Assembly (NCBI RefSeq): GCF_025989145.1
Contig: NZ_JAPDNQ010000001.1
Location: forward strand, 744,001-808,000
From: Microbacterium sp. SSM24
GTDB taxonomy: Bacteria; Actinomycetota; Actinomycetes; Actinomycetales; Microbacteriaceae
DNA: 64,000 nt
Direction of reading: 5' to 3'
The first letter of the stretch is position 1, and each line of letters opens with the position of its first letter. Below are positions 1-64,000 of the stretch, piece by piece. The notes under the pieces were generated by a model. The model did not search any database and was not told the DNA's origin. It saw nothing but the letters and a program-made list of their open reading frames with translations. Position numbers and translations under genes: made by a program.

Positions 1-237
1 CCGCTCACCGGCCCGCTGTCGAGCCTCGACGTGTGGGACCACCAGATGGCCGTCTCCCCCGCACCCGGCGAGCCCGGCCGCACCCTGTGGCGCGACCGGC
101 TCGTGATCGGCGGGGCGACCGCCCCCATCCTGTGGCCGGTCCTTTGGAGCGCCTGGCAGTGGCGCGGCGCACGCATCAAGGCGCTCGCCCCGACGTGGGC
201 CCACGATCTCGCCGCCGACGCCGACCCCGCGATCTGA
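1..237 (+). CDS. C-terminal end of an SRPBCC-like protein (partial)
   Basis: The reading frame is open from the left edge and ends at TGA 235-237, so only the last 78 residues are visible. They contain a charged strand with WRDRLVI, a hydrophobic stretch around APILWPVLW and a helix with WQWRGARI, ending in LAADADPAI. A strand followed by a long C-terminal helix with an aromatic-rich turn is what polyketide-cyclase/SRPBCC ligand-binding proteins look like at their ends, so I call it that tentatively. No catalytic residue can be checked. It converges with the FtsX-like permease and is separated from it by a 64-bp quasi-palindrome. Confidence 0.45.
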   Translation, partial: PLTGPLSSLDVWDHQMAVSPAPGEPGRTLWRDRLVIGGATAPILWPVLWSAWQWRGARIKALAPTWAHDLAADADPAI

Positions 238-267
238 CCCGCCGCCCCCGCCCCGCCTACGCCCCAT

Positions 268-331
268 CCGTTTGTGCGGGCAAATGCACGCCTGACCCGC
301 GCGTGTTGCGCACATTCGCCCGCACAAACGG
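268..331. repeat. 64-bp quasi-palindrome, family A copy 1
   Basis: The left arm CCGTTTGTGCGGGCAAATG (268-286) pairs with the right arm ending CGCACAAACGG (313-331) at 18 of 19 positions, around a 26-base loop. Three further copies of exactly 64 bp lie at 28314, 36015 and 52184. This copy lies between two convergent genes and is followed by a purine-rich stretch, so it could act as a bidirectional terminator, but the fixed length suggests a specific element. Confidence 0.9.
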
Positions 332-362
332 CCCGGGGGAGCGGGACGGAGAGCGGGGGGGG

Positions 363-1829
363 TTAGTCCGCCAGCGCCTCGACGGGGGCCACGCGGGTCG
401 CCAGGCGCGTGGGGACGACCGCCGCCACCAGCGTGAGCACGGCCGTCGCCACGACGATGAGCAGGACGGGGACCCACGGCACGGCCGGAGCCACAAAGGT
501 CGGCGACTGCCACAGCGGCGGCACCGGCACCGATCCGAGCAGCGACTGCGCACCTGCCCAGCCGTAGGCGGTGCCCAGCACGAGACCGGTGGCCACGGCG
601 GCGATCGTGATGTGCGCGGCTTCGAGGAGCACCATGCGACGCACCTGGCCGGTGGACACACCGAGCGAGCGCAGGAGTCCCAGCTCGCGACGCCGCTGCA
701 CGACGCCGATCGTCAGGAGGTTCACGAGCCCGACGGCCGCGATCACGGCGGAGACCGCGACCAGGCCCATCATGATGCCCGCGAACGTGTCGAGGATCGC
801 GGTGAAGTCGCTGTCGACCGCACCGCCGGCGGATGCGGTCAGCACGGACTTGACCGTCTCGAGCGCCACCGCGAACATCGTCACGAGCGTGACGCCGATC
901 ACGACACCGATCGCCATGCGGCTCGAGCGCTCCGGATAGCGCAGCGCGTTCTCGGCCGCGAGCCGCGCGGTCGCCGAGCGGCCGAACATCCGCCCGACCA
1001 GGCGGAGCACGGGCGGCATGATCAGCGTCGAGCCGAGCACGAGCCCCGTGAACGACAGCAGCCCGCCGAAGAACGCGACCACGACCCCGAGCGGGGTCAG
1101 CAGCCCCAGCGCGATCCCCGCCGCGAGCAGCGCCGCGCCCGTGCCGAACAGGCCGATCGCGCCCGCGTTGCGCCCGCGGCGCCCCGCGAGCGCCTCGTGC
1201 GTCGCCTCGACAGAGCCGCCGAGCGCCTGCAGCGGCGTCACGGCGAGCACACGGCGGGAGCCGACCCAGGCAGCGCCCCACGTCGTGAGCGCGACGATGA
1301 TCGCCGGGATCACGAGCACGCCCTGCAGGACGCCGTACCCGACATCGGTGATACCGAGCAGCTGCTCCGCCAGCGCGATGCCGGCGGCCGAGACGATGAT
1401 GCCGACGACGAGGCCCAGCGCGGCGCCGATGACGCCCACCACGAGACCCTGCCGTGCGACTTCGGCGCGCTGCGAACGGGCGGATGCCCCGATCAGGCGC
1501 ATCAGCGCGATGCGGCGCGTGCGGCCGGCGACCACGGTCGAGAAGGTGTTCGCCGTCACGATCGCGGCGACGTACACCGCGACCCCGGTGAGGATGATGC
1601 TCAGGATGACCAGCACGGCGGCGAGCACCTCGCTCTGGCCGATGTAGGGGTCCGCGCGCAGGATCGCGGCGAGGTACCCGGTCGCCGTGAGCAGCACGGC
1701 GCCGAAGGCGCTCGAGATGGTCGCGACGAGCACGCTCGCGCCCATGCCTCGCTCGCGCAGCCACGACACTCGCGAGGACGCGGGGCGCGGCATCCGCTGT
1801 GCTCGGGCCGGCGCCGCGACGGCGGTCAC
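363..1829 (-). CDS. FtsX-like ABC transporter permease
   Basis: A 488-residue membrane protein with about eight to ten hydrophobic segments. There are two repeated FtsX-type modules. The first has membrane spans near residues 32-57, 70-95 and 127-152. The second has spans near 310-330, 353-380 and at the C-terminus, which ends PVEALAD, a typical end for MacB/LolC-type permeases. The large soluble domain of MacB is missing, as in many actinobacterial homologues. It overlaps the upstream ATPase gene by 4 bp (1826-1829), so the two are co-translated and form one transporter. The substrate is unknown; lipoprotein, antimicrobial peptide or cell-envelope stress roles are known in the family. Start is the ATG at 1829. 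Confidence 0.88.
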   Translation of the reverse strand: MTAVAAPARAQRMPRPASSRVSWLRERGMGASVLVATISSAFGAVLLTATGYLAAILRADPYIGQSEVLAAVLVILSIILTGVAVYVAAIVTANTFSTVVAGRTRRIALMRLIGASARSQRAEVARQGLVVGVIGAALGLVVGIIVSAAGIALAEQLLGITDVGYGVLQGVLVIPAIIVALTTWGAAWVGSRRVLAVTPLQALGGSVEATHEALAGRRGRNAGAIGLFGTGAALLAAGIALGLLTPLGVVVAFFGGLLSFTGLVLGSTLIMPPVLRLVGRMFGRSATARLAAENALRYPERSSRMAIGVVIGVTLVTMFAVALETVKSVLTASAGGAVDSDFTAILDTFAGIMMGLVAVSAVIAAVGLVNLLTIGVVQRRRELGLLRSLGVSTGQVRRMVLLEAAHITIAAVATGLVLGTAYGWAGAQSLLGSVPVPPLWQSPTFVAPAVPWVPVLLIVVATAVLTLVAAVVPTRLATRVAPVEALAD

Positions 1830-2608
1830 GATGCCACCGCCGGCTCGCCCGCACCGAGCTCGGTGGCGAGCATGTAGGCCGAGATCTCCTCGGCGCTCTG
1901 ACGCGGCTTGTCGGCGACGATGCGGCCGTCGCCGAGGAACAGCACGCGATCCGCATGGCTCGCGGCCACCGGGTCGTGCGTGACCATCGCGATGGACTGG
2001 CCGTGGTCGCGGCTCGCCGTGGCGAGGAGCCCCAGCACCTCGCGCCCGCTGCGGGAGTCGAGATTGCCCGTCGGCTCGTCGGCGAACACCAGGTCGGGCG
2101 CCGTGGCCAGCGCCCGCGCGATCGCGACCCGCTGCTGCTGTCCGCCGGAGAGCTCGTGAGGACGGTGGGCGAGACGCGGGGTCAGCCCGAGCGTCTCGAT
2201 GAGTCCGTCGATGCGCGCCCGCTCGAGCGCGGTGGGGCGACGGCCGTCGAGGTCGAACGGCAGCAGGATGTTGCCGATCGCGTCGAGGGTGGGCACGAGG
2301 TTGAACGCCTGGAACACGAACCCCACCCGCCGGCGGCGCAGGATCGTCAGCTCCAGGTCCGAGAGGCCGGTGATGTCGGTATCGCCGATCCAGGCGCGGC
2401 CCGACGAGGGCGCGTCCAGGCCGGCCATGATGTGCATGATGGTGGACTTGCCCGAGCCGGACGGTCCCATGATCGCGGTGAACTCGCCGCGCCGGATGCC
2501 GACCGAGACGCCGTCCAGCGCCCGCACCGTGCTCTCGCCGGTGCCGTAGGTCTTCGTGAGCTGCTGCACCCGGGCCGCCAGGCCCAGGTCGGTCGTTGAA
2601 ATCTCCAT
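1826..2608 (-). CDS. ABC transporter ATP-binding protein, LolD/MacB type
   Basis: A 260-residue ATPase with Walker [10 protein letters not shown] (residues 48-56), a Q-loop near 99, signature [10 protein letters not shown] (about 153-162), Walker B DLVFADE (172-178) and the H-loop in VTHDP. The run GNLDS after Walker B is typical of the LolD/MacB/FtsE family. I chose the ATG at 2608 because family alignment starts there; an upstream ATG at 2632 is also possible and neither has a clear ribosome-binding site. It energises the FtsX-like permease encoded just downstream. The two-component system at 3.6-5.4 kb is nearby and such systems often control this transporter class. Confidence 0.9.
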
Positions 2609-2746
2609 GGCTTCGACGTTAGGAAGCGGCATCCGCTTGGCGCGTCGGCCGGGCGAGGCATCCGCGTACATCTCGAGGATGATCTCTTCCGGCGCGAGGC
2701 TGCACGGCGCTATCGTCACGGCAGGACTCGACGACGAGGAGACCCG

Positions 2747-3436
2747 ATGCCCGCGACGCCCCTGCCCCCGAGCGGAGCCCTGCCCGACGGCCCGAAGACG
2801 TGCGACGCCAGTGGCATGGCCGAGATCCATCGCATGTTCCGCCGCGGCTTCGGCGAGGGCCCCGATCTGGTGCGCCGTGTCTCCGACGGCGATGCCGCGC
2901 ACGCCGAGACGGTCGCCACCCAGCTCGAGACGCTGTCGATCGGCCTGCACGCGCACCACGGCGGCGAGGACGAACGACTGTGGCCCGCCCTCGACGAGCG
3001 GGCCCCGTCGTGCGCCGCGCACGTCGAGCGCATGAAGGCGCAGCACGCCGAGATGCTCACGCAGCTGATCGCCCTCGACGGCGCCCTGCCCGCGTGGCGG
3101 CACTCGGCGAGCGGGTCGGATGCCGCCGCCGTCGTCGCCGCACTGGACGGCATCAACGCGGCCCTGGCCGTGCACCTGCCCGATGAGGAGGCGAACATCG
3201 TGCCGGTGATGGAGTACACGATCACGCCCGCCGAGGTGGAGTGGTTCGCCGAGCACGGCCGCAAGGCGGTGCCCAAGGGTCAGACGTGGCAGCAGCTCGG
3301 CGAGATCCTCGCCTCGCAGCCCGACGGCGGCGACGAGTGGCTGCACAAGCACATGCCCGCGCCGGGACGGCTCGCATGGCGGCTCATCGGCAAGCGGAAG
3401 TACGCCCGGCACCGGGCCGCCCTCGAAGGGCGCTGA
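2747..3436 (+). CDS. Hemerythrin-like (HHE) domain protein
   Basis: A 229-residue protein with a predicted helical bundle carrying hemerythrin-type iron ligands: His28 in EIHRMF, the cluster HAHHGGEDE (residues 68-76), His100 in AQHAEM, and His143 with Glu147 in HLPDEE. The last 60 residues hold a second His-rich part (WLHKHMP) that resembles the tail of other actinobacterial hemerythrin-like proteins. Such proteins bind a di-iron centre and sense or bind oxygen or nitric oxide; the role here is unknown. The ATG at 2747 follows GAGGAG with good spacing. It is divergent from the LolD-like gene and convergent with the response regulator. Confidence 0.85.
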   Translation: MPATPLPPSGALPDGPKTCDASGMAEIHRMFRRGFGEGPDLVRRVSDGDAAHAETVATQLETLSIGLHAHHGGEDERLWPALDERAPSCAAHVERMKAQHAEMLTQLIALDGALPAWRHSASGSDAAAVVAALDGINAALAVHLPDEEANIVPVMEYTITPAEVEWFAEHGRKAVPKGQTWQQLGEILASQPDGGDEWLHKHMPAPGRLAWRLIGKRKYARHRAALEGR

Positions 3437-3442
3437 CCCGCT

Positions 3443-3544
3443 CGTACCCAACTCAGGATCGGGCGTCACCGCTGGTCCGCGCAGCCGCGCGGTGGCGGGG
3501 GCTTCCTTCCGCGGGTGTGCACGTTGGTCCTGAGAACGGTACGC
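3443..3544. repeat. Quasi-palindrome, family D copy 1
   Basis: The arms CGTACCCAACTCAGGATC (3443-3460) and the matching right arm (3527-3544) pair at 14 of 18 positions. They are related to the GTACCGAACTCAGGA arms at 19653 and inside the ABC-F gene at 38205. It lies between the convergent hemerythrin and response-regulator genes. Confidence 0.7.
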
Positions 3545-3612
3545 GCGACGCCCGGCGCGAAGGCTGCCGGCCGGTAGGCGCGACGCCCGGCGCGAAGGCT
3601 GCCGGCCGGTAG
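3543..3612. repeat. Tandem direct repeat, 2 x 35 bp
   Basis: Two identical adjacent 35-bp units (3543-3577 and 3578-3612), each starting GCGCGACGCCCGGCGCG and containing the near-palindrome GCCGGCCGG. The units lie just after the right arm of the family D quasi-palindrome and before the end of the response-regulator gene. No coding function is evident. Confidence 0.9.
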
Positions 3613-3630
3613 CCGCGGTACGCGCGACGG

Positions 3631-4269
3631 CTACGCGAGGCCGTGCTCGAACGCGAAGACGACGAGCTGCACGCGGTCGCGCAGGCCGAGCTTCGTGAGG
3701 ATCCGGCTGATGTGCGTCTTCACGGTGGCTTCGCTCAGGTACTCCCGCGCGGCGATCTCGGCGTTGGAGAGGCCGCGGGCAGCGAGGGCGAAGATCTCGC
3801 GCTCGCGCTCGGTGAGCTCGCCGTAGCGATCGGGGACCGGCCGGGGCGCGGCATCCGAGAAGTGGGCGAACAGGTCGCGGGTGGCGGATGCCGCGATCAC
3901 GGACGAGCCGGCGTGCACCGTGCGGATCGCCGCGAGCAGGAACTCGGGGTCGGCGTCCTTGAGCAGGAAGCCGCTCGCGCCCTGACGGATCGCGCGGGCG
4001 GCCGCCTCATCGAGGTCGAACGTCGTCAGCATCACGATGCGCGGCGGGTCGGGGTCGGTGAGCAGCTCGGCGGTGGCGGCGAGGCCGTCCATCACCGGCA
4101 TCCGGATGTCCATCAGCACCACGTCGGGACGCGTCGCGCGCACGGTGGCGATCGCCTGGATGCCATCGGATGCCTCGGCCACGACCTCGAGGTCGGGCTG
4201 CGAGTCGACGAGCATGCGGATGCCCGCACGGAACAGGGCCTGGTCGTCGACGAGCACCACCCGGATCAC
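3631..4269 (-). CDS. NarL/FixJ-type response regulator
   Basis: A 212-residue regulator. The receiver domain (about 1-120) has the acidic pair Asp8-Asp9, the phosphorylation site Asp54 in LMDIRMP and Lys104 in FLLKDAD. The LuxR-type helix-turn-helix (about 150-212) contains LTEREREIFALAARGLSN and EATVKTHISRILTKL. The GTG start at 4269 overlaps the kinase stop codon (GTGA, 4266-4269), so translation is coupled and the two form a pair. Likely targets are the neighbouring ABC transporter or the hemerythrin gene, but no binding site was identified. Confidence 0.95.
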   Translation of the reverse strand: MIRVVLVDDQALFRAGIRMLVDSQPDLEVVAEASDGIQAIATVRATRPDVVLMDIRMPVMDGLAATAELLTDPDPPRIVMLTTFDLDEAAARAIRQGASGFLLKDADPEFLLAAIRTVHAGSSVIAASATRDLFAHFSDAAPRPVPDRYGELTEREREIFALAARGLSNAEIAAREYLSEATVKTHISRILTKLGLRDRVQLVVFAFEHGLA

Positions 4270-5432
4270 GCCGGAACCCCGATCGGAAGCTGCGCCCGCA
4301 CGACGAACCGATCCCCCTGCGCGCCGGCGTCGAGCCGTCCGCCAGCCAGCTGGGCCCGCTCGCGCATGCCGATCAGCCCGTGACCGTGTGCGTCGGAGGG
4401 CGACGCGCCGGGCGGAACCGGGTTGTGCACCTCGAGCTCCACGTGCGAGGGATGCCACGCCAGGCGCACCTCGACGGGTCCGCCGCCACCGTGCCGGAGC
4501 GCGTTCGTCAGCGCCTCCTGGAGGATCCGATACGCCGCCAGCTGCACCGCGGCGGGCGGCTCTCCGACCGGCGCCGGATCGACGTCGACGCGCAGCTCGA
4601 CACCGGCGGCGCGCACCTGCGCGTAGAGCTCCTCGAGGTCGCCGAGGGTCGGCTGCGGCCCGTCTCCCTGACTGTGGCGCAGCTGCGTCAGGAGCAGCCG
4701 CACGTCGGCGAGCGCGGCGCGCGCCGTCGTCGAGATGGTGCCGAGGGCGGCGGTGGCCGCCGCGGGGTCGGCCGCGGACGCGTACCGCGCGCCGTCCGCC
4801 TGGGCGATCACGACGGCCAGCGAATGCGCGACCACGTCGTGCATGTCGCGCGCGATGCGCACCCGCTCCTGCTCCGCCGAGGCTTCCGCCTCCGCGCGCT
4901 GCTGCGCGTCGCGGTTCTCCCGGGCGCGCACCCCGGTTCGCACGAGTGCGCCGACGGTCCACGACAGCAGGAGCGCGAAGCCGGCGGCGACGAGCACGGC
5001 GAGCGCGATCGGGATCGAGCTCCACGTCAGGCCGGAGGCGCCGAAGTACGGCCCGAACACGAGGTAGACCGTGATGACGAGCGCCCCCGCGAACGACGAC
5101 GCGAACCCCGCCCAGAACACGCGGGCCGAGCCGTACGCGGCGGTCGTGTAGAGCACCGCGAAGATCGCGAGGTCGGCCACGCCCGGCGGTCGCGCGAAGC
5201 CCATCTGGATGATCGCGCCCAGCCAGGCGAGGCCCAGCGCGATCCCGGGCGACAGGCGCCGCACGGCGAGCGCGGCAGCCATCGCGACGGTGACGAGGAC
5301 CGATGACACGACGAGCGTCACGAAGTCGGCGCCCCGCCCGAGCTGAAGCTCGACGAGCAGCGCGACGAGGCCGAACGCCGCCGCGACGACGACGTCCACG
5401 ACGAGCTGGTACGTCTTCAGCGGGCGGAACAC
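4266..5432 (-). CDS. Sensor histidine kinase, NarL-family partner (HisKA_3)
   Basis: About 388 residues from the GTG at 5432. The first 165 residues form five or six membrane segments. A short coiled region (about 170-192) then leads to the phospho-acceptor His198 in ARDMHDVVAHSLAVV, the hallmark of the HisKA_3 family. The ATPase domain follows with ILQEALTNALRHG (N-box) and GHGLIGMRER (G-box). There is no large extracellular sensor, so it probably senses an envelope or membrane signal. An upstream start at 5519 would add 29 residues but lies in sequence that looks intergenic. The gene is transcribed divergently from the pyrimidine cluster. Confidence 0.9.
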   Translation of the reverse strand: MFRPLKTYQLVVDVVVAAAFGLVALLVELQLGRGADFVTLVVSSVLVTVAMAAALAVRRLSPGIALGLAWLGAIIQMGFARPPGVADLAIFAVLYTTAAYGSARVFWAGFASSFAGALVITVYLVFGPYFGASGLTWSSIPIALAVLVAAGFALLLSWTVGALVRTGVRARENRDAQQRAEAEASAEQERVRIARDMHDVVAHSLAVVIAQADGARYASAADPAAATAALGTISTTARAALADVRLLLTQLRHSQGDGPQPTLGDLEELYAQVRAAGVELRVDVDPAPVGEPPAAVQLAAYRILQEALTNALRHGGGGPVEVRLAWHPSHVELEVHNPVPPGASPSDAHGHGLIGMRERAQLAGGRLDAGAQGDRFVVRAQLPIGVPA

Positions 5433-5672
5433 CGTTTCACGGTACGCGAGAGCGGATGCCGCGGCATCCGTCCTGCGATGTATCCGGCGCGGATTCCTAT
5501 GGTTTGCCCACCCAACCATTGCCAGCGTCCGCGGGAGGCTTTACTGTCGCGTCACAGGCCGAAACCGACGGGAAACGTCGACTCGACAAGATCGGGGAGC
5601 GGGGCTGCTCCATCGATCACTCCCCGCCGGCCCCAGCCCGAGGGACCTCGATCGAGCACGGACGGAGACACC
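5433..5672. other. Divergent intergenic region, kinase / pyrimidine cluster
   Basis: These 240 bases separate the histidine kinase from beta-ureidopropionase and must hold both promoters. I see the back-to-back octamers of the GGCATCCG type near 5453-5470 and a weak inverted repeat CTGT-N6-ACAG near 5543, but no confident promoter or operator. Confidence 0.4.
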
Positions 5673-6521
5673 ATGACGACGGTACGCGCAGCCATTTCGC
5701 AGACGACCTGGACGGGCGACAAGGAGTCGATGCTGGACAAGCACGAAGGCTTCCTTCGTGACGCCGCATCGCAGGGGGCGCAGGTGGTGTGCTTCCAGGA
5801 GCTGTTCTACGGCCCGTACTTCGGCATCACGCAGGACAAGAAGTACTACCGGTTCGCAGAGCCCGTCGACGGCCCGATCGTGCAGCGATTCGCGGATGTC
5901 GCGAAGGAGCTCGGGGTCGTCACGGTGCTGCCGATCTACGAGGAGGCCGAGACCGGCGTGTACTACAACACGTCCGTGCTCGTGGACGCCGACGGCTCGA
6001 CGCTCGGCATCTACCGCAAGCACCACCTGCCGCACCTGGACCGGTTCTGGGAGAAGTTCTACTTCCGCCCGGGCAACCTCGGGTACCCCGTCTTCGACAG
6101 CGCCGTCGGGCGCATCGGCATGTACATCTGCTACGACCGGCACTTCCCCGAGGGGTGGCGCGAGCTCGGGCTGAACGACGCGCACATGGTCTTCAACCCC
6201 AACGCCACCAAGCCCGGTCTGTCGAACCGGCTGTGGGAGGTCGAGGGGCCGGCCGCCGCCGTCGCGAACGGCTACTTCGTGCTGCAGCCCAACCGGGTCG
6301 GCCGCGAGGACAACGAGTACGGCGACCTCGCCGTCGACTTCTACGGCACGAGCCAGGTGATCGACCCGCGCGGCAACTTCGTCGGCGAGCGCGGCTCGGG
6401 CGAGCACGAGGAGCTGCTCGTGCGCGACCTCGACCTCGACATGGTGCGCGAGATGCGCGACGACTGGCAGTTCTACCGCGACCGCCGGCCCGACTCCTAC
6501 GCGAAGATCGCGAAGCCCTGA
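5673..6521 (+). CDS. Beta-ureidopropionase (N-carbamoyl-beta-alanine amidohydrolase), nitrilase superfamily
   Basis: A 282-residue carbon-nitrogen hydrolase with the Glu-Lys-Cys triad: Glu43 in FQELFYGPYFG, Lys116 in YRKHHLPH and Cys153 in YICYDRHFPE. The family removes the carbamoyl group from N-carbamoyl-beta-alanine, giving beta-alanine, CO2 and ammonia, the third step of reductive pyrimidine breakdown. The pairing with dihydropyrimidinase 40 bp downstream supports this over other nitrilases; N-carbamoyl-amino acid hydrolysis in hydantoin use is the alternative. The ATG at 5673 follows GGAGA. It is the first gene of the cluster and probably cytoplasmic. Confidence 0.9.
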   Translation: MTTVRAAISQTTWTGDKESMLDKHEGFLRDAASQGAQVVCFQELFYGPYFGITQDKKYYRFAEPVDGPIVQRFADVAKELGVVTVLPIYEEAETGVYYNTSVLVDADGSTLGIYRKHHLPHLDRFWEKFYFRPGNLGYPVFDSAVGRIGMYICYDRHFPEGWRELGLNDAHMVFNPNATKPGLSNRLWEVEGPAAAVANGYFVLQPNRVGREDNEYGDLAVDFYGTSQVIDPRGNFVGERGSGEHEELLVRDLDLDMVREMRDDWQFYRDRRPDSYAKIAKP

Positions 6522-6561
6522 CCCCGGTGATCGAGCAGCGACGAGGGAGCGTATCCAGATC

Positions 6562-7995
6562 ATGACCACGACACTCATCACGGGCGGCACCGTCGTCTCC
6601 GCGACCGGGCGGGGCGAGGCCGACGTCCTCATCGACGGCGAGACAATCGCGGCCGTGCTCGCGCCCGGCTCGCACCTCCTCGGGACGGATGTCGCGGCAT
6701 CCGTCGACACCGTCATCGACGCCACCGGCAAGTACGTGATCCCGGGCGGCATCGACGCCCACACCCACATGGAGCTGCCGTTCGGCGGCACCGCCGCATC
6801 CGACACGTTCGAGACCGGAACGCGCGCGGCGGCGTGGGGCGGGACCACGAGCATCATCGACTTCGCCGTGCAGAAGTACGGCGAGCGGGTGCAGGACGGA
6901 CTCGCCGCGTGGCACGAGAAGGCACGCGGCAACTGCGCGATCGACTACGGCTTCCACCAGATCATCGGCGGCGTCGACGACGAATCGCTGCTCGCCATGC
7001 GCGGCCTCCTCGACGAGGGCGTCTCGAGCTTCAAGCTCTTCATGGCCTATCCGGGGGTGTTCTACTCCGACGACGCCCAGGTGCTCAAGGCCATGCAGGT
7101 GTCGGCGGAGACGGGCCTGCTCACGATGATGCACGCCGAGAACGGCCCCGCGATCGACGTGCTCGCCGCGCAGCTCGCCGAGGCGGGCAAGAAGGCGCCG
7201 TACTACCACGGCATCGCGCGCGCCTGGCAGATGGAGGAGGAGGCGACGCACCGCGCGATCATGCTCGCCAACCTCACCGGCGCTCCCCTGTACACCGTCC
7301 ACGTGAGCGCGAAGCAGGCCGTCGACCAGATCGCGTGGGCCCGGGATCAAGGCTGGAACGTCTTCGGAGAGACGTGCCCGCAGTACCTGTACCTGTCGCT
7401 CGAGGAGCAGCTCGGCGCGTTCAGCGAGGAATGGGGCCAGTTCGAGGGCGCCAAGTGGGTGTGCTCCACGCCGTTGCGCAGCCGCGGCGAGGGTCACCAG
7501 CACCACATGTGGCAGGCCCTGCGCACGAACGACATCCAGATGGTCTCGACCGACCACTGCCCCTTCTGCATGAAGGGCCAGAAGGAGCTGGGGAAGGACG
7601 ACTTCCGTGCGATCCCCAACGGCATCGGATCCGTCGAGCATCGCATGGACCTCATGTACCAGGGCGTCGTGACCGGCAAGATCACGCTCGAGCGCTGGGT
7701 CGAGCTCACCTCGACCACGCCGGCGCGCATGTTCGGGCTGTACGGCCGCAAGGGCGTGATCCAGCCGGGCGCCGACGGCGACGTCGTCGTGTACGACCCG
7801 AACGGGCACACGTCGATCTCGGCGGCATCCCACCACATGAACATGGACCACTCCGCGTGGGAGGGGTTCGAGATCGACGGGCACGTCGACACGGTCGTCT
7901 CGCGCGGCAAGGTGATCGTCGACGGCGGCGCGTACCTCGGCGCCAAGGGCGACGGCCGGTTCCTCAAGCGCGGCCTGTCGCAGTACCTCATCTGA
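6562..7995 (+). CDS. hydA: Dihydropyrimidinase / D-hydantoinase
   Basis: A 477-residue cyclic amidohydrolase. The metal ligands are His67 and His69 in GGIDAHTHME, the carbamylated lysine Lys158 in SSFKLFMAYPG, His191 in MMHAENG, His247 in YTVHVSAKQA and Asp331 in MVSTDHCPF. It opens dihydrouracil or dihydrothymine to the N-carbamoyl-beta-amino acid and commonly also acts on 5-substituted hydantoins. Length and motif order match bacterial dihydropyrimidinases. The 40-bp gap after the nitrilase gene and the 36-bp gap before the LLM gene point to one transcript. The natural substrate (pyrimidine or hydantoin) cannot be fixed from sequence. Confidence 0.93.
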   Translation: MTTTLITGGTVVSATGRGEADVLIDGETIAAVLAPGSHLLGTDVAASVDTVIDATGKYVIPGGIDAHTHMELPFGGTAASDTFETGTRAAAWGGTTSIIDFAVQKYGERVQDGLAAWHEKARGNCAIDYGFHQIIGGVDDESLLAMRGLLDEGVSSFKLFMAYPGVFYSDDAQVLKAMQVSAETGLLTMMHAENGPAIDVLAAQLAEAGKKAPYYHGIARAWQMEEEATHRAIMLANLTGAPLYTVHVSAKQAVDQIAWARDQGWNVFGETCPQYLYLSLEEQLGAFSEEWGQFEGAKWVCSTPLRSRGEGHQHHMWQALRTNDIQMVSTDHCPFCMKGQKELGKDDFRAIPNGIGSVEHRMDLMYQGVVTGKITLERWVELTSTTPARMFGLYGRKGVIQPGADGDVVVYDPNGHTSISAASHHMNMDHSAWEGFEIDGHVDTVVSRGKVIVDGGAYLGAKGDGRFLKRGLSQYLI

Positions 7996-8031
7996 CCCAC
8001 CGGCGATCGAGTAGCGGAGCGTATCGAGATC

Positions 8032-9048
8032 ATGGACTTCGGCGTCGTCCTCCAGACCAACCCACCGGCCGCGCGCGCGATCCAGCTCGCGCAGCTGGCC
8101 GAGGCGCACGGCTTCAGCCACGTGTGGACCTTCGACTCGCACCTCCTGTGGGAGGAGCCCTACGTCATCCACTCGGCGATCCTCAATGCCACGAAGCGGG
8201 TGACCGTCGGCCCGTTCGTGACGAATCCCGCCACGCGGGACTGGACGGTCACGGCATCCGTCTTCGCGACGCTCAACGAGATGTACGGCAACCGCACCGT
8301 CTGCGGCATCGGCCGGGGCGACTCGGCGGTGCGCGTCACCAACGGCAAGCCGGTGACGATGGCCGAGCTGCGCGAGTCGATCCACGTGATCCGCGAGCTC
8401 GCCAACTCGCGAGCCGTCGAGTACAAGGGCGCGACGCTGCAGTTCCCGTGGAGCCGGGGGTCCGAGCTCGAGGTGTGGGTCGCCGCGTACGGGCCGATGG
8501 CGCTCAAGCTCACGGGCGAGGTCGGCGACGGCTTCATCCTGCAGCTGGCGGACGTCGACATCGCCGCGTGGATGATCAAGACGGTGAAGGATGCCGCGGC
8601 CGCCGCCGGCCGCGACCCCGAGTCGCTCTCGTTCTGCGTCGCGGCGCCGATGTACATCGGCGAGGACCGGCAGCACATGCTCGACCAGTGCCGCTGGTTC
8701 GGCGGCATGGTGGGCAACCACGTCGCCGACATCGTCGCGAAGTACGGCGAGCACGGTGCGGTCCCGGACGCGCTGACGGCGTACATCGAGGGCCGCAAGG
8801 GCTACGACTACAACACGCACGGCAAGGCCGACAACGATCACGTCGACTTCGTGCCCGACGAGATCGTCGAGCGGTTCTGCATCCTCGGCACGGCCGAGGA
8901 GCACATCGCGAAGCTCGAGCAGCTGCGCGCGCTCGGTGTCACCCAGTTCGCGGGGTACCTCCAGCACGACAGCAAGGAGGAGACCCTCCGGGTCTACGGC
9001 GAGACGGTCATCCCCGCACTCTCCGCGCATGTGACGGCCAAGACATGA
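8032..9048 (+). CDS. LLM-class (luciferase-like) flavin/F420 oxidoreductase, TIGR03842 type
   Basis: A 338-residue TIM-barrel protein of the luciferase-like monooxygenase fold. It starts MDFGVVLQTNPPA and has the family traits WTFDSHLLWEEPY, CGIGRGDSAVR and VWVAAYGPMALKLTGEVGDG. The best family match I know is the TIGR03842 (CPS_4043) group, whose substrate is not established. In this operon it occupies the place where a dihydropyrimidine dehydrogenase would be expected, between dihydropyrimidinase and the importer; no classic dehydrogenase gene lies in the window. Its stop overlaps the start of the permease gene (ATGA, 9045-9048), so it is translationally coupled to transport. Confidence 0.85.
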   Translation: MDFGVVLQTNPPAARAIQLAQLAEAHGFSHVWTFDSHLLWEEPYVIHSAILNATKRVTVGPFVTNPATRDWTVTASVFATLNEMYGNRTVCGIGRGDSAVRVTNGKPVTMAELRESIHVIRELANSRAVEYKGATLQFPWSRGSELEVWVAAYGPMALKLTGEVGDGFILQLADVDIAAWMIKTVKDAAAAAGRDPESLSFCVAAPMYIGEDRQHMLDQCRWFGGMVGNHVADIVAKYGEHGAVPDALTAYIEGRKGYDYNTHGKADNDHVDFVPDEIVERFCILGTAEEHIAKLEQLRALGVTQFAGYLQHDSKEETLRVYGETVIPALSAHVTAKT

Positions 9049-9974
9049 GGCCGATCGGGTGGACGTCCCGGCGACAGGGCGAGCTGCGCGGCTGGATCGT
9101 CGTCGGCTGGGGCGCGCTCGGCGTGCTCGCCGTGCTCGTGCTGTGGGAGCTGTACAAGTTCGTCGGTCCCGCGGAGGGCGTCGTGATCGGCGCCGTCGAG
9201 GGCGAGGCCGGTTCGGGCGTCATGATCCTCCCCCGCACCCACGACCGGGCGATGCCGCACGTGTGGGACATGGTCGCGCGGCTCTTCCTGCCGACGAGCG
9301 GCGGCGAGACCCCTCCGCTGTGGGTGTCGGTGGCGACCGCCGCGCTCGTGACCCTCGGCATCGCGGCCGTCGGCTGGATCATCGGGGTCACCGTCGGCGC
9401 CGTCCTCGGACTCGTGATGCAGCGCTGGCGCCTCGTCGAGTGGGGACTGCTGCCCTGGATCGTCGTCAGCCAGATCATCCCGCTGATCGCCTTCGCGCCG
9501 GTCGTCAATGCGATCGGCAACCAGATCGACCGCGGCGGGGGAACCTGGCCGCAGTGGCTGTCGGTGGCGGTGATCGCCTCCTACCTCGCGTTCTTCCCGG
9601 TCTCGATCGGCGTGCTCCGCGGGCTCGCCTCGCCCGACCGCATCCACCTCGACCTGATGCAGAGCTACGCCGCCGGGTACTGGCCGACCCTGTTGCGCCT
9701 GCGACTGCCGGCAGCGGTCCCGCACCTGCTCCCGGCCCTGCGGCTGGCCGCCGCCAACGCCGTGCTCGGCACCGTCGTCGCAGAGGTGTCCATCGGCATG
9801 CGCGGCGGCATCGGCCGCATGCTCATCCAGCTCGCGGGCCAGGCCTCGAGCGACCCCGCCGCGCCGTGGGGCCCGACCTTCGGCGCGATCGCGCTCGGCC
9901 TCATCGCCGCGGCATCCGTCGCCGTCATCGGCCTCGGCCTCGCCAACTACCGCAGAGGAGAAGCCCCGGCATGA
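9045..9974 (+). CDS. ABC transporter permease, nitrate/sulfonate/pyrimidine type
   Basis: A 309-residue inner-membrane protein with about six or seven hydrophobic segments (first near residues 20-40) and the coupling-loop region DLMQSYAAGYWPTLLRLRLP, which is the EAA motif equivalent of the TauC/SsuC/ThiX permease group. It overlaps both neighbours by 4 bp (9045 and 9971). With the second permease at 10789 it probably makes a heterodimeric channel. The extended loop between the first two membrane segments (about residues 45-95) is longer than in the partner permease. Confidence 0.9.
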   Translation: MRPIGWTSRRQGELRGWIVVGWGALGVLAVLVLWELYKFVGPAEGVVIGAVEGEAGSGVMILPRTHDRAMPHVWDMVARLFLPTSGGETPPLWVSVATAALVTLGIAAVGWIIGVTVGAVLGLVMQRWRLVEWGLLPWIVVSQIIPLIAFAPVVNAIGNQIDRGGGTWPQWLSVAVIASYLAFFPVSIGVLRGLASPDRIHLDLMQSYAAGYWPTLLRLRLPAAVPHLLPALRLAAANAVLGTVVAEVSIGMRGGIGRMLIQLAGQASSDPAAPWGPTFGAIALGLIAAASVAVIGLGLANYRRGEAPA

Positions 9975-10792
9975 CCCTTCCCCCCACTTCTGACGAGAAC
10001 ACCGCCGGTTCCGCCGTGCGGGCGGCCGGCGTCGGCAAGGTCTTCCCGACCAAGACCGGCGAGGTCGTCGCCCTCACCGAGGTCGACCTCGAGGTCGCCG
10101 AGGGCGAGTTCGTCTCACTCATCGGCCCATCGGGATGCGGCAAGTCCACGCTGCTGCGCCTCATCGCCGACCTCGACGGGGCCACGACGGGCACCCTGGA
10201 GATCTTCGGCAAGCCGGCGTCGCGTGCGCGCGCCGACCAGGACTACGGCATCGCGTTCCAGCAGGCGGGCCTGTTGCCGTGGCGCACCGTCGCGGCCAAC
10301 ATCGGCCTGCCGCTCGAGCTGCACGGCACCGGCAAGACGCAGCGCGCCGCTCGCGTCGCCGAGCTCGCCGAGCTCGTCGGCCTCACGGAGTTCATCGACC
10401 GCTACCCCGACCAGCTCTCCGGCGGCATGCAGCAGCGCGTCGCGATCGCCCGCGCCCTCGCGGCCCGCCCGCGACTGCTCCTCATGGACGAGCCGTTCGG
10501 CGCACTCGACGAGATGACGCGGGAGTACCTGCAGTCCGAGCTGACCCGCATCGCGGGCGAGACGGGGGCCGCCGTCGTCTTCGTGACCCACTCGATCCCC
10601 GAGGCGGTCTTCCTGTCGGACCGCGTCGTGGTGATGAGCCCGCGACCCGGCCGCATCACAGACGTCATCGTCACGGGCCTCGGCGCCGTGCGCGACGAGG
10701 ACCTGCGCGAGTCGCCGGAGTACTTCGACCGTGTCACCGCCGTGCGCGAGGCCCTCCACGGCACCCGCATCGAGAGGGCGAACGAACGATGA
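9971..10792 (+). CDS. ABC transporter ATP-binding protein, nitrate/sulfonate/pyrimidine type
   Basis: A 273-residue ATPase with Walker A GPSGCGKST (residues 52-60), Q-loop in AFQQAGLLPWRTV, signature [15 protein letters not shown] and Walker B LLLMDEPFGALDE, followed by VTHSIPEAVFLSDRV. The FQ..LLPW and HS..EA patterns are typical of the SsuB/TauB/ThiZ ATPases. It is translationally coupled to permeases on both sides by ATGA overlaps, giving the gene order permease-ATPase-permease-binding protein. Confidence 0.93.
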   Translation: MTLPPTSDENTAGSAVRAAGVGKVFPTKTGEVVALTEVDLEVAEGEFVSLIGPSGCGKSTLLRLIADLDGATTGTLEIFGKPASRARADQDYGIAFQQAGLLPWRTVAANIGLPLELHGTGKTQRAARVAELAELVGLTEFIDRYPDQLSGGMQQRVAIARALAARPRLLLMDEPFGALDEMTREYLQSELTRIAGETGAAVVFVTHSIPEAVFLSDRVVVMSPRPGRITDVIVTGLGAVRDEDLRESPEYFDRVTAVREALHGTRIERANER

Positions 10793-11622
10793 CCGACGCC
10801 CCCGCCTCGACGATGCTCCCGGCGCCTCCCGGGAAGAGCCAGCGCGCGCGTCCGTCGGACGAGAAGCCGCTCCCCGGCTGGCTGCGCATCGTCGCGCCGA
10901 TCATCGTCGGATTCCTCATCCTGGCCGTCTGGACGATCTGGGTCGCATCGGGCACCGCCCCGCGCATGCTCCCCAGCCCGGTCGCCATCGCCGCCGAGTT
11001 CGTGCTGCGCTGGCCGATCATCGCCGAGGACATGGCCGTCACCGCGACGAACGCGCTCGTCGGCCTCGTCGCGGGCTCGATCCTCGCGATCCTCTTCGCG
11101 GCGCTCGCGGCGGCCGCACGCCCGATCGACGGCATGCTCGCGCCGCTCATCTCGGCGCTCGCCGTCATCCCGATCGTCGCGATCACGCCGATCCTCAACA
11201 CGATGTTCGGCGCGTCGAGCCAGTTCGGACGGCAGGCGGTCGCGACGATCGCCGCGTTCATCCCGGTGTTCGTCAACGTGCTGCGCGGCCTGCGTCAGAC
11301 CCGGCCCGTGCATCGGGACCTGATGCGGGCATCCGGCGCCTCGAGCTCGCAGACGTTCCGCATCCTCACTCTCCCGACCGCCCTCCCGTACCTCATGACG
11401 GGCCTGCGCATCGCGAGCTCGCTCGCCGTGATCGCGGCGCTCGTGGCCGAGTACTTCGGCGGCCCCGCCGACGGCATCGGCACCGCGATCGCGACCTACG
11501 CCAAGTCGGGCCGCGCCGCGCTCGCGTGGGCGTACGTCGTCGGAGGCATCCTCATCGGCCTCGTGTTCTTCCTCGTCACCTCGCTCCTGGAGCGGCTGGC
11601 GACACGGCGCTCGCGCCCCTGA
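10789..11622 (+). CDS. ABC transporter permease, nitrate/sulfonate/pyrimidine type
   Basis: A 277-residue permease with six predicted membrane spans (first near residues 35-55) and the coupling loop DLMRASGASSSQTFRILTLP. It belongs to the BPD_transp_1 family. It overlaps the ATPase stop by 4 bp (ATGA, 10789-10792) and is followed after 56 bp by the binding-protein gene. It is a paralogue of the permease at 9045 but lacks that protein's long first loop. Confidence 0.92.
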   Translation: MTDAPASTMLPAPPGKSQRARPSDEKPLPGWLRIVAPIIVGFLILAVWTIWVASGTAPRMLPSPVAIAAEFVLRWPIIAEDMAVTATNALVGLVAGSILAILFAALAAAARPIDGMLAPLISALAVIPIVAITPILNTMFGASSQFGRQAVATIAAFIPVFVNVLRGLRQTRPVHRDLMRASGASSSQTFRILTLPTALPYLMTGLRIASSLAVIAALVAEYFGGPADGIGTAIATYAKSGRAALAWAYVVGGILIGLVFFLVTSLLERLATRRSRP

Positions 11623-11678
11623 CCCCTCGACCCACCGGCTCCACCCCGAGAGAACAAGCACCACACGAAAGGATCAGC

Positions 11679-12857
11679 ATGAGGCACAGCACCAGACGCG
11701 GCATCGCCGCGGCATCCGTCTTCACGATCGCAGCGCTCGCGCTCGCCGGCTGCGCGGGGTCGTCGGACCCCGACTCCAGCGACGGCGGAGGCGGCGAGGA
11801 CTTCGAACCGCTGACCTCGGTGAAGCTGCAGCTGCAGTGGCTGCCGCAGGCGCAGTTCGCGGGCTACTACGTCGCCCAGGAACAGGGCTACTTCGAGGAG
11901 GAGGGCTTCGACGACGTCGAGATCGTCCCGTCCGGCGGCGACATCGTGCCGCAGGACGCCCTCGTCGCGGGAGATGTGGACTTCGCGATCGCGTGGGTCC
12001 CGAAGGTCCTCGGCACCCTCGAGGCCACCGGCGTCGAGCTCACCGACATCGCGCAGGTCTTCCAGGAGTCGGGCACGATGCAGGTGGCCTGGAAGGGTGA
12101 CGGCATCGAGTCGGTCGCCGACTTCGAAGGCAAGCGCATCGGCTCGTGGGGCTTCGGCAACGAGTGGGAGATCTTCGCGGCGATGGCCGCGGACGACCTC
12201 GACGCGAGCACGGTGTCGATCACGACGCAGGACTTCTCGATGAACGCGCTCCTCGACCGCGACGTCGACGCCGCCCAGGCGATGACGTACAACGAGTGGG
12301 CGCAGATCCTCGAGGTCGTCAACCCCGACACCGGCGAGCTGTACCAGCCCGACGACTTCGACGTCGTCTCGTACCAGGACACCGAGGGGGCCATGCTGCA
12401 GGACGCCATCTGGGCCGACACGCAGCGCCTCGCCGATGACCCGGCCTACGCCGACGCCGCGGTGCGGTTCCTCAAGGCCGTGACGAAGGGCTGGATCTTC
12501 GCGCGCGACAATCCCGAGGAGGCGGCCGAGATCGTCTACGACATCGCCTCGAACGCCGAGGCGGCCTTCCCGGTCGGTCCCGTGCACCAGCTGTGGCAGA
12601 TGAACGAGGTCAACAAGCTGATCTGGACCGGCGCCGACTTCGGTCTCGTCGACCAGTCGGCATGGGACAAGACCGTCGCGGGCGCGCTCTCGGCCGTCAA
12701 CCAGGACGGTCTCGAGCTCATCACGACCGAGCCCGCGGCATCCGCGTTCTCGAACGAGTACATCGAGCAGGCGCTCGCCGAACTCGAGGAGGAGGGAGTC
12801 GAGGTCGGCGGCGAGTACACGCCGATCGACGTCGTCCTGACCGAGGGCGGCCAGTAA
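11679..12857 (+). CDS. ABC substrate-binding lipoprotein, NMT1/THI5-like
   Basis: A 392-residue solute-binding protein. The signal peptide MRHSTRRGIA... ends at a lipobox LALAGC with Cys25, so it is anchored to the outer face of the membrane. The mature part begins VKLQLQWLPQAQFAGYYVA, the strongly conserved opening of NMT1/THI5-like proteins, which bind pyrimidine-type ligands including thiamine precursors. Together with the catabolic genes this suggests a cyclic ureide such as uracil, dihydrouracil or a hydantoin. The ATG at 11679 follows GAAAGGA. A strong terminator-like hairpin follows at 12869. Confidence 0.92.
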   Translation: MRHSTRRGIAAASVFTIAALALAGCAGSSDPDSSDGGGGEDFEPLTSVKLQLQWLPQAQFAGYYVAQEQGYFEEEGFDDVEIVPSGGDIVPQDALVAGDVDFAIAWVPKVLGTLEATGVELTDIAQVFQESGTMQVAWKGDGIESVADFEGKRIGSWGFGNEWEIFAAMAADDLDASTVSITTQDFSMNALLDRDVDAAQAMTYNEWAQILEVVNPDTGELYQPDDFDVVSYQDTEGAMLQDAIWADTQRLADDPAYADAAVRFLKAVTKGWIFARDNPEEAAEIVYDIASNAEAAFPVGPVHQLWQMNEVNKLIWTGADFGLVDQSAWDKTVAGALSAVNQDGLELITTEPAASAFSNEYIEQALAELEEEGVEVGGEYTPIDVVLTEGGQ

Positions 12858-12868
12858 CCGGCCATCCC

Positions 12869-12905
12869 GTCCGGCCGCACCCTCGTCCCGGGGGTGCGGC
12901 CGGAC
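12869..12905 (+). terminator. Intrinsic terminator-like hairpin after the importer
   Basis: A perfect 14-bp stem (GTCCGGCCGCACCC at 12869-12882 with its complement at 12892-12905) and a 9-base loop, followed by ATTCCGTCTTA. It sits directly after the binding-protein gene, so the transaminase and dehydrogenase genes downstream may form a separate transcript. Confidence 0.75.
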
Positions 12906-13007
12906 ATTCCGTCTTACGGGGCACCTTCCTCACCGCGATCGTCGGTTGATTCCGCCGCGCCGATCGCGGATCGTAGCGAGGGGGAGAACGCCACAGGAAG
13001 GACCGCC

Positions 13008-14342
13008 ATGCCGGAAGACCTCGACGCCGAGGCGAAGTCGCTCGATCGGGCCCACGTCTTCCACTCGTGGTCGGCGCAGGCAGGTCTCGATCTGCCCGTG
13101 ATCGCGGGTGGATCCGGCACCGTCGTGTGGGACCACGCGGGCAATCGGATGCTGGACTTCGCCAGTCAGCTCGTGAACGTCAACATCGGGCACCAGCATC
13201 CGGCCGTCGTCGCCGCGATCCAGGCCCAGGCGGCCGAGCTCGCCACCATCGGCCCGGCCACCGCGAACCTCGCGCGCGGACGCGCGGCGCAGCGCATCCT
13301 CGACAAGGCGCCCGACGGCTTCGCGAAGGTCTTCTTCACCAACGGCGGCGCCGACGCGAACGAGAACGCCATCCGCATGGCCCGCCTCCACGCTGCTGCT
13401 CGGGGCGAAGCGGGCCGTGAGACGGTGCTCTCGACCTACCGCTCGTACCACGGCAACACCGGTGCGGCCATCGTCGCGACGGGCGACTGGCGCCGCATGC
13501 CGAACCAGTACGCCCGCGGACACGCGCACTTCTTCGGTCCTTACCTGTACCGCAGCGAGTTCTGGGCGACCACTCCCGAGGAGGAGTCGGCTCGGGCGCT
13601 GCACCACCTCGAACGCGTGATCCAGTCCGAGGGCCCCGCGACGATCGCGGCGATCCTGCTGGAGTCGGTTCCCGGCACCGCCGGCATCCTGCTGCCGCCG
13701 CCGGGCTACCTCGCCGGCGTGCGCGCGCTGTGCGACCGCTACGGCATCGTGCTCATCCTCGACGAGGTCATGGCCGGGTTCGGCCGCACCGGCCGCTGGT
13801 TCGCCTTCGAGGGCTACGACGTCGTCCCCGACCTGATCACGTTCGCCAAGGGGGTCAACTCCGGCTACGTGCCCGTGGGCGGCGTGATCATCTCGGACGC
13901 CATCTCGGCGACGTTCGACGACCGCGTCTTCCCCGGCGGACTCACGTACTCCGGGCACCCGCTGGCCGCGGCATCCATCATCGCGTCGATCGATGCGATG
14001 GAGGACGAGGGCATCGTCGAGAACGCCCGCCGCGTCGGCGCCGATGTGATCGGACCCTCGCTGGCCGACCTCGCCGAGAAGCACCGCCTCATCGGCGAGG
14101 TGCGGGGCGAGGGCGTCTTCTGGGCAATCGAGCTCGTCAGCGACCGGGCGACCCGCGAGCCGGTGGGCGCCGACGTCATCGGCCGGCTCAAGAAGGAGAT
14201 GTCGGCGCGCGGACTCATGCCGTTCGCCGCCGACAACCGCATCCACGTGGTGCCGCCGTGCGTGGTCACCGACGACGAAGTGGCACAGGCCATGTCGATT
14301 TACGATGAAGCTCTGACGAGCGTCGAAGAGGACCTCTCTTGA
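13008..14342 (+). CDS. Class III (omega) aminotransferase, probable beta-alanine transaminase
   Basis: A 444-residue PLP enzyme. The cofactor-binding Asp252 lies in LILDEVMAGFGRTG and the Schiff-base lysine is Lys281 in TFAKGVNSGY. The phosphate-binding part contains FFTNGGADANENAIRMAR (residues 109-126) and STYRSYHGNT. Its position after beta-ureidopropionase and before a semialdehyde dehydrogenase points to transfer of the beta-alanine amino group to pyruvate or 2-oxoglutarate, giving malonate semialdehyde. I chose the ATG at 13008 because AGGAAGG precedes it; an upstream in-frame start at 12894 lies in the terminator region. A paralogue occurs at 56035. Confidence 0.88.
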   Translation: MPEDLDAEAKSLDRAHVFHSWSAQAGLDLPVIAGGSGTVVWDHAGNRMLDFASQLVNVNIGHQHPAVVAAIQAQAAELATIGPATANLARGRAAQRILDKAPDGFAKVFFTNGGADANENAIRMARLHAAARGEAGRETVLSTYRSYHGNTGAAIVATGDWRRMPNQYARGHAHFFGPYLYRSEFWATTPEEESARALHHLERVIQSEGPATIAAILLESVPGTAGILLPPPGYLAGVRALCDRYGIVLILDEVMAGFGRTGRWFAFEGYDVVPDLITFAKGVNSGYVPVGGVIISDAISATFDDRVFPGGLTYSGHPLAAASIIASIDAMEDEGIVENARRVGADVIGPSLADLAEKHRLIGEVRGEGVFWAIELVSDRATREPVGADVIGRLKKEMSARGLMPFAADNRIHVVPPCVVTDDEVAQAMSIYDEALTSVEEDLS

Positions 14343-14394
14343 CGCGTGCGCGTCCTCTCACGAGGAGGGCTTCCCATTGGAGGGCAGGAACACC

Positions 14395-15927
14395 ATGACC
14401 GACACGACGACCCTGGAGCGGACCGACCAGTCCGCGACGACCATCCTCGAGCACTGGGTGGGCGGTGGCGACTGGGCGGGCACGTCCGAGCGCACCGGCT
14501 CCGTCTTCAACCCGGCGCTGGGCACCGTGCAGAAGAGCGTGCGGTTCGCCTCGACCGCTGACGTGGGCGCCGCCGTCGACGTCGCGTCCGATGCCTGGGC
14601 CGCGTGGCGCGACGCGTCGATCGCCAAGCGCCAGACCGTGCTCTTCGCGTTCCGCGAGCTGCTCAACGCCCGCAAGGGCGAGCTCGCCGAGATCCTCACC
14701 CGCGAGCACGGCAAGGTCCTCTCCGACGCGCTCGGCGAGATCGCCCGCGGCATGGAGGTCGTCGAGTTCGCGTGCGGCCTCGGCCACCTCACCAAGGGCG
14801 CGTACTCCGAGAACGTGTCGACCGGCATCGACGTGTACACGCTGCGCCAGCCGCTCGGCGTCGTCGGCATCATCAGCCCCTTCAACTTCCCGGCCATGGT
14901 GCCGCTGTGGTTCTTCTCCGTCGCGCTCGCGGCCGGCAACGCCGTGATCCTCAAGCCCAGCGAGAAGGACCCCACCGCCGCGAACTGGATGGCCGCGCTC
15001 CTCAAGGAGGCCGGACTCCCCGACGGCGTGCTCAACGTCGTCCACGGCGACAAGGAGGCCGTCGACGCGCTCCTCGAGCACCCCGACGTGCGGGCGATCT
15101 CGTTCGTCGGCTCGACGCCGATCGCGAAGTACGTCTACGAGACCGCGACCTCGCACGGCAAGCGCGTGCAGGCCCTCGGCGGCGCGAAGAACCACATGCT
15201 GATCCTCCCCGACGCCGACCTCGACCTCGCGGCCGACGCCGCCGTCAACGCCGGCTTCGGCTCGGCCGGCGAACGCTGCATGGCGATCTCGGTGGTCCTC
15301 GCCGTCGACACCATCGCGGACGCCTTCGTGCAGAAGGTGTCCGAGCGCATGGCGACGCTGCGCACCGGAGACGGCATGCGCGGCTGCGACATGGGACCGC
15401 TCATCACCGGGCAGCACCGCGACAAGGTCACCTCGTACCTCGACATCGCCGACGCCGACGGCGCCTCGGTCGTGGTCGACGGCCGCGATGTCGAGATCGA
15501 CGGCGACCCGAACGGCTTCTGGCTCGGACCCACGCTGATCGACAACGTGCCCACGACCTCGGCCGTGTACAAGGACGAGATCTTCGGCCCGGTGCTGTCG
15601 GTCGTGCGGGTGGAGGGCTACGAGGACGGCCTCGGCATCATCAACTCGAGCCTCTACGGCAACGGCACCGCCATCTTCACGAACGACGGCGGCGCTGCCC
15701 GGCGCTTCCAGCGCGAGGCGCAGGTCGGCATGATCGGCATCAACGTTCCGATCCCCGTGCCGGTCGCGTACCACTCGTTCGGCGGCTGGAAGGCCTCGCT
15801 GTTCGGCGACGCGAAGGCCTACGGCCCCCACGGCTTCGACTTCTTCACGGCCGAGAAGGCTGTCACCTCGCGGTGGCTCGACCCCTCGCACGGCGGTCTG
15901 AACCTGGGCTTCCCGCAGCACGACTGA
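14395..15927 (+). CDS. mmsA: CoA-acylating methylmalonate/malonate-semialdehyde dehydrogenase
   Basis: A 510-residue aldehyde dehydrogenase with the catalytic Cys295 in GSAGERCMAIS, Asn164 in SPFNFPAMVPLW and the NAD-binding motif FVGSTPIAKYVY (residues 237-248). The GERCMA motif and the PFNFPAM motif are diagnostic of the MmsA subfamily, which makes acetyl-CoA or propionyl-CoA from malonate or methylmalonate semialdehyde. It therefore completes beta-alanine (from uracil) and beta-aminoisobutyrate (from thymine) breakdown. The ATG at 14395 follows GGAGGGCAGGAA; an in-frame ATG six codons earlier is less well placed. Confidence 0.95.
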   Translation: MTDTTTLERTDQSATTILEHWVGGGDWAGTSERTGSVFNPALGTVQKSVRFASTADVGAAVDVASDAWAAWRDASIAKRQTVLFAFRELLNARKGELAEILTREHGKVLSDALGEIARGMEVVEFACGLGHLTKGAYSENVSTGIDVYTLRQPLGVVGIISPFNFPAMVPLWFFSVALAAGNAVILKPSEKDPTAANWMAALLKEAGLPDGVLNVVHGDKEAVDALLEHPDVRAISFVGSTPIAKYVYETATSHGKRVQALGGAKNHMLILPDADLDLAADAAVNAGFGSAGERCMAISVVLAVDTIADAFVQKVSERMATLRTGDGMRGCDMGPLITGQHRDKVTSYLDIADADGASVVVDGRDVEIDGDPNGFWLGPTLIDNVPTTSAVYKDEIFGPVLSVVRVEGYEDGLGIINSSLYGNGTAIFTNDGGAARRFQREAQVGMIGINVPIPVPVAYHSFGGWKASLFGDAKAYGPHGFDFFTAEKAVTSRWLDPSHGGLNLGFPQHD

Positions 15928-15942
15928 GCCGTTCGAACCCCC

Positions 15943-15974
15943 GGATGCCGCGACCCGCGTGGGTCGCGGCATCC
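15943..15974. terminator. Strong terminator-like hairpin
   Basis: A perfect 14-bp stem (GGATGCCGCGACCC, 15943-15956) with a four-base loop GCGT, in the convergent gap between mmsA and the lipid-kinase-like gene. The stem includes the octamer GGCATCCG discussed elsewhere. It probably stops transcription of the pyrimidine cluster. Confidence 0.7.
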
Positions 15975-16006
15975 GTCGTCTCCGGGCCTCGGGGCGCTCC
16001 CGAGCC

Positions 16007-16061
16007 GACTCGCCAGAACACGCCGGTCCCGCGATCGCGCACCGGCGTGTCTTGGCGAGTC
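16007..16061. repeat. Quasi-palindrome, family C copy 1
   Basis: The left arm GACTCGCCAGAACACGCCGG (from 16007) and right arm (16041-16061) are complementary except for two adjacent central bases (GA opposite CT-type mismatch). The same mismatch recurs in the second copy at 54163. Both copies lie between convergent genes. Confidence 0.8.
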
Positions 16062-17013
16062 AGGGCTGGGTGGCCGGGGCGAACACGCGCAGCGCGTCGG
16101 GGACGATGCGACAGCGCAGGCGGAAGTCCCCGGCGGCGCGCTCCCCGAGCTCCCCGTCGTGGACGAAGATCGACGGATGCCCCGGCGCCGGCGTGATCCG
16201 CAGGTCGAGGTCGCGCGCGACCAGGCGCTCGACGTCGGCGTCGCGCGGGAACAGGCGCACCGCGCGCAGCACGGCTGCGGTCCGCTTGCCGAACGAGAGC
16301 GCCGCGAGCGCGCGGACGCGCGACCCGCGCGCGTGATGGATGCGGACGTCCAGCACCGCGGCATCCGCTTCCTGGCGCTGCATCGTCGCGACACGGTCCG
16401 GATCGTTGCGTCCGACGCTCACGAACACCGACCACACACGGGCCCTGCGTCCGCCGAGCACGATCGTGAGCGGCTCGGTGCTGCGCAGGGCGGTCCAGGT
16501 CGCGACGACTCCGCCCAGCCACTTGCCGAGGCTGCGGCGGCGCTCGCGCTCGTCGATGAGCTCGGGGTATGCGCCGACCGACACCACGTTGAGCACGGTG
16601 ATCGGCTCGTCGTCGTCGGCGATCGCCTCGACCACGCCGACCGGCACGGTCGATCCCGCCTCGAGCGCATCGATCGCGAGGTCGACGTCGTCGATCCCGA
16701 GCGCGCGGACGAAGTGGTTGAACGTGCCGCCGGGCATCGCGAACAGCGGCCGGTCGTAGTGCCGGGCGAGGCCTGCCATACGCGAGACCGAGCCGTCGCC
16801 GCCGTAGATCCCGAGCACGGCGGGCGCGGCATCCGATTCCATCGCCGCGGCCACCACGTCGGCGAGGTCTTCACCCTCGGCGAGCTCGCGCACCGCCGCC
16901 TCCGGCAGCCGCTCGGCGAACGTGGCGGCCGGGTCCGAGCGGATCACGGAGGTGCCGGACGCCGCGTTGCGCACGATCAGCACGCCCCGTCCGTGCGGAT
17001 GATCGGATGTCAT
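16060..17013 (-). CDS. Diacylglycerol kinase catalytic-domain protein
   Basis: A 317-residue protein of the DAGK/sphingosine kinase-like/NAD kinase superfamily. The nucleotide-binding motif IYGGDGSVSRMAG covers residues 69-81, and PGGTFNHFVRALGI (94-107) matches the conserved second motif. The C-terminal half has the beta-sandwich expected of the family, with the conserved HDGEL motif (in the run IFVHDGELGE). It probably phosphorylates a lipid alcohol at the inner membrane; the exact substrate is not predictable. The start is 9 bp from the Lrp stop, so it may be co-transcribed with the regulator gene. Confidence 0.85.
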   Translation of the reverse strand: MTSDHPHGRGVLIVRNAASGTSVIRSDPAATFAERLPEAAVRELAEGEDLADVVAAAMESDAAPAVLGIYGGDGSVSRMAGLARHYDRPLFAMPGGTFNHFVRALGIDDVDLAIDALEAGSTVPVGVVEAIADDDEPITVLNVVSVGAYPELIDERERRRSLGKWLGGVVATWTALRSTEPLTIVLGGRRARVWSVFVSVGRNDPDRVATMQRQEADAAVLDVRIHHARGSRVRALAALSFGKRTAAVLRAVRLFPRDADVERLVARDLDLRITPAPGHPSIFVHDGELGERAAGDFRLRCRIVPDALRVFAPATQP

Positions 17014-17022
17014 GCGCCGAGA

Positions 17023-17469
17023 CTACGCCGGAAGGATCGGCCGGCTCTCGTAGAACGTCTGCAGCACGACGGTGGTGCGGGTGTTGACCGATGCGGCGAG
17101 GCGGATGTCGCGGATCAGCGTCTCGAGATGCCGCGGCGATGCCACCCGCACGAACAGGATGTAGCTCGCGTCGCCGGCGATGGAGTGGCACGCCTCGATC
17201 TCATCGAGGTGCTCGAGCAGCTCGGGGGCATTGTCGGGCTGCGCCGGGTCGAGAGGCGTGATCTCGATGAAGGCGGACAGCGGCTTGCCGACCGCCTCGG
17301 CGTCGAGAACGGCGCGATACCCCGAGATGACCCCGCTGCTCTCGAGCCGCTTGAGCCGCGCCTGCACGGCGGACGGCGACAGACCGACCCGCTCGGACAG
17401 CTGCGCCAATGTCGCGCGCGCGTCTCGCGAGACCTCGGCCACGATCGCCAGATCGACAGGATCCTCCAT
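17023..17469 (-). CDS. Lrp/AsnC-family transcriptional regulator
   Basis: A 148-residue regulator with an N-terminal helix-turn-helix (LAQLSERVGLSPSAVQARLKR, about residues 21-41) and a C-terminal RAM/AsnC ligand-binding domain (about 60-140). The ligand is unknown; amino acids are usual. It is divergent from the DUF6421 gene with a 76-bp gap, so it probably controls that gene and itself. I chose the ATG at 17469; an ATG ten codons upstream (17499) would extend the protein into the promoter region. Confidence 0.9.
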   Translation of the reverse strand: MEDPVDLAIVAEVSRDARATLAQLSERVGLSPSAVQARLKRLESSGVISGYRAVLDAEAVGKPLSAFIEITPLDPAQPDNAPELLEHLDEIEACHSIAGDASYILFVRVASPRHLETLIRDIRLAASVNTRTTVVLQTFYESRPILPA

Positions 17470-17488
17470 GCATGGAAGAATATCGGTT

Positions 17489-17515
17489 GTAAGCGGCACT
17501 CGCCGGAATTCTTAC
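17489..17515. promoter_or_regulatory. Possible Lrp operator between divergent genes
   Basis: A 5-bp inverted repeat GTAAG (17489-17493) and CTTAC (17511-17515) centred in the 76-bp gap between the Lrp gene and DUF6421. The surrounding sequence is AT-richer than average. This is position-based inference only. Confidence 0.3.
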
Positions 17516-17545
17516 GCCTATCGTGTCCATGATCGGAGGTTCCCT

Positions 17546-18991
17546 ATGTCCATGACCGCGCACAACGCGAAGTCCATCGTCGGAGAGCCCGAGGTCGTCG
17601 AGGACGCCATCGCCCTGGCCGCCGGGGTCGAGGAGTCGCCCGCCTGGCAGAGCCTCAAGGCCGCAGCATCCGCTCTGCAGCCCCTCCAGATCAAGGACGG
17701 CTCGATTCCGGATGCCGCGGCCCACGTCGACGCGCGTGCACACGTCGAGGCGATCATCGCCGCGATCGACGAGCTGCGCCCCCGGTTCCCTCACGACGCG
17801 GAGTACCTCGAGGCGTCCATGCGCGACTTCGGTCGATGGATGGCGGAGGGCTTCGGCGTTCCGGACTTCCTGGACTCGCTCGTGGCGTTCCAGCCGCAGC
17901 AGCACCGGGTCGACGGCATCCGTCATCTCGCCGTCTTCCCGATGTACACGCAGAACGGGTCATCCGACCGCCACGTCGAAGCCGTGCTCGTCGAGGTGAT
18001 CTGGCCCGACTTCATCGCGGAGCTCGAGACCGAGTACACGAACAGGCTGTTCGTGTCGCTGCGCTTCCTCGACTTCACGCCCGGCTACGACACCAATTCG
18101 GCGGTGCTGTTCCCCGAGACGGTGGCGATGCGCGAGATCCCCTCGTTCACGTGGGGCGCGATCTTCCAGGACCGCGAGGCCGCACGGTACCGGCGCGTCG
18201 TGCGCGCGGCATCCGAGATCACGAAGCTCGACCTCCCCGCCGACGCGGCGCGCATGCTCGACGACCAGGCGCTGACCGAGAAGACGTTCGTGATGTGGGA
18301 CATCATCCACGACCGGACGCACATGCGCGGCGACCTTCCCTTCGACCCGTTCATGATCAAGCAGCGGATGCCGTTCTTCCTGTACTCGCTGGAAGAGCTG
18401 CGCTGCGACCTGACGGCGTACCGCGAGTGCGTCGCGATCGAGAAGCGGCTCTCGGCGAAGTCTGCTGCCGAGCCTGCCGAGGCGCTCTCGGCGGCCGAGG
18501 CCGAGATGCTCGAGCACGCCAAGCTCGTTCAGTACGCGGTGATCTTCGACCGCATCTTCCGCTTCGCCATCACCGGCTCGCGCGTGCGCAACTACGACGG
18601 ACTCGGCGGGCAGCTGCTGTTCGCGTGGCTGCACCAGCGCGGCGTGCTGCACTGGACCGACACCGCGCTCGCGTTCGACTGGGACGAGGTGCCCGCAGCG
18701 GTCGTCGCCCTCGCCGACACGATCGACGAGCTCTACTGGCGCTCGATCGACCGCCCGAAGACGGCGCACTGGCTGGCCGCGTACGACCTCGTGCGGGGCA
18801 CGCTCACGCCGAACCCGGCGTCGCAGTGGGCGCGCGGCCTGTCCGACGAGATCCTCGCCGGCGCGCCGAAGGGCTACACCGACGCGGTGATGGACGACGA
18901 GTTCCCGCTGTCGATGTTCTTCGAGGCGCTCGACAAGAAGATGAAGCCGGTCATCGAGTCCACCGCGGGTGTGACGGGCGCGGATGCCTGA
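17546..18991 (+). CDS. DUF6421 family protein
   Basis: A 481-residue soluble protein I recognise as the actinobacterial DUF6421 family, which has no assigned function. Visible features are many conserved aromatic and acidic residues, an HDRTHMRGDLPFDPF segment (His and Asp could bind a metal), and a tail DDEFPLSMFFEALDKKM. No signal peptide or membrane segment is seen. The ATG at 17546 follows CGGAGGT. It overlaps the SDR gene downstream by 8 bp and is divergent from an Lrp regulator, so an amino-acid or aldehyde-related metabolic role together with the SDR is plausible but unproven. Confidence 0.75.
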   Translation: MSMTAHNAKSIVGEPEVVEDAIALAAGVEESPAWQSLKAAASALQPLQIKDGSIPDAAAHVDARAHVEAIIAAIDELRPRFPHDAEYLEASMRDFGRWMAEGFGVPDFLDSLVAFQPQQHRVDGIRHLAVFPMYTQNGSSDRHVEAVLVEVIWPDFIAELETEYTNRLFVSLRFLDFTPGYDTNSAVLFPETVAMREIPSFTWGAIFQDREAARYRRVVRAASEITKLDLPADAARMLDDQALTEKTFVMWDIIHDRTHMRGDLPFDPFMIKQRMPFFLYSLEELRCDLTAYRECVAIEKRLSAKSAAEPAEALSAAEAEMLEHAKLVQYAVIFDRIFRFAITGSRVRNYDGLGGQLLFAWLHQRGVLHWTDTALAFDWDEVPAAVVALADTIDELYWRSIDRPKTAHWLAAYDLVRGTLTPNPASQWARGLSDEILAGAPKGYTDAVMDDEFPLSMFFEALDKKMKPVIESTAGVTGADA

Positions 18992-19670
18992 GTCCGGCGT
19001 CGCGGGCCGGCTGGTCCTGATCGCGGGCGCGACGAGCGCCTCCGGCCTCGCGGCGACGCGCACCCTGGTCTCGGCCGGGGCGCGGGTCGTCGCGGTCGGG
19101 CGCGATGCCGGCAGGCTCCGGCCCCTGGCGGACGCCGGGGCGCGCGCCGAGGCGTGCGACCTGACCGACGAGGCCGCCGTCGTGGCGCTCGCCGAACGCG
19201 TGCACGCGAGCGACGGCGCGGTCGACGGCGTCCTGCACCTCGTCGGCGGCTGGCGCGGGGGCGGCGGGCTGGCAGGGCAGACGGATGCCGACTACCGCTT
19301 CCTCGAAGGATCGTTCACCGCGCTGCGGCACGTCAGCCGCGCGTTCGACGCGGATCTGCGGGCCTCATCCGCCGGTCGCCTCGCCGTCGTCTCGTCGACG
19401 GCCGTCGCACGGCCGCTCGCGGGCGGCGCCAACTACGCCGCCGTGAAGGCCGCCACCGAGGCCTGGACCAGGGCGGTCGCGCAGGGCTTCGCGAAGGACG
19501 CCCGGGACTCCGGGGAGTCGCCGGCCGCGGCATCCGTCGTCTTCCGCGTGAAGGCGCTCGAAGGCCTCGAGGACACACTCGCCCAGCGGTTCGCCGACCT
19601 GTGGGATGCCGACCCGGCCGAGGTGAACGACACCGTCATCGACCTCTCCTCCGTACCGAACTCAGGATGA
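18984..19670 (+). CDS. Short-chain dehydrogenase/reductase (SDR) family protein
   Basis: A 228-residue Rossmann-fold protein. The dinucleotide motif is IAGATSASGLAATRTL (GxxxSxxG type, about residues 13-28), followed by VSSTAVARP and a YAAVKAA active-site motif (Tyr and Lys four residues apart). The C-terminal region after the active site is short for an SDR. The last codons, read as Val-Pro-Asn-Ser-Gly-stop, are made by the left arm of a family D quasi-palindrome (19653-19667), so the protein's end appears to have been set by that element. It overlaps the DUF6421 gene by 8 bp and is probably co-translated. Confidence 0.82.
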   Translation: MPESGVAGRLVLIAGATSASGLAATRTLVSAGARVVAVGRDAGRLRPLADAGARAEACDLTDEAAVVALAERVHASDGAVDGVLHLVGGWRGGGGLAGQTDADYRFLEGSFTALRHVSRAFDADLRASSAGRLAVVSSTAVARPLAGGANYAAVKAATEAWTRAVAQGFAKDARDSGESPAAASVVFRVKALEGLEDTLAQRFADLWDADPAEVNDTVIDLSSVPNSG

Positions 19671-19750
19671 GAACGTCCGCGAGCGGTCACGCCCGGCATC
19701 ATTCCGGCGATGGAGCGGCGGCTGGACCGCGGCGGTCCTGAGTCCGGTAC
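19653..19750. repeat. Quasi-palindrome, family D copy 2, forming the SDR stop
   Basis: The arms GTACCGAACTCAGGA (19653-19667) and the complementary right arm (19736-19750) pair at 14 of 15 positions over a 68-base loop. The left arm encodes the last residues of the SDR; its stop codon TGA (19668-19670) is directly adjacent. Confidence 0.85.
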
Positions 19751-19803
19751 ACCGGGCCGCCGGGCCGCCGGGCCGCCGCCGGCACGAACTAGATTGGACA
19801 CCC

Positions 19804-20871
19804 GTGACCACGATCCACGACCCGAACCTGCGCGGCTTCGCCTCCGACAACTACTCCGGCATCCACCCGGAGGTGCTCGCGGCCATCGCCGCCGCGAACG
19901 ACGGCCACCAGGTCGCGTACGGCGAGGACGTCTACACCGAGCGCCTTCAGCAGGTCATGGCCGGCCACTTCGGCGACGGGGTCGAGGCCTTCCCGGTGTT
20001 CAACGGCACCGGAGCGAATGTCGTCGGGCTGCAGTCGATGCTCCCCCGCTGGGGCGCCGTGATCTCGGCCTCGACCGCGCACATCAACGTCGACGAGGGC
20101 GGTGCGCCCGAGCGCGTGGGCGGGATCAAGATCCTCCACGTGCCCACCGACGACGGCAAGCTGACCCCCGAGCTGATCGACCGCGAGGCCTGGGGCTGGG
20201 GCGACGAGCACCGCGCGCAGCCGCTCGTGGTCTCGATCACGCAGTCCACCGAGCTGGGCACGCTGTACACGGCGGATGAGATCCGCGCGATCGCCGACCA
20301 CGCGCACGGTCACGGCATGCGCCTGCACATGGACGGCTCGCGCATCTCGAATGCGGCGGCCTCGCTGGGTCTGCCGCTGCGCGAGTTCACACGCGACGCC
20401 GGCGTCGATGTGCTGAGCTTCGGCGGCACCAAGAACGGGGCGATGCTCGGCGAGGCGATCGTCGTGCTCGAGCCCGCGGCATCCACCGGTCTCATCTACC
20501 TGCGCAAGCTCGACATGCAGCTCGCCTCGAAGATGCGGTTCGTGTCGGCCCAGCTCGTCGCCCTGCTCGAGGGCGACCTGTGGCTGCGCAACGCTACGCA
20601 TTCCAACGCGATGGCGCAGCGGCTTCGCAGGGGCGTCGAGGCGGGGCTGGCCGACGGCTCGATCCGCGGGGTGTCGTTCACGCAGCCGACGCAGGCGAAC
20701 GGCGTGTTCGCGACCCTGCCCGACGGCGTCGCCGATCGGCTGCGCTCGTCGTTCCGGTTCTACGACTGGGATGCCGCGCGCAACGAGGTGCGATGGATGT
20801 GCTCGTTCGACACGAGCGAGAACGACATCGACGCCTTCCTCGCGGCGATCGCCCGCGAGACCTCGGCCTGA
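19804..20871 (+). CDS. ltaE: Low-specificity L-threonine aldolase / beta-eliminating lyase
   Basis: A 355-residue fold-type I PLP enzyme. It begins GFASDNYSGIHPEV, and the PLP lysine is Lys210 in SFGGTKNGAM. His93 in STAHINVDEGG stacks on the cofactor, and RLHMDGSRISNAA (173-185) carries the ring-nitrogen Asp. This is the threonine aldolase family, splitting threonine or allo-threonine into glycine and acetaldehyde. The start is GTG at 19804. It follows the family D palindrome and is followed by the family E repeats and a hairpin. Confidence 0.9.
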   Translation: MTTIHDPNLRGFASDNYSGIHPEVLAAIAAANDGHQVAYGEDVYTERLQQVMAGHFGDGVEAFPVFNGTGANVVGLQSMLPRWGAVISASTAHINVDEGGAPERVGGIKILHVPTDDGKLTPELIDREAWGWGDEHRAQPLVVSITQSTELGTLYTADEIRAIADHAHGHGMRLHMDGSRISNAAASLGLPLREFTRDAGVDVLSFGGTKNGAMLGEAIVVLEPAASTGLIYLRKLDMQLASKMRFVSAQLVALLEGDLWLRNATHSNAMAQRLRRGVEAGLADGSIRGVSFTQPTQANGVFATLPDGVADRLRSSFRFYDWDAARNEVRWMCSFDTSENDIDAFLAAIARETSA

Positions 20872-20888
20872 CGCGGCGCCGCGGCGTA

Positions 20889-21115
20889 CTGCGCTTCGCA
20901 GGAGGAATCCTCTACGCAGGATGATCCGGTGAGGAATCCTCCTGCGAGCGGGAGATCTCCTGCGAGGCGGCGGAGCGTGAAGCCCCGCCGGCGCTGAGCC
21001 GGGCGGCTCAGCGTTCGGCGCTTCGCAGGAGAAATCCGCTCCGCAGGAGAAATCCGCTCCGGAGGACGATCCGGTGAGGAATCCTCCTGCGAACGGGAGA
21101 TCTCCTGCGAAGCGC
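20889..21115. repeat. Family E inverted/direct repeat cluster
   Basis: Two related units (about 20889-20975 and 21018-21113), each with a left arm CTTCGCAGGAG and the right-hand sequences GGAATCCTCCTGCG and GATCTCCTGCGA. The units share a common order of parts, GATCCGGTGAGGAATCCTCC being identical in both. They lie between the convergent threonine aldolase and DivIVA-like genes. Confidence 0.8.
20992..21013. terminator. Perfect 9-bp hairpin between family E units
   Basis: CGCTGAGCC (20992-21000), loop GGGC, and GGCTCAGCG (21005-21013). It could terminate ltaE and the convergent DivIVA-like gene. Confidence 0.55.
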
Positions 21116-21122
21116 CTCGGGC

Positions 21123-22910
21123 TCAGTGCTCGGCGTGCTCGAGGCTCTCGACTTCGGTGGTGTCGGGCTCCCCGGCGTCGTCGCTGCCGGCCTCGTCTGA
21201 GGAAGCGGATGCCTCGCCCTCGACGTCGTCGGCGTCGTCGGCAGAGTCCGTGACCTCGGCTTCGAACTCGGCCTCGTCCGCGTCGACCTCGTCCGCGTCG
21301 GCAGCGTCGGCAGCGTCGACCTCGTCCGCGTCGGCAGCGTCGTCCTCGTCCGCGTCGGCGGCGTCGGCGGCGTCGGCGGCGTCGGCGGCGTCCGCGTCGG
21401 CGGCTCCGGCCGTGTCCTCGTCCGCGGCGGCGTCGTAGACCTCGGCCTCGTCCTCGTCCTCGACCTCGGCCTCGACCGCGTCGTCGCCCTCTTCGAACTC
21501 AGGGTCCTGCGCCGGCTCGGCGGCCCCGGGTGCGTCAGCCCGGTCGAGATGCTCGGCGTCGACGTCGTCGACGTGCAGCACGTGCTCGATGGGCGCTCCT
21601 GCGGCGACCTGGAACTCGGCGGCGGCGTGGGCCGCGGCATCCGGGCGGATCATCTCCTTGACCTCGGCCATGAAGCTGGTGAGCTGGTGCTGCTGCCAGC
21701 GCAGCTGGCGGGTGCGGTCCTCGGCGTCGCGCAGCACACCCTGGGAGTGCGTCGTGACCAGGTCGATGATGCGCTGCGCCTTGATGTGCGCCTGATCCAG
21801 GTGCTCGCGCGCCCGGACGCTCGCGTCGGCCTCGATCTGCTGGGCCTGCGCTCGCTGGAGGCGCTCGAAGTCCTCCGCCTTCGCCGACACGCGCTGGGCG
21901 TGATCGAGTGACGCGGCGACCTGGTCGTTCGCGTCCTGCGTGATGCGCTCGGCGTGCGCGACGGCCTGGTTGTGCAGCACGAGGAACTCCTGCTGCGCGT
22001 CGTCCTGGCGGCGGGTCAGCGACGCCTCGAAGTCGAGCGCGCGGACGCGCAGCTCGCGCACCGCCTCCTCGGCCTCGGTGCGTGCGTCGGTGGTCTCGCG
22101 GGCGACCATCGAGCGCAGCGCGGCGGCGCCCTTCTCGGCCTCCGAGCGGATGGCGGCGGCTTCGCGCTCCGCCTGCGACACCTTCTCGGCGGCGTGCGCG
22201 GCCTCGCGCGCGAGCTGCGCCTCGTGGGCGGTGAGCTCCGTGTCGATGCGCAGGCGCACCTGCTGCGCCTCGTGCTGCGCCTGCGACAGGATGCCGTCGG
22301 CCTCGGCCTGCGCGTCCTTGCGGCGGTTCTCGATCTCGGCGCGGGTCGCCTCGAGCAGGCGCTCCCCCTGGACCGTGGCGTTTCGCAGGAGCACACCCGC
22401 CTGCTCCTCGGCGACGCGCAGGACCTCCTCGAACTGCTGGCCGTTCGGCGTGGAGTCGGCGGTGCCGACGAGCTCCTCGGTCAGCGCCTCGACGCGCTGT
22501 TCCGCCGCGGCGGCGCGGGCGCGGGTGGCACCGAGCTCGGCCTCGAGCGCGGCGATGGCGTCACGGCTCTCGGCGCCGGCCGCCGCGACAGCGGCTGCGA
22601 CACCTTCGACGGCCTCGAGGCGCTCGCGCTGGGCGGACTCGAGCTCGACCTCGAGGGCAGCGAGCTTCTCACGACTCTGCGAGACGACGGTGCTGGCGCG
22701 GCGCTGGTTCTGCTTGAGGGTCGACACCTGCTCGGCAGCGGCGCGGGCGCGCGCCTCGAGCTCGGCGACAGCAGCATCCACCTCGTCCTTGTCATACCCG
22801 CGGAAGGCCGTCGCGAAGGCGGGGCCGGCGGTCGTCTGACCGGCGAGCAGCCGTTCGAAAGTCGAGTCCTCGGCCGGGTTCTTCCGGGCCGGAGCGCCGT
22901 TGTCGGACAT
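21123..22910 (-). CDS. DivIVA-domain coiled-coil protein with acidic repetitive tail
   Basis: A 595-residue protein. Near the N-terminus is a DivIVA-type motif (FATAFRGYDKDEVDAAV, residues 32-48). Residues 50-430 are almost entirely charged, Ala/Glu/Arg-rich coiled coil. The last 140 residues are an acidic tail, with runs of Asp-Ala-Ala made from a GTCGGCG-type DNA repeat. Proteins of this shape scaffold polar growth and the cell wall in Actinobacteria (DivIVA/Wag31, Scy-like). I chose the ATG at 22910, which follows GCGGAGAA; an upstream start at 23048 would add a Pro/Ser-rich stretch that looks non-coding. The tail repeat is likely to vary in length between strains. Confidence 0.8.
   Translation of the reverse strand: MSDNGAPARKNPAEDSTFERLLAGQTTAGPAFATAFRGYDKDEVDAAVAELEARARAAAEQVSTLKQNQRRASTVVSQSREKLAALEVELESAQRERLEAVEGVAAAVAAAGAESRDAIAALEAELGATRARAAAAEQRVEALTEELVGTADSTPNGQQFEEVLRVAEEQAGVLLRNATVQGERLLEATRAEIENRRKDAQAEADGILSQAQHEAQQVRLRIDTELTAHEAQLAREAAHAAEKVSQAEREAAAIRSEAEKGAAALRSMVARETTDARTEAEEAVRELRVRALDFEASLTRRQDDAQQEFLVLHNQAVAHAERITQDANDQVAASLDHAQRVSAKAEDFERLQRAQAQQIEADASVRAREHLDQAHIKAQRIIDLVTTHSQGVLRDAEDRTRQLRWQQHQLTSFMAEVKEMIRPDAAAHAAAEFQVAAGAPIEHVLHVDDVDAEHLDRADAPGAAEPAQDPEFEEGDDAVEAEVEDEDEAEVYDAAADEDTAGAADADAADAADAADAADADEDDAADADEVDAADAADADEVDADEAEFEAEVTDSADDADDVEGEASASSDEAGSDDAGEPDTTEVESLEHAEH
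21290..21412. repeat. Low-complexity Asp/Ala coding repeat
   Basis: Tandem GTCGGCGGC/GTCGTC-type trinucleotide and 9-mer repeats inside the DivIVA-like gene, encoding alternating Asp-Ala-Ala-Asp runs. The core at 21355-21390 is six back-to-back copies of GCGTCG/GCG units. Slippage could change its length. Confidence 0.8.
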
Positions 22911-23200
22911 CGGGTTCTCCGCTTCTTCGGGGTGCTGTCGCCGGGGTGATCCGGGTTCCGAAGTCGGCGTCCACCCGTGCACGACGCCGGCTGCGACGGG
23001 CGTCGGAGAGGGCGAGGGCACCGGCGAGACGCTCGGCCTCGACGACATCAGGGGGATGGGCGTCGCAGCTGGGTGCGCTTGCGGGCAGGGGCAGGATACC
23101 TGCCCGACCTGTGTGTCGGCGACCTTCGTCTACAGAATGGGTGTAAGGATGCCGCGGCCCCCCGCTCCTCACCCGGCGAGCGACTCCCGGCGAGCGCCGG
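22911..23200. other. Intergenic region upstream of the DivIVA-like gene
   Basis: 290 bases without a supported gene. A 7-bp inverted repeat (GGGCAGG-ATA-CCTGCCC, 23089-23105) is the only clear structure. It lies in the expected promoter zone of the DivIVA-like gene and downstream of the M3 peptidase gene. Confidence 0.4.
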
Positions 23201-25114
23201 TTACGCCCCGGCGAGCCACTCCCGGTACGCGTCGAACGAGTACGGACGGCCCAGGAATGCCTCGACGAGGTCGCCCGCGTCACGCGAGCCACCGCGTTCG
23301 AGCACCTCGGTGCGATAGCGGAGCGCGGCATCCGGGTCCATGAGTCCGCCCGCGAATCCGGTGAGCAGATCCCGCGCGATCACGAGGCTCCACTGGTACG
23401 TGTAGTAGCAGGCGCCGTACCCGGTCAGATGGCCGAAGCCCGCGTAGGGGTGCAGGCCCGGAATGGGCTGGATCGGCGTCGTCGTCGAATACAGTCGCTC
23501 GGTCTCGGCCTGCAGATCGGCGGGGCGGTCGACGTGCAGGTGATACGACACCGACGCGTGGCCGAGCTGACGGCGCACCTCGAGGGCGCGGCCGAACGCA
23601 TCGGCCGTGCGCATCCTCGCCACGAGGTCGGCGGGGATGGGCTCGCCGTCCGCATTCGCGGTGAACGACGCGAGCACGCCGGCATCCCACGCCCATTCCT
23701 CGAGCAGCTGGCTCGGCGCCTCGACGAAGTCCCACTCGGTCTCGAAGCCGGTGAAGCGCGCATAGCGCTGGCGTCCGCCGAGGATCTCGTGCACGAGGTG
23801 CCCGAACTCGTGGAAGAACGTCACGACCTCGTCATGCTCGAGCAGGCCGCGGGAGAAGTTGCACAGCAGGGCGGCCTCGGGAAGGATCCGGCCCGGGATC
23901 CCCGGGGCCACCGGGAAGCACGCGGCATGGCTGTACTTGCCGTCGCGCGGGTGCAGGTCGAGGTGGATGCGGCCGATCCGCTCCCCCGCGCGCACGACGT
24001 CGTACGAGCGCACGTCCTCGTGCCACGCGGAGGCGTCCACGGGAACGTACTCGACATCGAGCAGCCGGCCGGTCACGTCGAGCACGCCGCCGAGCACGCG
24101 CTCGAAGGGGAAGTACGAGCGCACGAGCAGCGCGTCCACGTCGTACTGCTCGCTCTTGACCGCGCCGAGGAGGTGCCAGAAGTCCGCGACGGTGACGGCT
24201 TCGGCATCCGGGATGTCGCGGCGCAGCCGCTCCAGCAGGACGGGATACTCGGCCTCGGCCTCCGCGCGCGAAGCCTCGTCGAGTCGCGCGAGGAATGCCG
24301 GGATCTCGGCGCCGCCGCCGATCATGCGCGTCTCGGTCTCGAACTCGGCCCAGTCCGAGTAGCCGAGGAGCCCGGCACGCTCGGCACGCACCTCGAGAAG
24401 CTCGGCGAGGACGTCTTCGTTCTCGGGCCACGCGAGGTCGTTGTAGGCGCTGATCAGCGCCGTGCGCGTGGCACGGTCGGTCGCGTACTCGCGCACCGGC
24501 ATGAGGTCGGTGTACTCGGTCGTCAGGGTGACGAAGCCGTTCTCGTCGGCGGGATGGGAGTCGAGGAAGTCCTGGGGCAGCCCGGCGAGCCCGGCCGCGG
24601 GGATGTGGATCTCGCGGCGCCCCTCCCGGATGTTGCGGGAGAAGGTCAGCGACAGGTCGGTGTCGCGCTTGGTGAGCGTGCGCACGCGCTCCCGTCCGTC
24701 GTCGTCGAGGCCGACGCCGCCGCGGCGGAAGTCACGCCGCACGTGCTCGAGCAGCCGAGCCTGATCGTCGTCGAGTCCCTCGGCCGCGGCATCCGCGAAC
24801 GCCGTCCACAGTCCCCGATCGAGCAGGCGCGCGGCCGACAGGGACTCGATCGCCTGCACCTGCGTCTCGGCCAGCTCGCGCACGGCGGCGTCGGGGTGGG
24901 CCTCGCTGACCACGTACGCCTCGCTCAGCGCCTCGCGGAGGGCGATGTCGGCGTCGTTCCACAGCTCGAGGCGATCGACGACGGAGAGGTCGGCCTCGGC
25001 GCGCAGTCGCGCGTCTGCGGCCTCCACGAGCGCGATGCGGGCGGCGGCCCGGTCACGGGCGAAGGCGGTCCAGCCGTCGAGGTCGGACGGGAAGCTGATC
25101 GGAGCGATGGTCAC
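23201..25114 (-). CDS. M3 family metallopeptidase (thimet oligopeptidase-like)
   Basis: A 637-residue cytosolic peptidase. The zinc motif HEFGHLVHE lies near residue 434 and the third ligand is probably in the ETEWDFVEAPSQLLEEW segment. The aromatic active-site part HPYAGFGHLTGYGACYYTYQWS is also typical of the M3 family (oligopeptidase A, Dcp). These enzymes degrade short peptides. The start is GTG at 25114. The length is a little short of the 680 residues usual for the family, mostly in the N-terminal helical domain. No neighbour suggests a special role. Confidence 0.92.
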   Translation of the reverse strand: MTIAPISFPSDLDGWTAFARDRAAARIALVEAADARLRAEADLSVVDRLELWNDADIALREALSEAYVVSEAHPDAAVRELAETQVQAIESLSAARLLDRGLWTAFADAAAEGLDDDQARLLEHVRRDFRRGGVGLDDDGRERVRTLTKRDTDLSLTFSRNIREGRREIHIPAAGLAGLPQDFLDSHPADENGFVTLTTEYTDLMPVREYATDRATRTALISAYNDLAWPENEDVLAELLEVRAERAGLLGYSDWAEFETETRMIGGGAEIPAFLARLDEASRAEAEAEYPVLLERLRRDIPDAEAVTVADFWHLLGAVKSEQYDVDALLVRSYFPFERVLGGVLDVTGRLLDVEYVPVDASAWHEDVRSYDVVRAGERIGRIHLDLHPRDGKYSHAACFPVAPGIPGRILPEAALLCNFSRGLLEHDEVVTFFHEFGHLVHEILGGRQRYARFTGFETEWDFVEAPSQLLEEWAWDAGVLASFTANADGEPIPADLVARMRTADAFGRALEVRRQLGHASVSYHLHVDRPADLQAETERLYSTTTPIQPIPGLHPYAGFGHLTGYGACYYTYQWSLVIARDLLTGFAGGLMDPDAALRYRTEVLERGGSRDAGDLVEAFLGRPYSFDAYREWLAGA

Positions 25115-25168
25115 GGTCCGAGCCTACGTCGGCACCCTCGGGGTGCGCGGCACTCTCCCGCGCGCGCG

Positions 25169-25210
25169 GCGCTCGGCCGGGTGCGCTCGGCCGGGTGCGC
25201 TCGGCCGGGT
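25169..25210. repeat. Tandem repeat, 3 x 14 bp
   Basis: Three perfect copies of GCGCTCGGCCGGGT (25169, 25183, 25197) immediately before the family B quasi-palindrome. They end exactly where the 389-bp duplicated segment begins (25211), which is noteworthy for how that segment arose. Confidence 0.9.
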
Positions 25211-25211
25211 G

Positions 25212-25317
25212 CGCGGCGCATAACTCCTGCAGAGTCCCCGGCCGCTCCACGCGCCCGCGCGGGATTCCGCGGTCGACACCGGCATCTCCCGGGGAAGTGC
25301 AGGAGTTATGCGCCGCG
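25212..25317. repeat. Quasi-palindrome, family B copy 1
   Basis: The left arm CGCGGCGCATAACTCCTGCA (25212-25231) and its exact complement at 25298-25317 form a perfect 20-bp stem with a 66-base loop. Other copies are at 27429 and 45732, with a lone arm at 27359. Confidence 0.93.
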
Positions 25318-25346
25318 GGTGGGGATGACCGCCGCGCCCGGCCGGC

Positions 25347-25599
25347 TCAGCGCAGCGCGCCGACGCTCGCCAGCGCCAGCCGCACGAGCGTGCCGCGGCC
25401 GCCCTCCATCTCGGCGGAGAGGGCATCGGATGCCGCTTCCTGCGGCGTCATCCACGTGACCTCGAGCGCGTCCTGGCGCGGCTCGCACGTGCCGGTGACA
25501 GGCACGACGAAGGCGAGCGACACGGCGTGCTGACGGTCGTCGTGGAACGCGCTCAGGCCGGGCATCGGGAAGTACTCCGCCACCGTGAACGGCGTCGGC
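25347..25599 (-). pseudogene. Truncated NUDIX (DUF4916) gene, 3' fragment
   Basis: The last 84 codons of the NUDIX gene at 27564-28232, identical in protein sequence from VAEYFPMPGL to the end. At 25599/25600 the similarity stops abruptly. In the same frame an upstream stop (TGA within 25626-25632) precedes any start codon, so the fragment has no start of its own. It is the duplicate left behind by whatever event brought in the 25.6-27.4 kb genes. Confidence 0.88.
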
Positions 25600-25698
25600 G
25601 CCCACGCTGAAGAAGAACTCTCCGAGCAGCGTCATTTTGTGGGTTCTCGAGCGTCATCTCAATGAGGCGGTGTCCGCCTGATCCCAAGGAGGAACACG

Positions 25699-26298
25699 AT
25701 GCAGAAACCGAAGAGCGCCGCGATCTCGGTGCTTCTCATCGCGGGGCTACTTGCCGCTGGCAGCGATACCGCGTCCGCAATGGGAGGGCCGGCTATGGCT
25801 TCGGTGACCGACTCCGAAGAAGATTCGCAGGTGGTGGAAGAATCGATCACCATCGGGCCAGTCGCCCCGGGCGAAACAACTGCGCCGAACGGGAAAGTCA
25901 CCCCGAACGGAAAAGCCGCCACAGCGGCGATCTGCGTGGCCGTGAACCGCGTCGACTATCCGCACATCTCGAGTACCAGTTCTTACCTTGCGGTTCAGGC
26001 ACACGGCAACTGGGACAAGGGGACCTGCAAGGCGACGCTCGCAGACGTGACGACGCAGATCGACCGGAAGAACCCGATCGGCCTCTTCCAGGCCGTAGGA
26101 ACGCAGGGAAAGGGACGACTCGCACCGAATCCGAAAGGACTCACCAGCGGTGGCGCAGGACGTGTGACGGCTCACTACCGATGCAACGGCAAGGCAGCTG
26201 CCCCGTTCCGGGCGTGGACGAAGATCGACATGGTTGGTATTGCTGACACTCAGAATGCGACTACGACGCCCGCTACCAGCCCCATCAAGTGCGGCTAG
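25699..26298 (+). CDS. Predicted secreted protein of unknown function
   Basis: A 199-residue protein I do not recognise. The N-terminus MQKPKSAAISVLLIAGLL is a signal peptide with a probable cleavage after the first ASA, near residue 27. The mature chain begins with a Ser/Glu-rich stretch, then GETTAPNGKVTPNGK with two NGK repeats. Three cysteines (in AAICVAV, KGTCKAT and HYRCNGK) and a terminal IKCG suggest two disulfide bonds. The ATG at 25699 is preceded by an excellent AAGGAGG. Base composition is visibly AT-richer than the surroundings. It is the first of three cargo genes between the duplicated NUDIX ends and may encode an exported factor. Confidence 0.72.
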   Translation: MQKPKSAAISVLLIAGLLAAGSDTASAMGGPAMASVTDSEEDSQVVEESITIGPVAPGETTAPNGKVTPNGKAATAAICVAVNRVDYPHISSTSSYLAVQAHGNWDKGTCKATLADVTTQIDRKNPIGLFQAVGTQGKGRLAPNPKGLTSGGAGRVTAHYRCNGKAAAPFRAWTKIDMVGIADTQNATTTPATSPIKCG

Positions 26299-26308
26299 CT
26301 CCGCGCCG

Positions 26309-26809
26309 ATGATGAGCGCTTGGCGCGGTCTGCGGCAGACGTCCCTGGCCACCAAGTGGTTGCTGGCCATGTCCATCCCGCTCTTGGTGAGTGGATTCTT
26401 GGGAGGGTGTTCGTCGCAGGCTGCGCCAACCGAGGGTCCGGCTGCTGTCGCCACACGGTTTGTGGAGGCCTACGACCAGTGGGCGCAAACTGGCTTCTTG
26501 AGGCCGATCCCTCACTCGCTACGTTCCCTCGCGACTACCGACATGATCGATGTCCTCGAGGCTGACCAGAGGTGGCATGTAAGCGGCGGCGTGGTGCAGC
26601 ACGGGGCGGTGCGCATCGTCGAGAAGGCCACAATCGACCTCGCTGAAGACCGAGCTGTGGTGCGCATCGTACTTGACGCCACAAACGTCTCAGTGACAGC
26701 TGAGGGCAAACCTACCTTCGTGGACTACTCGCGCCCGATCGTGACGCGGTTTTCCCTCGAGAAGGGAGGCGGGACGTGGCGCGTCGCCTCCTCTGACAGC
26801 GATGACTGA
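26309..26809 (+). CDS. Predicted lipoprotein of unknown function
   Basis: About 166 residues from the ATG at 26309 (a second ATG follows directly). The hydrophobic segment ending VSGFLGGCSSQ fits a lipobox with the Cys near residue 35. The remainder (AAVATRFVEAYDQWAQTGFL, then alternating strands to the end) resembles small NTF2-like or SnoaL-like folds that follow lipoboxes in many actinobacterial proteins, but I cannot name a family. It follows the secreted protein by 10 bp, so both are likely co-transcribed. An upstream in-frame start at 26234 would overlap that gene and has no signal-peptide sense. Confidence 0.65.
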   Translation: MMSAWRGLRQTSLATKWLLAMSIPLLVSGFLGGCSSQAAPTEGPAAVATRFVEAYDQWAQTGFLRPIPHSLRSLATTDMIDVLEADQRWHVSGGVVQHGAVRIVEKATIDLAEDRAVVRIVLDATNVSVTAEGKPTFVDYSRPIVTRFSLEKGGGTWRVASSDSDD

Positions 26810-26840
26810 TCAGCGCGAGCATCCGAGTGTGGTGCGTCGC

Positions 26841-27170
26841 TTACGTCTGTGGCCCACGCTTCCGCCGAGCCTCGACAAACTCGGGAAAGTCAGAGGGGCC
26901 GATGCCGTCGTCCGAGAAGAATGCGCGCACGAACAATCCGGCCTCCTTCTCGATGAAGGCTCGCGAGAAGTCGTTCTGCGCCGATGAGGTGGAACCGACC
27001 GTGAACCCGTACGACGAAGCCCCGGGACCATTGACCCACGTAAAGTCGTAGACGATGCCCCCGTCGGGTTCAGTTCGCCTTTCGACCTCGAAGCGCTCTC
27101 CTTGCACTTCGATCAGCATGCCGTTGTTGCCCTCGACCGTCAGACTCAGCGGCCCTCGATCTTGCTCCAT
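26841..27170 (-). CDS. Small protein of unknown function in the duplicated unit
   Basis: A 109-residue protein that I cannot assign. It contains alternating charged and glycine-rich strands (VEGNNGMLIEVQGERFEVE, YDFTWVNGPGASSYGFTVG) and ends with a charged helix (FPEFVEARRKR). No signal peptide. The ATG at 27170 follows AAGAGGCG. It converges on the lipoprotein gene with a 31-bp gap. Its codons are less GC3-biased than the neighbouring core genes. It could be an immunity-type or regulatory partner of the exported proteins, but that is inference. Confidence 0.6.
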   Translation of the reverse strand: MEQDRGPLSLTVEGNNGMLIEVQGERFEVERRTEPDGGIVYDFTWVNGPGASSYGFTVGSTSSAQNDFSRAFIEKEAGLFVRAFFSDDGIGPSDFPEFVEARRKRGPQT

Positions 27171-27427
27171 GGCGCGCCTCTTTTCGGTTGAGCTCCGTCT
27201 GCACGACTTCCGAGCGTAATCGGATCAGCGGAATGCGTGCACTCGGCACTCCCACCCAGAGCCAACCAGAGGAGTGCGAGACGTGATCAGAGTCGATCCA
27301 GATCGTGGGGGTTGCGGGCGCCGGTGACTCCAGCCCGGGGCGCACGCGCGCACCAGGGGCCGCATAACTCCTGCACAATGTCGCGGCCGCCCGACTCAAC
27401 GGGCCGGGATGCGGCGAGATTCCGGGC
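27171..27427. other. Right end of the cargo region
   Basis: 257 bases with no supported gene. It holds a lone left arm of family B (GCCGCATAACTCCTGCA, 27359-27375) about 70 bp before the complete family B element of the right duplicate. The transition back to very GC-rich sequence starts near 27300. Confidence 0.5.
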
Positions 27428-27816
27428 GCGCGGCGCATAACTCCTGCAGAGTCCCCGGCCGCTCCACGCGCCCGCGCGGGATTCCGCGGTCGACACCGGC
27501 ATCTCCCGGGGAAGTGCAGGAGTTATGCGCCGCGGGTGGGGATGACCGCCGCGCCCGGCCGGCTCAGCGCAGCGCGCCGACGCTCGCCAGCGCCAGCCGC
27601 ACGAGCGTGCCGCGGCCGCCCTCCATCTCGGCGGAGAGGGCATCGGATGCCGCTTCCTGCGGCGTCATCCACGTGACCTCGAGCGCGTCCTGGCGCGGCT
27701 CGCACGTGCCGGTGACAGGCACGACGAAGGCGAGCGACACGGCGTGCTGACGGTCGTCGTGGAACGCGCTCAGGCCGGGCATCGGGAAGTACTCGGCCAC
27801 CGTGAACGGCGTCGGC
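27428..27816. repeat. 389-bp direct repeat, right copy
   Basis: Matches 25211-25599 except one base. In this copy the NUDIX gene continues uninterrupted to its start at 28232, so this is the intact end and the left copy is the extra one. Confidence 0.93.
27429..27534. repeat. Quasi-palindrome, family B copy 2
   Basis: Identical to copy 1 as part of the 389-bp duplication: perfect 20-bp arms with a 66-base loop. It lies directly after the stop of the intact NUDIX gene and could end its transcript. Confidence 0.92.
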
Positions 27817-28232
27817 TCGGGCGGGAGGAGGGGGAACGCCATCGGTCCGAGGTCGTTCTCGACGTGCCGGAACAGGGCGTCGCGGACGGTCTCGCCGTAG
27901 CGCACCCGCCCCGATACGAGCGTGCGCGTGATCTCGCCGAGCGGCGTCGCGCGCAGCAGGATGCCGACCTCGGTCACCGCCCCGACGCCGTCCGTGCGCA
28001 CCGGCAGCGCCTCGACGTACAGCATGGGCAGGCGGCGACGCGCCTCCGCGAGCTCGACGTCGGTGAGCCAGCCCGGGTTGGCGGAGCTTCCCGGGGCAGG
28101 AGATCCGAACGAGCCGTCGCCGACGGAATGGCCGCCCCGACCGAACGAGGCACCGACGCCGCCGAGCGGATCGCGGGGCGTGCCCGAGTCGTCGCGCTCG
28201 TTGGGGTCGGGGTCAGGGGTGCGGACCGGCAT
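27564..28232 (-). CDS. NUDIX hydrolase family protein (DUF4916)
   Basis: A 222-residue protein of a NUDIX-related family common in Actinobacteria (DUF4916). The N-terminal 50 residues are Gly/Ser/Asp-rich and probably disordered. The domain starts at GWLTDVELAEARRRLPMLYVEALPV. The NUDIX-box region GRVRYGETVRDALFRHVENDLG keeps the Gly-x5-Glu spacing but lacks the usual REUxEExGU glutamates (HVEND instead), so catalytic activity on nucleoside diphosphates is doubtful. The ATG at 28232 follows a perfect AGGAGG; a longer upstream frame runs through the family A palindrome and is not the start. Its 3' third is duplicated at 25.2-25.6 kb. Confidence 0.78.
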   Translation of the reverse strand: MPVRTPDPDPNERDDSGTPRDPLGGVGASFGRGGHSVGDGSFGSPAPGSSANPGWLTDVELAEARRRLPMLYVEALPVRTDGVGAVTEVGILLRATPLGEITRTLVSGRVRYGETVRDALFRHVENDLGPMAFPLLPPEPTPFTVAEYFPMPGLSAFHDDRQHAVSLAFVVPVTGTCEPRQDALEVTWMTPQEAASDALSAEMEGGRGTLVRLALASVGALR

Positions 28233-28313
28233 GCCTCCTGTATACCCCAGTCCCCGCTCCGCCACCCGCGCCTCCCTCCCGCGCCTTCCTCCCGCGCCTC
28301 CCTCCCGCGCCTT

Positions 28314-28377
28314 CCGTTTGTGCGGGCGAATGTGCGCATCACGCCGGTGCTGAGCGTGCATTCGCCCGCACAAACGG
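28314..28377. repeat. 64-bp quasi-palindrome, family A copy 2
   Basis: CCGTTTGTGCGGGCGAATG (28314-28332) with a perfectly complementary right arm (28359-28377) and a 26-base loop. A polypyrimidine tract rich in CCTCCC units precedes it. It lies between the NUDIX start and the 3' end of the dipeptide ABC ATPase gene. Confidence 0.92.
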
Positions 28378-28400
28378 ACCAGGCGGAGTGGGGGGCGGCG

Positions 28401-29990
28401 TCAGAGCGCGGCGGGCACCGAAGCGAGCAGGCGCCGGGTGTACGGATGCTGCGGCACGGCCAGGAGCTGCTGGGTCTGCCCGCGTTCCACGATCTCGCCC
28501 CTCGACATCACCACGGTCTGCTCGCACACGCGGCGCACGACGGCGAGGTCGTGGCTGATGAACAGGAGCGTGAGTCCGCTCTCGCGCCGCACGGTCGAGA
28601 CGACGTCGAGCACCTGCGCCTGGATCGAGACGTCCAGCGCGCTCGTGGCTTCGTCCATCACCAGCATCCGGGGCTGCACGGCGAGCGCGATCGCGATCGC
28701 GACGCGCTGGCGCTGACCGCCCGACAGGGTCTTGGGTCTCGCGGACGCGTGCTTCTCCCCGAGCCCCACGGATTCGAGCAGCCGCAGCACGCGCTCCCGG
28801 GCCTCGGCGGTGGTCAGCTTCGTGTGCAGCCGCAGCGCATCCTCGATGGCCCGTCCCGCCGTGATGCGGGGGTCGAGCGACAGGTACGGGTCCTGGAACA
28901 CCATCTGCACGCTGCGCGCGTGTGCCAGGCGCTCGGCGCGCGTGCGGGGCACGGCGGTGCGCTCACGGCCGGCGATGGTGATGTCACCGGCATCCGCCTG
29001 CTCCAGTCCGACGACCATGCGTGCGAGCGTCGACTTGCCGGAGCCCGATTCGCCGACGACGGCGAGCGCTCCCCCCTCGGGGATGTCGAGGGAGACGTTC
29101 CGCACCGCCAGAACCGGCGCCTTCCCGCGCCGCTGGTACGACTTGGACAGGTCACGCGCGTCGAGCAGGGGAGCGGCGCCCGTGTCCTCCGGCGGGCGTG
29201 GCGGATCGGCGAGCGGGCCGTCGAGTGTCGGCGTCGTCGCGACGAGGCGTCGTGCGTAGTCCGTCGCGGGCGCGGTGAGCACGCGGCGCGCCTCGCCCGC
29301 CTCCTCGATCGCCCCCGATCGCATGACCACGATGCGGTCGCACAGCGAGCCGGCGAGCGTGAGGTCGTGCGTGATGAAGAGGAGGCCCATGCCGCGGGCG
29401 TCGCGCAGCTCCTTGAGCAGGGCGATGATCTCGGCCTGCGTGGTCACATCGAGGGCGGTCGTCGGCTCGTCGCACACCAGCAGCCGGGGGTCGCTCGTGA
29501 GAGCTCCCGCGATCATGACGCGCTGCAGCATCCCCCCGGAGAACTCGTGCGGATACTGCCGCAGGTGCTCCTCGGGGTCGGGGAGACGCACGGCCGCGAG
29601 GAGCTCGAGAGCCCGCTCCTGGGCACGCGCCCTGCTCCACCCCTCGTTCAGCCGCAGCGACTCGGTCATGTGGTCGCCGATCGTCCGCATGGGGTTCACG
29701 CCGGCGCGCGGATCCTGGAAGATCATCGCCGCACCGTGCCGGCGGATCTCGAGCAGCTCGCGCTTCGAGGCGCCGAGCACCTCTTCACCGTCGAGGGTCA
29801 CCGATCCGCTGGTCGCGGCCCGGTCGGGCAGCAGCCCCAGCACGGACCGCGCCGTCAGCGACTTCCCCGAGCCGGACTCGCCGACGAGCCCGATCGTCTC
29901 CCCCGCCGCCACGGACAGCGAGATGCCGTGCAGCAGGTCGGTCCCGTCGGGGAGCCGGATGCCGAGCCCGTCGATCTGAAGAAGCGTCAT
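28401..29990 (-). CDS. Fused oligopeptide-type ABC ATPase (DppD-DppF fusion)
   Basis: A 529-residue protein with two complete ATP-binding cassettes. The first has Walker A GESGSGKS (residues 37-44), signature FSGGMLQRV and Walker B LLVCDEPTTALD. The second (from about 275) has GESGSGKST, TLSGGQRQRVAIA and MLVMDEATSALD, and ends in HPYTRRLLASVP, the oligopeptide-transporter C-terminal signature. It therefore provides both ATPase subunits of a dipeptide/oligopeptide-type importer in a single chain. The ATG at 29990 overlaps the permease stop (ATGA). It is the last gene of the 35.1-28.4 kb operon. Confidence 0.93.
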   Translation of the reverse strand: MTLLQIDGLGIRLPDGTDLLHGISLSVAAGETIGLVGESGSGKSLTARSVLGLLPDRAATSGSVTLDGEEVLGASKRELLEIRRHGAAMIFQDPRAGVNPMRTIGDHMTESLRLNEGWSRARAQERALELLAAVRLPDPEEHLRQYPHEFSGGMLQRVMIAGALTSDPRLLVCDEPTTALDVTTQAEIIALLKELRDARGMGLLFITHDLTLAGSLCDRIVVMRSGAIEEAGEARRVLTAPATDYARRLVATTPTLDGPLADPPRPPEDTGAAPLLDARDLSKSYQRRGKAPVLAVRNVSLDIPEGGALAVVGESGSGKSTLARMVVGLEQADAGDITIAGRERTAVPRTRAERLAHARSVQMVFQDPYLSLDPRITAGRAIEDALRLHTKLTTAEARERVLRLLESVGLGEKHASARPKTLSGGQRQRVAIAIALAVQPRMLVMDEATSALDVSIQAQVLDVVSTVRRESGLTLLFISHDLAVVRRVCEQTVVMSRGEIVERGQTQQLLAVPQHPYTRRLLASVPAAL

Positions 29991-30844
29991 CGTGGTCCTC
30001 CCCCGACGCGGCGGGAGAATTCCTCGCCGATGATGTTCACGGCGACCACGACGATCACGACCGCGACCGCGGGGGCGATCGCCGGCAGGAAGTGGCCGCC
30101 GGCCAGGCCCGCCTGCGCCTCGTTGATCATGGAGCCCCAGTCCGGAGTGGGCGGCTGCACACCGAGCCCGAGGAACGACAGCGCGGCCAGCTCGGCGAGG
30201 ACGTAGCCGAAGTTGAGCGTCGACTGCGCGCCGACGACGGGCGTCACGTTCGGCAGCACGCGGCGCAGTGCGATCCACGGGGCGCCGAATCCCTGCACGC
30301 GGTACGCCGACACGTACGGGCGGTGGCGCTCGGCCGTCACCAGCGTGCGGGTCAGTCGCGCGACGAACGGGATGTAGGCGATCGTCATCGCGAGCACCGG
30401 CGCGACGAGGCCCTTCCCGAACAGGGCGACCGCCATGATCGCGATGAGCAGGGACGGGAAGGCGAAGATCACGTCGAAGATGCGGCCCAGCGCGGCATCG
30501 AGCCACCCGCCCCGCCATCCGGCGAGGAGCCCGAGGAGCGCACCGAGCGCGGTCGAGAGCACCACCACGAGGAACGGGGCGACCAGCGCGGTCCGCGAGC
30601 CGAAGATGATCCGGCTCAGGATGTCGCGCCCCAGCGCGTCGGTGCCGAGCCAGTGCGCCGGGCTCGGCGGCGCGTACACGGCCAGGAAGTCGACCGCGTC
30701 GGGCGGGTACGGGGCGAGGAAGGGCGCGAAGACGGCGCCGAGCACGAAGACGGCGAGCACGACCAGAGCGCTCAGGAAGACGGCATCCGCCCGGCGTGCA
30801 CGGGGTGCGCGGAGAACCCGCACGGCGAGAGTCGGAGAGGTCAT
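29987..30844 (-). CDS. Dipeptide-type ABC permease, DppC/OppC family
   Basis: A 285-residue permease. The N-terminal OppC region (DAVFLSALVVLAVFVLGAVF membrane span, then WLGTDALGRDILSRI) is diagnostic of DppC/OppC. The coupling loop is near YRVQGFGAPWIALRRVLP. It overlaps the partner permease (30841-30844) and the ATPase (29987-29990) by 4 bp each, so all are co-translated. Confidence 0.93.
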   Translation of the reverse strand: MTSPTLAVRVLRAPRARRADAVFLSALVVLAVFVLGAVFAPFLAPYPPDAVDFLAVYAPPSPAHWLGTDALGRDILSRIIFGSRTALVAPFLVVVLSTALGALLGLLAGWRGGWLDAALGRIFDVIFAFPSLLIAIMAVALFGKGLVAPVLAMTIAYIPFVARLTRTLVTAERHRPYVSAYRVQGFGAPWIALRRVLPNVTPVVGAQSTLNFGYVLAELAALSFLGLGVQPPTPDWGSMINEAQAGLAGGHFLPAIAPAVAVVIVVVAVNIIGEEFSRRVGGGPR

Positions 30845-31797
30845 CGGGCACCCGCTCCCGCCGCCGTGCGCGGATCGATCCACGGCTCGAGGACGTCGAT
30901 CACGGCGTTGACCAGCACGAACGCCGTCACGATGAGCAGCACGATCGCCTGCACCACCGGGAAGTCCAGGCGGTCCACGGACTGCACGAGCAGCGACCCG
31001 ATCCCCGCGATGCCGAACGCGGACTCGACGATCGAGCTCGCGACGAGCAGGCCGGCGACGAGGATGCCGCTCACCGTCAGGATCGGCCACAGCGCGTTGC
31101 GGAAGACGTGGCGCCGCACGACGGTGCCGCGGCGCAGTCCGCGGCTCGTCGCGACCTCCACGTGCTCGCGATCGAGCTGTTCGACCATCGCGGAGCGCGT
31201 GACCTTCGCGACGAGCACCGTGAAGACGATCGCCAGCGCGGTCGCGGGGAGGACGAGGTGGTACACGGTGTCGAGGACCCCTTCTCCTGAGCCGAAGGAC
31301 GGGAACCAGCCGAGCTGCACCGAGAACACCGCGATCAGCACGATCGATCCCACGAAGGACGGGATCGCGCCGAGGATCGTGAGCGCGATGAGCACGATCC
31401 GGTCGCCGGCACGGCCGCGATAGAGGGCCGCGATCGCGCCGAACGCGAGCCCGGCCACGGCGATCGCGAGGCCTGCCATCACGACGAGCATCAGCGTGAC
31501 CGGGAGCCGCTCGCCGATGACCGTCGAGACGTCCTGCCGGTACTGCAGCGACCGGCCGAAGTCGCCGTGCAGCACCCCCGACAGCCAGTTGAGGTACTGC
31601 TGCCACGGCGGCAGGTCGAGCCCGTACATCTCCTTGACCTCGGCGATGGCTTCGGGACTCGGCTTGCGGCCGCGCAGCAGGAAGTTCACGGGGTCGCCCG
31701 GAACCAGGAAGCGGGAGAAGAAGACCAGGAGCGAGGCGAGGCAGAGGGTGAGCAGGAGCCCACCCAGCTTCCCCGCGACGCGTCGAACGGCGATCAT
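30841..31797 (-). CDS. Dipeptide-type ABC permease, DppB/OppB family
   Basis: A 318-residue permease with a first membrane span at residues 8-30, the OppB motif FLVPGDPVNFLL, LPPWQQYLNWLSGVLHGDFGRS and a coupling loop (ATSRGLRRGTVVRRHVFRNAL). The length and motifs match DppB. It is followed directly by DppC-type permease and preceded by the binding-protein gene with a 28-bp gap. Confidence 0.93.
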   Translation of the reverse strand: MIAVRRVAGKLGGLLLTLCLASLLVFFSRFLVPGDPVNFLLRGRKPSPEAIAEVKEMYGLDLPPWQQYLNWLSGVLHGDFGRSLQYRQDVSTVIGERLPVTLMLVVMAGLAIAVAGLAFGAIAALYRGRAGDRIVLIALTILGAIPSFVGSIVLIAVFSVQLGWFPSFGSGEGVLDTVYHLVLPATALAIVFTVLVAKVTRSAMVEQLDREHVEVATSRGLRRGTVVRRHVFRNALWPILTVSGILVAGLLVASSIVESAFGIAGIGSLLVQSVDRLDFPVVQAIVLLIVTAFVLVNAVIDVLEPWIDPRTAAGAGAR

Positions 31798-31825
31798 CGG
31801 ATGCGTGTGCGAAGGCGAGTCGGCG

Positions 31826-33469
31826 CTACTTGGCGCCGATGGTCGCCGCCCAGGGGAAGTACATGAACGCGATCGACGGTGAGACGCCGGTGATCCGGTC
31901 GCTCATGAACATCGACATCGGGGTCGTGTAGAGCGGCAGCCAGGGCAGCTGGGCGTTGGCGATCTGCTGCGCCTTCGCCGTCTCGACGCTGCGCGCGGCG
32001 GGGTCCTCGATCGCGATGGCCTCGTTCACGACCGCGTCGAACTCCGGGTCGCTCCAGTTGCCGTAGTTGCTGAACTCGCCGGTCCGCAGGACCGAGTACA
32101 TCTCGAGCGGGTCGGGGGACGAGAGGTACCAGCTCGTGAAGAACAGGTCCACGCCTTCGCGTGCGCTCGGGTCGGAGAACAGCGTCGTGTAGGCGCCGGG
32201 AGTGATCGACTCGATGCGGGCGGTGAGCCCGATCGACTCGGCCGCGGCGGCGGTGGCCTGCGAGATGACGGCGAACTCGCCCGAGATCGGCGCAGTCACG
32301 ATCACGATCTCCTCGCCCGCGACACCGGCCTCCTCGATGAGGGCCTTGGCGGCCTCGACGTCGTACGGGTACGCGTCGACATCCTCGAACGCCGTCGTGA
32401 CGGCGGCGGGATCGGCGCCGACCCACACCGACTCGGTCGTCATGACGTCGGTGACATCGCCCACGCCGCCCGCGCCGGCCTTGAGGATGCCCTCGCGGTC
32501 GAGCGCCATCAGCAGCGCCTGGCGCACGCGGAGGTCGCCCAGCGGTCCTTCGAGGTTGCTCACGATGAGCTGGCCGACCGCGGTGGTGAGGCCGTAGTAC
32601 ACGTCACCGGCGTCGGATCCGCTCAGCTGCCCGTAGGCCGACGACGGCACCATCCACGTGCCGTCGACCTCACCCGAGGCGAGCGCGTTGACGCGGGCGG
32701 TCGGGTCGGTCTGGAACACGAACTGCACCTCGCCGGACCGCGCGGCCAGGTCGGCATCCCAGTAGTCGTCGTAGCGCGCGAGAGTGATCGACTCGCCGGA
32801 CTTCCATGCGTCGAGGCTGAAGGGGCCGGTGCAGTTGACGCCGCCCGACGAGTTGCCGTAGTCGGCACCGGCTGCGGCGAGCGTGGCGGCGGACTCGACG
32901 ACGCCCGCGGCGCCGCCCATCGCGAGGTTGAACTGCGACCCGGGAACCGAGAGGGTGACGGTCACCTCCATGTCGCCGGTCTGCTCGATCGCCGTCACGT
33001 TCTGGTACACGGAGTACCAGAACGACCCGACCGCAGGATCGAGGTGCCGGTTCATCGAGGCCACGACGTCGGCCGCCGTCAGCGGAGTGCCGTCGTGGAA
33101 GGTCACGCCTTCGCGGATCGTGTAGACCCACGTGTTGGCGTCGGGCTGGGTGGCCGACTCGGCGAGCCCGGGGCTCAGCGTGAAGTCGGGGTTGAGGCGC
33201 AGCAGCGACTCGCACACGTTGGCCAGCACCTGGTTGTCGGCGTAGTCGAACGCGTAGGCGTAATCGAGCGAGAACGGCTCGGCGTAGATCGACCACGTGA
33301 ACGAGTCGATGTCGCCGGACGGCGCCGGCGTGGTCTCGGTGAGCTCCCAGTCGGCGGGAGTGGCATCGGGGGTCGAGGCCGCGGGCGCGCACGCGCTGAA
33401 GGCGAGAGCGGATGCCGCGACCGCGGCCACGACGGCGAGCGAACGGGGAGCGCGGGTGAAGCGGGTCAT
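31826..33469 (-). CDS. Family 5 extracellular solute-binding lipoprotein
   Basis: A 547-residue SBP_bac_5 protein. The signal peptide (from MTRFTRAPRS) ends at LAFSAC with Cys27, a lipobox. The mature domain has the family motif VANVC-like LANVCESLLRLNPD, then YTIREGVTFHDGTPLTAADV. Family members bind peptides, nickel or other small solutes. The neighbouring amidohydrolase suggests an amide or ureide-type solute. The ATG at 33469 overlaps the amidohydrolase stop by 4 bp. Confidence 0.92.
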   Translation of the reverse strand: MTRFTRAPRSLAVVAAVAASALAFSACAPAASTPDATPADWELTETTPAPSGDIDSFTWSIYAEPFSLDYAYAFDYADNQVLANVCESLLRLNPDFTLSPGLAESATQPDANTWVYTIREGVTFHDGTPLTAADVVASMNRHLDPAVGSFWYSVYQNVTAIEQTGDMEVTVTLSVPGSQFNLAMGGAAGVVESAATLAAAGADYGNSSGGVNCTGPFSLDAWKSGESITLARYDDYWDADLAARSGEVQFVFQTDPTARVNALASGEVDGTWMVPSSAYGQLSGSDAGDVYYGLTTAVGQLIVSNLEGPLGDLRVRQALLMALDREGILKAGAGGVGDVTDVMTTESVWVGADPAAVTTAFEDVDAYPYDVEAAKALIEEAGVAGEEIVIVTAPISGEFAVISQATAAAAESIGLTARIESITPGAYTTLFSDPSAREGVDLFFTSWYLSSPDPLEMYSVLRTGEFSNYGNWSDPEFDAVVNEAIAIEDPAARSVETAKAQQIANAQLPWLPLYTTPMSMFMSDRITGVSPSIAFMYFPWAATIGAK

Positions 33470-35145
33470 GCGAGGTCCCTTTCGGTGGCGGTGGTGCGTT
33501 CGTAGACGGCGGCGCCTTCGATCCACGTGGAGTCGACGGTCGCCAGGTGGATGTCCTCCGCGGGCACGGAGAACGGGTCGGGCGAGAGGACGACGAGGTT
33601 GGCGAGGTAGCCCTCGCGCACCCAGCCGGTGTCGTGGTCGCGGTGGTTCACGTAGGCCGAGCCCGACGTGTAGGCCGCCATCGCCGTCTCCAGATCGAGG
33701 CGCTGGTGCGCGCCGCCGAGCGGACCGGACGCGCTGCCCGGGTACACGCGCGTGACGGCGATGTGGATGGCGTCCATCGGGTCGGCGCTCGACACCGGCC
33801 AGTCGCTGCCCGCCGCGAGGCGCACGCCCGCCCGGGCGAAGTCTCCGAACGGATAGTGGCGCTCCTCGGCGCCGTCGCGCAGGAACGGGAGGGTCAGCTC
33901 GTCGAGCTGGGGCTCATGCGTGGCCCACAGCGCCTGCAGGTTGGCGACGGCATCCGTCTCCGCGAAACGCGGGACCTCCGCCGCATCGACGACCTGCAAA
34001 TGGGCGAGGTGGTGGCGGCCGTCGCTCGCGCCGTTCGCGTCGCGGGCGGCCTCGACGGCGTCGAGTGCTTCGCGCACCGCGCGGTCGCCCAGCGCGTGGA
34101 AGTGCACCTGCATGCCGGCCGCGTCGAGCGCGGTGACGGCCTCCCGCACGACCGCCGGGTCGACGAACGACAGGCCGGTGTTGCCCGTGAAGTGACCGTG
34201 CGGATCCTTGTAGGGGGTGAGCATCGCGGCGGTCTGGTTCTCGGCGACGCCGTCGACCATGATCTTGGTGGTCGAGATCGTGAGCCGGTCGGCGGGCACG
34301 CGCGAGGCGAGGTCGTCGCGCTTGGCGGTCATGCGCTCGACCTGCTCGATCCCCGCGTCGCGCTCCCACCACTGCGCACCGACGACGTGCACGCGCAGCA
34401 CGCCGTCGCGGACCGCGCGCTCGTACGCGTCGAGCGGATCGGCGATGATGCTGGACGCGCCGACCGCGGCATCCTGCCAGCCGGTGATGCCGAGGGCGAT
34501 CAGCTCGTCCTGCGCGGCGAGGAGGCCTCGGTAGGCGAGTTCGGGGTCGTGCTCCGGCCGCACCGCGGCGAACATCTCGCCGGCCCCCTCGTGGAAGGTG
34601 CCGGCCGGGCTGCCGTCGGCCTCGCGCTCGATGCGCCCGTCCGCGGGATCGGGCGTGGAGGCATCGAGGCCGGCGAGTCGGATGGCCACGCTGTTGACCC
34701 ACGTGCTGTGGTGGTCACGGCTGAGGAGCAGGACGGGGCGGTCGTGGACGATCGCGTCGAGCAGTCCGCGGGTCGGCGCTCCGCCGGGGAAATGGTCCAT
34801 CGACCATCCGCCGCCGAGGATCCACGGCTCGTCGGGGTTCGCGTCGGCGTAGGCCTTGATGCGGGCGACCGAGTCCGCGGCATCCGCAGCGCCGGTCAGG
34901 TTGCACTGCAGCAGCTCCATACCGCCCGACACGGGATGCACGTGCGCGTCCTGGAAGCCCGGGGCGAGCAGCGCTCCATCGAGATCGACCACACGCGTGC
35001 CGTCACCGACGAGGGCGGATGCCTCGGCCTCGGGCACGATCGCGGCGATGCGCCCCGCGGTCACGGCGACGGCCACACCGGTGAGCGGCGCGCCTTCCCC
35101 GGTGAACACCGGACCGCCGACGAACAGCACTTCTGCGACTCCCAT
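33466..35145 (-). CDS. YtcJ-like metal-dependent amidohydrolase (amidohydrolase family 3)
   Basis: A 559-residue amidohydrolase with the metal motif HVH (His68, His70 in GFQDAHVHPVSGG), VHFHALGDRAVREAL, HHLAHLQVVDA and the Asp in AAGSDWPVSSADP. YtcJ-type enzymes have unknown or varied substrates (N-formyl or cyclic amides). It is the first gene of the dipeptide-importer operon; its stop overlaps the binding-protein start by 4 bp. A homologue lies in the polyamine-type importer operon at 50465. I chose the ATG at 35145, after AAGGAAGCG. It is under the divergent TetR promoter region. Confidence 0.88.
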   Translation of the reverse strand: MGVAEVLFVGGPVFTGEGAPLTGVAVAVTAGRIAAIVPEAEASALVGDGTRVVDLDGALLAPGFQDAHVHPVSGGMELLQCNLTGAADAADSVARIKAYADANPDEPWILGGGWSMDHFPGGAPTRGLLDAIVHDRPVLLLSRDHHSTWVNSVAIRLAGLDASTPDPADGRIEREADGSPAGTFHEGAGEMFAAVRPEHDPELAYRGLLAAQDELIALGITGWQDAAVGASSIIADPLDAYERAVRDGVLRVHVVGAQWWERDAGIEQVERMTAKRDDLASRVPADRLTISTTKIMVDGVAENQTAAMLTPYKDPHGHFTGNTGLSFVDPAVVREAVTALDAAGMQVHFHALGDRAVREALDAVEAARDANGASDGRHHLAHLQVVDAAEVPRFAETDAVANLQALWATHEPQLDELTLPFLRDGAEERHYPFGDFARAGVRLAAGSDWPVSSADPMDAIHIAVTRVYPGSASGPLGGAHQRLDLETAMAAYTSGSAYVNHRDHDTGWVREGYLANLVVLSPDPFSVPAEDIHLATVDSTWIEGAAVYERTTATERDLA

Positions 35146-35183
35146 GTCGTCTCGCTTCCTTTGGAGGATCTCGATGGGGCCCG

Positions 35184-35224
35184 AGATTACGGCGTGGACA
35201 ACAGTGGTGTCAACGGTGTTGACT
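35184..35224 (-). promoter_or_regulatory. Divergent promoter/operator, amidohydrolase operon and TetR
   Basis: Read on the minus strand, TTGACA (35208-35213) and TAATCT (35184-35189) are spaced 18 bp, a near-consensus sigma-70 promoter for the amidohydrolase operon. The perfect inverted repeat GTCAACGGTGTTGAC (35209-35223) overlaps that -35 box. On the plus strand, TTGACT (35219-35224) is the likely -35 of the TetR gene. A regulator bound here would block both promoters. Confidence 0.7.
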
Positions 35225-35307
35225 GATTTGTGATCTTGCACGTTAGGGTGGTGTCAGAGGCGGCGTCCCACGGATGCCGCGCCCGACCCGTTCAGGGAGG
35301 AGACGAG

Positions 35308-35985
35308 GTGGCGAACACGCAGACCGGCCGCACGAAGCCGACCCGCAAGCCCCGCCTCGATCGCGACACGATCGTGGCGGCGGCGCTCGAGCTCGCCTCG
35401 GCGCCGGGAGTGGCGAGCGTCTCGTTCCGCGACCTGGGAGCCCGCCTCGGCGTCGATCCCACCGCCGTCTACCGCCATTTCCGGAGCAAGGACGAGCTGA
35501 TGGGAGCGCTGTTCGATCACCTCACCGAGCTCGGCCTGCAGGAGATCGTCGCCCCGCCCGAACAGTGGCAGGACCGACTGCGCCAGCTGGCGCTGGGCTC
35601 GCGCGAGTGGCTCAGCCGGTACCCGGCCGTCGGCGCCGAGGCGATGCTGCTGACGACCAACGGACCGTCCGAGCACCGTGCGATGGAGATCATCCTCGAC
35701 GCGTTCACCCGCGCAGGACTCAAGGGCGACGACCTGGTGCGGCACTACGCGCTCTTCGCGATGCAGGCGCTGTCGGGCAGCGCGAACGCCGCGCGCGCCC
35801 GCGCGCAGCGCCCCGGCGAATCCGACACGCTGTGGCTCGACGCGCCGCTGCTCGTCGATCCGCACGAGTTCCCCCTCATCGCCGAGAACGGGGGGCGCCT
35901 GGCCGAGATCCGCGACCAGTCGCTCTACCTCGCCGCCGTCGACATGGTCATCGCTTCGGCGGAGCGCACCGCCGCGGCATCCTGA
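35308..35985 (+). CDS. TetR-family transcriptional regulator
   Basis: A 225-residue repressor. The helix-turn-helix (SFRDLGARLGVDPTAVYRHF) lies at about residues 34-53, after a basic tail (RTKPTRKPRLDRD). The larger C-terminal part is the ligand-binding dimer domain. The GTG at 35308 follows GGGAGGAGA. The divergent position and the operator-like palindrome overlapping the -35 boxes indicate that it controls the dipeptide/amidohydrolase operon and itself. Confidence 0.88.
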   Translation: MANTQTGRTKPTRKPRLDRDTIVAAALELASAPGVASVSFRDLGARLGVDPTAVYRHFRSKDELMGALFDHLTELGLQEIVAPPEQWQDRLRQLALGSREWLSRYPAVGAEAMLLTTNGPSEHRAMEIILDAFTRAGLKGDDLVRHYALFAMQALSGSANAARARAQRPGESDTLWLDAPLLVDPHEFPLIAENGGRLAEIRDQSLYLAAVDMVIASAERTAAAS

Positions 35986-36014
35986 CCTCTCTCCCCCCTG
36001 CCCCTCCCCCTCCT

Positions 36015-36078
36015 CCGTTTGTGCGGGCAAATGCGCGCGTCGCGCCGGGATCAGGCGTGCATTCGCCCGCACAAACGG
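36015..36078. repeat. 64-bp quasi-palindrome, family A copy 3
   Basis: CCGTTTGTGCGGGCAAATG with right arm complementary at 18 of 19 positions, 26-base loop, preceded by a CCCCTCCCC polypyrimidine tract. It lies between the same-strand TetR and esterase genes. Confidence 0.92.
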
Positions 36079-36114
36079 AACCCGCACCGGGGGTGCGGAG
36101 GGCAGGATGGAGGG

Positions 36115-36768
36115 GTGAGCACTCCCCTCGACGGTGACGCCGTGCTGTGGTCCGACGCGCCGGGCACCCGCGTCGGCCGCCCCCTGCTCGTGCTGCTCCA
36201 CGGGTACGGGTCCGATGAGCGCGACCTCTTCGGGCTCGTGCCGTACCTGCCTCCGGAGTTCGCCGTCGCCGCCGTCCGCGCCCCGCTCGCACCGCCGTTC
36301 CCCGCGCCGGGCTACTCCTGGTACCCCATCGAAGGGCTCGAGAACCGCGACCCCGCGCACGTCACCGCCGCCGCTACGCAGCTCATCGAATGGGCGGATG
36401 CTGCGGCCGGCGCTCACCCCTCCATCGGCCTGCTCGGCTTCTCGCAGGGCGCGGCCGTGGCGCTGCAGGCCCTGCGCCTCGATCCGGCGCGGTTCGCGTT
36501 CGCGGTGAACCTGTCGGGCTACGTCACCCCGGGCGACCTCCCCGGCGACGCCGCGCTCGCCGAGAGACGGCCGCCCGTGTTCTGGGGCCGCGGGACGAAC
36601 GACGACGTGATCCCCGGATTCCTCGTCGACCACTCGACCGAATGGCTGCCGACGCACGTCGACCTCAGCGGACGCGTCTACCCCGGCCTCACCCACAGCG
36701 TCTCGGAGCAGGAGCTCGCGGACGTGCGGGTCTTCCTCGACAAGCGTCTCGCCGACACCGACGACTGA
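36115..36768 (+). CDS. Alpha/beta hydrolase, phospholipase/carboxylesterase family
   Basis: A 217-residue carboxylesterase. The oxyanion segment is LLHGYGSDERD (28-38), the nucleophile Ser110 is in GLLGFSQGAA, Asp163 or Asp164 lies in GTNDDVIP and His194 in PGLTHSVS. These match the acyl-protein thioesterase/carboxylesterase family. No signal peptide. The GTG at 36115 follows GGAGGG; a longer frame begins inside the family A palindrome and is unlikely. Substrate unknown. Confidence 0.9.
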   Translation: MSTPLDGDAVLWSDAPGTRVGRPLLVLLHGYGSDERDLFGLVPYLPPEFAVAAVRAPLAPPFPAPGYSWYPIEGLENRDPAHVTAAATQLIEWADAAAGAHPSIGLLGFSQGAAVALQALRLDPARFAFAVNLSGYVTPGDLPGDAALAERRPPVFWGRGTNDDVIPGFLVDHSTEWLPTHVDLSGRVYPGLTHSVSEQELADVRVFLDKRLADTDD

Positions 36769-36841
36769 CCCGATTCCCAGGCGGCGGGGAGCGGCATCCG
36801 CTATCGTGGTCCTGCCTCTGTCCCGAGTGTGAGGAAATCCG

Positions 36842-36871
36842 TTGAAGCTGATCGACGCGACCGCGCTGTAA
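36842..36871 (+). CDS. Putative leader peptide of the ABC-F gene
   Basis: Nine codons from TTG (read as Met), KLIDATAL, then TAA. GAGGAAA lies 7 bases upstream of the TTG. A terminator-like hairpin follows at 36874-36907, and the ABC-F gene begins 147 bp later. Short upstream ORFs that control ABC-F ribosome-protection genes by ribosome-mediated attenuation are established in Gram-positive bacteria; the arrangement here fits that model. No direct evidence that this exact peptide is made. Confidence 0.55.
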   Translation: MKLIDATAL

Positions 36872-36873
36872 TC

Positions 36874-36907
36874 GCGCCGCTCCGTCGACCCTTCGACGCG
36901 CCGGCGC
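36874..36907 (+). promoter_or_regulatory. Attenuator hairpin upstream of the ABC-F gene
   Basis: A two-part stem: GCGCCG (36874-36879) pairs with CGGCGC (36902-36907), and the inner CGTCGA (36883-36888) pairs with TCGACG (36893-36898) around CCCT. It is followed by TTCTGATT, a weak U-tract. It starts two bases after the leader stop codon, so a ribosome stalled in the leader would prevent its formation. Confidence 0.5.
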
Positions 36908-37018
36908 TTCTGATTCCGCGCTGACCGTCGATCCTGCCGCTTCATCCTCGGCTCCGGCATGCCTGCCGGCCGTTGCGCGGCTCCCGGTGTCAGCGCCTGA
37001 CCGATTCCCGGAGGCCTC

Positions 37019-38707
37019 ATGCCCGCCCACACCTCAACACCGTCCGTCGTGCTCGATCGCGTCTCGTTCGCGTGGCCCGACGGCACCATCGCCCTCGATC
37101 GCGTCACCGGCTCGTTCGGCACGGGCCGCACCGGCCTCGTCGGACGCAACGGCTCCGGCAAGTCGACGCTCCTGCGCCTCATCGCCGGTGAACTCGCGCC
37201 CGACAGCGGCCAGCTCGGCAGGACCGCGGATGCCGCGTACCTCCCGCAGCGACTGACGCTCGACGTCGATCGACCCGTCGCCGACCTGCTCGGCGTCGAG
37301 CCGGTGCTGCGCGCCCTGCGCGCGATCGAGTCCGGCGACGCCGACCCGCGTCATTTCGACGCGGTCGGCAGCGACTGGGACGTCGAAGCGCGCGCACACG
37401 CCGCCCTCGCCGAGGCCGGACTCTCCCCCGACATGCTCGACCGCACCGTCGGCGGACTTTCGGGCGGCGAAGCCGTGCTCACGGCGATCGCCGGCATCCG
37501 CCTGCGCGGTGCGCCCATCGCGCTGCTCGACGAGCCGACGAACAATCTGGACCGCGACGCGCGTGCGCGCCTGCGCGACATGGTGCGGTCGTGGCGCGGC
37601 GGGCTCGTCGTGGTGAGTCACGACGTCGCTCTGCTCGAGCTCATGGACGACACCGCCGAGCTCTACGACCACGAGCTCGCGACCTTCGGGGGCTCGTACT
37701 CCGAATGGCGCGCGTGGCTGGATGCCGAGCAGGACGCCGCACGGCAGTCCGAGCGCGCGGCCGCCCAGGCCGTGCGCCGCGAGAAGCGCGAGCGGATCGC
37801 CGCCGAGACGACGATCTCGCACCGCGCGGCGATGGGACGCAAGGCCCAGATGGAGAAGCGCGTGCCGGGGATCGTGGCAGGCGGCCGGAAGATGGCGGCC
37901 CAGGTCTCGGCCGGCAAGCTGCGCGGCGAGAAGGCGGATCGCGAGACCGCCGCCCGCGCGGCGCTCGACGCCGCCGAACGCCGGGTCCGCGACGACGACA
38001 CCGTGAAGATCGACCTGCCCGATCCCGGCGTCCCGGCCGGACGCCGCATCGCGACGATCGGCGACGGCGAACGGTCGTGGGTCATCCAGGGACCCGAGCG
38101 GGTCGCGCTGATCGGGCCGAACGGCGCCGGGAAGACCACGCTGCTCGAAGGGCTGCTCGGGAGGGTCGGGGTCCGGTCGAGCGTCGGGGCCGGTGTCGCT
38201 GTACCGAACTCAGGAGACACGCCGGAAAGCGTCGCCGACACGCCATCGGCGAGCCCGTTCCTCCTGAGTTCCGCGCACACCGCGCTGCACACCGACCGCG
38301 TCGGCTACCTGCCGCAGCGTGTCGACGGCCTCGACGAGACGGCCTCGGTGCTCGAGAACGTGCGGGAGGCGGCATCCGAGGTTCCCGTGCCCGAGCTGCG
38401 GAACCGGCTCGCGCGGTTCCTCATCCGGGGCGCCGCGGTGGATCGGCCGGTCGCCACCCTGTCGGGTGGCGAGCGGTTCCGGGTCGCGCTCGCGCGGCTG
38501 CTGCTGGCCGACCCGCCGCCGCAGCTGCTCGTCTTCGACGAGCCGACGAACAACCTCGACCTCGACACGGTCGGGCAGCTCGTCGACGCGCTCGCCTCCT
38601 ATCGCGGGGCCGTGCTCGTGGTCAGCCATGACGACGCGTTCCTCGCGCGCATCGGCGTGAGCCTCGTGCTCGAGCTCGCGCACGACGGGAGTCTCAGCGA
38701 GGGGTGA
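37019..38707 (+). CDS. ABC-F family ATPase (ribosome-associated), with an in-frame repeat insertion
   Basis: A 562-residue protein with two ATP-binding domains and no membrane segment, the ABC-F plan. Domain 1 has Walker A GRNGSGKST (43-51), LSGGEAVLTA and LLDEPTNNLD. The charged linker (about 240-330) is the P-site-reaching region. Domain 2 has GPNGAGKTT (about 366), LSGGERFRVALARLLL (about 481) and LLVFDEPTNNLDLD. ABC-F proteins rescue or protect ribosomes from antibiotics. Between the second Walker A and the Q-loop, residues about 394-418 are encoded by a family D quasi-palindrome, an extension not expected in the family. ATG at 37019 follows GGAGG. A leader peptide and attenuator precede it. 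Confidence 0.9.
   Translation: MPAHTSTPSVVLDRVSFAWPDGTIALDRVTGSFGTGRTGLVGRNGSGKSTLLRLIAGELAPDSGQLGRTADAAYLPQRLTLDVDRPVADLLGVEPVLRALRAIESGDADPRHFDAVGSDWDVEARAHAALAEAGLSPDMLDRTVGGLSGGEAVLTAIAGIRLRGAPIALLDEPTNNLDRDARARLRDMVRSWRGGLVVVSHDVALLELMDDTAELYDHELATFGGSYSEWRAWLDAEQDAARQSERAAAQAVRREKRERIAAETTISHRAAMGRKAQMEKRVPGIVAGGRKMAAQVSAGKLRGEKADRETAARAALDAAERRVRDDDTVKIDLPDPGVPAGRRIATIGDGERSWVIQGPERVALIGPNGAGKTTLLEGLLGRVGVRSSVGAGVAVPNSGDTPESVADTPSASPFLLSSAHTALHTDRVGYLPQRVDGLDETASVLENVREAASEVPVPELRNRLARFLIRGAAVDRPVATLSGGERFRVALARLLLADPPPQLLVFDEPTNNLDLDTVGQLVDALASYRGAVLVVSHDDAFLARIGVSLVLELAHDGSLSEG
38205..38271 (+). repeat. Quasi-palindrome, family D copy 3, inside the ABC-F gene
   Basis: GAACTCAGGAG (38205-38215) and its perfect complement CTCCTGAGTTC (38261-38271). 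The longer left part GTACCGAACTCAGGA starts at 38201. The DNA between them is translated in frame without a stop, reading Val-Pro-Asn-Ser-Gly at the start exactly as in the SDR gene end. Confidence 0.88.
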
Positions 38708-38746
38708 CCGAGGTGTGGCTGGGCCTGGGGGCTCAGCCGCACCGAG

Positions 38747-39748
38747 TCACTGGAAATCGGATGCCGCAGCCGCCGCGACGGCCACGGCGATGTCGCGGAG
38801 CGGAAGAGCGGATTCGTAGACGTAGAGGTCCGCGCGGTTCACTCCATCGGCCACGGAGAACCCCGACTCCCCGCGCGTCTGTGCGGTGATACCGGGGACG
38901 CCGAGGTCGACTGGGGCAGTCGGCGCCGATTCGGGCGCTTCCCTGAACGACCCTCCGAGGCCGGCTTCCGTAGACAGAAGCAGGTTCAGCTCGCCTCCTG
39001 CGTCCTGCAGTATGCAGGCAGTCTCGCGACCCGCCAAGATCGCCAGGGTCTGCTCCGGCGCGCCCAGGTGCTCGGGGCCGTACTGCAAGCCCACGAGGTC
39101 GGTTCCCAGTTGCGTTCCTACCGCGTCAGCGAGGGCCTGGCACTCGAACGTCGGCCACCATCCCGTGCGATCGCGCACCCAGGGCTCGCCGGCGGAGCTC
39201 ACGTAATTTCTGACGACTCGCGGCCCGAGAGTGCTTCCCCACCCGTCGACGACCTCGCGCGTCATGCCATCGTCGAATTGGAACGAGACTGCGGTCCAGA
39301 CGGCATCATCGCCGCCCTGCCACGAGCAGACCCACCCGCAATCCTCGAAGTACGTCGCAGTCAGTTCCGCGGGGATCTCCGCGCCGTCGAGCCCGGACCG
39401 CGGCATGACGGCGATCGCCATCTGCCCGCCGTCACCGCTCCACGAACACCGCAGACCCCCGACGTTGTCGATCAACGGCTCGAAGTTCCTGAACTCATCG
39501 AGGAGGAGGTTCCTGCCCGTCACCGCGGCGATGTCTTCCGGGGTGAGGGCCTTCGCGCAGTCCCCGTCGAACGGGACGGGCGGCATCTCGGCCGGCCCGA
39601 TGACGATGGGCTCGATCGTCGGCGTTGCCGAAGGCGCCGACGTCGGCGACGCGGCGGGGGTCTCCACCGGTGCGGTCGCGGCGCAGCCGGTCAGGGTCAG
39701 GACGACCGCGACAACAGGCAGAGCAGCGGCGAATGGCGAGCGGCGCAT
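38747..39748 (-). CDS. Predicted lipoprotein of unknown function (actinobacterial)
   Basis: A 333-residue lipoprotein. The signal sequence MRRSPFAAALPVVAVVLTLTGC has a good lipobox. A Pro/Thr/Ser/Ala-rich linker follows, then a Cys-containing domain (DCAKALTPEDIAAVTG, CSWSGDGG, EDCGWVCSWQGG, WPTFECQALADAVG, ETACILQD). The two halves look related (AVTG...CSW and AVGTQLG...C), suggesting an internal duplication similar to DUF3558-type lipoproteins. The ATG at 39748 follows a perfect AGGAGG. It is convergent with the ABC-F gene and divergent from PspC. Confidence 0.72.
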   Translation of the reverse strand: MRRSPFAAALPVVAVVLTLTGCAATAPVETPAASPTSAPSATPTIEPIVIGPAEMPPVPFDGDCAKALTPEDIAAVTGRNLLLDEFRNFEPLIDNVGGLRCSWSGDGGQMAIAVMPRSGLDGAEIPAELTATYFEDCGWVCSWQGGDDAVWTAVSFQFDDGMTREVVDGWGSTLGPRVVRNYVSSAGEPWVRDRTGWWPTFECQALADAVGTQLGTDLVGLQYGPEHLGAPEQTLAILAGRETACILQDAGGELNLLLSTEAGLGGSFREAPESAPTAPVDLGVPGITAQTRGESGFSVADGVNRADLYVYESALPLRDIAVAVAAAAASDFQ

Positions 39749-39873
39749 GATCCTCCTCAGTAGATGCGGTCGAGAGAATCTATCTGTGCCGGGGCCGCGG
39801 CGCGGCATCCGCTTTCCAACGATTGGGCAACGACCCCCTGACGCGCCCGCCGCGAGAGGAGGAGGATGTCGCC

Positions 39874-40056
39874 ATGAGCCGACTGGTCAGGCCGAGAGCG
39901 GGTCGCCTTCTCGCAGGAGTCTGCGCGGGGATCGCCGGGCGCTTCTCGACGAGCGTCACGGCGGTGCGCATCCTCACCCTCATCGGGATGGTGTTCTTCG
40001 GACTGTCGTTCTGGATCTACCTCGTGCTGTGGATCCTGCTCCCCGACGAGACCTGA
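39874..40056 (+). CDS. PspC-domain small membrane protein
   Basis: A 60-residue protein, entirely a PspC domain: LVRPRAGRLLAGVCAGIAG, then FSTSVTAVRILTLI and a membrane span (FGLSFWIYLVLWILLPDE). PspC domains sense or report membrane stress. The ATG at 39874 follows GAGGAGGAGG. It is 56 bp upstream of lhr and might share its promoter. It is much shorter than PspC proteins fused to sensor kinases. Confidence 0.85.
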   Translation: MSRLVRPRAGRLLAGVCAGIAGRFSTSVTAVRILTLIGMVFFGLSFWIYLVLWILLPDET

Positions 40057-40112
40057 GCGGCGTTCGACGCCGAGCCCGCCCCGATGTCGCCGGCAGCGAC
40101 CAAGATGGTGGG

Positions 40113-43100
40113 ATGAGCGAGGTGCTCGAGCGGTTCGGTCCTGCGACGCAGGACTGGTTCCGCGGCGCCTTCGCGGCGCCGACGAACGCGCAGGTCGGCG
40201 CGTGGGAGGCCATCTCGCACGGCAAGCACGCGCTCGTCGTCGCGCCGACCGGCTCGGGAAAGACGCTCTCAGCCTTCCTGTGGGCGCTCGACCGGGTCTT
40301 CCGCGAGAAGCAGGTCGAGTCGCAGCCGGTGAAGAAGAGGCGGGCGGATGCCGGGTCCTCCCCGACTCGCATCCTCTACATCTCTCCGCTCAAGGCGCTG
40401 GGCGTCGACGTGGAGCGCAACCTGCGCTCCCCGCTGGTCGGCATCGGACAGTCGGCACGGCGTCTCGGCGTCTCGGTGCCCGAGGTGTCGGTGGGGGTGC
40501 GCTCCGGCGACACGACCTCGAGCGACCGGCGAAAGCTGGTCACGGCGCCGCCCGACATCCTCATCACGACCCCCGAGTCCCTGTACCTCATGCTGACGAG
40601 CGCGGCGGGCGAGACCCTCTCCGGTGTGCACACGGTCATCGTCGACGAGGTGCACGCGGTCGCTGCCACGAAACGCGGGGCGCACCTCGCGGTGAGCCTC
40701 GAGCGCCTCGACGCGATCCTCGAGAAGCCGGCGCAGCGCATCGGCCTGTCGGCGACGGTGCGTCCGATCGACGAGGTCGCGCGGTTCCTCGGCGGAGCAG
40801 CGCCGGTCGAGATCGTCGCGCCGAAGGCGACCAAGGCGTTCGACATGCGCGTCGTCGTGCCGATCGACGACATGCTCAACCCGCCGCCGCCCCCGGGCAC
40901 GGAGCCGTGGACGCCGGCCGCCGACGGTGGGACCGCCGATCCCGAGACCGGCGAGGTCATCGACGAGGACTGGTTCGCCGACGGGCAGTCGAAGCGCGCA
41001 TCCGGGTCGGGCGAGACCGAGGTCACGGGGTCGGTCTGGCCGCATGTGGAAGAGGCGATCGTCGATCGCATCCTGCAGCAGCGGTCGACGATCGTGTTCT
41101 GCAACTCCCGCCGACTGGCCGAGCGCCTCACCGGGCGGCTCAACGAGATCTACTCCGAGCGCCTCGGGCTCGATCTGCCCGAGCAGAAGGTTCCTGCCTC
41201 CGTCATGGCGCAGGCCGGCGCGACCGTGGGCGCCGACCCGGTGCTCGCGAAAGCGCACCACGGGTCGGTGTCGAAGGAGCAGCGCGCGCAGGTCGAGGAG
41301 GAGCTGAAGTCCGGCGTGCTGCGCTGCGTCGTGGCGACCTCGAGCCTCGAGCTCGGCATCGACATGGGCGCGGTCGACCTCGTCATCCAGGTCGAGGCGC
41401 CGCCGAGCGCGGCATCCGGTCTGCAGCGCATCGGGCGCGCCGGACACCAGGTGGGCGAGGTCAGCCGGGCGGCGCTCTTCCCGAAGCATCGCGGCGACGT
41501 GCTGCACACGGCGATCGTGACCGAGCGCATGCTCGCGGGGCAGATCGAGGCGATCTCGATCCCGCAGAACCCGCTCGACATCCTCGCGCAGCAGACCGTC
41601 GCCGCCTGTGCGCTGCTTCCCCTCGATGTCGAGGGCTGGTACGAGACGCTCAAGCGCAGCGCGCCCTTCCGCGCGCTCCCGCGGTCGGCGTACGAGGCGA
41701 CGCTCGACCTGCTCGCCGGACGCTTTCCGTCGGACGAGTTCGCCGAGCTGCGCCCCCGGCTCGTGTGGGATCGCGATCACGGCACGCTCACCGGGCGGCC
41801 CGGATCGCAGCGCATCGCCGTCACGAGCGGTGGCACGATTCCCGACCGGGGTCTCTTCGGGGTCTTCATCGCGGGCGAGTCGCAGAACGCCCGCGTCGGA
41901 GAGCTCGATGAGGAGATGGTCTACGAGTCGCGCGTCAACGACGTCTTCACCCTCGGAACGACGAGCTGGCGCATCGTCGAGATCACCTACGACCGGGTCA
42001 ACGTCGTCCCCGCGTTCGGCCAGCCCGGCAAGGTGCCGTTCTGGCACGGCGACGGCATCGGCCGACCCGCAGAGCTGGGCGAGGCGCTCGGGAAGTTCTC
42101 GCGCGAGGTGTCGACCGCGCAGCCCGACAAGGCCGAGGAGCGCCTGCGCGAAGCGGGGCTCGACGAGTACGCCCAGGTCAATCTGCTCGCCTACCTCGCC
42201 GAGCAGCGCGAGGCGACAGGCACGCTCCCGACCGATCGTCAGCTCACCGTGGAGCGCGGCCGCGACGAGGTCGGCGACTGGCGCGTGATCCTGCATTCCC
42301 CGTACGGCATGAAAGTGCATGCGCCGTGGGCTCTGGCCGTCAACGCCCGCATCCGCGAGCGGCTGGGCGTCGAGGGCGCGGCGGTCGCGAGCGACGACGG
42401 CATCATCGCGCGGATCCCGGATGCCGCGGCCGACCCTCCCGGCGCCGACCTGTTCGTCTTCGATCCCGATGAGCTCGAGCAGATCGTCACCGACGAGGTG
42501 GGCGGCTCCGCGCTGTTCGCCTCGCGCTTTCGGGAGTGCGCCGCGCGCGCCCTCCTCATGCCGCGACGCAATCCCGGTCGGCGCAGCCCGCTGTGGCAGC
42601 AGCGGCAGCGGTCTGCGCAGCTGCTCGAGGTCGCGCGCCGGCATCCGACCTTCCCGATCATCCTCGAAACGCTGCGCGAGGTTCTGCAGGACGTCTACGA
42701 CCTGCCCTCGCTCCTGCGCATCACGCGCAGCATCGGCGATCGCCGCATCAGGCTGATCGAGACCGAGCCCGCCCAGCCGTCGCCGTTCGCACGCGACCTC
42801 CTGTTCGGATACGTCGGCGCGTTCATGTACGAGGGCGACTCGCCGCTCGCCGAGCGCCGGGCCGCGGCGCTGTCGGTCGACCCCGCGCTGCTGTCCGAGC
42901 TGCTCGGCAAGATCGAGATGCGCGAGCTGCTCGACCCCGACGTCATCGCGCAGTTCGAGCGCGAGGCGCAGCGCCTGGATCCCGAGCGACGCGCGCGCGG
43001 CATCGAGGGCGTCGCCGACCTGCTGCGCATCCTCGGCCCCCTCGACGCCGCCGAAGTGGCGGCGCGCCTCCAGGCCGCCGACACCGCCGATACTGCCGCG

Positions 43101-44882
43101 ACCGCCGACCCTGCCGCGACAGCCTCCGAGGGCGAGGCATCCGCTCTCCTCGACGCTCTCGTCACCGCGCGCCGGGCGATCCCGGTGACCATCGCCGGCA
43201 CGCCCCGTTTCGCCGCGGTCGAAGACGCCGGGCGGCTGCGCGACGCGATCGGAGTGGCCCTTCCCGTCGGCATCCCGACGGCTTTCCTCGAGCCGCTCGC
43301 CGATCCCCTCGGCGACCTCGTGGCGCGGTATGCGCGCACGCACGGACCCTTCACCTCGGATGCCGCGGCCCAGCGCCTCGGCGTGGGCGTCGCGGTGGCC
43401 AGGCTCACCCTGCAGCGCCTCGAGTCGCAGGGCCGTATCGCGAGCGGCTTCTTCCTCCCGGCCAGCACCGCGACCGCAGGCGACGACACGGAGTGGTGCG
43501 ACGCCGAGGTGCTCCGGCGCCTGCGGATGCGCTCGCTCGCCGCGATCCGCGGCAGCGTCGAGCCCGTGCCGCAGGACGCCTACGCCCGGTTCCTTCCGAC
43601 GTGGCAGCACGTGACACGGCCGCTCGAAGGCGTCGACGGGGTGGCCGCCGTGGTGGAGCAGCTCGCGGGCGTCCCGATCCCGGCGAGCGCATGGGAGTCT
43701 CTGATCCTCCCGGCGCGGGTGGCCGACTACACGCCGGCGATGCTCGACGAGCTCACCTCGAGCGGCGAAGTGGCGTGGTCGGGGCACGGCAGCCTCGCCG
43801 GCCGCGACGGCTGGATCGCTCTTCATCCCGCCGACGCCCTCCCGCTCACCCTCACGACGACGGCCGACGAGATCGCGCCCGATTCGCTCGACGCCAGACT
43901 CCTCGCAGCCCTCGCCGCCGGCGGCGGATTCTTCGCCTCGCAGCTGCGGGCGCTGACGGATGCCGAGAACGAGCAGTCCGTGATCGAGGCGCTGTGGCGG
44001 CTGACGTGGTCGGGGCGGGTCACCAACGACACGTTCGCCCCCGTGCGCACCCTCGTCGGCGGCGGCTCGCAGTCACACCGGGTCGCGCGCAAGGCACCGC
44101 GCACGCGGCTCTACCGCGGGGCGGCCGTGCGGACGGTCGCGGCCTCCGTTCCTCCCCGTCCTCCCGCTCTCGGGGGCCGGTGGTCGCTGCTCCCAGAGCC
44201 CGAGCCCGACGCATCGCTGCGGGCGACTGCTGCGGCGAGCCTGCTGCTCGATCGCTACGGCGTGGTCACGCGGGGCTCGGTGCAGGCGGAAGGACTCCCG
44301 GGCGGCTTCGCGCAGGCCTACCGCGTGCTCGCCGGCTTCGAAGAGGCGGGGCACTGCCGGCGCGGGTACGTCGTCGAGAAACTCGGCGCGGCGCAGTTCG
44401 CGGCATCCGGCACCGTCGACCGCATCCGCGAGTTCGCCGGACTCCCCGACCCGCCGCCGCTCCGAGCCGTCACCCTGGCGGCGACCGACCCGGCCAACCC
44501 CTACGGCGCGGCCCTCGCATGGCCCGCCCTCGACGGCGTCGGCCACCGGCCGGGCCGCAAGGCCGGCGCCCTTGTCGTGCTCGTCGACGGTGCCCTCGTG
44601 CTCTACCTCGAGCGCGGCGGCAAGACGGCGCTCGCGTTCACGGGCGACGAAGCCGCGATCGCCGCTGCAACGCGAGACCTCGCGACAACCGCACGCGCCC
44701 GGCGTCTCGACACACTCACCATCGAGCAGGTCAACGGGGCGTTCGTGCACGGGACCGGGTGGGGGCGCGCGCTGCGCGACGCCGGCTTCGTCGAGTCGCC
44801 GCGCGGATTGACGCTGCGCAGGCTCACCGCGGGCGATGCCGAGCGCGCCGCCCGGCAGGCCGCGGGACCGACGCGTGCCTGA
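40113..44882 (+). CDS. lhr: Large helicase-related protein Lhr
   Basis: A 1,589-residue SF2 helicase. Walker A is APTGSGKT (45-52), the DEVH box is near residue 177 (VIVDEVHAVAATKRG), and the SAT motif LSATVRP follows. The second RecA domain carries the ATSSLELGIDMG and QRIGRAGH motifs. The winged-helix and long C-terminal domains continue to the end, as in actinobacterial Lhr, with the C-terminal part about 600 residues long. Lhr unwinds DNA/RNA hybrids and takes part in DNA repair. It overlaps the Nei-type glycosylase gene by 8 bp (44875-44882), coupling helicase and base-excision repair. Confidence 0.95.
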   Translation: MSEVLERFGPATQDWFRGAFAAPTNAQVGAWEAISHGKHALVVAPTGSGKTLSAFLWALDRVFREKQVESQPVKKRRADAGSSPTRILYISPLKALGVDVERNLRSPLVGIGQSARRLGVSVPEVSVGVRSGDTTSSDRRKLVTAPPDILITTPESLYLMLTSAAGETLSGVHTVIVDEVHAVAATKRGAHLAVSLERLDAILEKPAQRIGLSATVRPIDEVARFLGGAAPVEIVAPKATKAFDMRVVVPIDDMLNPPPPPGTEPWTPAADGGTADPETGEVIDEDWFADGQSKRASGSGETEVTGSVWPHVEEAIVDRILQQRSTIVFCNSRRLAERLTGRLNEIYSERLGLDLPEQKVPASVMAQAGATVGADPVLAKAHHGSVSKEQRAQVEEELKSGVLRCVVATSSLELGIDMGAVDLVIQVEAPPSAASGLQRIGRAGHQVGEVSRAALFPKHRGDVLHTAIVTERMLAGQIEAISIPQNPLDILAQQTVAACALLPLDVEGWYETLKRSAPFRALPRSAYEATLDLLAGRFPSDEFAELRPRLVWDRDHGTLTGRPGSQRIAVTSGGTIPDRGLFGVFIAGESQNARVGELDEEMVYESRVNDVFTLGTTSWRIVEITYDRVNVVPAFGQPGKVPFWHGDGIGRPAELGEALGKFSREVSTAQPDKAEERLREAGLDEYAQVNLLAYLAEQREATGTLPTDRQLTVERGRDEVGDWRVILHSPYGMKVHAPWALAVNARIRERLGVEGAAVASDDGIIARIPDAAADPPGADLFVFDPDELEQIVTDEVGGSALFASRFRECAARALLMPRRNPGRRSPLWQQRQRSAQLLEVARRHPTFPIILETLREVLQDVYDLPSLLRITRSIGDRRIRLIETEPAQPSPFARDLLFGYVGAFMYEGDSPLAERRAAALSVDPALLSELLGKIEMRELLDPDVIAQFEREAQRLDPERRARGIEGVADLLRILGPLDAAEVAARLQAADTADTAATADPAATASEGEASALLDALVTARRAIPVTIAGTPRFAAVEDAGRLRDAIGVALPVGIPTAFLEPLADPLGDLVARYARTHGPFTSDAAAQRLGVGVAVARLTLQRLESQGRIASGFFLPASTATAGDDTEWCDAEVLRRLRMRSLAAIRGSVEPVPQDAYARFLPTWQHVTRPLEGVDGVAAVVEQLAGVPIPASAWESLILPARVADYTPAMLDELTSSGEVAWSGHGSLAGRDGWIALHPADALPLTLTTTADEIAPDSLDARLLAALAAGGGFFASQLRALTDAENEQSVIEALWRLTWSGRVTNDTFAPVRTLVGGGSQSHRVARKAPRTRLYRGAAVRTVAASVPPRPPALGGRWSLLPEPEPDASLRATAAASLLLDRYGVVTRGSVQAEGLPGGFAQAYRVLAGFEEAGHCRRGYVVEKLGAAQFAASGTVDRIREFAGLPDPPPLRAVTLAATDPANPYGAALAWPALDGVGHRPGRKAGALVVLVDGALVLYLERGGKTALAFTGDEAAIAAATRDLATTARARRLDTLTIEQVNGAFVHGTGWGRALRDAGFVESPRGLTLRRLTAGDAERAARQAAGPTRA

Positions 44883-45648
44883 GGGCGACACCGTCTTCCG
44901 TGCGGCGAAGCGGCTGAACGACGCGCTGGCGGGCACCGAGGTGACCGAGTTCGATCTGCGCGTGCCGCGGTTCGCAACCGTCGACCTCACCGGCCAGACT
45001 GCGCACTCGGTCGTCGCCCGCGGCAAGCATCTCCTCCACCGCATCGGCACGTGGACGCTGCATTCGCACCTCAAGATGGAGGGCGAGTGGCACGTCTACC
45101 GGCGCGGTGAGCGCTGGCGCAACGCCGCGTTCAAGGCCCGGGCCGTCGTCGGCAACCGGAACTGGCAGACGGTGGGGTTCGACCTCGCCGACATCGATCT
45201 CGTTCCCACCGCCGAGGAGGACACGCTCGTCGGCTACCTCGGGCCCGACCCGCTCCGCGAGGACTGGGACGCCGCCGAGGCCGCCCGCCGGGTGCAGGCC
45301 GACGAGCGGCCGGTGCACGTGGCCATCCTCGACCAGCGCAACGTCGCCGGATTCGGCAACGTCTACGCGAACGAGATCCTCTTCGTGCGCGGGGTCGACC
45401 CGCACACGCCGGCGAGCGCCACCGACGCCCGCGCGATCGTCGATCTGGGGACGCGGATGATCCGCGCCAACCGCGACCGGTCCGCGCGCACCTTCACCGG
45501 CGAGAACAGGGCGGGCCGGCGCTTCTGGGTCTACGGCCGCGACGGAGCGCCGTGCCGTCGCTGCGGCACGGCGATCCGCGCGACGACGCTCGGCGCGGAC
45601 GCCACGAAGGAGCGGAACGTGTTCTGGTGCCCCCGCTGCCAGACCTGA
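44875..45648 (+). CDS. Nei/Fpg-family DNA glycosylase (endonuclease VIII-like)
   Basis: A 257-residue base-excision glycosylase. The first residues after the start are Pro2-Glu3-Gly-Asp-Thr, the catalytic proline and glutamate of the Fpg/Nei family. Lys in VARGKHLLH and the H2TH region DQRNVAGFGNVYANEILF follow. The zinc finger is C-x2-C (CRRCG) and C-x2-C (CPRCQT) at the end. The PEGDTVFR opening and GERWRN part match actinobacterial Nei2. The GTG start overlaps the lhr stop, so the two are translated together. It removes oxidised pyrimidines from DNA. Confidence 0.93.
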   Translation: MPEGDTVFRAAKRLNDALAGTEVTEFDLRVPRFATVDLTGQTAHSVVARGKHLLHRIGTWTLHSHLKMEGEWHVYRRGERWRNAAFKARAVVGNRNWQTVGFDLADIDLVPTAEEDTLVGYLGPDPLREDWDAAEAARRVQADERPVHVAILDQRNVAGFGNVYANEILFVRGVDPHTPASATDARAIVDLGTRMIRANRDRSARTFTGENRAGRRFWVYGRDGAPCRRCGTAIRATTLGADATKERNVFWCPRCQT

Positions 45649-45731
45649 GTCCCACCCCGACGCAGCCTGACGCCGGTCGCGACGACGCTCGGCGCGACGC
45701 AGCCTGCGGTGTGCTGCGGCGCGGTGTGCTG

Positions 45732-45822
45732 CGGCGCATAACTCCTGCAGAAAGCCAGGGCCGACCCGTCCCCACCGGCGTGTCGAGGATCGAACTCGCG
45801 AAGGTGCAGGAGTTATGCGCCG
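45732..45822. repeat. Quasi-palindrome, family B copy 4
   Basis: CGGCGCATAACTCCTGCA (45732-45749) and its exact complement (45805-45822), loop 55 bases. It follows the Nei-type gene stop and precedes the potA promoter region. Confidence 0.9.
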
Positions 45823-45876
45823 TGTCGACCGGGCGCGGGTCGCGACCCGCCCCGCCCGCCCGGTACGCAACCCGAC

Positions 45877-45889
45877 GGACGATCTGTCG
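45877..45889. promoter_or_regulatory. Candidate PucR-type site GGACGATCTGTCG
   Basis: Shares 12 of 13 bases with the second copy at 45968 and 10 of 13 with the copy at 55964 next to the PucR gene. Inferred as a binding site only from recurrence and position. Confidence 0.35.
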
Positions 45890-45967
45890 GCCCTCGCGGC
45901 CGCCACGCACCGACGTCTTGCGTGTGCATACCGAAACCCCGCGGTTTCCTGACCGTTACACAACTCC

Positions 45968-45980
45968 GGACGATCTGTCC
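45968..45980. promoter_or_regulatory. Candidate PucR-type site GGACGATCTGTCC
   Basis: A 4-bp inverted repeat GGAC-N5-GTCC, about 140 bp upstream of potA. The nearly identical GGTCGATTTGTCC lies between the divergent PucR and transaminase genes. Confidence 0.4.
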
Positions 45981-46119
45981 CGCGGCGACCTCTCGCGCCG
46001 CTAATCGTCCGGTTCGCCGAGTGGCACGTTGCAAGGGTGGGGTGCCCGATATTGAATACCCACACCAGCCCACCCGGCCGCGCAACGTCGCGAGGCCCGC
46101 TTGCAGAGGACCTCACCAG

Positions 46120-47289
46120 GTGACCACCGCGACTGACGCAGAGACGGCCCCGGCGAACACACCCGCCCCCACCGAAGGCCGCGGCGCGGTCGTCCTGGAT
46201 GCGGTGACGAAGCGGTACGGCGATCAGGTGGCCGTCGACGCCCTCTCGCTGACGATCCAGCCCGGCGAGTTCATCTCTCTCCTCGGTCCGTCCGGCTGCG
46301 GGAAGACCACGACCCTGCGCATGATCGCGGGGTTCGAGCAGCCCGACGAGGGCGACATCTTTGTCTCGGGAACGTCGGTGCGCGGCGTCCCGCCCTATCG
46401 CCGCGACGTGAACACGGTGTTCCAGGCGTACGCCCTCTTCCCCCACCTCTCGGTGGCCGAGAACGTCGCCTACGGGCTCCAGCAGCGTCGCACGCCGAAG
46501 TCCGAGATCCGCGAGAAGGTCACGCAGGCGCTCGACCTGGTGCAGATGCGCCGCTTCGGCGACCGCAAGTCGACGCAGCTCTCGGGTGGCCAGCAGCAGC
46601 GCATCGCGCTCGCCCGGGCGCTCGTCAACCGCCCCGCGGTGCTCCTGCTCGACGAGCCGCTCGGCGCGCTCGACCGGCAGCTGCGCGAGGAGATGCAGCT
46701 CGAGCTCAAGCTGCTCCAGTCGCGCCTGGGCATCACGTTCGTCTTCGTCACCCACGATCAGGGCGAGGCGCTGTCGATGAGCGACCGCATCGCGATCATG
46801 CGCGCGGGCCGCATCGAGCAGCTCGCCGACGCCGACACCGTCTACGCGCGCCCCGCGTCGGCGTACGTCGCGGCGTTCGTCGGTCAGCAGAACTTCTTCC
46901 GGGGCGCGGTCACCGAGTCCGGCGCGGCCGTCGACTCACCGCACGCGCTCGTCCGCGGCGCCGATGCGAAACTGCAGGCGGCGACGCAGGGCGAGGCCGC
47001 CGTGCGTCCCGAGTACATCCGGATCGCCGCCGACACCGGCGCGCCCCTCCCCGATGTGAACGCGACCCGCGGCCACCTCATCGGCGTCTCGCACCTCGGC
47101 GACACGATGCAGTACCTCGTGCAGCTGGGCGACGACCAGAGCCTCATCGTGCGGCGCCCGACACCCGACGCACCGGCCCTGCAGGTCGGCGACGCCGTCG
47201 TGTGCACGTGGGCCGCGCACCATGTGCTGCTCTTCCCCGCCGACGAGGCCGCCCAGGAGGGCGGCTACGTCGCACCGCCGACCGTCTAG
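46120..47289 (+). CDS. potA: ABC ATPase, spermidine/putrescine type
   Basis: A 389-residue ATPase with Walker A GPSGCGKTT (56-64), signature [15 protein letters not shown], Walker B LLLDEPLGALD and VTHDQGEALSMSDRI. A C-terminal TOBE domain follows (about 290-385, with AAVRPEYIRIA). The first 25 residues are an unusual Ala/Thr/Pro-rich extension. The GTG at 46120 follows AGAGGA. It heads an operon with binding protein and two permeases. PotA-type ATPases serve polyamine, thiamine or other organic cation importers. Confidence 0.93.
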   Translation: MTTATDAETAPANTPAPTEGRGAVVLDAVTKRYGDQVAVDALSLTIQPGEFISLLGPSGCGKTTTLRMIAGFEQPDEGDIFVSGTSVRGVPPYRRDVNTVFQAYALFPHLSVAENVAYGLQQRRTPKSEIREKVTQALDLVQMRRFGDRKSTQLSGGQQQRIALARALVNRPAVLLLDEPLGALDRQLREEMQLELKLLQSRLGITFVFVTHDQGEALSMSDRIAIMRAGRIEQLADADTVYARPASAYVAAFVGQQNFFRGAVTESGAAVDSPHALVRGADAKLQAATQGEAAVRPEYIRIAADTGAPLPDVNATRGHLIGVSHLGDTMQYLVQLGDDQSLIVRRPTPDAPALQVGDAVVCTWAAHHVLLFPADEAAQEGGYVAPPTV

Positions 47290-47357
47290 ACCTCCCGCCC
47301 AGCCCCGCCGCAGCATCCGCCTCGCCGGCTCCCCGACCCGAAACCAGGAGACCCCCG

Positions 47358-48542
47358 ATGACCGAATCCCGAAACCCGATCCGGATCCTCGCGCCCGAGG
47401 CATCGACTCCGGCCATCGTCCGCGAGCTCACCCGACGCCGCTTCCTCAGCATCGCCGCGATCGCCGGCTCGGCTGCGGCCCTCGCAGCATGCGCGCCCGG
47501 CGGCGGCGGTTCTCCGGCGCCGCAGGCGACCGGCGGCGACCTCGAGGACAGCCTGTCGGTGTACACGTGGGCCGAGTACGACGCGCCCGAGGTCGTCGAG
47601 GCGTTCACCGCCGACCTCGGCCCGAAGGTCACGCTCGACTCCTACGGATCGAACGAGGAGCTCATCGCCAAGCTCGTCGCCGCGAAGGGCACCTCCGGCT
47701 ACGACATCGTCGTGCCGACGGGCGTGTTCATCCCGCAGATGATCGAGCAGGGGCTGCTGCAGAAGCTCAACAAGGATCTTCTCCCGAACATCTCGAACAT
47801 GGACCCGGCCTTCCTCGGGCGCGCGTGGGATCCGAGCAACGACTACTCGATCTGCAAGGCGTGGGGGACGACCGGCTACGTCTACGACAAGAACGTGATC
47901 ACCCGTGAACTGACCACGTGGTCCGACTACTTCGACGCGGCCCAGAACGAGGCCAGTGGCAAGACCGCGATGTCGGACGACCCCGCCGGTGTCGTCGGAT
48001 GCTACTTCTGGGCCAACGACATGGACTGGAACACCACCGACCCCGACGAGCTCGAAGACGCGCGTGCCTTCCTCGTCGAGAAGATCGCCCCTCACGTCGC
48101 GGCGTTCGACTCCGCGGCCGGCGCAAACACGATCCCCCAGGGCACCCACGCGTTGCTCATGGCCTGGAACGGCGACGCGCGGCTCGGCATCCAGGAGTCG
48201 TCCGAGCCCGACCGCTGGCAGTGGGTGCTCCCCGGCCCGCAGACGGAGCTCTGGATGGACAACTGGGCGATCGCCACCGGGTCCGCGCACCCCGAGGCCG
48301 CTCACGCGTTCATCAACTTCGCGATGGTCCCCGAGAACCAGCTGCTGAACCTCGAGTGGGTCGGCTACAACGTGGGCGGCAAGGACATGGAGGGCGCCGC
48401 CGAGGCGGCCGAGGTCGAGCGTCTCGACATGATCTTCTTCACGCCCGAGCAGCTCGAGACCATGCACGAGCAGGTCATGAACGACTCGCTGAGCACGCGC
48501 GTCGAGATCTACAACGAGGTGAAGGCTGCCGCCGGTGCGTAA
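47358..48542 (+). CDS. potD: Polyamine-type solute-binding protein, Tat lipoprotein
   Basis: A 394-residue binding protein. The N-terminus TRRRFLSIAAIAGSAAALAAC contains a twin-arginine motif (RRRFLS) and ends at Cys45, so it is exported folded by Tat and anchored as a lipoprotein. The mature part starts LSVYTWAEYDAPEVVEAF, the standard PotD/PotF opening. The substrate is probably a polyamine or related amine, in agreement with the downstream amine oxidase-like gene. The ATG at 47358 follows CAGGAG. Confidence 0.93.
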   Translation: MTESRNPIRILAPEASTPAIVRELTRRRFLSIAAIAGSAAALAACAPGGGGSPAPQATGGDLEDSLSVYTWAEYDAPEVVEAFTADLGPKVTLDSYGSNEELIAKLVAAKGTSGYDIVVPTGVFIPQMIEQGLLQKLNKDLLPNISNMDPAFLGRAWDPSNDYSICKAWGTTGYVYDKNVITRELTTWSDYFDAAQNEASGKTAMSDDPAGVVGCYFWANDMDWNTTDPDELEDARAFLVEKIAPHVAAFDSAAGANTIPQGTHALLMAWNGDARLGIQESSEPDRWQWVLPGPQTELWMDNWAIATGSAHPEAAHAFINFAMVPENQLLNLEWVGYNVGGKDMEGAAEAAEVERLDMIFFTPEQLETMHEQVMNDSLSTRVEIYNEVKAAAGA

Positions 48543-49485
48543 TCGCGCCTCCGGCGCGGTCGGTCCCGCGCTGGCCGTCCCGGCCTGGGTGTGGCTCCTC
48601 ATCTTCTTCGTCGCTCCGGTGGCGATGGTCGTGTGGTTCAGCTTCGGCTACAAGCCCGGCGTGTTCGGGACCCACGCGAACGACATCCTCTCCCTCGACA
48701 GGTACTTCGAGGCGATCTCGCCCACGTTCCTCGCGACGTTCCAGAACACGCTGTGGGTCGGGCTCATCGGCACGGTCCTGTGCTTCCTCATCGGCGCGCC
48801 GGTCGCGTACTGGATGGCGTTCAAGGTGCGTGCGTCGCGCCGCGGCATCCTGATCGCCCTCGTGCTCGTGCCCTTCTGGACCAACTTCCTCGTCCGCACC
48901 ATCGGCTGGCAGGTGATCCTCGCCCCCGAGGGGTGGCTGTCGAGCCTGCTCCAGGGGATCGGCGTCCTCGACGGGCCCCTCGAGCTGCTGTACACCCGCA
49001 CCGCCGTCATCATCGGCGTCGTCTACAACTACCTGCCGCTGATGATCCTGCCCCTGTTCGTGGCCTTCGACCGCGTCGGCCCGGCGCTGCGCGAGGCCTC
49101 CAAAGACCTCGGTGCAGGCAAGCTCATGACGTTCTTCCGTGTCACGCTGCCCCTGTCGCAGCCGGGCATCGTCGCCGGTGTGCTGCTGGTGTTCATCCCG
49201 CTGATGGGCGACTACATCACCGCGACGGTCCTCGGCGGCGCAAAGGGCAACATGATCGGCCAGCTCGTCGCGGGGCAGTTCCAGACCGCGCAGAACTGGG
49301 CGCTCGGATCGGCGATGGCGGTGCTGCTCATGCTCATGATCATGATCACCGTCGCGGTGTGCGCCCTGCTCCTCTGGCTCGTGGCGATGCCGTTCCGCGC
49401 CCGCAACCGGCTGATCCTCGGGCCTGCCACGGAGTCCGATGAGACGGATGCTGCACCCGCAGCCGCACTGGAGGCGACCTCGTGA
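48535..49485 (+). CDS. potB: Polyamine-type ABC permease PotB
   Basis: A 316-residue permease. Membrane spans begin near residue 12 (VPAWVWLLIFFVAPVAMVVWFS), and the coupling loop is EASKDLGAGKLMTFFRVTLPLS, the EAA motif. The GTG start overlaps the potD stop by 8 bp. The last 20 residues are an acidic/Ala tail. The protein pairs with PotC. Confidence 0.93.
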   Translation: MRNRASGAVGPALAVPAWVWLLIFFVAPVAMVVWFSFGYKPGVFGTHANDILSLDRYFEAISPTFLATFQNTLWVGLIGTVLCFLIGAPVAYWMAFKVRASRRGILIALVLVPFWTNFLVRTIGWQVILAPEGWLSSLLQGIGVLDGPLELLYTRTAVIIGVVYNYLPLMILPLFVAFDRVGPALREASKDLGAGKLMTFFRVTLPLSQPGIVAGVLLVFIPLMGDYITATVLGGAKGNMIGQLVAGQFQTAQNWALGSAMAVLLMLMIMITVAVCALLLWLVAMPFRARNRLILGPATESDETDAAPAAALEATS

Positions 49486-50402
49486 CCGCGCAGACCCAGA
49501 CCGAGACGATCCTGCAGGCCCAGGCTCGCGAAGGCCGTCGGAGTTCCTCGCCGCGGCGTCGCGCGCGCAAGCCGTGGTCGGACGTCGCGTTCGGCGTGTG
49601 GGGAGTGCTGGTCATGCTCTTCCTGTTCCTGCCGATCATCGTGATCGTCGTGCACTCCTTCAACACCGGGCGTCTGCTCGCAGTGTGGGACGGGTTCGGC
49701 TTCGACGCCTTCGGCACGATCCTGACGAAGCCGGCGATCCAGAACGCGGTGCGGGTCTCGCTGATCACCGCCCTCATCGCCGCGATCATCGCGACGGCGC
49801 TGGGAACGCTCGCCGGCATCGCGATGGCACGCCACCCCGGCAAGTGGGTGTGGTGGTTCCTGGGGCTGCTGCTCCTGGTGTCGGTGACGCCCGAGATCGT
49901 CGACGCGGTCGCGCTGCTGCCGTTCATGGTGTTCCTCGGACAAGACCTCGGCATCACCATGTTCAACGACGGCATCGTGCGCCTGTCCGTCGGCTCGTCG
50001 CTGTTCGCGACGGCGGTGGTCTCGTACATCGTCCGCGCCAGGCTGGTGGGTCAGGACGCGCGCCTGGAGGAAGCATCCGCCGACCTCTACGCGAAGCCCT
50101 TCACGACCTTCCGACGGGTCACGCTCGCGCTGGCGATGCCCGCGGTGCTCGCCGGGTTCCTGCTCGCCTTCACGCTGAGCCTCGACAACACGATCGTCGC
50201 CGCGTTCGTGCAGGTGTCGGGCACGACGCCGTGGCCGGTGTACGTGCTCAGCGCGCTGCGCACCGGTCTTCGGCCCGAGATCGCGGCCGTGTCGACGATC
50301 ATGCTCCTGCTCACGCTCGTCGCCCTCGCGCTCGTCGCGCTGGTGCTCAAGCGCGCCGGAGACTCCGCGACGCAGATCGCCCGCACGATGACCGGCGGCT
50401 GA
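49482..50402 (+). CDS. potC: Polyamine-type ABC permease PotC
   Basis: A 306-residue permease. A basic N-terminal tail (RRSSSPRRRARKPW) precedes the first membrane span (VLVMLFLFLPIIVIVVHSF). The coupling loop is EASADLYAKPFTTFRRVTLALAMP. The GTG at 49482 overlaps the potB stop (GTGA). Together with PotA, PotB and PotD it forms a complete importer. Confidence 0.93.
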   Translation: MTAQTQTETILQAQAREGRRSSSPRRRARKPWSDVAFGVWGVLVMLFLFLPIIVIVVHSFNTGRLLAVWDGFGFDAFGTILTKPAIQNAVRVSLITALIAAIIATALGTLAGIAMARHPGKWVWWFLGLLLLVSVTPEIVDAVALLPFMVFLGQDLGITMFNDGIVRLSVGSSLFATAVVSYIVRARLVGQDARLEEASADLYAKPFTTFRRVTLALAMPAVLAGFLLAFTLSLDNTIVAAFVQVSGTTPWPVYVLSALRTGLRPEIAAVSTIMLLLTLVALALVALVLKRAGDSATQIARTMTGG

Positions 50403-50464
50403 TCGCCGGTCATCCGCACCACGGCCGAGCCGCGGCATCCGTCCCCGATCGCGAAGGTTCCTCC

Positions 50465-52120
50465 ATGCCGTACGCCGACCTCGTCTTCACGGGCGGACCC
50501 GTCTTCACCGCCGACGCCGTTCGCTCGCGCGCCCGGACGGTGGCGGTGAAGGACGGGCGGATCGTGGCCGTGACGGGCGACGACTTCGCGCACTTCGTCG
50601 GACCCAGGACCGAGCTGGTGGACCTGCGAGGACGGATGCTGCTTCCCGGCTTCCAGGACGCGCACGTGCACCCGGTGTGGGGCGGGCTCGACATGCTGCG
50701 GTGCGACCTCGCCGAGTACGGCACGGCGGACGAGTACCTCGAGGCGATCGCGGGGTACGTCGCCGCGCATCCCGACGACGAGTGGATCCTGGGCGGCGGG
50801 TGGCAGATGTCGGCCTTCCCCGGCGGCACGCCGACCGCGGCGGCGCTCGACGCCGTCGTCCCCGATCGACCGGCGTTCTTCCCGAACCGCGACGGCCACG
50901 GCGCGTGGGTCAACTCGGCCGCGCTCCGCCTCGCCGGGATCGACAAGCGCACGCCCGACCCGGCCGACGGGCGGATAGAGCGCGACGCCGACGGCTCCCC
51001 CTCCGGCACCCTCCACGAGGGCGCGATGGGCCTGGTCAACCGGCTGCTCCCCGAGGAGCCGCTGGAGCGCCTCACCGAGGCGCTCCTCGTCGGCCAGCGA
51101 TACCTGCACTCCTTCGGCATCACCGCCTGGCAGGATGCCATCGTCGGATCGTACGGGGATGCCGGCGACCCCGGCCCGGCGTACCTGAAGGCAGCGGCGG
51201 ACGGGACCCTGACGGCCCGCGTGGTCGGCGCGATCTGGTGGGACCGCACGAAGGGCCTCGAGCAGATCCCGTCGCTCCTCGACCGTCGCGAGCGCTATCG
51301 CGGCGGGCGCTTCGCGGCGACCTCGGTCAAGATCATGCAGGACGGCGTCGCCGAGAACTTCACGGCCTCGATGCTCGAGCCCTACTGCGACGGACACGGC
51401 CATTTCACCGACAACTCGGGCATCTCCTTCGTCCCGCCCGAGGTGCTGAACGAGGCGGTGCCGATGCTGGACGCCGAAGGGTTCCAGGTGCACTTCCACG
51501 CCATCGGCGACCGGGCGGTGCGCGAGTGCCTCGACGCCGTCGAGCACGCGATCGACCGCAATGGCCGCGGCGATAATCGCCACCACATCGCGCACATCCA
51601 GGTGGTGCATCCCGATGACATCGGGCGGTTCCGCGAACTCGGCGTCGCCGCGAACATGCAGTCGCTGTGGGCGGCACTCGAGCCGCAGATGGTGGACCTC
51701 ACCCTGCCGTTCCTGGGCGAGCCGCGCAGCGCGTGGCAGTACCCCTTCGGCGACCTGCTGCGCGCCGGCGCGGTGCTCGCGGCGGGCAGCGATTGGTCGG
51801 TGTCGACACCCGACCCGCTGGCGGCGATCCACGTCGCCGTGAACCGCCGGTCGGCGCCGGGTCACGAGGAGGGCGAGTACGACGCGTTCCTTCCCGAGCA
51901 GGCCATCGATCTCGCCACCTCGCTGACGGCCTACACGGCCGGATCCGCGTGGGTGAACCACCTCGAGCACACCACCGGCACGATCGAGGCGGGCAAGTTC
52001 GCCGACCTCGTCGTCCTCGACCGCGACCCCTTCGCGCGCCCGGCCGAGGAGATCGGCGCGACGCGGGTGCTGCAGACCTTCGTCGAGGGCGACCGCGTGT
52101 ACGCGGCGCCCGACGCCTAG
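50465..52120 (+). CDS. YtcJ-like metal-dependent amidohydrolase
   Basis: A 551-residue amidohydrolase, a clear homologue of that at 33466-35145: LPGFQDAHVHPVWGG, ILGGGWQMSAFPGGTPT, VHFHAIGDRAVRECL and AAGSDWSVSTPDP are shared motifs. It follows potC by 62 bp and has a weaker ribosome-binding site (GAAGG), so it is probably in the same transcript. Being the last gene of a polyamine-type importer operon, it could hydrolyse an N-acyl or cyclic amide brought in by that importer. Substrate unknown. Confidence 0.87.
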   Translation: MPYADLVFTGGPVFTADAVRSRARTVAVKDGRIVAVTGDDFAHFVGPRTELVDLRGRMLLPGFQDAHVHPVWGGLDMLRCDLAEYGTADEYLEAIAGYVAAHPDDEWILGGGWQMSAFPGGTPTAAALDAVVPDRPAFFPNRDGHGAWVNSAALRLAGIDKRTPDPADGRIERDADGSPSGTLHEGAMGLVNRLLPEEPLERLTEALLVGQRYLHSFGITAWQDAIVGSYGDAGDPGPAYLKAAADGTLTARVVGAIWWDRTKGLEQIPSLLDRRERYRGGRFAATSVKIMQDGVAENFTASMLEPYCDGHGHFTDNSGISFVPPEVLNEAVPMLDAEGFQVHFHAIGDRAVRECLDAVEHAIDRNGRGDNRHHIAHIQVVHPDDIGRFRELGVAANMQSLWAALEPQMVDLTLPFLGEPRSAWQYPFGDLLRAGAVLAAGSDWSVSTPDPLAAIHVAVNRRSAPGHEEGEYDAFLPEQAIDLATSLTAYTAGSAWVNHLEHTTGTIEAGKFADLVVLDRDPFARPAEEIGATRVLQTFVEGDRVYAAPDA

Positions 52121-52183
52121 CGCGGCATCCGTCCCTTCCGCCCCTCCCCGCCCGCCCCTCCCGCCCGCCCCTCCCCTCCCCTT

Positions 52184-52247
52184 CCGTTTGTGCGGGCGAA
52201 TGTGCGCTGCGCCTTGTGGCCAGGCGCACATTCGCCCGCACAAACGG
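52184..52247. repeat. 64-bp quasi-palindrome, family A copy 4
   Basis: CCGTTTGTGCGGGCGAATG with a perfect right arm and 26-base loop (here TGCGC...GCGCA also pairs, extending the stem). A long C/T tract (52141-52183) precedes it. It lies between the amidohydrolase and the flavoprotein genes. Confidence 0.93.
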
Positions 52248-52362
52248 ACGGGGGTCGCACAGGGCGTCCGGGCGACGGAAGGATTCGCGACACCGGGGGC
52301 TCCCACGTCGAGCGCCCGGCGGCCATGATCGAATCACCCGACCTGACAGGGAAGTGATATCC

Positions 52363-53796
52363 GTGGGCACGACCGTCTTCGAACGACAGCGGCCGGCAGC
52401 ATCCGTCATCCGTCACGCGCTGGCGGACACCGCGCATTCGGTGTTCTGGCGCGACGACCTTCCGCCCGAGCTCCTGCCCGACCGGCCCCCGCTCGCCGGC
52501 GCGCACCGCGCCGACCTCGTGATCGTCGGCGCCGGCTACACCGGGCTGTGGACGGCGCTGCTCGCGAGCGAGCGGGACCCCGGCGCGCGGATCGTCGTCG
52601 TCGAGGCTCAGCGGGTCGGCTGGGCGGCATCGGGCCGCAACGGCGGATTCTGCGAGGCGAGCCTCACGCACGGCCACGAGAACGGCATGGCGCGCTGGCC
52701 AAAGGAGATGCCCACGCTCGATCGCCTCGGGCTCGCCAACCTCGACGCGATCGAGGCATCCGAGGCGCAGTACGGCATGGACTTCCACTTCGAGCGCACC
52801 GGCCAGTTCGCGCCGGCCGTCGAGCCGCACCAGGTCGAGTGGCTGCGGGAGTGGGCCGCCGAGGGCGAGGACGGCGTCGTCTATCTCGATCAGGCCGAGG
52901 CACAGGCATCCGTCAACTCGCCCACCTATCTCGCCGCCGTGTGGGAGAAGAACGCCTGCGGGATGCTGCACCCTGCCCGTCTCGCCGCGGAACTCGCCCG
53001 GGTGTGCGAGGAGCGCGGCGTCGAGATCTTCGAGCGCACGCACGTGACGGGACTCGAAACCCCCGGCCCGACCGGCGTATCCGTCGTGACGGATGCAGGT
53101 CGCGTCGACGCCGGCCGCGCCGTGCTCGCGACGAACGTGTTCCCGTCGCTCATCAAGCGCAACCGACTGATGACCGTGCCGGTGTACGACTACGTGCTCA
53201 TGACCGAGCCGCTCACCGACGCGCAACTCGCCTCGATCGGCTGGGGCGACCGGCAGGGCATCGGCGACATGGCCAACCAGTTCCATTACTACCGGATCTC
53301 GAAGGACAACCGGATCCTCTTCGGCGGCTACGACGCGATCTACCACTACGGCCGCAAGGTGCGCCCCGAGTACGAGAACCGCCCCGAGACGTGGGAGACG
53401 CTGGCGAACCACTTCTTCACCACCTTCCCGCAGCTCGAGGGCCTGCGCTTCACGCATCAGTGGGCGGGCGCGATCGACACCTCGACGCAGTTCACCGCGT
53501 TCTTCGGCACCGCTCGCGACCGGCGCGTCGCGTACGCGGCCGGCTTCACGGGTCTCGGCGTCGGCTCGACGCGCTTCGCCGGCGATGTGATGCTCGACCT
53601 GCTCGACGGCGTCTCGAACGAGCGGACCGAGCTCGAGATGGTGCGCAAGCGGCCCCTCCCCTTCCCGCCCGAGCCGGCGGCGGCGATGGGCATCAACGCC
53701 ACGCGCTGGTCGCTCGACCGCGCCGACCACAACCTCGGCAGGCGCAACCTGCTCCTCAAGACGCTCGACGCGCTCGGTCTGGGGTTCGACTCGTGA
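52363..53796 (+). CDS. FAD-dependent amine/amino acid oxidoreductase (DAO/PuuB-like)
   Basis: A 477-residue flavoprotein. The dinucleotide motif is VIVGAGYTGLWTA (53-65) followed by WAASGRNGGFCEASLTHGHENG, which is the DAO-family FAD loop and matches gamma-glutamylputrescine oxidase PuuB-like proteins. The C-terminal part has RILFGGYDAIYHYGR and the second FAD contact near AAGFTGLGVGSTRFAGDVMLDLL. It probably oxidises an amine taken up by PotABCD to an aldehyde and ammonia or an amine. The GTG at 52363 has a weak site. It overlaps the cupin gene (GTGA). Confidence 0.88.
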   Translation: MGTTVFERQRPAASVIRHALADTAHSVFWRDDLPPELLPDRPPLAGAHRADLVIVGAGYTGLWTALLASERDPGARIVVVEAQRVGWAASGRNGGFCEASLTHGHENGMARWPKEMPTLDRLGLANLDAIEASEAQYGMDFHFERTGQFAPAVEPHQVEWLREWAAEGEDGVVYLDQAEAQASVNSPTYLAAVWEKNACGMLHPARLAAELARVCEERGVEIFERTHVTGLETPGPTGVSVVTDAGRVDAGRAVLATNVFPSLIKRNRLMTVPVYDYVLMTEPLTDAQLASIGWGDRQGIGDMANQFHYYRISKDNRILFGGYDAIYHYGRKVRPEYENRPETWETLANHFFTTFPQLEGLRFTHQWAGAIDTSTQFTAFFGTARDRRVAYAAGFTGLGVGSTRFAGDVMLDLLDGVSNERTELEMVRKRPLPFPPEPAAAMGINATRWSLDRADHNLGRRNLLLKTLDALGLGFDS

Positions 53797-54143
53797 GCCC
53801 GCTCGCGCCGGGTGCGGGAACGGATGCCGCATCCCTCGACCTCGCGCTCGCCCCGGTGCCCGCCGAGCAGGTCGTTGTGGGCGCACCGCGGGCCGGCGCC
53901 GTCGAGCTCGGCGAGCTCGGCGGCGTCGAGATCGGCGTCTGGGAGCACACCCCCGGCGTCTCGACCGACGTCGAGGCGGACGAGGTCTTCGTCGTGCTGT
54001 CGGGCGCGGCCACCGTGTCGTTCGACGACTCGGCGCTGCCCGACCTCGAGCTGCGCGCGGGCTCGGTCGCGCGTCTCACCGCCGGCATGCGCACGACCTG
54101 GACCGTGCGCGAGACGCTGCGCAAGATCTATCTCGCGCCGTAG
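53793..54143 (+). CDS. Small cupin-domain protein
   Basis: A 116-residue single cupin. The barrel strands carry IGVWEHTPGVSTDVEADEVFVVLSG (metal-binding motif region, with only part of the usual His residues), then RAGSVARLTAGMRTTWTVRETLRKIY. It looks like a DUF861/EutQ-type cupin. It overlaps the FAD enzyme stop (GTGA), so it probably supports that reaction, for example by binding the product or cofactor-derived compound. It is convergent with the PucR gene, with a family C quasi-palindrome between. Confidence 0.8.
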   Translation: MSPLAPGAGTDAASLDLALAPVPAEQVVVGAPRAGAVELGELGGVEIGVWEHTPGVSTDVEADEVFVVLSGAATVSFDDSALPDLELRAGSVARLTAGMRTTWTVRETLRKIYLAP

Positions 54144-54162
54144 GCCCCGGGGCGAGCCCGCC

Positions 54163-54219
54163 GAGTCGCCAGAACACGCCGAAGCGGGTACCCGCCCGCC
54201 GGCGTGTCTTGGCGACTCG
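54163..54219. repeat. Quasi-palindrome, family C copy 2
   Basis: GAGTCGCCAGAACACGCC (54163-54180) and the right arm GGCGTGTCTTGGCGACTC (from about 54201), with the same two-base central mismatch as the first copy. It sits between the convergent cupin and PucR genes, a bidirectional terminator position. Confidence 0.8.
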
Positions 54220-54243
54220 AGGCCGTAACGAGCGCGCGCGAGG

Positions 54244-55908
54244 TCAGCGGCCGGCGCTGCGGCGCACGAGCAGCGCGAGGTGCAGCGCGGTTTGCGTCTC
54301 GCCGTCGTCGAGGTCGGCCCCCAGCAGCTCCTCGATGAGCGCGATGCGCTGGTAGAACACCGAGCGCGAGAGGTGCGAAGCGGATGCCGCGGCCGTGCGA
54401 TTGCCCGGATGCGCGAGCATCGCCTCGAGCACGTCGAGCAGGTCGCCCGCGCGCGTCAGATCGTGCACGATCAAGGGTGCCAGCATCCGCTCGCCGTGCT
54501 CCAGCACGCGGTGGTCGTCGCGCAGCGCCGTCACCAGCTGCACCAGCGGGCGGTTCTCGGCCCGGCGCAGGTGTGGTCCCTTGGCGCTTCGGCGGCGGCG
54601 TCCGCGCGCGAGGTCGACGGCGTCGTGGAGCGAGGCGAGGGCCGCGTCGAGTCCCTCGGCCGCACGGCCGACCGACACGGTGAAGCGGTCCGCGTCGGTG
54701 CCGGGCTCGACGAGCGAACCCGCGAAGGCGATCGCCGCCTCGTCGTCGAACACGGTGTCGGCGGGGAGCGAGAGGAGCATCGCCGTGGCGGGAGCGACGA
54801 CGCCGTCCGGCGCCGAGCCGGCGAGGGCCCGGCCGCGAAGGGCGCGGGCCGCGGCATCCGCTCGCTCCGCGGGCACCGCAGCGCCCGATGCCACGATGCC
54901 GTACAGCCGCGCGCCGCGCAGCGGGAGACCCGCCGCCTCGAGCCGGGCGGCGGCACCGCCCGCACCGGCGAACCGGCCGGCGAGGAGGCCGTCGACCAGG
55001 CGGCGACGTCCGACCCGTCCCCATTCGTCGGACTCGCCGTCCGCGAGGCGTCCGACCGCGAGCGCGATGGCGCCCTGTTCGAGCACGGCGGTGCGTCCCG
55101 CCGGATGGTCGGGCCCGGGAAGCGCGATCAGGTTGCCCCAGCGCACTCCGCGCGCTTCGACCGGCACGATCAGCCAGTCGTCGGCACCGGGCGCCGCCCC
55201 GCGCTCGCGCCGCTGCTCGGACCGGCGATGGGCGGACCGCGAGCGCAGCTCCCATTCGGTGAAGAGCTCCTCCTCGAGTGCGAGCGGCACTTCGGCGGCG
55301 ACGACCTCGTGCCCGAGGTTCTCGAGGATCACGGGAGCGCCGAGCGTCTGCGCGAGTTGATGCACGATGAAGTCGGCGGGCGAGCCGCGCAGCACCAGCG
55401 CAGTGAAGCGCTCGCGCACCTCGTCGCGCGAACGCAGCGCGTCGCTCTGGCCCGTGATGATGCGCCCGTGCACGGCCTCGGTGATCGTGATGAACTTCAG
55501 CTCGCGGTGCAGGACGATCAGCGCCAGATTGCGCTCGCGCGCGGCCTCGACGACCACGGCGGGCACGTAGCGGTAGTGGGTGCCGAGCTCGAGGATCAGC
55601 CCCGAGAGGCCGGCGTCGTCGAGCTCGCCGATGAAGCGTCGCAGGTCGGCGGGATCGGCCGGCCACGACGATCCGGTCGAGAGCAGGAGCTCGCCGCCGT
55701 CGAGGAGGCGGGCCACTCCGGCGTTGTCGGAGACATGCAGCCAGCGCACCCGCGCGTCGAGCGCGTCGTCGCCGACGAGGACCTCGGGAACACCCTGGAC
55801 GACCGCATCGAGCGAGATCACCTCCCGCACGGTGGGGAGGGTCTCGAGGGCGGATCCGGCGACCAGACGATCCGTCTGGATCGCTCGATCTTCGCGACGG
55901 TCGGGCAC
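54244..55908 (-). CDS. PucR-family transcriptional regulator
   Basis: A 554-residue PucR-like protein. It has a PucR N-terminal ligand domain (about residues 25-150, starting TVREVISLDAVVQGVPEVLVG), a middle domain, and a C-terminal PucR helix-turn-helix (about residues 480-540: AMLAHPGNRTAAASASHLSRSVFYQRI). The family often controls purine, allantoin or amine catabolism. The gene is divergent from a transaminase, separated by 126 bp that contains a GGTCGATTTGTCC site. The start is GTG at 55908. Sites of this type also lie upstream of potA. Confidence 0.88.
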   Translation of the reverse strand: MPDRREDRAIQTDRLVAGSALETLPTVREVISLDAVVQGVPEVLVGDDALDARVRWLHVSDNAGVARLLDGGELLLSTGSSWPADPADLRRFIGELDDAGLSGLILELGTHYRYVPAVVVEAARERNLALIVLHRELKFITITEAVHGRIITGQSDALRSRDEVRERFTALVLRGSPADFIVHQLAQTLGAPVILENLGHEVVAAEVPLALEEELFTEWELRSRSAHRRSEQRRERGAAPGADDWLIVPVEARGVRWGNLIALPGPDHPAGRTAVLEQGAIALAVGRLADGESDEWGRVGRRRLVDGLLAGRFAGAGGAAARLEAAGLPLRGARLYGIVASGAAVPAERADAAARALRGRALAGSAPDGVVAPATAMLLSLPADTVFDDEAAIAFAGSLVEPGTDADRFTVSVGRAAEGLDAALASLHDAVDLARGRRRRSAKGPHLRRAENRPLVQLVTALRDDHRVLEHGERMLAPLIVHDLTRAGDLLDVLEAMLAHPGNRTAAASASHLSRSVFYQRIALIEELLGADLDDGETQTALHLALLVRRSAGR

Positions 55909-55963
55909 CGTGGCACCAACTTCTGCTCTGACAAACTGGGCGCACTCAGCCTAAACCATCCCC

Positions 55964-55976
55964 GGTCGATTTGTCC
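55964..55976. promoter_or_regulatory. Candidate PucR-type site GGTCGATTTGTCC
   Basis: Lies between the divergent PucR and transaminase genes and matches the GGACGATCTGTCC element upstream of potA at 11 of 13 positions in the same orientation. Confidence 0.4.
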
Positions 55977-56034
55977 GGACGAGTCTCTGGGAGCACCCCA
56001 TGATCCCGACGAACCGCGCGTCTCGGAGCCCCCG

Positions 56035-57441
56035 GTGACGGACGTCCTGGCGCGCCCGACCGCTGACGCCGGCGCAGACGGCCCCGGGCGCCCCCTCCCC
56101 GACCTCGAGTCCGATGCGCGCATCCGGGCGGACGACCGCGGTCACGTGTTCCACTCGTGGAGCGCACAGGCCGTCATCGATCCGCTGCCCGTGGCGGCCG
56201 GAGCAGGCTCGACGTTCTGGGATTACGCCGGGAACGCGTACCTCGATTTCAGCTCGCAGCTGGTCAACCTGAACCTCGGGCACCAGCATCCGGATCTCGT
56301 CGCCGCGATCCAGCGGCAGGCCGGACGCCTGGCGACCATCCAGCCGTCCATGGCCAACGACGTGCGCGGCGAGCTGGCACGGCGGATCGCCGCTGTCGCG
56401 GGCGACGGCTTCGAGAAGGTGTTCTTCACCAACGGCGGCGCCGATGCGAACGAGAACGCCGTGCGCATGGCGCGACTCGTGACCGGTCGCCGCAAGGTGC
56501 TCTCGATGTACCGCAGCTACCACGGCAGCACCGGGGCGGCCATCGCGCTCACCGGCGACCCGCGCCGATGGCCGAACGAGCCCGCCGACGGCTCGACGGC
56601 GAAGTTCTTCGGCCCCTACCCGTACCGCTCGGCGTTCCACTCCTCCTCGCCCGAAGAGGAGAGCCGGCGCGCGCTGGAGCACCTCGAGCAGACGATCGTC
56701 CTCGAGGGCGCGAGCACCATCGCCGCGATCGTGATCGAGACGATCGTCGGCACGAACGGCGTGCTCGTGCCTCCGCCCGGCTACCTCGCCGGTGTACGCG
56801 AGCTCTGCGATCGCTTCGGGATCGTCTACATCGCCGACGAGGTCATGGTCGGGTTCGGGCGCGTGGGCGAGTGGTTCGCGTTCCAGGCGTTCGACGTGCA
56901 ACCCGACCTGATCACCTTCGCGAAGGGCGTCAACTCGGGGTACGTGCCGCTCGGCGGCGTCGTCATCTCCGACCGGATCGCGGCGCACTTCGACACCCTG
57001 CCGTTCCCCGGCGGACTCACCTACTCCGGGCATCCGCTGGCGTGCGCGGCCGGAGTCACGACCTTCGAGGTCTTCGAGCGCGACGGCATCCTCGAGCGCG
57101 TCCGCGACCTCGGCGCGCGCGTCGTCGAGCCACGCCTGCACGACATCGCGTCGCGGCATCCGTCCGTCGGAGACGTCCGCGGCAGGGGCCTGTTCTGGGC
57201 GATCGAGCTCGTGAGCGACCGCGAGACCCGCGAGCCGCTCGTGCCGTTCAATGCGAGCGGACCGGATGCCGCGCCCGTCGCCGCCGTCGCCGCCGCGTGC
57301 AAGCGCGACGGCGTGTGGCCCTTCACCCACTTCAACCGGGTGCATGTGGCACCGCCGCTCGTGATCGGCGAGGACGACCTGCTGCGCGGGCTCGACGTGA
57401 TCGACCGCGCCCTTTCGCACGCCGACGCGTACGTCCGCTGA
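56035..57441 (+). CDS. Class III aminotransferase, paralogue of the one at 13 kb
   Basis: A 468-residue PLP transaminase. It shares the N-terminal motif HVFHSWSAQA, GHQHPDLVAAIQ, FFTNGGADANENAVRMAR, ADEVMVGFGRVGEWFAF and the PLP lysine in TFAKGVNSGYVP with the enzyme at 13008. It has a 35-residue N-terminal extension and a longer tail. The GTG at 56035 is the best start; it follows GGAGC. Being divergent from PucR and in the polyamine-type importer region, it may transfer amino groups from putrescine-derived or omega-amino acids. The duplicate pair suggests specialisation after duplication. Confidence 0.87.
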   Translation: MTDVLARPTADAGADGPGRPLPDLESDARIRADDRGHVFHSWSAQAVIDPLPVAAGAGSTFWDYAGNAYLDFSSQLVNLNLGHQHPDLVAAIQRQAGRLATIQPSMANDVRGELARRIAAVAGDGFEKVFFTNGGADANENAVRMARLVTGRRKVLSMYRSYHGSTGAAIALTGDPRRWPNEPADGSTAKFFGPYPYRSAFHSSSPEEESRRALEHLEQTIVLEGASTIAAIVIETIVGTNGVLVPPPGYLAGVRELCDRFGIVYIADEVMVGFGRVGEWFAFQAFDVQPDLITFAKGVNSGYVPLGGVVISDRIAAHFDTLPFPGGLTYSGHPLACAAGVTTFEVFERDGILERVRDLGARVVEPRLHDIASRHPSVGDVRGRGLFWAIELVSDRETREPLVPFNASGPDAAPVAAVAAACKRDGVWPFTHFNRVHVAPPLVIGEDDLLRGLDVIDRALSHADAYVR

Positions 57442-57507
57442 GCCCCGGCGACGTCCCGCCCACCGGGGGCAATCCGCCGAGTAGCCCGGCTCCGAACAAA
57501 AAGCAAC

Positions 57508-57537
57508 CCCGTGCATCCGAGGCATCCGATGCGCGGG
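57508..57537 (+). terminator. Possible terminator after the transaminase
   Basis: CCCGTGCATC (57508-57517) and GATGCGCGGG (57528-57537) pair at 9 of 10 positions with a ten-base loop. A short A-run (CAAAAAGC) precedes it. It is 67 bp after the transaminase stop. Confidence 0.45.
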
Positions 57538-57602
57538 AATGAATAGAGAGCAACTGAGGTTATTCCTGTACTCAGCGCAATCAGGTGCTGCAGGAGGGGA
57601 CT

Positions 57603-58010
57603 GTGGGTAAGAACTACGTCGACATCGAGAACGACCGCGGAGAGATGCTGCGCTACCGCAAGCACACCAACGGTCGCGGCCTGATCGCGCATGGCGCGAA
57701 GGTGCACCCCAGCGCCGTCGTCGAAGCCGGGGCGTACGTCGAGCCGGGCGTGCAGATCGCGGCCGGCGTTCACGTCGGCCGCGGGGCATGGGTGGAATCG
57801 GATGCCGTCATCGGCCCCGACGCCGACATCGCTCCGCACGCGCACATCGGACCGCGCGCCGCCATCGGCGCCGGAGCGAAGATCGGCGTGCGCACGCACG
57901 TCGGCAGCGAGGCGCGGGTGGCCGTGGGCTCCCTCATCGGCGACGACGAGACGATCGGCGACGGCGAGCGCGTCGCGACCGATCCGCGCGGACTCCGCCT
58001 GGCCGCCTAG
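57603..58010 (+). CDS. Small left-handed beta-helix (hexapeptide repeat) protein
   Basis: A 135-residue protein built from hexapeptide repeats from about residue 30 to 115 (for example VHPSAVVEAGAYVEPGVQI, AWVESDAVIGPDADIAPHA), so it is an LbH-fold protein. The acyltransferase C-terminal domain of LpxA-type enzymes is missing, so it may not be a transferase; a scaffold or structural role is possible. The GTG at 57603 follows AGGAGGGG. No obvious partner gene. Confidence 0.78.
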   Translation: MGKNYVDIENDRGEMLRYRKHTNGRGLIAHGAKVHPSAVVEAGAYVEPGVQIAAGVHVGRGAWVESDAVIGPDADIAPHAHIGPRAAIGAGAKIGVRTHVGSEARVAVGSLIGDDETIGDGERVATDPRGLRLAA

Positions 58011-58040
58011 TCACCCTGCCACCGCGCTAGGGTGGCGCGA

Positions 58041-58628
58041 ATGAGGCGCGGGGTGTGGGCGGCGGCCGTGGTGCTCGGCGCCGCGGCCCTGATCGCCGTC
58101 GCCATCTGGGTCTCCCAGTCCATCGACGAACCCGGGGATGCCGCGCCCGGGCCCTCCGCGACAGCGGCGCCCGACGGTCCGGCCGCACCCGAGCGGCCAG
58201 CCGCCGCCTTCCCGCTCACGGTGCTGTACGTGTACGACGGCGACACGATCCAGGCGCGGATGCAGCAGCCCAACGACGTCGTCACAACGGCGAATCCGAT
58301 CCGGATCCGGCTGATCGGCGTCGACACCCCCGAGGGGACTCCGACCACGGAGTGCTGGGCCGACGAGGCGCGCGCCCATCTCGCGCAGCTGCTCCCCGAG
58401 GGCTCGACCGTCTGGGCCGCGCCCGACCGCGACACCTGGGACGACTACGACCGCCGTCTGTTCAACCTCTGGACCGAGAACGGCGCCTTCGTGAACCTCG
58501 AGCTCGTCGCCGCCGGAGACGCCGAGGCGATCCGCGTGCGGCCCAACGTCGCGTTCTACGACCTGCTCGCGAGTGCGCAGGCCGAGGCCGAGGCATCCGG
58601 AGCCGGACGCTGGGGCGCGTGCGACTGA
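58041..58628 (+). CDS. Thermonuclease-like (staphylococcal nuclease, SNase) domain protein
   Basis: A 195-residue protein. An N-terminal membrane anchor or signal (MRRGVWAAAVVLGAAALIAVAIWVS) is followed by a Pro/Ala linker (PGPSATAAPDGPAAPERP) and an SNase-like domain (about 60-195) with YVYDGDTIQARM, IRLIGVDTPEG and ARAHLAQLLPEGS. The acidic/arginine catalytic residues of SNase (Asp in DGDT, Arg in RIRLIGV and near DDYDRRLF) are present. It would degrade nucleic acid outside the membrane. Convergent with the DUF1304 gene 3 bp away. An in-frame GTG at 58032 is less likely. Confidence 0.85.
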   Translation: MRRGVWAAAVVLGAAALIAVAIWVSQSIDEPGDAAPGPSATAAPDGPAAPERPAAAFPLTVLYVYDGDTIQARMQQPNDVVTTANPIRIRLIGVDTPEGTPTTECWADEARAHLAQLLPEGSTVWAAPDRDTWDDYDRRLFNLWTENGAFVNLELVAAGDAEAIRVRPNVAFYDLLASAQAEAEASGAGRWGACD

Positions 58629-58631
58629 GCG

Positions 58632-59030
58632 CTACGCGAAGAGGAAGAGCACGAAGCCGATCAGCGGCAGGGTTCCCTGGGTCGCCGCAGCACGCAGGTA
58701 CTTCGCCCCCGTCGTGATCAGCACGAGCGCGGCCGCGACCATCGAGCCGAGCGAGAACAGCACGAGCGCGAGTCCCGCCGCGCGCAGCGCGGAGTCCTCA
58801 CCGCCCGCCAGGTAGAGCACCAGGCCGATCGCGGTGCCGATCGCGAGGAAGAGGTTGTAGAAGCCCTGGTTGTAGGCCATGGGCTTGGTGATGTCGGCCG
58901 CGGTCTGGTCGGGCAGGCCGAAGCGCTTCCAGATGCGGGGCTGCGACCACTGCACGCTCTCCATCACGAAGATGTAGACGTGGAGCAGCGCGGCGAGCGC
59001 GGCGAAGAGTGTGGCGAGGATCGCGACCAT
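58632..59030 (-). CDS. DUF1304 family membrane protein
   Basis: A 132-residue integral membrane protein with four predicted spans. Motifs include HVYIFVMESVQW, KPMAYNQGFYNLFLAIG and a C-terminal GFVLFLF, typical of DUF1304 (YxaC-like) proteins of unknown function. The ATG at 59030 is the first plausible start; a longer frame upstream lacks family similarity. It is divergent from the LysR-effector-like gene with a 34-bp gap. Confidence 0.85.
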   Translation of the reverse strand: MVAILATLFAALAALLHVYIFVMESVQWSQPRIWKRFGLPDQTAADITKPMAYNQGFYNLFLAIGTAIGLVLYLAGGEDSALRAAGLALVLFSLGSMVAAALVLITTGAKYLRAAATQGTLPLIGFVLFLFA

Positions 59031-59064
59031 GAGCGAACGATAGCGCCCGGCTACGCTGAGGCCT

Positions 59065-59826
59065 ATGACGAAGGGCGGCGGTTCGCACCCGCGAAAGGGC
59101 GGAAAGGGACGGGATGCCGCCTCCGGCCGTCCCGCGGGCAAGCGGCCCTCCCCCGGGAAGTCGCAGCCGAAGTCGCAGCCGAAGCGCACCCCGCGTCCGT
59201 CGCCCGCGCCGTCGCCCGAGCCCCCCGCCCCACCCGCCGAGCGCTTCGTGCTCGGTGCGATCCCCGGTGCGACGCCCGGCAAGTGGATCGACCTGTGGAA
59301 CGAGCGGATGCCGCACACGGCCCTCGAGCTGATCCCGCTCGCCGTGCCCGATCAGCGCCGCGCTCTCCTCGAGGGCGAGGTCGACGCGGCGCTCGTGAGG
59401 CTGCCGCTGGACCGCGCCGACCTCCATGTCATCGCGCTGTACGACGAGGTGCCCGTCGTCGTGACGGCCGCGGACTCCGCTCTGACGGTGGCCGACGAAC
59501 TCGATCTCGCCGATCTCGAGGGCGAGATCGTGATCGTGCCGGGGGACGACGTGCTCGGGCTCGAGGTTCCCGGCGCGGTCGCGCCGTCCTTCGCTCCCCC
59601 GGCCGACACGGCCGAGGCGATCGCGACCGTGGCGGCGGGCGTCGGCGCGGTGATCGTGCCGATGTCGCTGGCGCGCCTGCACCGCCGCAAGGATGCCGAC
59701 TACCGGCCGCTGCGCGACGGCCCGATCTCGTCGGTCGCCCTGGCGTGGGTGGCCGACCGCACGACCCCCGAGGTGGAGGCGTTCGTCGGCATCGTCCGCG
59801 GCCGCACCTCGAACTCGTCGCGCTGA
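59065..59826 (+). CDS. LysR effector-binding-domain protein without a DNA-binding domain
   Basis: A 253-residue protein. Residues 1-60 are Lys/Pro/Ser-rich and probably disordered, with an SQPKSQPK direct repeat. From residue 60 the sequence resembles the substrate-binding domain of LysR regulators (RFVLGAIPGATPGKWIDLWN, LEGEVDAALVRLP, DEVPVVV, DDVLGLEV, VAAGVGAVIVPMSLARL). The LysR helix-turn-helix is absent. It may bind a metabolite and act by protein-protein contact. Such proteins are seen in Actinobacteria, but I know no assigned function. Convergent with the CHAT gene. Confidence 0.75.
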   Translation: MTKGGGSHPRKGGKGRDAASGRPAGKRPSPGKSQPKSQPKRTPRPSPAPSPEPPAPPAERFVLGAIPGATPGKWIDLWNERMPHTALELIPLAVPDQRRALLEGEVDAALVRLPLDRADLHVIALYDEVPVVVTAADSALTVADELDLADLEGEIVIVPGDDVLGLEVPGAVAPSFAPPADTAEAIATVAAGVGAVIVPMSLARLHRRKDADYRPLRDGPISSVALAWVADRTTPEVEAFVGIVRGRTSNSSR

Positions 59827-59891
59827 TCGCATCTCGGGTGCTTCTGCCGGGCGCGGCCCGCTCTGGACAAGAAGGTCCGCACAGACGAAAG

Positions 59892-59931
59892 CGGGGGATG
59901 TCGCCGACCTGGGTCTCTGCGACATCCCCCG
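59892..59931. terminator. Strong 13-bp hairpin terminator
   Basis: CGGGGGATGTCGC (59892-59904) and its exact complement (59919-59931) with a 14-base loop; TGTTCCT follows on the plus strand. Good bidirectional terminator candidate. Confidence 0.75.
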
Positions 59932-60070
59932 TGTTCCTGCCCTGAGAGCCGTGCGCCCCCCGACGCGTCCCCAAATCTCCGGCCCTCCGCTCCCAGTCGC
60001 CGTCGTCCCCAGAACTCCGGCGTGCGTGAGCAGTCCCGATGATCAAGAGCCGCTCCCCTGAGGGCTGATA

Positions 60071-60119
60071 CATCGATGCGAAGAAAATTCTGCGTGACAC
60101 CTCCGACATCGCATCGATG
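60071..60119 (-). terminator. Possible terminator of the CHAT gene
   Basis: CATCGATGCG (60071-60080) and CGCATCGATG (60110-60119) form a perfect 10-bp stem with a 29-base loop. It is unusually AT-rich for the region and lies directly behind the CHAT gene stop. Confidence 0.45.
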
Positions 60120-60134
60120 CCCGAAGTCGCCGCG

Positions 60135-62585
60135 TCAGAATCCGGCGCCGTGCACCTGGAACGGTGCGACGATGCCCGTGCGCTCGACGGCGTCGGCGAG
60201 TGCTTCGGACGGTGCGACGCCGAGGGCGAGCCCCTCGTGCATCGCGCCCAGCAGCTCGCATGCGACATCGTCGGCCACGATGACCGGCGCGGCGACGACG
60301 GAGCGCGTGCCGGCGTGCAGCCAGATGCGCGCCATCCCGATCGCCTCCTCGCCCCAGCGCACCGACGAGCGCCCGACCTCGCACGCGGACAGCACAACGG
60401 TGTCGGGCACCTGGCGCATGAGATCGATGTCGTAGCCGAACAGCGTGCCGTCCGCGAGCTCGAGACCTGAGAAGAACGGGTTGTCGACGGCGTGCCGGCC
60501 GTGTGCGGCGACGTGGAGCACGTCGACCGACGACGCCAGCGCGGTGACGCGGTCGACGGATGCCTCACCGACATCGAGCGTCGAGGCTCCCGCCCACACG
60601 GATGCCGCCGCCTCGACCTCTTCGCGGCCGCGGGCCACGCGCGGCCCGACCGCGAATCCCGCCGTCGCGTGCGCGAACGTCCCGCCGCGGCGCACCCGCA
60701 TCCGCATCCACCGCGAAGCCGATACGGCGAGGGCGAACGGGTGCGACCGCATGCCGGGCAGCATCGCCCACGGGATGCCGCTCAAGACGCCGGGAGCGGT
60801 GATGACGATGCGCCGGCGGCCGGCCCGTGCGATCGGGGCGTCGAGCAGGGCGGCGGAGAGTTCCGCGAGCCGCGCGTCCAGCGAACGGCGCACGATGGGC
60901 GCCATCGGTCCGCTGCGGACGGATGCCGCCATGTCGAGGTCGGCGCGGAGCCCGGCCGGCGAGCGGTCGCGGTCCCAGCCCGGCAGCCGCACGACCTCGG
61001 CGGTCTCCGAGGTCACCACGAGCGCCACCAGCTCCGCGCGCGAGTAGACGTATGCGATGTGCGCCGCGTCCGCGGGGAGCGCGGCCTGCAGCGCGTCGAG
61101 GGTGGCGGGTCGCTCGAGCGCGGCGCCGCCCGTCGCCGACCACTGGCGTTCCCGCGCCCGCTCGCGCAGTGCGGCGGCACGCGGCTGCGCGAGCCACTCG
61201 TCGCTCAGGTCGTCGGCGCGGATCAGGCGGAGCTCCGACAGTTCGCCGGCGAGCTCGGGATCGGGCGGAGGCCGCAGCGGCACGACCTGCTGGCTCAGGT
61301 GACGTGCGCGCTCCGACCACTCGAAGACCACCGCCGGGTCGCCCGACTCCACGGCCGAGGCCAGGCCGGCGTAGATGAGTCCTGCCCCGTGCATCCCCAC
61401 CGAGCTCTGCAGGTCGAGGCTTCCGAACGACCCCTGCCAATCCGCGAGGGTCGCGAGGCCGGATGCCGCGTGCCTGCGCACCAGCGCCGGGCGCCGCGCC
61501 GCGCGAGCCCGCGCCGCCCGCGCCTCGTGAGCGAGCAGCCGCACGTCGATCGAGGCGGACGCGGAGGGCCGGATGCGTCGCACCGCCGGCTCGCCGTGGT
61601 CGGCGAGCCAGAGCTCCAGCGCGAGCCGGAGGGCGGCGGCCTCGTTGCGGAAACGGTGGCGATCGAGCGCGGCCGCCGCGTCGGAGACCTCGTCCGTCGA
61701 AGGAGGGTCGGCAGCGGCATCCGCTCGCAGCAGCGCCCGGAGGCGCACGCCCTCGGCACGCACCAGCCAGGCGTCGTTGCCCAGGGCGCGGAAGCGGTCG
61801 GCAGCGGCGCCGGCCGCCACCGCAGCGCGATCCGGCGCGTGATGCAGCAGGGACCGGGCGAGGTTGAGCTCGGCCTGCGCGCTGTCCGACGGCATGTCGA
61901 GCTCCCCGAACGTGACCGCGACACGGCCGAGGATCGCCTCGGCCTCGGTCGTCAGCCCGGCATCGCGCAGGACCTCGGCGCGATCGAGATCTCCGACGGC
62001 GGCCCCGACCGCGGTGTCGCCGACGTTCGCCGCGGCGCTCACCATCGCCTGCAGCGCTCCGACGAGATCGCCCGAGAGCATCGCCACGTACCCGAGGTTG
62101 TGCCGCGCCTGCGCCTCGGCCACCGGCATCCCCGCGGCGGCGAACATCTCGGCCGCGCGACCCAGATCGTCCTCGGCGTCCTCGAGCCGGCGGTGCCGCA
62201 TACGTACGAGACTGCGATTCACGCGGGTGTTGGCCTCGGCGACGGGATCGTCGGCGAGCGCCTCGATGGCGCGCGTGAGCCATCGCTCGGCATCGTCCAA
62301 GCGCCCCGCTTCCGTGGCGAGCGCTCCCAGCTGGCCGGCCAGGATCGCGACCGTGTGATCGGTCAGCCCGCCACCCGCGAGCGCCTCGCGGCAGATCCGC
62401 TCAGCCTCGGCCACGTGACCCGTGCGCGCCAGGACGTACGCGCGCGTCCCCGTGATGCGCGCCCGCAGATTGGCCTCCTCGGCCGCCGCAGCGGCGCGGT
62501 CGAGCACCTCGCCGGCCGCGTCGAACCGGCCGCGGTTGACGAGGTCCACGGCCTGCTGATGGAGATCATCCGCCGAGCCGGTCAC
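60135..62585 (-). CDS. TPR-CHAT protein (caspase-like protease domain)
   Basis: An 816-residue protein. The N-terminal half (about 1-380) is a series of helical TPR-like repeats (AGEVLDRAAAAAEEAN, AERICREALAGGG, AERWLTRAIEALADD, QARHNLGYVAMLSGD and others). The C-terminal half (about 540-816) is a CHAT domain: the probable catalytic His is near residue 690 in VLHVAAHGRHAVD and the Cys near 734 in VVLSACEVGRSS. CHAT proteins are caspase-clan proteases, some acting in programmed cell death, type III CRISPR-linked systems or signalling. The GTG start is 17 bp after the subtilase stop, with GGGGAG immediately before it, suggesting coupled expression. Confidence 0.88.
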   Translation of the reverse strand: MTGSADDLHQQAVDLVNRGRFDAAGEVLDRAAAAAEEANLRARITGTRAYVLARTGHVAEAERICREALAGGGLTDHTVAILAGQLGALATEAGRLDDAERWLTRAIEALADDPVAEANTRVNRSLVRMRHRRLEDAEDDLGRAAEMFAAAGMPVAEAQARHNLGYVAMLSGDLVGALQAMVSAAANVGDTAVGAAVGDLDRAEVLRDAGLTTEAEAILGRVAVTFGELDMPSDSAQAELNLARSLLHHAPDRAAVAAGAAADRFRALGNDAWLVRAEGVRLRALLRADAAADPPSTDEVSDAAAALDRHRFRNEAAALRLALELWLADHGEPAVRRIRPSASASIDVRLLAHEARAARARAARRPALVRRHAASGLATLADWQGSFGSLDLQSSVGMHGAGLIYAGLASAVESGDPAVVFEWSERARHLSQQVVPLRPPPDPELAGELSELRLIRADDLSDEWLAQPRAAALRERARERQWSATGGAALERPATLDALQAALPADAAHIAYVYSRAELVALVVTSETAEVVRLPGWDRDRSPAGLRADLDMAASVRSGPMAPIVRRSLDARLAELSAALLDAPIARAGRRRIVITAPGVLSGIPWAMLPGMRSHPFALAVSASRWMRMRVRRGGTFAHATAGFAVGPRVARGREEVEAAASVWAGASTLDVGEASVDRVTALASSVDVLHVAAHGRHAVDNPFFSGLELADGTLFGYDIDLMRQVPDTVVLSACEVGRSSVRWGEEAIGMARIWLHAGTRSVVAAPVIVADDVACELLGAMHEGLALGVAPSEALADAVERTGIVAPFQVHGAGF

Positions 62586-62601
62586 TCCCCTATCTTGGCG
62601 G

Positions 62602-64000
62602 CTACGGCCTCGGCGTGAACTCCAGCTTCTTCGCAGCCTCCCGCAGCGCCTTCTTTCGCTCGTCCGGCGTCTTGAGCGATCCGTGCATCAGATCGGCCGC
62701 GATCGCCTGCGCGAGCCGCCCGGCGATGTACGGCGCCGCGAACGACGTGCCGCTCCAGATCGCGAAGCCGCCGCGCCAGTCGTCGGGGTCGAGGCTCTGC
62801 CGCGGCAGGGTCCCGGTGATCCCGGCCATGTCGCTGAGGTCGTCGCGCGTTCCGGCCTGGATACCGCCGACGAAGCCGGGCGACGTGCTGAACACCGCGA
62901 CCCCGGGCGCGTATGTCCGCACCCAGTCGCCGACGTTGCTGAACAGTGCCACCGATCGGTCGTTGGGATTGAGCGCGCCGACCGACACGTGCGGCGCGGC
63001 GTCCACGAGCTCCTCCATGGCCGCCGGGGCGCCCGGGTAGGCCCAGAGCGCGGCGGGGAACGCAGGACGCTCGGTCGAGTCGTTCCCGGCGGAGCAGACG
63101 ATCGCGCACCCCAGCGCGCGCGCCTCCTCGAGGAGAGCGCCCAGGGTGGCGTCGTAGTGCTCGTCGTCGGGGGTCTCGTGGTAGTACCCGAGAGAGATGT
63201 TCATCACGTCGATGGCCTTGCCCTGGGGGTGCTTCATCCACTCCACGAGCAGGCGCACCGCCTCGAGGAAGTCGCCCTCGAGCACCGTCCCCTGGCTGTT
63301 GGCGACGCGGACGGCGACGATCTCGGCGTCGGGGCACAGCTGGTGCACGACGCCCGCGACGAACGTGCCGTGACCGGCCGCCTCATCGAGGAAGCCGTCG
63401 AGCGGTCCCGCCTGATCGGGGTAGACCTCGGGGTTCGTGTCGGGATCGGTGAGTCCGATCGGACCCGCCGGCGACATCGGGTCGCGCATCACGACGGGGG
63501 CCTTGAGCCACGCGTGGTCGCCGCAGCCCGTGTCGAGCACGGCCACCACGGGGCGACGGCCCTTCACGTGGGCATCGGAGGTCCGAGCGGGACGGGGGCC
63601 GACGTACGTGACGATCTCACGGCCGCCGCTGCCGGGTTCGGCGTACGCGTCGGGCCCCGGAGCGTTCGTGCGTCCATACGGGTTCGTCCGACCGAACGGG
63701 TTCGTGCGACCGAACGGGTTGGTGCGACCGAACGGGTTCGTGCGGCCGTACGGTCCCAGCGAGAGCACGTGGTCCAGGCCCACGCCGCGCGGCAGCGTCG
63801 GACGGGCCGCCTTGAGCAGGCGCCACGCGTCGACCGGCGGCACGGGCTGATCGTCGGCGTCCTCCTTCGGATCCTGCAGGATGTCGGCACGGAACAGCGG
63901 CGGCACCCGGCCCGCCTCGCGATCGGCGCCTGCCCCGCGCTCCGCCTCGCCGAGATCGATGCGACCGCCGTGGAGCGGGCGCACGCGCACCGACCAGCCG
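62602..64000 (-). CDS. Subtilisin-like serine protease (S8), N-terminus beyond the window
   Basis: At least 466 residues; the frame stays open to the right edge, so the true start is outside. Numbered from the GTG at 63990, the catalytic triad is Asp153 (AVLDTGCG), His207 (AAGHGTFVAGVV) and Ser416 (SGTSFAAP), and the oxyanion Asn is in SAGNDSTE (303). The N-terminal ~75 residues are unlike a standard signal peptide or S8 propeptide. A tandem hexapeptide repeat (FGRTNP/YGRTN, residues 81-109) separates this from the catalytic domain. It is encoded directly upstream of the TPR-CHAT gene, with a 16-bp gap. Confidence 0.9.
   Translation of the reverse strand, partial: GWSVRVRPLHGGRIDLGEAERGAGADREAGRVPPLFRADILQDPKEDADDQPVPPVDAWRLLKAARPTLPRGVGLDHVLSLGPYGRTNPFGRTNPFGRTNPFGRTNPYGRTNAPGPDAYAEPGSGGREIVTYVGPRPARTSDAHVKGRRPVVAVLDTGCGDHAWLKAPVVMRDPMSPAGPIGLTDPDTNPEVYPDQAGPLDGFLDEAAGHGTFVAGVVHQLCPDAEIVAVRVANSQGTVLEGDFLEAVRLLVEWMKHPQGKAIDVMNISLGYYHETPDDEHYDATLGALLEEARALGCAIVCSAGNDSTERPAFPAALWAYPGAPAAMEELVDAAPHVSVGALNPNDRSVALFSNVGDWVRTYAPGVAVFSTSPGFVGGIQAGTRDDLSDMAGITGTLPRQSLDPDDWRGGFAIWSGTSFAAPYIAGRLAQAIAADLMHGSLKTPDERKKALREAAKKLEFTPRP
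63664..63753. repeat. Tandem coding repeat in the subtilase, 5 x 18 bp
   Basis: Five 18-bp units, consensus GTTCGTGCGACCGAACGG, starting at 63664, 63682, 63700, 63718 and 63736. They encode five PFGRTN/PYGRTN hexapeptides on the minus strand between the N-terminal domain and the protease domain. Each unit also contains CGACCGAACG, a partial inverted repeat. Confidence 0.92.

Follow-up and report, generated by a model that had tools for sequence, protein, structure and literature searches.

A recent foreign three-gene insertion beside a duplicated NUDIX gene end in Microbacterium sp. SSM24

The genome of Microbacterium sp. SSM24 (3.40 Mb in 3 contigs) carries a foreign, lineage-specific and recent insertion of three genes, g1, g2 and g3, accompanied by a duplication of the end of the neighbouring NUDIX gene. 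The insertion was studied within a window, the whole 64-kb stretch at C1:744001–808000, and the coordinates of its features are given in Table 1. It was probably left by a single chance event of gene transfer and not by a new mobile element; the module itself probably came from another actinobacterium, where it would have been part of an element that was mobile or integrated.

Table 1. Features at and around the insertion, in window coordinates
Feature	Position	Strand	Basis
M3-family peptidase gene, left resident neighbour	23201–25114	-	PF01432, E 2.7e-83
3 x 14-bp tandem repeat, left edge of extra copy	25169–25210		repeat search
Extra copy (apparent addition): palindromic element and last 83 NUDIX codons	25211–25599		1 mismatch to 27428–27816
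Palindromic element, left copy; two 20-bp inverted arms, 25212–25231 and 25298–25317	25212–25317		repeat search
NUDIX / DUF4916 gene-end remnant	25347–25583	-	PF16262 positions 95–169, E 6.5e-32
g1, secreted protein, predicted beta-rich fold	25699–26298	+	homologue search, structure model
g2, lipoprotein; lipobox read by eye	26312–26809	+	3 homologues
g3, small soluble protein	26841–27170	-	homologue search
Left part of palindromic element, apparent original site	27357–27426		88.6% over 70 bp to L008 2384–2315
Apparent resident copy: palindromic element and NUDIX gene end	27428–27816		389-bp self-match
Intact NUDIX / DUF4916 gene	27564–28232	-	PF16262 E 2.6e-77, PF00293 E 2.2e-6 (Pfam scan of longer open frame 27564–28373)
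Palindromic elements in window	25212–25317, 27429–27534, 45736–45818		spaced inverted arms

The duplicated flank and the resident site

Self-comparison of the window revealed a direct repeat of 389 bp, with 388 of 389 positions equal and an offset of 2,217 bp. The lone mismatch, C at 25578 and G at 27795, reads as synonymous. Since the longest exact run within this repeat is 367 bp, and the runner-up among the exact repeats of the 64 kb is only 35 bp long, chance is ruled out as the source of the duplication. The DNA enclosed by the two copies (25600–27421) has a G+C content of 62.8%, compared with 71.2% for the window and 74.2% for the repeat. The extra copy on the left starts 1 base outside a 20-bp arm of a palindromic element. 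Its other boundary falls within the NUDIX gene, where no feature is visible, and the gene remnant that it contains corresponds to the final 83 of 222 codons. A tandem array of a 14-bp unit, present at 25169, 25183 and 25197, stops where the extra copy begins; the shared 18-mers extend to 25214. The DNA before the left copy (25138–25210) differs from that before the right copy, to the left of which stands the left part of another palindromic element (27357–27426). An earlier, sequence-only reading had described the near-identical duplication at this offset, a left duplicate starting directly after three 14-bp repeats, and a secreted protein, a lipoprotein and a small cytosolic protein lying in AT-richer DNA, all of which were borne out.

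Assembly in 3 contigs, together with the ability of a 389-bp repeat to mislead assembly, raises the question of an artefact in which a foreign contig was joined through the repeat. Such a contig would, however, have to terminate in NUDIX-end sequence on one side and in palindrome sequence on the opposite side, and the genome was rated at completeness 100 and contamination 0.02, so that we regard this explanation as barely credible.

The NUDIX protein was matched in 47 of 58 genomes, own genome counted, and a close second NUDIX gene end occurs in this genome alone, being absent from the other 57 genomes searched; weak second matches at 31–38% identity in genomes G004, G015 and G218 were provisionally taken for other proteins. 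The sequence-only reading had named the same arrangement in all relatives, with diverged repeats, as grounds for abandoning its proposal, and had suggested a comparison for empty sites, which was run here on other species. Loci were compared from 30 of the 47 NUDIX-positive genomes, including our own, and hence from 29 relatives. The M3 peptidase and NUDIX genes are separated by 32–264 bp in 10 of these and by 859 and 911 bp in two, while in the remaining 17 loci the 1.5 kb retrieved contained no M3 gene. The 10 short gaps are too small to hold the cargo, which is therefore absent there; these empty sites all come from other species, the nearest showing 87–91% DNA identity beside the site.

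The nearest species searched, as judged by the NUDIX protein (97% identical), is represented by genome G012, in which the M3-NUDIX gap of 264 bp carries one palindromic element (locus L008). The left 70 bp of this element resemble 27357–27426 (88.6%), and the adjoining genes show 87% and 91% DNA identity. Because this stretch is resident beside the NUDIX gene in G012, the right copy looks, on the sequence comparison, like the original setting and the left copy like an addition. The base at the mismatch position may weakly favour the same assignment: among the 29 relatives it is that of the right copy in 20, that of the left copy in 8 and another base in 1, and it agrees with the right copy in 6 of the 7 near relatives displayed. 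By eye, a separate tandem repeat of about 45 bp was seen in the G012 gap between the palindrome and the NUDIX stop, and the M3-NUDIX gap is therefore unstable in both species.

Palindromic elements at the breakpoint

The palindromic element at the breakpoint belongs to a dispersed family. With up to 1 mismatch allowed, the genome contains 61 occurrences of its arm, GCGCATAACTCCTGCA, and 0 of the reversed control. Spaced inverted pairs, defined by exact 14-bp arms with 50–80 bp between them, so that diverged arms are missed, number 24 in this genome, 15 in G012 and 2 in G153; G003 and G174 have a single pair apiece, and the remaining 290 of 295 genomes of the genus have none. The lengths of the 24 distinct copies are 94 bp (13), 93 bp (3), 83 bp (3) and 82 bp (5), and the element at the G012 locus measures 116 bp, made up of an 88-bp interior and the arms. 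Whereas the arms, GGCGCATAACTCCTGCA, are near-invariant, the interiors are mostly unrelated, and the two classes of spacing, 82–83 and 93–94 bp, are about one helical turn apart. The 94-bp class has a weakly conserved centre, the consensus of which was pooled from both strands, a procedure that in itself makes a consensus palindromic. These elements look like putative paired binding sites under selection, and Rfam gave no match in 24500–29000.

A second family of inverted repeats was observed at 28313–28378, with arms TCCGTTTGTGCGGGCGAATGTGCGC that are 92% complementary and 16 bp apart; further copies occur in the window as repeats of 25–28 bp near 36055 and 52180.

The cargo genes and their settings elsewhere

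Searches of four family libraries with g1, g2 and g3 gave nothing above cut-off, and g2 gave no Pfam match above the curated cut-off. Homologues at E <= 0.001 amounted to 20 proteins for g1 and 8 for g3, the query itself counted in each case, and three homologues were found for g2. The structural model of g1 (mean pLDDT 77.7, with blocks of 85–97 from residue 81 onward) predicts a beta-rich fold, and g1 weakly resembles the MspA rim domain. For each of the three proteins the longest contig recorded with the closest homologue has 8,453 bases, and this is presumably one and the same contig. Plasmids yielded no match to g1, g2 or g3, and g1, the sole cargo protein compared with phages and viral contigs, had no match in them; nor did comparison of the cargo DNA with plasmids reveal a donor for the cargo edges. 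An insertion sequence or transposon was considered and rejected, because Pfam showed no transposase domain in the three cargo proteins and the cargo edges (25600–25760 and 27101–27360) have no 9-mer in common, either direct or inverted.

The distribution of g1 was examined with a profile built from 20 g1 proteins, which detected it in 1 of the 366 genus genomes and in 3 of 398 in a sample of the family (own genome counted), as well as in 1 of 7 genomes of the genus of G609 and 1 of 6 of Mycetocola, a genus that we take to belong to the Microbacteriaceae. An earlier search of 198 genus genomes with the single g1 sequence had produced three more weak matches (E 6e-5 to 1e-3, 28–35% identity), two of them interrupted by stops and one partial, which were not recovered by the profile. 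Together with the empty sites, the presence of g1 in a single genome of the genus supports the earlier claim of a recent, lineage-specific acquisition. Relatives of g3 were found in 18 other genomes among the 366. A g3 relative in G003 (L056 6849–7250) lies in one frame with a start which, by eye, resembles a transposase helix-turn-helix segment, and this suggests a possible insertion-sequence edge there.

The sequence-only reading had also proposed a search for the three genes beside other gene ends, and two settings were found. In G609 (L060 5763–14113, on a 4.2-Mb contig) the order is the same as here, g1, g2 and then g3 reversed. On one side of the trio lies a gene for a DNA polymerase III alpha-type protein, with 'error-prone DNA polymerase' as its best NCBIfam model (602 bits, under the cut-off of 939), and on the other a gene with a TrwC relaxase domain (98.5 bits, cut-off 25; NCBIfam MobF 93.1 against a cut-off of 100). 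This setting suggests an integrated conjugative element. In Mycetocola zhadangensis (L006) the order is g3 reversed, g1, g2, and a 26-bp exact direct repeat of the 3' end of tRNA-Tyr, at 6959–6984 and 11935–11960, bounds a 5-kb island in which the trio is accompanied by a transposase of the Mutator type and a protein with an rve integrase core. The island has 58.9% G+C, compared with 63–64% outside, and no tyrosine integrase was noticed among the open frames listed for 6959–11960. Both settings have a mobile look, which was counted in favour of a foreign origin of the insert.

Genomic islands targeted to tRNA genes are a known class, which the Mycetocola setting resembles, whereas the window here has no short att-like core or tyrosine integrase. 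The enclosure of the Mycetocola trio in about 5 kb between tRNA ends could be read in favour of a site-specific integrative element which, in our genome, inserted at the NUDIX 3' end, supplied a replacement gene end and relied on an integrase acting in trans or later lost. Against this, the near-identical repeat continues 136 bp past the NUDIX gene, a single NUDIX site is known, and a genome-wide search for tyrosine recombinases placed none of the 3 that the genome has in the window. Moreover, a Pfam scan of the three cargo proteins revealed neither recombinase nor transposase domains, and none for replication or mobility. The earlier remark that no recombinase is visible was therefore upheld to this extent, and a site-specific element is very unlikely. 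A broader proposal, based on the 26-bp tRNA-Tyr end in Mycetocola, the 389-bp NUDIX end here and the permuted gene order, is that the trio constitutes a recombinase-free mobile cassette for which the 3' ends of host genes serve as repeated landing sites, a gene-end duplicate being its footprint, with a circular form suggested by the permutation; we give this little credence.

Possible routes of insertion

We favour, with a confidence slightly better than even, a non-homologous (illegitimate) insertion of the foreign three-gene module in the course of which the adjacent 389 bp of host DNA were copied too. The process would have begun next to the palindromic element, where the DNA broke or a fork stalled. 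A broken end near the M3 gene would have slipped, reiterating the 14-bp unit, and the slipped end may then have used the short match CCGGG(T/C)GCGCGGCGC, found at the element's edge, to prime on the sister copy. The element and the NUDIX end would next have been copied, followed by a switch to foreign DNA, of which about 1.75 kb was copied, and the new end would have been rejoined to the chromosome to the left of 27357. This would leave a foreign insert with a dead gene-end fragment on one side and the untouched NUDIX gene on the other. A single copying event from one start would be expected to include 27357–27426 in the left copy, which lacks it, so that this route also requires a skip or a later deletion. 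The genome carries a Ku gene, so that end-joining is possible in this cell, and the tandem repeat and palindrome at the breakpoint were counted in favour of the copying route. A copying accident fits the apparently original state of the right copy, the boundaries of the extra copy and the reiterated 14-bp unit.

Direct repeats of target DNA bounding an insert, here 389 bp with one mismatch, are also the usual footprint of a single crossover of the Campbell type, in which a circle from a close relative, carrying the cargo and the palindrome with the NUDIX end, would have integrated and rebuilt the gene on the right. A single difference in 389 bp fits a donor of the same species, and circular permutation turns the order g1-g2-g3, found here and in G609, into the g3-g1-g2 of Mycetocola. 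However, that permuted order belongs to another genome and could also arise by ordinary rearrangement, and the three cargo proteins have no replication or mobility domain in Pfam. Furthermore, 27357–27426 would have to be circle DNA, and yet it is resident beside the NUDIX gene in the nearest species (89%, in what is another species), so that the circle model would require this stretch to have been lost from the recipient beforehand. We consider the circle a possible but doubtful source, and rebuilding of the gene on the right, which the sequence-only reading ascribed to a circle or an element carrying a gene-end copy, is accordingly less well supported than the other claims of that reading.

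Homology-facilitated illegitimate recombination, described for transformable bacteria and for conjugation in Escherichia coli (PMC3240628, PMC2884548), offers another route, whereby transforming or conjugated donor DNA with a NUDIX end already joined to the cargo paired at that end and was joined illegitimately at the opposite one. It appears improbable here, as the prior junction of NUDIX end and cargo in the donor pushes the question back.

The favoured copying accident can be set beside several described systems. PMC2884548 (Genome Biol 2010) reports illegitimate insertions or 'variable segments' between conserved genes, over half of which are unexplained by known mobile elements, while 10–18% are flanked by repeats and 66–94% of those repeats are shorter than 30 bp. 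The present insert is likewise a segment between conserved stretches but differs in its 389-bp repeat and gene-end copy. It resembles the transformation-made duplications of Streptococcus pneumoniae, as described in PMC3784515, in that DNA uptake leads to a direct duplication of host DNA. For effector displacement with left-over immunity genes in Vibrio cholerae, PMC5361080 proposes a process similar to homology-facilitated illegitimate recombination; there, as here, an incoming module adjoins left-over pieces of host DNA, although in that system the resident gene is displaced whereas here it is intact and a fragment has been added. The kind of event is already known, the exact scar is unusual, and a non-homologous route is likelier than the circle route.

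The locus presents a fresh acquisition scar in which the insert is distinguishable from both the extra and the original copy of the flank, and these two from each other, so that the order of events is readable. It also shows a dispersed palindromic element at a breakpoint, and it brings to attention a three-gene module of unknown function that is present in three genera of one family.
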